Assembly (NCBI GenBank): GCA_946410525.1
Contig: CAMKAQ010000005.1
Span: 1-13,486 of the forward strand
Source: an uncultured Caryophanales bacterium
GTDB lineage: Bacteria; Bacillota_I; Bacilli_A; RFN20; CAG-826
DNA length: 13,486 nucleotides
Reading direction: 5' to 3'
The notes under the pieces were generated by a model. That model made no database searches. It was not told the DNA's origin and worked only from the letters and a program-made list of their open reading frames with translations. This document shows, one piece after another, positions 1-13,486 of this stretch. Positions within the stretch are counted from its first letter, which is position 1; the number at the start of each line of letters is the position of its first letter. A program made the translations under genes and the position numbers.

Positions 1-264
1 CGGAGTCAAAATGAGCTGCTTGCTCGCATTTTCTAAAGTGAAGATCTCGGAGGATTCGGTGATGGCGGTTCCTTCGCCGTGGAAGACGAAAGAGGTGGCC
101 GCGCCAGAGGTCTCCATTATCTTGGTTATTGCACTGCCCTGTCCTTGGTTAACGACGGTGACGGCGACATAAAGAGGGACGTAGACCTTCTTTGCTTCCT
201 GGTTTGAAGGTGCTTCGCTGGCTTTTGGCGTGCGTTTCAAAACGAAGCGTCTTTTCTCGCTCAT
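1..264 (-). CDS. PII-like nitrogen-regulator family protein, 3' end cut by the window edge
   Basis: Only the first 88 codons are present; the gene runs off the left edge. After a basic, low-complexity leader of about 26 residues, the chain reads as a PII-type ferredoxin-like fold: a beta strand (about 28-38), a VNQGQG turn (38-43), a helix, then FHGEGTA (61-67). The last part resembles the HGxGT segment of the PII-like proteins that accompany DUF1538 genes. The ATG at 264 overlaps the TGA of the DUF1538 gene (ATGA) and has a perfect AGGAGG seven bases upstream, so the two are almost certainly translationally coupled. PII proteins are trimeric sensors that bind effectors such as ATP, ADP or 2-oxoglutarate and gate a partner protein, classically the ammonium channel AmtB. 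By analogy this one may control the DUF1538 membrane protein. The T-loop and C-terminus cannot be judged. The N-terminal extension is not typical of classical GlnB. Confidence 0.75.
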   Translation of the reverse strand, partial: MSEKRRFVLKRTPKASEAPSNQEAKKVYVPLYVAVTVVNQGQGSAITKIMETSGAATSFVFHGEGTAITESSEIFTLENASKQLILTP

Positions 265-1853
265 GCTTTGGCCTCCTCAAAGGAAATGATGACGAGGTCG
301 TCATCTTCGTGGAATCTCTTACGGACGATGTAGTTGTTGATGGAGCGTTTGATGTTGGCATATAAGCCCATGCCCTGAACGACGATGAGAGGCATCAAAG
401 CGATCATGGCGATCGCGCCAAAGGCGTTCTCAAAGACCTCTTGGGCACCGTTGCTCTGATATGCGAAGCCGATGACGAACGGAACGACGAAAGTAGATGC
501 CATAGGACCACTGGCAACTCCGCCAGAGTCAAACGCCATCGCGGTGTAGATCTTTGGAACCAAGAACGATAATCCCAAAGCGATGATGTAGCCAGGGATC
601 ATGTAATAGAGAATGCTGAAGCCATAATAGGCACGGATGAGCGCGAGAGCGACGCCTCCGCCAACGGACAAAGCCATGACAAGTCCGACGGTCATCGATT
701 TGATTGTTCCTTCGGAAACGATTTCAACCTGATGGATGAGAACGTGGACCGCAGGTTCAGCGAGAACGCCGAATAAGCCAAAGGCCGCACCGATGATTAT
801 GGCGATTCCTAATGTGCCTTCCGATGTGCCTAGGCCTTTTCCAACTTCTTGCGCAACCGGAAGGAAGCCGATGTTGACCGCAGCAAGGAAAATAACCAAA
901 CCGAAGTAGGCATAAAGCATGTTGATGAGGATTTTGACGATTCTCACACGGCGTGACTTGATGAAAATAAGGTCGTAGATGAGATAGAAGAGGGTTGTTG
1001 GAGCGATTGCGATTCCAACCATTCCGAGTTCGCTAAGGAAATGTCCGCCAGAAGAAGAGAAGAAAGCCGGCCAGAACTCTTCAAAGGTTTCATAGGCTGT
1101 AATCGGATTATCAGTCCAAACGTAGACCATTGAATCGACGTCGAGGAAAAGCGAAAGAACCATGACGGTGATGATCGGTCCAACAGACGCTAAAGCAGTT
1201 AAGCCGAAGGAGTCTTCACCGCTTCTTCCACCGCTCGCGGTTGATGCCGCTAAACCTGCGCCGAAGGCGAGGATGAATGGAACGGTGACTGGACCCGTAG
1301 TAACACCGCCCGAATCAAAGCAGATCGGAAGGAACTTCGGGTTAACGATTCCGGCTAACATGAACACCAAACCATAGAAGCAGATGAACATGATATTGAG
1401 GTTCTTGTTGAAGATGATTCTAAGGACGCCAAAGACAACGAAGAGACCAACGCCAATTCCGATGATGGCGATGAGCAAAACCTCATCCACGCCAATCTGA
1501 GCAGCCGTGACTTTGAGGTCTGGTTCAGCGATGGTGACAAGGACGCCGATGATGAACGTTGTAGCGATGACAAAGAAGATTTTTCTCTTTTTGAAGAGGG
1601 ATTCGCCGATGATTTTTCCAATCGCGGACATTGAAGCCTCAGATCCAACGTTGAACAAAGAGAGGCCAAGAACGATTAAAGCCGAGCAGATTAAGAAGGA
1701 TACGTAAGCAGGCAAGTTGAAATCACCAACGATACCTGTGAAGAAGACGATTGAGATGACGGCAACGATCGGAAGGACGCTCGCAAAAGACCCGCGCAGC
1801 TTCAAAAGGAAGGCTGAACGGAAGAATGTCTTACTTGCGGCGTTTGCTTCCAT
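261..1853 (-). CDS. DUF1538 family multi-pass membrane protein (two repeats), putative transporter
   Basis: This 530-residue, very hydrophobic integral membrane protein has roughly a dozen or more transmembrane stretches. The sequence shows an internal duplication: AEPDLKV (109-115) recurs as AEPAVHV (365-371), and FDSGGVTTGP (179-188) recurs as FDSGGVASGP (441-450), both offset by about 260 residues. These motifs and the two-repeat layout match the DUF1538 family, whose substrate I do not know. The C-terminus (about 503-530) is charged and probably cytoplasmic. The ATG at 1853 is chosen because AAAGGGAG lies six bases upstream; it overlaps the end of the pseudouridine synthase gene by 23 bases. 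The downstream PII-like gene starts at an ATGA overlap. A duplicated membrane protein with signature acidic/glycine re-entrant-like motifs suggests a transporter or channel regulated by PII. The transport role is inference; the family assignment is firm. Confidence 0.85.
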   Translation of the reverse strand: MEANAASKTFFRSAFLLKLRGSFASVLPIVAVISIVFFTGIVGDFNLPAYVSFLICSALIVLGLSLFNVGSEASMSAIGKIIGESLFKKRKIFFVIATTFIIGVLVTIAEPDLKVTAAQIGVDEVLLIAIIGIGVGLFVVFGVLRIIFNKNLNIMFICFYGLVFMLAGIVNPKFLPICFDSGGVTTGPVTVPFILAFGAGLAASTASGGRSGEDSFGLTALASVGPIITVMVLSLFLDVDSMVYVWTDNPITAYETFEEFWPAFFSSSGGHFLSELGMVGIAIAPTTLFYLIYDLIFIKSRRVRIVKILINMLYAYFGLVIFLAAVNIGFLPVAQEVGKGLGTSEGTLGIAIIIGAAFGLFGVLAEPAVHVLIHQVEIVSEGTIKSMTVGLVMALSVGGGVALALIRAYYGFSILYYMIPGYIIALGLSFLVPKIYTAMAFDSGGVASGPMASTFVVPFVIGFAYQSNGAQEVFENAFGAIAMIALMPLIVVQGMGLYANIKRSINNYIVRKRFHEDDDLVIISFEEAKA

Positions 1854-2832
1854 TTTTCGCTCCCTTTAGCTTAGCCTCTTCTGCTTTGGCGCGTTTTTCA
1901 GCATGGGATACCCAGAAAAGCTTCTTGAAGCAGGCTGGCATCTCAGCACGGATTTTGTATTCTTTCCCGTTTAACGGATTTGTGAAGTCGAGTTCGTAGG
2001 CATGGAGACCAAGTCTCTTGAGTGGGTTCGATGGCTCTCCATAGCGGTCATCACCGATGATGTAGTGGCCGATGTTTCCAAGCATGACACGGATTTGGTT
2101 CTTACGTCCGGTGTCGATGTTGACATCAAGAAGGGCGTATCCGCCTTTGGCGGCCATCTTTTTGTAGTGGGTAATCGCGAGTTTGCTGTTCTTTTTGCTC
2201 TTGGTGACTCTGACCTGGAAAGTGGTCTCGTCTAACCAGAGATAGTTCTTAAGGGTTTGTTCTTCAGGGATATCTTCGCCTTCAACGATTGCGTAGTAGC
2301 CACGCTTGGTGACGATTTCCTGCCAGTGATTCTGGAGGGCTTCTTTGACTTCGAAGCTCTTAGCGAAAATCAAAACGCCTGAGGTATCTTCGTCGATACG
2401 GTGAACGACAAAGACACGGGCTTTCTTGTTTGTTTGAGTGAGCCAATCTGTGACTAAACGATAGGCGGTTTTGCCTTTTTCTCTGTCGCTTGCGACAGAA
2501 AGAAGGCCTGATGGCTTATCAATGGCGATGATGTCCTCATCTTCGTAAATGATTGGAAGATCTTTTCTTTCTCTCTTCTTGATTGGGGTCCAGCTGACTG
2601 TGACTTCATCTTCTGGGTAAAGCTTATAGAACCACTCATTGACTGGCGCGCCTCCAACGGCGACCTGGTGGTTAGAAATCATGTGGCGGATATTGTGCTG
2701 AGACTGCTTCGCCATCTTCTGACGAAGGAACGTCAAAAGATCGGTTTCGTGGTACACCAAATAAGTCTTGGTTTTGTTTGGGTCTATGAAACCTTTTCGA
2801 GGTTGATTTCTTTTAACGTCATTTTTGTTCAT
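1831..2832 (-). CDS. RluA-family RNA pseudouridine synthase
   Basis: This 333-residue protein would isomerise specific uridines in rRNA or tRNA to pseudouridine. An S4-like RNA-binding region is visible at about 30-80. The catalytic domain carries HRIDEDTSG (144-152) with the catalytic aspartate D147, then GRKNQIRV (242-249), GDDRYG (260-265) and LHAYELDF (276-283), all in RluA/RluC/RluD order. The GRKNQIRV stretch departs from the common GRTHQIRVH, as in some subfamilies, so the target base cannot be assigned. The tail from about 311 is rich in lysine and arginine. The ATG at 2832 has no obvious Shine-Dalgarno sequence; a possible extended -10 box ends six bases upstream (see promoter entry). 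The gene is first in a unit with DUF1538 and the PII-like gene, overlapping DUF1538 by 23 bases. That pairing is probably co-transcription rather than shared function. Confidence 0.92.
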   Translation of the reverse strand: MNKNDVKRNQPRKGFIDPNKTKTYLVYHETDLLTFLRQKMAKQSQHNIRHMISNHQVAVGGAPVNEWFYKLYPEDEVTVSWTPIKKRERKDLPIIYEDEDIIAIDKPSGLLSVASDREKGKTAYRLVTDWLTQTNKKARVFVVHRIDEDTSGVLIFAKSFEVKEALQNHWQEIVTKRGYYAIVEGEDIPEEQTLKNYLWLDETTFQVRVTKSKKNSKLAITHYKKMAAKGGYALLDVNIDTGRKNQIRVMLGNIGHYIIGDDRYGEPSNPLKRLGLHAYELDFTNPLNGKEYKIRAEMPACFKKLFWVSHAEKRAKAEEAKLKGAKNGSKRRK

Positions 2833-2838
2833 AAAAGT

Positions 2839-2863
2839 ATCTTATCAAAATGTGATTTTGATA
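2839..2863 (-). promoter_or_regulatory. Perfect inverted repeat over a possible -10 box upstream of the pseudouridine synthase operon
   Basis: On the plus strand, TATCAAAAT (2843-2851) and ATTTTGATA (2855-2863) are exact inverted 9-bp arms around GTG, as expected for an operator bound by a dimeric regulator. A further half-site ATTTTGAT lies at 2880-2887, 25 bp away. On the minus strand, TGA-TAAGAT (2847-2839) could act as an extended -10 box, which would place the transcript start at or near the ATG (2832). An alternative -10 is TATATA (2867-2862), which would put the repeat in the transcript as a hairpin. I do not recognise the regulator. Confidence 0.55.
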
Positions 2864-2888
2864 TATACCTATTCGACGAATTTTGATG

Positions 2889-2918
2889 AAAAAAGTCAAA
2901 GCAGCTTAAGGCTACTTT
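2889..2918 (-). terminator. Intrinsic terminator of the putrescine operon, overlapping the amidase stop codon
   Basis: On the minus strand, AAAGTAGC and GCTGCTTT form an 8-bp stem (one G-U pair) around a 5-base loop, followed after GAC by six T residues (2894-2889). The TAG stop codon of the N-carbamoylputrescine amidase (2914-2912) lies inside the first arm of the stem. It separates the putrescine genes from the pseudouridine synthase unit. Confidence 0.75.
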
Positions 2919-3775
2919 GAGGCGTCGTGCTTGAGCAAATCTTCGTAAAGATCGGTGCGGCGATCGCGGTAAACACCCCATCCGAAGCGCTCTTTGGCGA
3001 TTTCGGAAAGGTCGAATTCCGCGTAGCGGATTCCTTCTTCTTCGCGGTTCATCTCTTCGACAAAGTCGCCATGCTGATCGGCGATAAAAGAGGAGCCGTA
3101 GAACTTCATGGAGGATTTTCCCATGGACTCAACACCGACTCTGTTAGATGCCATGACTGGCATGATGTTTGCGGCAGCGTGTCCTTTCATGACGTTCTGC
3201 CAATGGCTCTTGGAATCTTTTGGAAGAACCGGTTCGGAACCGATCGCGGTTGGGAAAAGAAGGATCTCGGCGCCTTTGAGAGCGAGGATTCTCGCAGTCT
3301 CTGGGAACCATTGGTCCCAGCAAATGCCAACACCGATGTTTCCAGCTTTGGTCTTGAAGACTTTGAATCCGGTGTCGCCTGGGGTGAAGTAGAACTTCTC
3401 CTCATAGCATTCGCCGGTTGGGATGTGGCTCTTGCGGTAGATGTCGACGATGGAGCCATCCTTGTCGATCATGGCAAGAGAGTTGAAATAGCAGTTTCCA
3501 GATTTCTCGAAGAAAGAAATTGGGAGAACGATTTTGTATTCTTTCGCCATCTCTTGGAAGTGCTTCAAGGTCTTGGAATCTTTGGCCTCTTCCGCTTTGG
3601 CAAAGAAATCATAATTCTCGATTTGGCAGAAGTAATATCCCTCGAATAATTCAGGGAGCAAAAGCAAATCCACGCCGTTTTTGCTGGCGGTTTTTATAAA
3701 TTCATCGGCTTTTTCAATGCATTTCTCATAATTGTCTGGCATTGAGAATTGGGTAATGGCAACTTTGATTTTCAT
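2912..3775 (-). CDS. aguB: N-carbamoylputrescine amidase
   Basis: This 287-residue nitrilase-superfamily enzyme hydrolyses N-carbamoylputrescine to putrescine, ammonia and CO2, the last step of the agmatine route, in the cytoplasm. The Glu-Lys-Cys triad is visible: E42 in LLPELFEG, K115 in YRKSHIP and C152 in GICWDQWFPE. The segment around EKFYFTPGDTGFKVF (126-140) is characteristic of N-carbamoylputrescine amidases as opposed to other nitrilases, and the length is typical. The ATG at 3775 shares its A with the TAA of the upstream decarboxylase-deiminase gene (TAATG), and a perfect AGGAGG (3788-3783) lies within the end of that gene, so the two are translationally coupled. The deiminase domain immediately upstream makes its substrate, which strongly supports the assignment. 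Confidence 0.95.
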   Translation of the reverse strand: MKIKVAITQFSMPDNYEKCIEKADEFIKTASKNGVDLLLLPELFEGYYFCQIENYDFFAKAEEAKDSKTLKHFQEMAKEYKIVLPISFFEKSGNCYFNSLAMIDKDGSIVDIYRKSHIPTGECYEEKFYFTPGDTGFKVFKTKAGNIGVGICWDQWFPETARILALKGAEILLFPTAIGSEPVLPKDSKSHWQNVMKGHAAANIMPVMASNRVGVESMGKSSMKFYGSSFIADQHGDFVEEMNREEEGIRYAEFDLSEIAKERFGWGVYRDRRTDLYEDLLKHDASK

Positions 3776-6393
3776 TAGTTATCCTCCTTGGCTGGGACCT
3801 GCATGGTGATGCAGTGGATATTTCCTCCGCCATAAAGAATCTCAAGGGTGTTGACCTGATGGATTTCTTTATCCGGATAGACCTTCTTCATGGTCTTGAG
3901 GGCAGTTTCGTCTTCTTTGATTCCGAAGGCTGGCAGGATGATGAAGTCCTTGCCTTGGTAGTAGTTGACGTATGAGGCGGCTAAGCGACGTCCCGCCTCT
4001 CTCTTATCGAGGGTGTTGTTATTGTTCACGAGGGACTTGGCTTCTTCTTTGCCTAGGTAGAGCGGTGAAGGAAGCTTCATCTTGTGGATGATGAATTCTC
4101 TTCCTTTCGCGTCGGTTTGTTTCTTGAGAGCGCGGTACGCTTTCTGGCAATAGTCATATTGCGGATCGTTCTTGTCGGTTGTCCATGCGAGCATGACTTC
4201 GCCTGGTCTTACGAAGGAAACCATGTTGTCGATATGTTCATTGGTCTCGTCTTCATAGATTCCATGAGGAATCCAAACGATCTTCTCAACACCGATATAC
4301 TCACGAAGGACCTCTTCGATTTCGGTCTTGGTGAGACATGGGTTTCGTCCTGGAGAGAGGAGGCAGGCTTCTGTGGTAATAAGTGTTCCTTCTCCATCGA
4401 CTGCGATTGAACCGCCTTCGAGGACGAATTTCGGGTGGACATAGGACATAAGCCCCATCTTCTTTGAGATCACTGACCTGAGTCTGTCATCGTCTTTGTA
4501 GTTCTTATAGAGACCGTCATAGTCTCCGCCCCAAGCGTTGAAGCGGAAATCAACGGTTCTGAGATTCTTTCCGTTGGTGACGAATAAAGGCATATTGTCA
4601 CGAGCCCAAGCGTCGTTATAACGGACCGAGATTGTCTCAACGTTTGGAATTCTCTCGTAGATAGGCGCAAGGGTCTTGTGGAAGCTTGGATGGATGCCCA
4701 CTACAACTTTCTCATGCTTCGCGATAGCAGATATAACGTCCTTATACGCAACCTGAGCAGGTCTTGCTTTCTTTCTCCAAGTATCAAGACGGAATGGCAA
4801 AAGAACCAAGGTCTCTTGATGCTCCTTGCCTTCAAACGGAACATGGTATCCATCATTGAGAGGGGTGGTCTTTTTGGTGCGGTGATAGTCGCTCAGTTTC
4901 TTCTCATAGACGGAGAAGCGACGCCAATTATCGGTGTCGATGACTTGAAACCCATCTTTAAAAGATGAGAGGAGGCGGATGCCTTCTTTCTTGTGCTCTT
5001 GGAAGAACTTAACCCTCTTGATGAGGTCTTTGGTCCAGACCTCGCCAGGAACGATAAGAGGGATTCCTGGGGGGTACATCATGACCTGCTCTTTGGAGAC
5101 GGTTCCGTCTAACTCATCGAGAGGCAAAACCTTTCCTGGAGCATGGAAGGCAACACGAGGCCTTGTGAGCATGAACGGGAATGAGCTATCGAAGTGATGG
5201 TCTTCGTAAACGATGTCTTTGTGGTAATGCTTCGCGGAGATGTCTTTGAGAGCCTCAACCAAAGCATCGACGTGCTTTCTCTTCGTTCCGATGGCGAAGA
5301 CACACATGATTTCGTATGTCTCAGCGAGCTCAACCTGAACTTTGTATTCGTCGATGAGGAGACGGTACAAATCAAATCCATCAATATCGAGCTTATCGAT
5401 CGCGATAACAAACTTGCTGGAGTCGTAGTCATAGGCTCCGTTCGATTTGAAGTAGGCTTTGTCTTTGACTTCGAAACCTTTGATTTGGTTGATTTTCTTT
5501 CTCGCATACTCGACGAGCTTATAGGTGTCTGCCATAGCGTTCTGGCCCTTTTTGGAGGCCATGAAAGCACGAGCGCCGTCTAAGGACGCCATAAGCAAAG
5601 TCGATGGTGAGGTAGTGTTCAAAATGTTGAGAGAAATCTGAACCTCTTCTTTTCTGAACAGGTGTTCGTTCAAAAGAAGAACGGAGGATTGGGTCAATGA
5701 GCCAGCAGTCTTATGGAAGGAGACAGCAGACATATCAGCTCCCGCATCCATAGCGGTCATTGGCTGGCCTTCGATATGGAAATAGAAGTGAGCGCCATGG
5801 GCTTCATCAACAAGGACGGCCATATGGTGTTCGTGAGCATACTCAACAAGTTCCTTGAGATCACCGACCGCACCGAAGTAGGTTGGGTTGATAACAAAAA
5901 TGGCCTTAGCGGACGTATTTCTGTTGATGGCCTTCTTCCACTCTTCGAGTGTTGGCTGATTGGCAATCTCAAGGTCGTTGTCGATCTGAGGCATGACATA
6001 AACAGGGACGGCACCAGAAATCGTCAAAGCGTTGATGACGGATTTGTGGATGTTACGAGGAAGGATGATCTTCTCCCCCGCTTTGACTGCGGTCATGATC
6101 ATGGCGATGATGCCGCTAGAAGTTCCGTTGATTAAAAAGAAAGACTCGTCAGCGTGGCAGGCTTCCGCCATAAGCTGTTCCGCTTCCATGATGACGCCAT
6201 TAGGTTTGGCGAGGTTATCTAATCCGACTGGGGCATTGACGTCACAAAGAAAAGCTTCGTGGCCTAAAACCCTTGTCGCAGCATTCTCTACATTGCCCAT
6301 GTGATGTCCTGGGACATCAAAAGGAGAGACGTCTTTCTTGATGTAATTCTCTAAAGCCGTGATAAACGGGGTATGTTTCTGACCCAATTTCAT
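3775..6393 (-). CDS. Arginine decarboxylase - agmatine deiminase fusion protein
   Basis: This single 872-residue protein would convert arginine to agmatine and then to N-carbamoylputrescine. Residues 1 to about 490 form a PLP-dependent fold-type I Orn/Lys/Arg decarboxylase of the SpeA (Bacillus) type, with DVPGHHMG near the N-terminus, DEAHGAH (D196), SFHK with the PLP lysine K228, and the C-terminal YPPGIPLIVPGE (440-451). After a short linker, residues from about 512 to 872 are a complete agmatine deiminase: DAWARDN, FNAWGG, LEGGSIAVDGEGTL, SPGRNP, NEHIDN and GGGNIHC with the catalytic cysteine C861. No stop or frameshift separates the halves. The neighbouring deiminase and amidase point to arginine rather than lysine or ornithine as substrate, although the decarboxylase sequence alone does not prove it. 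The ATG at 6393 is chosen over an in-frame GTG at 6471 because that GTG lies inside the preceding terminator. No Shine-Dalgarno sequence precedes it. Confidence 0.93.
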   Translation of the reverse strand: MKLGQKHTPFITALENYIKKDVSPFDVPGHHMGNVENAATRVLGHEAFLCDVNAPVGLDNLAKPNGVIMEAEQLMAEACHADESFFLINGTSSGIIAMIMTAVKAGEKIILPRNIHKSVINALTISGAVPVYVMPQIDNDLEIANQPTLEEWKKAINRNTSAKAIFVINPTYFGAVGDLKELVEYAHEHHMAVLVDEAHGAHFYFHIEGQPMTAMDAGADMSAVSFHKTAGSLTQSSVLLLNEHLFRKEEVQISLNILNTTSPSTLLMASLDGARAFMASKKGQNAMADTYKLVEYARKKINQIKGFEVKDKAYFKSNGAYDYDSSKFVIAIDKLDIDGFDLYRLLIDEYKVQVELAETYEIMCVFAIGTKRKHVDALVEALKDISAKHYHKDIVYEDHHFDSSFPFMLTRPRVAFHAPGKVLPLDELDGTVSKEQVMMYPPGIPLIVPGEVWTKDLIKRVKFFQEHKKEGIRLLSSFKDGFQVIDTDNWRRFSVYEKKLSDYHRTKKTTPLNDGYHVPFEGKEHQETLVLLPFRLDTWRKKARPAQVAYKDVISAIAKHEKVVVGIHPSFHKTLAPIYERIPNVETISVRYNDAWARDNMPLFVTNGKNLRTVDFRFNAWGGDYDGLYKNYKDDDRLRSVISKKMGLMSYVHPKFVLEGGSIAVDGEGTLITTEACLLSPGRNPCLTKTEIEEVLREYIGVEKIVWIPHGIYEDETNEHIDNMVSFVRPGEVMLAWTTDKNDPQYDYCQKAYRALKKQTDAKGREFIIHKMKLPSPLYLGKEEAKSLVNNNNTLDKREAGRRLAASYVNYYQGKDFIILPAFGIKEDETALKTMKKVYPDKEIHQVNTLEILYGGGNIHCITMQVPAKEDN

Positions 6394-6413
6394 TGCGCAT
6401 ATATAATACGCAT
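6390..6413 (-). other. Possible 7-codon leader ORF overlapping the decarboxylase start
   Basis: ATG at 6413 opens a short frame encoding MRIIYAQ, whose TGA overlaps the decarboxylase ATG as ATGA. GGGG lies six bases upstream of this ATG and could be a weak ribosome-binding site. If transcription starts upstream of it, this leader could couple translation into the main gene, which has no Shine-Dalgarno sequence of its own. It conflicts with the leaderless model, in which the -10 box lies inside this frame. Chance is quite possible for such a short ORF. Confidence 0.2.
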
Positions 6414-6430
6414 TCGCTACCCCATGTGAA
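6394..6430 (-). promoter_or_regulatory. Promoter and imperfect palindrome of the putrescine operon
   Basis: On the minus strand, TTCACA (6430-6425) is a -35-like box, followed by a 16-bp spacer and TATTAT (6408-6403) as -10; each matches five of six consensus bases. Only nine bases separate the -10 box from the ATG, so the transcript start would fall about 2-4 bases before the gene. An imperfect inverted repeat, TGCGTAT and ATGCGCA (6412-6406 and 6400-6394, one mismatched pair), brackets the -10 box and could be an operator. Confidence 0.5.
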
Positions 6431-6455
6431 ATTATTTTTTGACCCTTAATGGGAT

Positions 6456-6487
6456 AAAAAATAAACCGCACGGGTTTCGTGCGGTTT
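6456..6487 (-). terminator. Strong intrinsic terminator after the glycosyltransferase gene
   Basis: A perfect 10-bp stem, AAACCGCACG (6463-6472) with CGTGCGGTTT (6478-6487), has a 5-base loop. Read on the minus strand it is followed by A and six T residues (6461-6456). It lies about 30 bp downstream of the glycosyltransferase stop and just before the decarboxylase promoter, insulating the two units. On the plus strand five T residues follow the stem, but no gene on that strand needs it. Confidence 0.88.
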
Positions 6488-6515
6488 TTGTCGTGGATTT
6501 TTGGTTTTCTTTAGC

Positions 6516-7547
6516 TTAGTTGAACTTAACGATTTTGTGTCCAATCGTGAAGCCGGTTCTAGCTATAAGAGTTCCAAGGCCAAGAGGAAGGTTAATGAAC
6601 CAGATGAGTGGGTGACGTTTGATCTTCTTGTATTGGCGTTTGTTGTTGGTCTTGCAGTGTCTCCAGAAATCCTTGAGGGCTTCTCTGGATTCTTTTGTTC
6701 CAACGTATTTGGCCCAGAGGACGGAGAGAATCATATTCATGATCAAGTGATGGAAGACGGCTTTGTAGGTCGCTTTGTCTTTGATCGAGTAGATGTCGAT
6801 GGCGTCGAAGATGAGCTTTCCGTCGATAAGGAAGTCTTTGTACTTCTTAACGAGGTTGGAGGTCTGCATGGACTGTCCATCTCTGCCAGTGAGGTACTGG
6901 TAGACACTCACAGGGACGTAACGGATCTCTTTGACGAACGCCATTGGGGCGTAGATGAAGTAGTTGTCTTCATAGGAGACGTGTCCTGGGCAATGGACTC
7001 CGCTTTCTCTAAGGGTAGCGGTCCTATACATGGTGGTATGTAAGGTAAGGTTACGGTCGTAGCGGAAAGGCTTAATGCAGGACCATGGTCCGCCTTTGGC
7101 GGCATCATAATCTTTGCCTTTGAAAAGGTAGTTGAAGTTGATGGTGGCGTCTTTGTTGTCTCTGCCGTGCCAATAGGTGTAGTCGGTGAAGTAGAGGTCG
7201 GCTTTGCAGTTTTGCTCTTTGACGTCTTTGAGAAGGGCGGCAAATCCATCGTGATCCACCCAGTCGTCGCTATCGAGGACGCGGAAATAGACACCGGTGG
7301 CAAGCTGTAAGCCGTGGTTGATGCCTTCGCCATGTCCGCCATTTGGCTGGTGGACGGCTTTGATGAATGGGTGTTCGGCTGCGTACTTGTCAGCAATCTC
7401 ACCCGTTTTGTCTTTGGATCCATCATCAATGATGATGACTTCGACGTCTTCCCCAAATGGGATGAGGGAATCGACGGCGTAGTGCAAGAATTCCTCGCTG
7501 TTGTAAGCAGGAATGCACACTGTGATTAATTTCTGTTTTGTATTCAT
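6516..7547 (-). CDS. Family 2 glycosyltransferase (GT-A fold)
   Basis: This 343-residue protein transfers a sugar from an activated nucleotide donor, most likely onto an envelope polysaccharide or glycolipid. The N-terminal GT-A core is clear: ITVCIPAYNSEEF, VIIIDDGSKDKTGE (DDGS at 41-44), HQPNGGHGEGINHGL, and DSDDW (92-96) as the metal/nucleotide-binding DxD-type motif. SYEDNYF further on is the usual acidic acceptor-side motif. The C-terminus is basic and then hydrophobic (about 305-343), which suggests association with the inner face of the membrane rather than several full membrane spans. Donor and acceptor are unknown. Proximity to UDP-galactopyranose mutase makes a galactofuranose-containing polymer possible, but this is inference. 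The ATG at 7547 fits the usual family start. An in-frame TTG at 7577 would add ten residues. Neither has a good Shine-Dalgarno sequence. Confidence 0.88.
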   Translation of the reverse strand: MNTKQKLITVCIPAYNSEEFLHYAVDSLIPFGEDVEVIIIDDGSKDKTGEIADKYAAEHPFIKAVHQPNGGHGEGINHGLQLATGVYFRVLDSDDWVDHDGFAALLKDVKEQNCKADLYFTDYTYWHGRDNKDATINFNYLFKGKDYDAAKGGPWSCIKPFRYDRNLTLHTTMYRTATLRESGVHCPGHVSYEDNYFIYAPMAFVKEIRYVPVSVYQYLTGRDGQSMQTSNLVKKYKDFLIDGKLIFDAIDIYSIKDKATYKAVFHHLIMNMILSVLWAKYVGTKESREALKDFWRHCKTNNKRQYKKIKRHPLIWFINLPLGLGTLIARTGFTIGHKIVKFN

Positions 7548-7585
7548 AGGTAAATTACTTGTTTCGCTTGTGGGCAAGCCTAGTA

Positions 7586-7617
7586 ATTATACACATTTAA
7601 AACTACCTTAAAAGGTA
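7586..7617 (-). promoter_or_regulatory. Glycosyltransferase -10 box with an upstream TACCTT/AAGGTA inverted repeat
   Basis: A consensus TATAAT lies on the minus strand at 7591-7586; no convincing -35 box accompanies it. Just upstream, TACCTT (7604-7609) and AAGGTA (7612-7617) form a 6-bp-arm inverted repeat around AA, in the position of the -35 region. It resembles repeats in the glf/peptidase intergenic region. Read on the minus strand it is followed by GTTTT, so a weak terminator for the glycoside hydrolase gene is an alternative reading. Confidence 0.45.
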
Positions 7618-7641
7618 AAGAAGTGTTTTTGTAGAATTTGT

Positions 7642-10122
7642 CTAGTTTTCTAAAGCCTTTTTCGCAGCATTTTCTAACGCTTCGTCGCGAGCTTTCTTTC
7701 TTTGTTTTTTGACTTTGCCTTGGCGGATGAACTCACGGAGTCCTTTGAAGAACTTGCCGTTGCACATCATGATGAGACCACCAAGCTGTCCCCAACCGAT
7801 CATGCCGCCTGAAGCGCGGGACATGTTTCTTAATGGGGTGTAGTACATACCCATGGTCATAGTATCGGCCAAGGATCTGTTGCCGAAGGCTGGAAGAATC
7901 TTGATGACGACGCGGATGGCCCACTCAAAGAAACGGCCAAACCAGCCTTTCGCGTAGCGAAGGTCGTAGATGGTTGTCTCAGGAGTGACCATGATTCTGT
8001 TCTTCTTGATGAAGACGACTGGTTCCTCGATCTTTCTGCCAAGAAGGGTTTCGAATTCCTCTTGGTCGACGCGTCTGACCTTTCCGCTGAAATAGGAAGG
8101 AAGTTTCTCTTTGTCATATGGCGCTGGAGCGTTGGTGCCTTCTTGATGGATCTTGCCAACAAGAGGGAACGAAGCGCTTGATGGACCAACATAGATGTCG
8201 TAGTCCCCTGCTTCAACTTCCCACTTGTTGGTGAGGACGTTGAAGTAACGGAAAGTATATTCATCGAATGGGATGCTGACTTCTTTTGTTTCGCCTGGTT
8301 TGATTTCGACTTTGGCGAATCCTTTAAGTTCAAAAGCTGGACGGAAGATTGCGCTCTCTTTGAGACCAACATACATTTCAGCGACTTCTTTGCCAACGAC
8401 GCTTCCGGTGTTCTTGATCTTGAAGGAGACGCCCTTCTCATCAACCTTGAGGTCACTGTATTCGAAGCTGGTGTATGAAAGACCGTAGCCGAATGGGAAT
8501 CTTGGAGAGATGTCGGCAGTCGAGAAGTAGCGGTAACCGATATATGGTCCTTCACGATATTCGACTAAGCCATTCTGCCAGCCAAAGGTTTCGGCGCTTG
8601 GGCAGTCTTCATAGGTGTATGGGAGGGTTTCGGAAAGCTTTCCAGAAGGATTGACCTTGCCAGCAAGGACTTCGATCATGGCTCTCGCGCCAGCCTCGCC
8701 GCCGAGGTAGCCGTGGACGAGGGCGTTGACGTTGTCGACAAACGGAAGCTCAACAGGCGAACCCGCACTCAAAACGCAGACGATTGGGGTTCCGATTTCA
8801 TGCAATTTCTCCAGCAAATCCAACTGATTTTTTGGAATTGCCATGGTTTTTCTGTCAAGGCCTTCGGTCTCGCTGTGCTCATCTAAACCGAGGAAATAGA
8901 GAACAACATCAGCCTTTGAGGCGAGGGCGCAAGCCTTCTTTCTGAGGCCTTTGCTCTTCTTGCCGTATCTCTTGAAACCAGGCTCGTAACCAATGAAGTT
9001 GATGCCTGATCCTTCTTCTTTGGCGACCTCAAGAGCGGACTCGACTTTGATTGGGTTAACAATACTGGAGCCTGCACCTTGGTAACGCGGTTTATCGGCG
9101 AAGTCACCGATGATGGCGACCTTGGTTTCTGGTTTGAGAGGGAGAATGTCTCCTTCGTTCTTCAAAAGGACGATCGATTCTCTAGCGACCGTAAGAGCGG
9201 CTTCGTGGTTGGCCTCTTTGTCGGTCTCTGGTTTCTTGTTTTTGAGGTTCTTGTTCGTGAGCAAAGCCAAATCGATGATGCGATCGATGGCCTCATCAAC
9301 GTATTTCTCATCTAAGGTTCCGTCTTTGACGGCGTTAAAGACATCGTCATTGGTTTCACCGCCGGTGGAAGGCATCTCAACTTCGTTGGAGGCTTTCAAA
9401 CCGAGGATACGGTCGTTCTCTCCGCCCCAGTCGGTGATGATGATTCCTTTGTATCCCCAATCCTTGCGGAGAATATCGAGGAGAAGGTGTTCGTTCTCGT
9501 TGGCGTAGGTGCCGTTGAGCTTGTTATAAGAAGACATGATGCTCTTGGCTTTGCCTTCTTTGATGGCAATTTCAAAACCAGTGAGATAAATCTCACGGAG
9601 AGTTCTTTCATCGACGATGGAGTTGGACGCCATCCTCTTGATTTCTTGGTTATTGGCAGCGAAGTGCTTTGGACATGCGCTGATGCCGTTTTCCTGAACG
9701 CCAGCGATGTAGTTGGCGGCCATCTTACCGGCAAGATATGGATCTTCGGCGAAGTATTCGAAGTTACGTCCACAGAGTGGATTTCTCTTCATGTTGAGAG
9801 CGGGAGCGAGAAGAACGCTAACGTCATTTGTCGCAGCTTCTTCACCGATGGTTTTGCCCATCAAATGGGCCATCTCAACATTCCAGGTGTTCGCGGTTGT
9901 CGCAGAAGATGGGAAACATGTAGCAGGAATGGATGGGTTGAGACCAAGGTTGTCGGCTTGGCTTGCTTGCTTCCTCAAACCTGTTGGACCATCTGAGAAG
10001 AACATCGAAGGCAAATCGATGCTTGGCAAGTTCATTGTTTGCCAGAAGTCTTTGCCACTTAATAAGGAAACCTTTTCCTCGAGGGTGAGCTTGGAGATTA
10101 AGTCTTTGTGTTTGAGGGCCAT
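7642..10122 (-). CDS. Glycoside hydrolase family 3 protein (beta-glucosidase type)
   Basis: This 826-residue enzyme probably releases terminal beta-linked sugars from oligosaccharides. No signal peptide is seen, so it should act in the cytoplasm. The layout is a (beta/alpha)8 barrel (1 to about 290) with FSDGPTGLR, NFEYFAEDP and PKHFAANN (151-158), and the nucleophile D231 in IITDWGG. An alpha/beta sandwich follows (about 310-515), with TEGLDR (419-424) carrying the likely acid/base glutamate. A fibronectin-III-like domain lies at about 560-650. The last 165 residues are an extra region with amphipathic segments and a lysine/arginine-rich tail, of a type I recall from some Firmicute GH3 enzymes. 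The ATG at 10122 has AAGGAG six bases upstream. The gene follows glf by 25 bp, so they form one operon. Sugar specificity cannot be read from sequence; a furanosidase or other role in galactofuranose turnover is only a possibility. Confidence 0.92.
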   Translation of the reverse strand: MALKHKDLISKLTLEEKVSLLSGKDFWQTMNLPSIDLPSMFFSDGPTGLRKQASQADNLGLNPSIPATCFPSSATTANTWNVEMAHLMGKTIGEEAATNDVSVLLAPALNMKRNPLCGRNFEYFAEDPYLAGKMAANYIAGVQENGISACPKHFAANNQEIKRMASNSIVDERTLREIYLTGFEIAIKEGKAKSIMSSYNKLNGTYANENEHLLLDILRKDWGYKGIIITDWGGENDRILGLKASNEVEMPSTGGETNDDVFNAVKDGTLDEKYVDEAIDRIIDLALLTNKNLKNKKPETDKEANHEAALTVARESIVLLKNEGDILPLKPETKVAIIGDFADKPRYQGAGSSIVNPIKVESALEVAKEEGSGINFIGYEPGFKRYGKKSKGLRKKACALASKADVVLYFLGLDEHSETEGLDRKTMAIPKNQLDLLEKLHEIGTPIVCVLSAGSPVELPFVDNVNALVHGYLGGEAGARAMIEVLAGKVNPSGKLSETLPYTYEDCPSAETFGWQNGLVEYREGPYIGYRYFSTADISPRFPFGYGLSYTSFEYSDLKVDEKGVSFKIKNTGSVVGKEVAEMYVGLKESAIFRPAFELKGFAKVEIKPGETKEVSIPFDEYTFRYFNVLTNKWEVEAGDYDIYVGPSSASFPLVGKIHQEGTNAPAPYDKEKLPSYFSGKVRRVDQEEFETLLGRKIEEPVVFIKKNRIMVTPETTIYDLRYAKGWFGRFFEWAIRVVIKILPAFGNRSLADTMTMGMYYTPLRNMSRASGGMIGWGQLGGLIMMCNGKFFKGLREFIRQGKVKKQRKKARDEALENAAKKALEN

Positions 10123-10147
10123 ATCCTACTCCTTCTATGTTTTATGT

Positions 10148-11269
10148 TTAGGCAATGCCTAAGGCTTTAAGCTTATCGAACATCTCTTTGGCAGCGATGA
10201 TGCAATCATCCATGTCGTAATACTTGTAGACCGCAAGCCTTCCAAGGAAGAAGGTCTTTGGCTCAAGCTTGGCCGAGAGTTCTTTATAGGCAGCGGCGAG
10301 GCTATTGTTCTTCTCGTCGTTGATTGGGTAGCAAGGAATCTTTCCTTCTTCGAAGGTATCCGGGTACTCAAATGTGACAAGGGTCGAATGATGGTTCTTG
10401 CAGAACGGATCAAAGGCCTTGTGCTCAGCGCAGCGGGTGTATGGCTGATCGTGAGTGGTGAAGTTGATGACCGGGTTGTTCTGATAACGGTCCATCTGCA
10501 TCCACTGATTGTCGAAGCGGAGGGATCTGTATTCGAGCTTGCCGAGCTTGAATGAGAAGTACTCATCAAGACGTCCGGTGTAGATGACGTGGTCCGCCAT
10601 CGCATCCCATTTTTCTTTCTCTTCGAAGTAATCCACGCCGGTTTTGACGTCGATTTCTTTCAAAAGGTTCTGAACCCACTTGGAATAACCGCCGACTGGG
10701 AGACCCTGCCAGGAGTCATTGAAGTAGTTGTTGTTGTATTCAAATCTCAAAGGCAAACGTTTGATGATGCTGGCAGGAAGCTCTTTGCAATCTCTGCCCC
10801 ACTGCTTCTCGGTGTAGCCTTTGATGAGTTTCTCGTAGATGGTGCGGCCAACGAGTTTGATGGCTTGCTCTTCGAGGTTCTTTGGTTCATCGATGTGTTC
10901 CTTCTCAACCTCTTCCGCGATTTTGGCTTTCGCCTCTTCCGCGGTGGTGACACCCCATAACTCATGGAAGGTGTTCATGTTGAAAGGCATGTGGTAGAAC
11001 TCGCCATGGCAGTTAGCGATAGGCGAGTTGATGAATGGATAAACTTCAACATTCTTGTTGAACATATCCCAGGCGAATTTGTCTGAGGTATGGAAAATGT
11101 GTGGTCCATAAGTGTGGACGATGATGCCATCTTGGATGGCTGTGGAAATATTGCCGCCGACATCGTCGCGTTTCTCGATGACGAGAACCTTCTTACCGGC
11201 GTTCTTAAGTAAGTTGGCGATCGTTGAGCCAGAAAGGCCGCTGCCAACAATCAAGTAATCGTAATGCAT
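10148..11269 (-). CDS. glf: UDP-galactopyranose mutase
   Basis: This 373-residue flavoprotein interconverts UDP-galactopyranose and UDP-galactofuranose, the donor for galactofuranose in cell-surface glycans. The N-terminal Rossmann segment DYLIVGSGLSGS binds FAD, followed by VIEKRDDVGGN. The family signatures YGPHIFHTSD, KGYTEKQWGRD, LPLRFEYNNNYFND and LPVGGYSKW are all present, and the length is normal. The ATG at 11269 has AGGAG five bases upstream; an in-frame GTG at 11275 overlaps that Shine-Dalgarno sequence and is rejected. It is the first gene of the unit with the GH3 enzyme. Galactofuranose is absent from mammals, and the gene implies that this organism builds galactofuranose into a surface polymer. 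Confidence 0.96.
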   Translation of the reverse strand: MHYDYLIVGSGLSGSTIANLLKNAGKKVLVIEKRDDVGGNISTAIQDGIIVHTYGPHIFHTSDKFAWDMFNKNVEVYPFINSPIANCHGEFYHMPFNMNTFHELWGVTTAEEAKAKIAEEVEKEHIDEPKNLEEQAIKLVGRTIYEKLIKGYTEKQWGRDCKELPASIIKRLPLRFEYNNNYFNDSWQGLPVGGYSKWVQNLLKEIDVKTGVDYFEEKEKWDAMADHVIYTGRLDEYFSFKLGKLEYRSLRFDNQWMQMDRYQNNPVINFTTHDQPYTRCAEHKAFDPFCKNHHSTLVTFEYPDTFEEGKIPCYPINDEKNNSLAAAYKELSAKLEPKTFFLGRLAVYKYYDMDDCIIAAKEMFDKLKALGIA

Positions 11270-11293
11270 AAGCACTCCTATTCAGACCGGTAT

Positions 11294-11337
11294 ATTTTAC
11301 CTTAACCTAGGGTAAAAGTGCTACAATACCAAAGGTA
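11294..11337. promoter_or_regulatory. Divergent glf / M24 peptidase promoter region with TACC/GGTA inverted repeats
   Basis: On the plus strand, an extended -10 box TGC-TACAAT (11319-11327) precedes the peptidase ATG (11343), giving a leader of roughly 9 bases. On the minus strand, TAAAAT (11299-11294) could be the glf -10 box, with a leader of about 18 bases that includes the AGGAG. Between them lies an inverted repeat, TTTTACC (11295-11301) and GGTAAAA (11311-11317), centred near the palindrome CCTAGG (11306-11311). A second repeat, TACC-AAA-GGTA, spans 11327-11337. Both overlap promoter elements, as expected for operators. Confidence 0.5.
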
Positions 11338-11342
11338 AATTT

Positions 11343-12530
11343 ATGAAAAAGAACGAAGTTATACATGAAGCGCTGGCAAAAGAAGGCGCAGATGCTTGGG
11401 TTATCGTCGACTACGAAAACAGAAATAAAACCCTAGTCGAGTTCCTTGGTAACAGGATGCTCACGAGAAAGATTTTCCTCGTCTTCCCGCTTAGCAAGAA
11501 GCCTTTCATCATCTGTCATTCAATCGACACCGTTTTCCTTAGGGACGAAGAGATCACGAGTCAATTCGACCTTAAGGTCTACCATACCTGGCAAGAGATG
11601 CTCGATATCGAGAGGAAAGAATTCGCCGAATATAAGAAAGTCCTTATGGACATCTCCGAGTTTGGTCTCCTCCCAAGAATCTCTTTAGCCGACTATGGCT
11701 CAGTCGAATTCGTTAAGAGCCTTGGCATCGAAGTCGCTTCAAGCGGAAACCTCCTTCAGAGATTCAGCGCTTTATATAGCGATAGAGCCTATGAGCTTCA
11801 GTTCCTCGCAAACAAAAAGACCCTCATGATCAAAGATGAGGCTTTCGCCAAAATCAAAGAACTCATTCTTAAGAATGGCGAGACCAGCGAATACGAGATT
11901 CAGAAATTCATCTGCGATAGATTCCACGAAGAAGGCATGGTCTATGACGACCCTGCTATCGTTGCGATTGGCAAGAACGCTTCCGACCCTCACTATGGAC
12001 CAAGCAAAGAAGTCTCCTCCCCTATCAAGAAAGGCGACTTGGTCCTTATCGATATGTGGGCGAAGATGGATGACCCTGAAGGCGTCTACGCCGACATCAC
12101 CTGGATGGGTTATGTTGGAGAAGAAGTCCCGGAGGTTTATGCGAAGAGATTCGAAATCTTAAAGAAGGCGATTGAGGCCGATTTCGAGTTCCTCAAAAAC
12201 GAGCTTCCTAAGAGAGCGGTCGCCGGTTACGAAGTTGACCAAATCTCAAGAGATTACATAAAAGAGGCAGGATTTGCTGAGTATTTTGTCCATAGAACCG
12301 GACATAACATCGCGGTTGATGTCTCTCCTCACGGCCCTGGCGTCAACATCGATAACTATGAGTCGCACGACATTCGTGAGATCATCGACGGAGTCACTTT
12401 CTCCCTTGAGCCAGGCATCTACGCACCTGACTTCGGCATGAGAAGCGAGACCAATGTCTATATCAAAGACAGGCAGCCAATTTACGTTGCTGGACATCAA
12501 GAAGAGATCATCGCGATTCTCAAAGATTAA
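11343..12530 (+). CDS. M24 family metallopeptidase (Xaa-Pro aminopeptidase / PepQ type)
   Basis: This 395-residue cytoplasmic enzyme probably cleaves peptides or dipeptides next to proline. The N-terminal creatinase-like domain spans about 1-150 and the pita-bread catalytic domain about 155-395. All five metal ligands are visible: D237 in VLIDMW, D251 in YADITWMG, H321 in HRTGHNI, E356 in FSLEPGIY and E369 in RSETNVY. The two aspartates are 14 residues apart, slightly wider than the usual DxGxxxxxYxxDxT spacing, because of a small insertion (KMDDPEG). HRTGHN replaces the more common HGxGHG. It could act as a prolidase or an aminopeptidase P; sequence alone does not decide. AAAGG (11331-11335) is a weak Shine-Dalgarno candidate but may lie at the very 5' end of the transcript. 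The gene is monocistronic, with its own terminator. Confidence 0.9.
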   Translation: MKKNEVIHEALAKEGADAWVIVDYENRNKTLVEFLGNRMLTRKIFLVFPLSKKPFIICHSIDTVFLRDEEITSQFDLKVYHTWQEMLDIERKEFAEYKKVLMDISEFGLLPRISLADYGSVEFVKSLGIEVASSGNLLQRFSALYSDRAYELQFLANKKTLMIKDEAFAKIKELILKNGETSEYEIQKFICDRFHEEGMVYDDPAIVAIGKNASDPHYGPSKEVSSPIKKGDLVLIDMWAKMDDPEGVYADITWMGYVGEEVPEVYAKRFEILKKAIEADFEFLKNELPKRAVAGYEVDQISRDYIKEAGFAEYFVHRTGHNIAVDVSPHGPGVNIDNYESHDIREIIDGVTFSLEPGIYAPDFGMRSETNVYIKDRQPIYVAGHQEEIIAILKD

Positions 12531-12542
12531 CCTCAGTTCTAG

Positions 12543-12576
12543 AAGGTCGGCCAAATTTGACCGACTTTTTCTTTTT
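12543..12576 (+). terminator. Intrinsic terminator of the M24 peptidase gene
   Basis: AAGGTCGG (12543-12550) pairs with CCGACTTT (12561-12568) through one G-U pair, with a 10-base loop that could pair further (CAAA with TTTG). T-rich sequence (TTTTTCTTTTT, 12566-12576) follows. It lies 12 bp after the stop codon. Confidence 0.85.
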
Positions 12577-12585
12577 GTCTAGAAT
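12557..12585 (+). promoter_or_regulatory. Promoter of the radical SAM gene
   Basis: TTGACC (12557-12562), a 17-bp spacer and TAGAAT (12580-12585) form the best promoter in the window, with five of six bases matched in each box. The -35 box sits in the loop and second arm of the preceding terminator. The -10 box ends 11 bases before the ATG, so the transcript would carry a leader of only about 4-6 bases. Confidence 0.65.
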
Positions 12586-12596
12586 AGGCAAGTCTT

Positions 12597-13486
12597 ATGA
12601 AATTCTCATCCTTCATGAAATTTGCTGGTTTTGGAATCAGCACAATTCTCTTTCGCAGGAAGAAACCTATTTTAGGAACGGTCATCGTCACCGATAAGTG
12701 CAACCTCCACTGCAAACACTGTTCTGTCAATAACATCACCGCGGTCATCCACCCATATGAGCAGATCAAGGGCGAGATGAAGCAGCTCTATGACATGGGC
12801 GTGCGCATCCTCTTTTTCTGTGGAGGCGAGACCTTCATGTGGAAGGACGGAGACAAGACCCTTAGAGACCTCGTCATCGAGGCGAAAAAGATGGGCTTCC
12901 TCATCGTTAACGTTGTCACGAACGGAACCTGGCCAATCGATTTGCCAGAGGCGGACTTAATTTTATTAAGTCTTGATGGCGATAAGGTCCACCACAACAT
13001 CATCAGAGGCGAGACCTACGACACCATCTTCGAGAACATCTCCAAGGCCACCTCAGACAACATCTGTTTCTATATGGCCGTCAACCAGATCAACAAGGAT
13101 TGTATCCGTGACGTCTGTGAAAAAGCCCGCGACACCAAGAACGTCAGAGCGGTCTCTTTCAACTTTCACACCCCATACCCAGACACCAAAGAACTCAAAC
13201 TCACCAAAGAAGATAAAGCCAAATGCTGCGAGACCATAAAGCAGATGATGAAGGAAGGGTGCCCTGTCTTTAACCTCAAGAGCGCATTCCCATATATCAT
13301 CGAGAACAAGTTCCCAACCCCATGCCACCAGTGTGTCGTCATGGAGAATGGAAAGCTTTCCGTCTGCGGGCGTTGCATCGATGTCCCAGGCCTTTGTGAT
13401 GAATGCGGCTACTTCTTCGTCGCCGAATATACCCTTCTCTTCAGGGGCAACTTGAAGATCATCTTCGAGATGCTAAGGACTTACCT
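12597..13486 (+). CDS. Radical SAM protein with three C-terminal CxxC pairs, 3' end cut by the window edge
   Basis: The visible 296 codons encode a radical SAM enzyme, which uses a [4Fe-4S] cluster to cleave S-adenosylmethionine and start radical chemistry. The cluster motif is CNLHCKHC (C35, C39, C42), followed by FFCGGET, the SAM-binding GGE motif. The N-terminus is short, hydrophobic and basic (about 1-25), ending in RRKKP just before the first strand. The C-terminal part holds six cysteines at 243, 246, 257, 260, 267 and 270 (CX2C-X10-CX2C-X6-CX2C), suggesting an auxiliary Fe-S cluster or zinc site, followed by a hydrophobic stretch. This is not a clean SPASM pattern that I recognise. The substrate is unknown and no precursor peptide or partner gene is visible; whatever follows lies beyond the edge. 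ATG 12597 is preferred to ATG 12615 because neither has a clear Shine-Dalgarno sequence and the promoter fits the first. Confidence 0.88.
   Translation, partial: MKFSSFMKFAGFGISTILFRRKKPILGTVIVTDKCNLHCKHCSVNNITAVIHPYEQIKGEMKQLYDMGVRILFFCGGETFMWKDGDKTLRDLVIEAKKMGFLIVNVVTNGTWPIDLPEADLILLSLDGDKVHHNIIRGETYDTIFENISKATSDNICFYMAVNQINKDCIRDVCEKARDTKNVRAVSFNFHTPYPDTKELKLTKEDKAKCCETIKQMMKEGCPVFNLKSAFPYIIENKFPTPCHQCVVMENGKLSVCGRCIDVPGLCDECGYFFVAEYTLLFRGNLKIIFEMLRTY

Follow-up and report, generated by a model that had tools for sequence, protein, structure and literature searches.

Fusions have been reported among polyamine biosynthetic enzymes, and the available parts of two papers describe SpeD-SpeD homologue fusions (PMC10407285) and an AdoMetDC-aminopropyltransferase fusion (PMC11107197), which involve other enzymes and other pathway steps than the protein analysed here. 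The nearest published case found among the matches listed is the ornithine decarboxylase-arginase/agmatinase fusion of Fusobacterium nucleatum which, according to the available part of PMC8503589, has been reported only in Fusobacteriaceae. As described in that part, it also combines an ancestral AAT-fold decarboxylase with a C-terminal homologue of an enzyme of the arginine/agmatine branch, but it differs in the fold of the partner, in its ornithine substrate and in that the partner is thought to be inactive. No account of a fusion between arginine decarboxylase and agmatine deiminase was found among the matches listed in the open-access literature, a search that leaves most subscription papers outside, or in the accessible parts of PMC10407285, PMC8503589, PMC11107197 and PMC9992855. 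Both component enzymes are known, and the new element is the architecture, which is apparently undescribed.

Organization of the fused gene

The locus lies in a window (the whole stretch of DNA that was analysed, 13,486 nt) from an uncultured Caryophanales bacterium, and the fused gene has the following parts:

3775..6393, minus strand: fused speA-aguA gene, 872 aa, ATG at 6393, stop TAA at 3777-3775
4933..6393, minus strand: decarboxylase half, residues 1-487, a complete ancestral-form OKR decarboxylase with the PLP lysine K228 at 5712-5710
4873..4932, minus strand: junction, residues 488-507, formed mostly by the C-terminal helix of the decarboxylase itself, with no flexible linker predicted
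3778..4872, minus strand: agmatine deiminase half, residues 508-872, with the catalytic C861 at 3813-3811

The original prediction had the coordinates and the length of the continuous frame right and left the minus strand unstated. The frame is open 5' of the ATG at 6393 up to a GTG at 6471. The domain search that had been proposed as a check recovered OKR_DC_1 (residues 8-373), OKR_DC_1_C (418-467) and PAD_porph (518-867). Scores of 233.2 bits with PF01276 and 39.5 bits with PF03711 assign the first half to the ancestral form of the OKR family, and there is no space for a REC domain, since the first domain begins at residue 8. In these features, in its fold and PLP lysine and in its size of about 490 residues, this half resembles the ancestral-form (SpeA-type, aADC) AAT-fold arginine decarboxylases, which likewise have no N-terminal REC domain (PMC8503589, available part); unlike them, it carries a second enzyme joined at its C-terminus. 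It scored below the NF011603 arginine decarboxylase equivalog cut-off (55.9 vs 1167 bits), a model of the longer, extended-form enzyme, and has no N-terminal extension. The C-terminal domain is PF04371, whereas PF00491 (arginase/agmatinase), the partner in the F. nucleatum type of fusion, is absent among the matches listed. The deiminase half exceeded the TIGR03380 equivalog cut-off (430.1 vs 381.8 bits, model positions 1-357 of 357) and fell below that of the NF010070 (PRK13551) subfamily (445.4 vs 483 bits). It differs from AguA (agmatine iminohydrolase; 1vkp, 3h7k, 2jer) in lacking a free N-terminus, being attached to the C-terminal helix of the decarboxylase. Profile matches and structure alike show each half to be of full length.

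Conservation was evaluated in an alignment of 75 selected fusions, a subset of those known. The two signatures that had been named beforehand as evidence of intact catalytic sites, K228 in SFHK and C861 in GGGNIHC, were invariant in 75/75. So were 24 more motif residues, chosen after the invariant columns were known, so that their invariance is partly by choice. In the deiminase half, H720, D722, D594 and E659, picked post hoc in this way, were invariant together with C861; these positions were aligned with solved agmatine deiminases and would be the catalytic ones. Mean identity to the query was 64.8% and 64.3% for the two halves, which are therefore equally conserved. Between close relatives, purifying selection acts strongly on the junction as well as on either half: L003 and L033 gave dN of 0.008-0.061 and dS of 0.43-1.16 (L006, with saturated dS, and L034, whose longest frame was wrong, were left out).

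The claim that there is almost no linker at about residues 490-512 was borne out by alignments and by the structure prediction suggested for the junction. In alignments with OKR decarboxylase chains the last model residue is 484-498, apart from two Rv2531c rows whose ranges extend to 653-655. The best alignments with agmatine deiminases start at residue 508; the region in between is predicted, in a monomer model, to form helices at 491-495 and 497-506, with block pLDDT values of 90 for residues 491-500 and 87 for 501-510. The spacing between W490 and P519 was 29 in 75/75 aligned fusions, a single junction length that would follow from the C-terminal helix of the decarboxylase entering the deiminase without a linker, while other loops differ in length across fusions. 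A regular-expression count gave 29 in 42 of 49 fused loci, 63 or 66 in five and no value in two; we take the longer spacings to be a match to an earlier tryptophan, and prefer the alignment-based count. This constancy hints at a geometric constraint, and is weak as evidence for channelling. The C-termini of some split SpeA proteins resemble the junction, and no single PDB chain among the matches listed covers both domains by name.

Gene context and expression signals

The following features accompany the fused gene:

2912..3775, minus strand: aguB, encoding N-carbamoylputrescine amidase (287 aa), with an ATG that overlaps the fusion stop codon at base 3775
3783..3789, minus strand: AAGGAGG, Shine-Dalgarno-like site of aguB within the 3' end of the fusion gene, read by eye
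6403..6430, minus strand: promoter-like pair from a consensus scan, TTCACA (6430-6425), 16-nt spacer, TATTAT (6408-6403)
6463..6487, minus strand: terminator-like hairpin, 10 pairs and a loop of 5, followed by ATTTTTT, between the upstream glycosyltransferase gene and the fusion

The aguB product scored above the TIGR03381 equivalog cut-off (422 vs 410.25 bits). The gene was found downstream of the fusion on the same strand in 47/49 distinct fused loci, separated from it by -38 to +14 nt, the two exceptions being a locus where aguB is cut by the contig end (L032) and another where the fusion itself is cut (L155). The TATTAT hexamer lies about 9-15 nt 5' of the fusion ATG; the promoter-like pair has 10/12 matches, and the scan gave two sites in the region vs 0.8 in shuffles, about chance level, as is also the case for the terminator scan (one vs 0.6). 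A Shine-Dalgarno site was not seen before the fusion ATG, and relatives have the hexamer again at positions -12 to -16, also without such a site, so that the fusion mRNA may be leaderless. Two genes downstream of aguB, the window encodes a membrane protein of the uncharacterised DUF1538 family. The rest of the neighbourhood is conserved in part: of 24 records compared, the window among them, 14 have a pseudouridine synthase, 11 have YfhO and 9 have patatin, and no recognised polyamine link was found among these and the other neighbours compared.

Distribution and origin of the fusion

The architecture, for which a search in other genomes had been suggested as a check, is widespread in one lineage. 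The best 120 of 7998 scored candidates all contained both domains, with lengths of 858-899 aa and a single partial record, at 792 aa, as the exception; the loci examined yielded 49 distinct fused proteins. The few names that fused proteins have in the databases are each partial ('arginine decarboxylase', 'lysine decarboxylase' or 'agmatine deiminase'). Among the matches listed (80 loci were kept; more exist), the named fused relatives L032-L049 are metagenome-assembled genomes labelled Bacilli, Firmicutes, Bacillales, Erysipelotrichaceae or bacterium, some of them from sheep reticulum and horse faeces. The fusion lineage is one of small-genome, mostly gut-dwelling bacteria.

Within the order, an uninterrupted full-length fusion was present in 53/196 genomes: 22 of the window's genus (g1), 12 of g5, 10 of g12, 4 of g8, 2 of g3 and one each of g17 and g29. 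The remaining one, G073 (74% complete, 3% contamination), belongs to another family (f5), which may reflect transfer or mis-binning. One further fusion, in G113, spans a contig break. In the class sample the fusion was detected in 21/395 genomes, 19 of the window's family and two of f23 (G371 and G430), and a fragment at a contig end in G377 may be a third f23 case. The phylum sample, with matches at E up to 1e-150 only, gave 21/392, all in the window's family; these three samples share many genomes.

Eleven distinct loci have speA, aguA and aguB as separate neighbours (14 speA-aguA pairs were listed, with L051/L160, L053/L164 and L112/L144 coming from the same genomes). They include L050-L054, labelled Anaeroplasma, Acholeplasmatales, Mollicutes or Clostridium, and genomes of f3 g50 and f27. 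Counted from its first start codon, although real starts may be later, the end of speA and the aguA frame overlap in 11/11 of them, in the +1 frame in nine and in +2 in L052 and L054. Six split loci gave W-to-PFEG codon distances of 88 and 91 nt in f3 g50 (G030 and G039), 79 nt in L050, and 52, 49 and 49 nt in f27, the fusions having 87 nt; a small frame-changing deletion in the f3 g50 layout would suffice to give the fusion.

Trees were quick and unrooted, with SH-aLRT support only, and rows were left out by name (18/86 for SpeA, near copies and some outgroup rows; 11/65 for AguA, near copies). The fused SpeA halves clustered, with an unstarred support of 80 that became 99* for the other 34 rows without the basal L045, and joined the rows from split operons with 98* support. 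The AguA tree did not show one clade of fused rows, as five unfused, ungrouped rows fell beside L045, and one change was needed between fused and split-operon rows. Given the existence of split, overlapping operons and the clustering of fused SpeA halves beside them, a one-time fusion of neighbours in a speA-aguA-aguB operon of overlapping genes would be the simplest and most likely origin.

The overlap of speA and aguA in related lineages also means that an assembly join, or a small sequencing error reading through a stop between the two genes at 4.86-4.93 kb, could in principle mimic the fusion, and the original prediction had named this as the result that would overturn it. The uninterrupted frames across the order, the two domains in every one of the best-listed relatives, the 49 loci, the constant junction and the clustering of the fused SpeA halves leave such an artefact a negligible chance, and it was rejected. 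The fusion is confirmed as real and intact, with no assembly join.

Proposed function and alternative explanations

Substrate preference in the OKR decarboxylase family is hard to read from sequence. In this case, arginine is the putative preferred substrate, as suggested by the fusion to AguA, the presence of aguB downstream and a precedent in Bacilli, where two enzymes picked as likely ornithine decarboxylases proved by assay to be arginine decarboxylases (PMC8503589, available part); the point made at the outset, that the fusion speaks for arginine, gained support. With both halves intact and aguB following, a route from arginine to putrescine is by far the most economical reading of what had been proposed as consecutive enzymes of the agmatine pathway. 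The locus very probably encodes a single bifunctional enzyme producing N-carbamoylputrescine from arginine, with AguB completing the path to putrescine. The N-terminal PLP-dependent, aspartate-aminotransferase-fold half would decarboxylate L-arginine to agmatine, and the C-terminal half, judging by full-length homology and motifs, would use C861 to convert agmatine into N-carbamoylputrescine and ammonia. AguB, translated separately, would release putrescine, CO2 and ammonia, as expected from its family. The fusion would fix a 1:1 ratio of the first two activities and couple the production of agmatine to its removal.

The gene content of the genus is consistent with this proposal. PF01276 had one match per genome in 27/31 genomes (18/18 of the good ones), the open frames measuring 714-987 aa and the second domain having been checked in part of them; the four genomes with no match are all less than 90% complete. 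Across the 31 genomes no second OKR-type decarboxylase was found, and arginase/agmatinase (PF00491) and AdoMetDC were each present in 0/31, while nspC was absent in 29/31 and present in two. The fusion and AguB are thus probably the diamine source in the genus, and the scarcity of AdoMetDC and nspC, considering those two only, suggests that putrescine is the end product in most of its members. Some match to PF01564 (spermidine synthase) appeared in 73/116 genomes of the family, and one above the PF01564 cut-off in 57/116. The latter include two genomes of the genus, G045 with 29.4 bits and G052 with 30.1 bits (both at positions 19-100 of 186), and fusion-bearing g12 genomes (46.7-51.9 bits for G110, G113 and G142), whereas both matches in the window's own genome were below the cut-off. 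Most of these matches are partial and we take many to be other methyltransferases, though some members may have a spermidine synthase.

Known relatives of both parts oligomerise, so a higher-order assembly is conceivable in which a rigid, linker-free enzyme with a fixed distance between active sites would pass agmatine on directly, leaving little of it free; we consider this unlikely. We lean towards the fusion providing only co-expression and equal dosage, with agmatine equilibrating freely, a reading that is compatible with a bifunctional enzyme and competes only with direct transfer. Small soluble intermediates diffuse freely by default, and the partners already adjoin in an operon in related genomes, although the constant junction length in 75 sequences whose other loops vary counts against this reading through the hint of a geometric constraint. 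That one half might be dead or structural has a precedent in the same family, the C-terminal arginase/agmatinase domain of F. nucleatum being judged unlikely to be active in the available part of PMC8503589. For the protein in the window this is very improbable, and such a dead C-terminal partner was thought unlikely given the TIGR03380 score and the invariant C861; the invariance of K228 and the equal conservation of both halves also argue against it, and no other OKR decarboxylase was found in the genus, nor another PF04371 protein in the incomplete genome to which the window belongs.

The bifunctional enzyme could also serve a mainly catabolic route, in which arginine breakdown would supply ammonia and consume acid, with putrescine exported as waste. 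Such a role would suit a genus most of whose members may make putrescine as their end product, the yield of two ammonia and two CO2 from arginine by way of agmatine deiminase and AguB, and the DUF1538 membrane protein encoded nearby. We consider it unlikely, since the last gene is aguB, of the amidase route, while the agmatine deiminase route that yields ATP relies instead on a putrescine carbamoyltransferase and a carbamate kinase, neither of which was present among the eight window proteins scanned, and no known amine transporter appeared among the annotated neighbours of the fusion.

The fusion is a naturally occurring candidate for a single chain that would carry out two consecutive steps on the way from arginine towards putrescine, in hosts known here from metagenome-assembled genomes only, many of them from animal guts. 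Besides offering genomic evidence on the substrate in a decarboxylase family whose specificity is opaque in sequence, the fusion and its relatives with overlapping operons provide a clean case in which the effects of fusion on kinetics, assembly and leakage of the intermediate may be compared.

Start region of the fusion gene

The regions upstream of the fusion genes, 39 in number before near copies were collapsed and 37 afterwards, were searched for sites that could direct translation or transcription. A Shine-Dalgarno-like site was found in only 1 of the 37, and a laxer pattern flagged L027 as well. Matches to TATAAT (five of six positions or better) located no more than 25 nt from the fusion ATG were present in 20/37 regions, compared with 8.1 expected from shuffled sequences and 8 in a control stretch, and 17 of these 20 lay at position -12 to -16. 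The scarcity of Shine-Dalgarno-like sites, along with the closeness of the TATAAT matches to the ATG, suggests that the fusion gene is leaderless, both in the window (6393-6430, minus strand) and in related loci that carry the fusion, where the corresponding region was compared.

Neighbouring and related genes

Two genes downstream of aguB, the window contains the following feature:
261-1853, minus strand, DUF1538 membrane protein

Relatives of this gene are followed in loci L033, L043, L044 and L048 by frames of one small cluster, and the frame in L033 has a P-II domain match.

Stand-alone speA genes exist in the family of the window, at L115, L116 and L145 (genus g7) and L117 (g4), with no aguA or aguB match within the stretches fetched. 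In the unrooted SpeA tree, their products form the next branch outside the group of fused and split-operon proteins. At L123 (genome G138, genus g24) the speA match is split into one piece of 283 aa and another of 133 aa, reflecting either decay of the gene or an error in the assembly. Agmatine deiminase is also stand-alone in four genomes of family f11 (G352, G417, G435 and G572), where TGA occurs in frame 6-9 times in each gene; this would fit genomes in which TGA is read as Trp.

With respect to polyamine synthesis, nspC is present in two members of the window's genus, G140 and G148 (loci L124 and L125), and within positions 90-2640 of L125 a 444-aa frame directly upstream of nspC resembles, by eye, a carboxyspermidine dehydrogenase. 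Given nspC and this candidate dehydrogenase, a few members of the genus may make spermidine.
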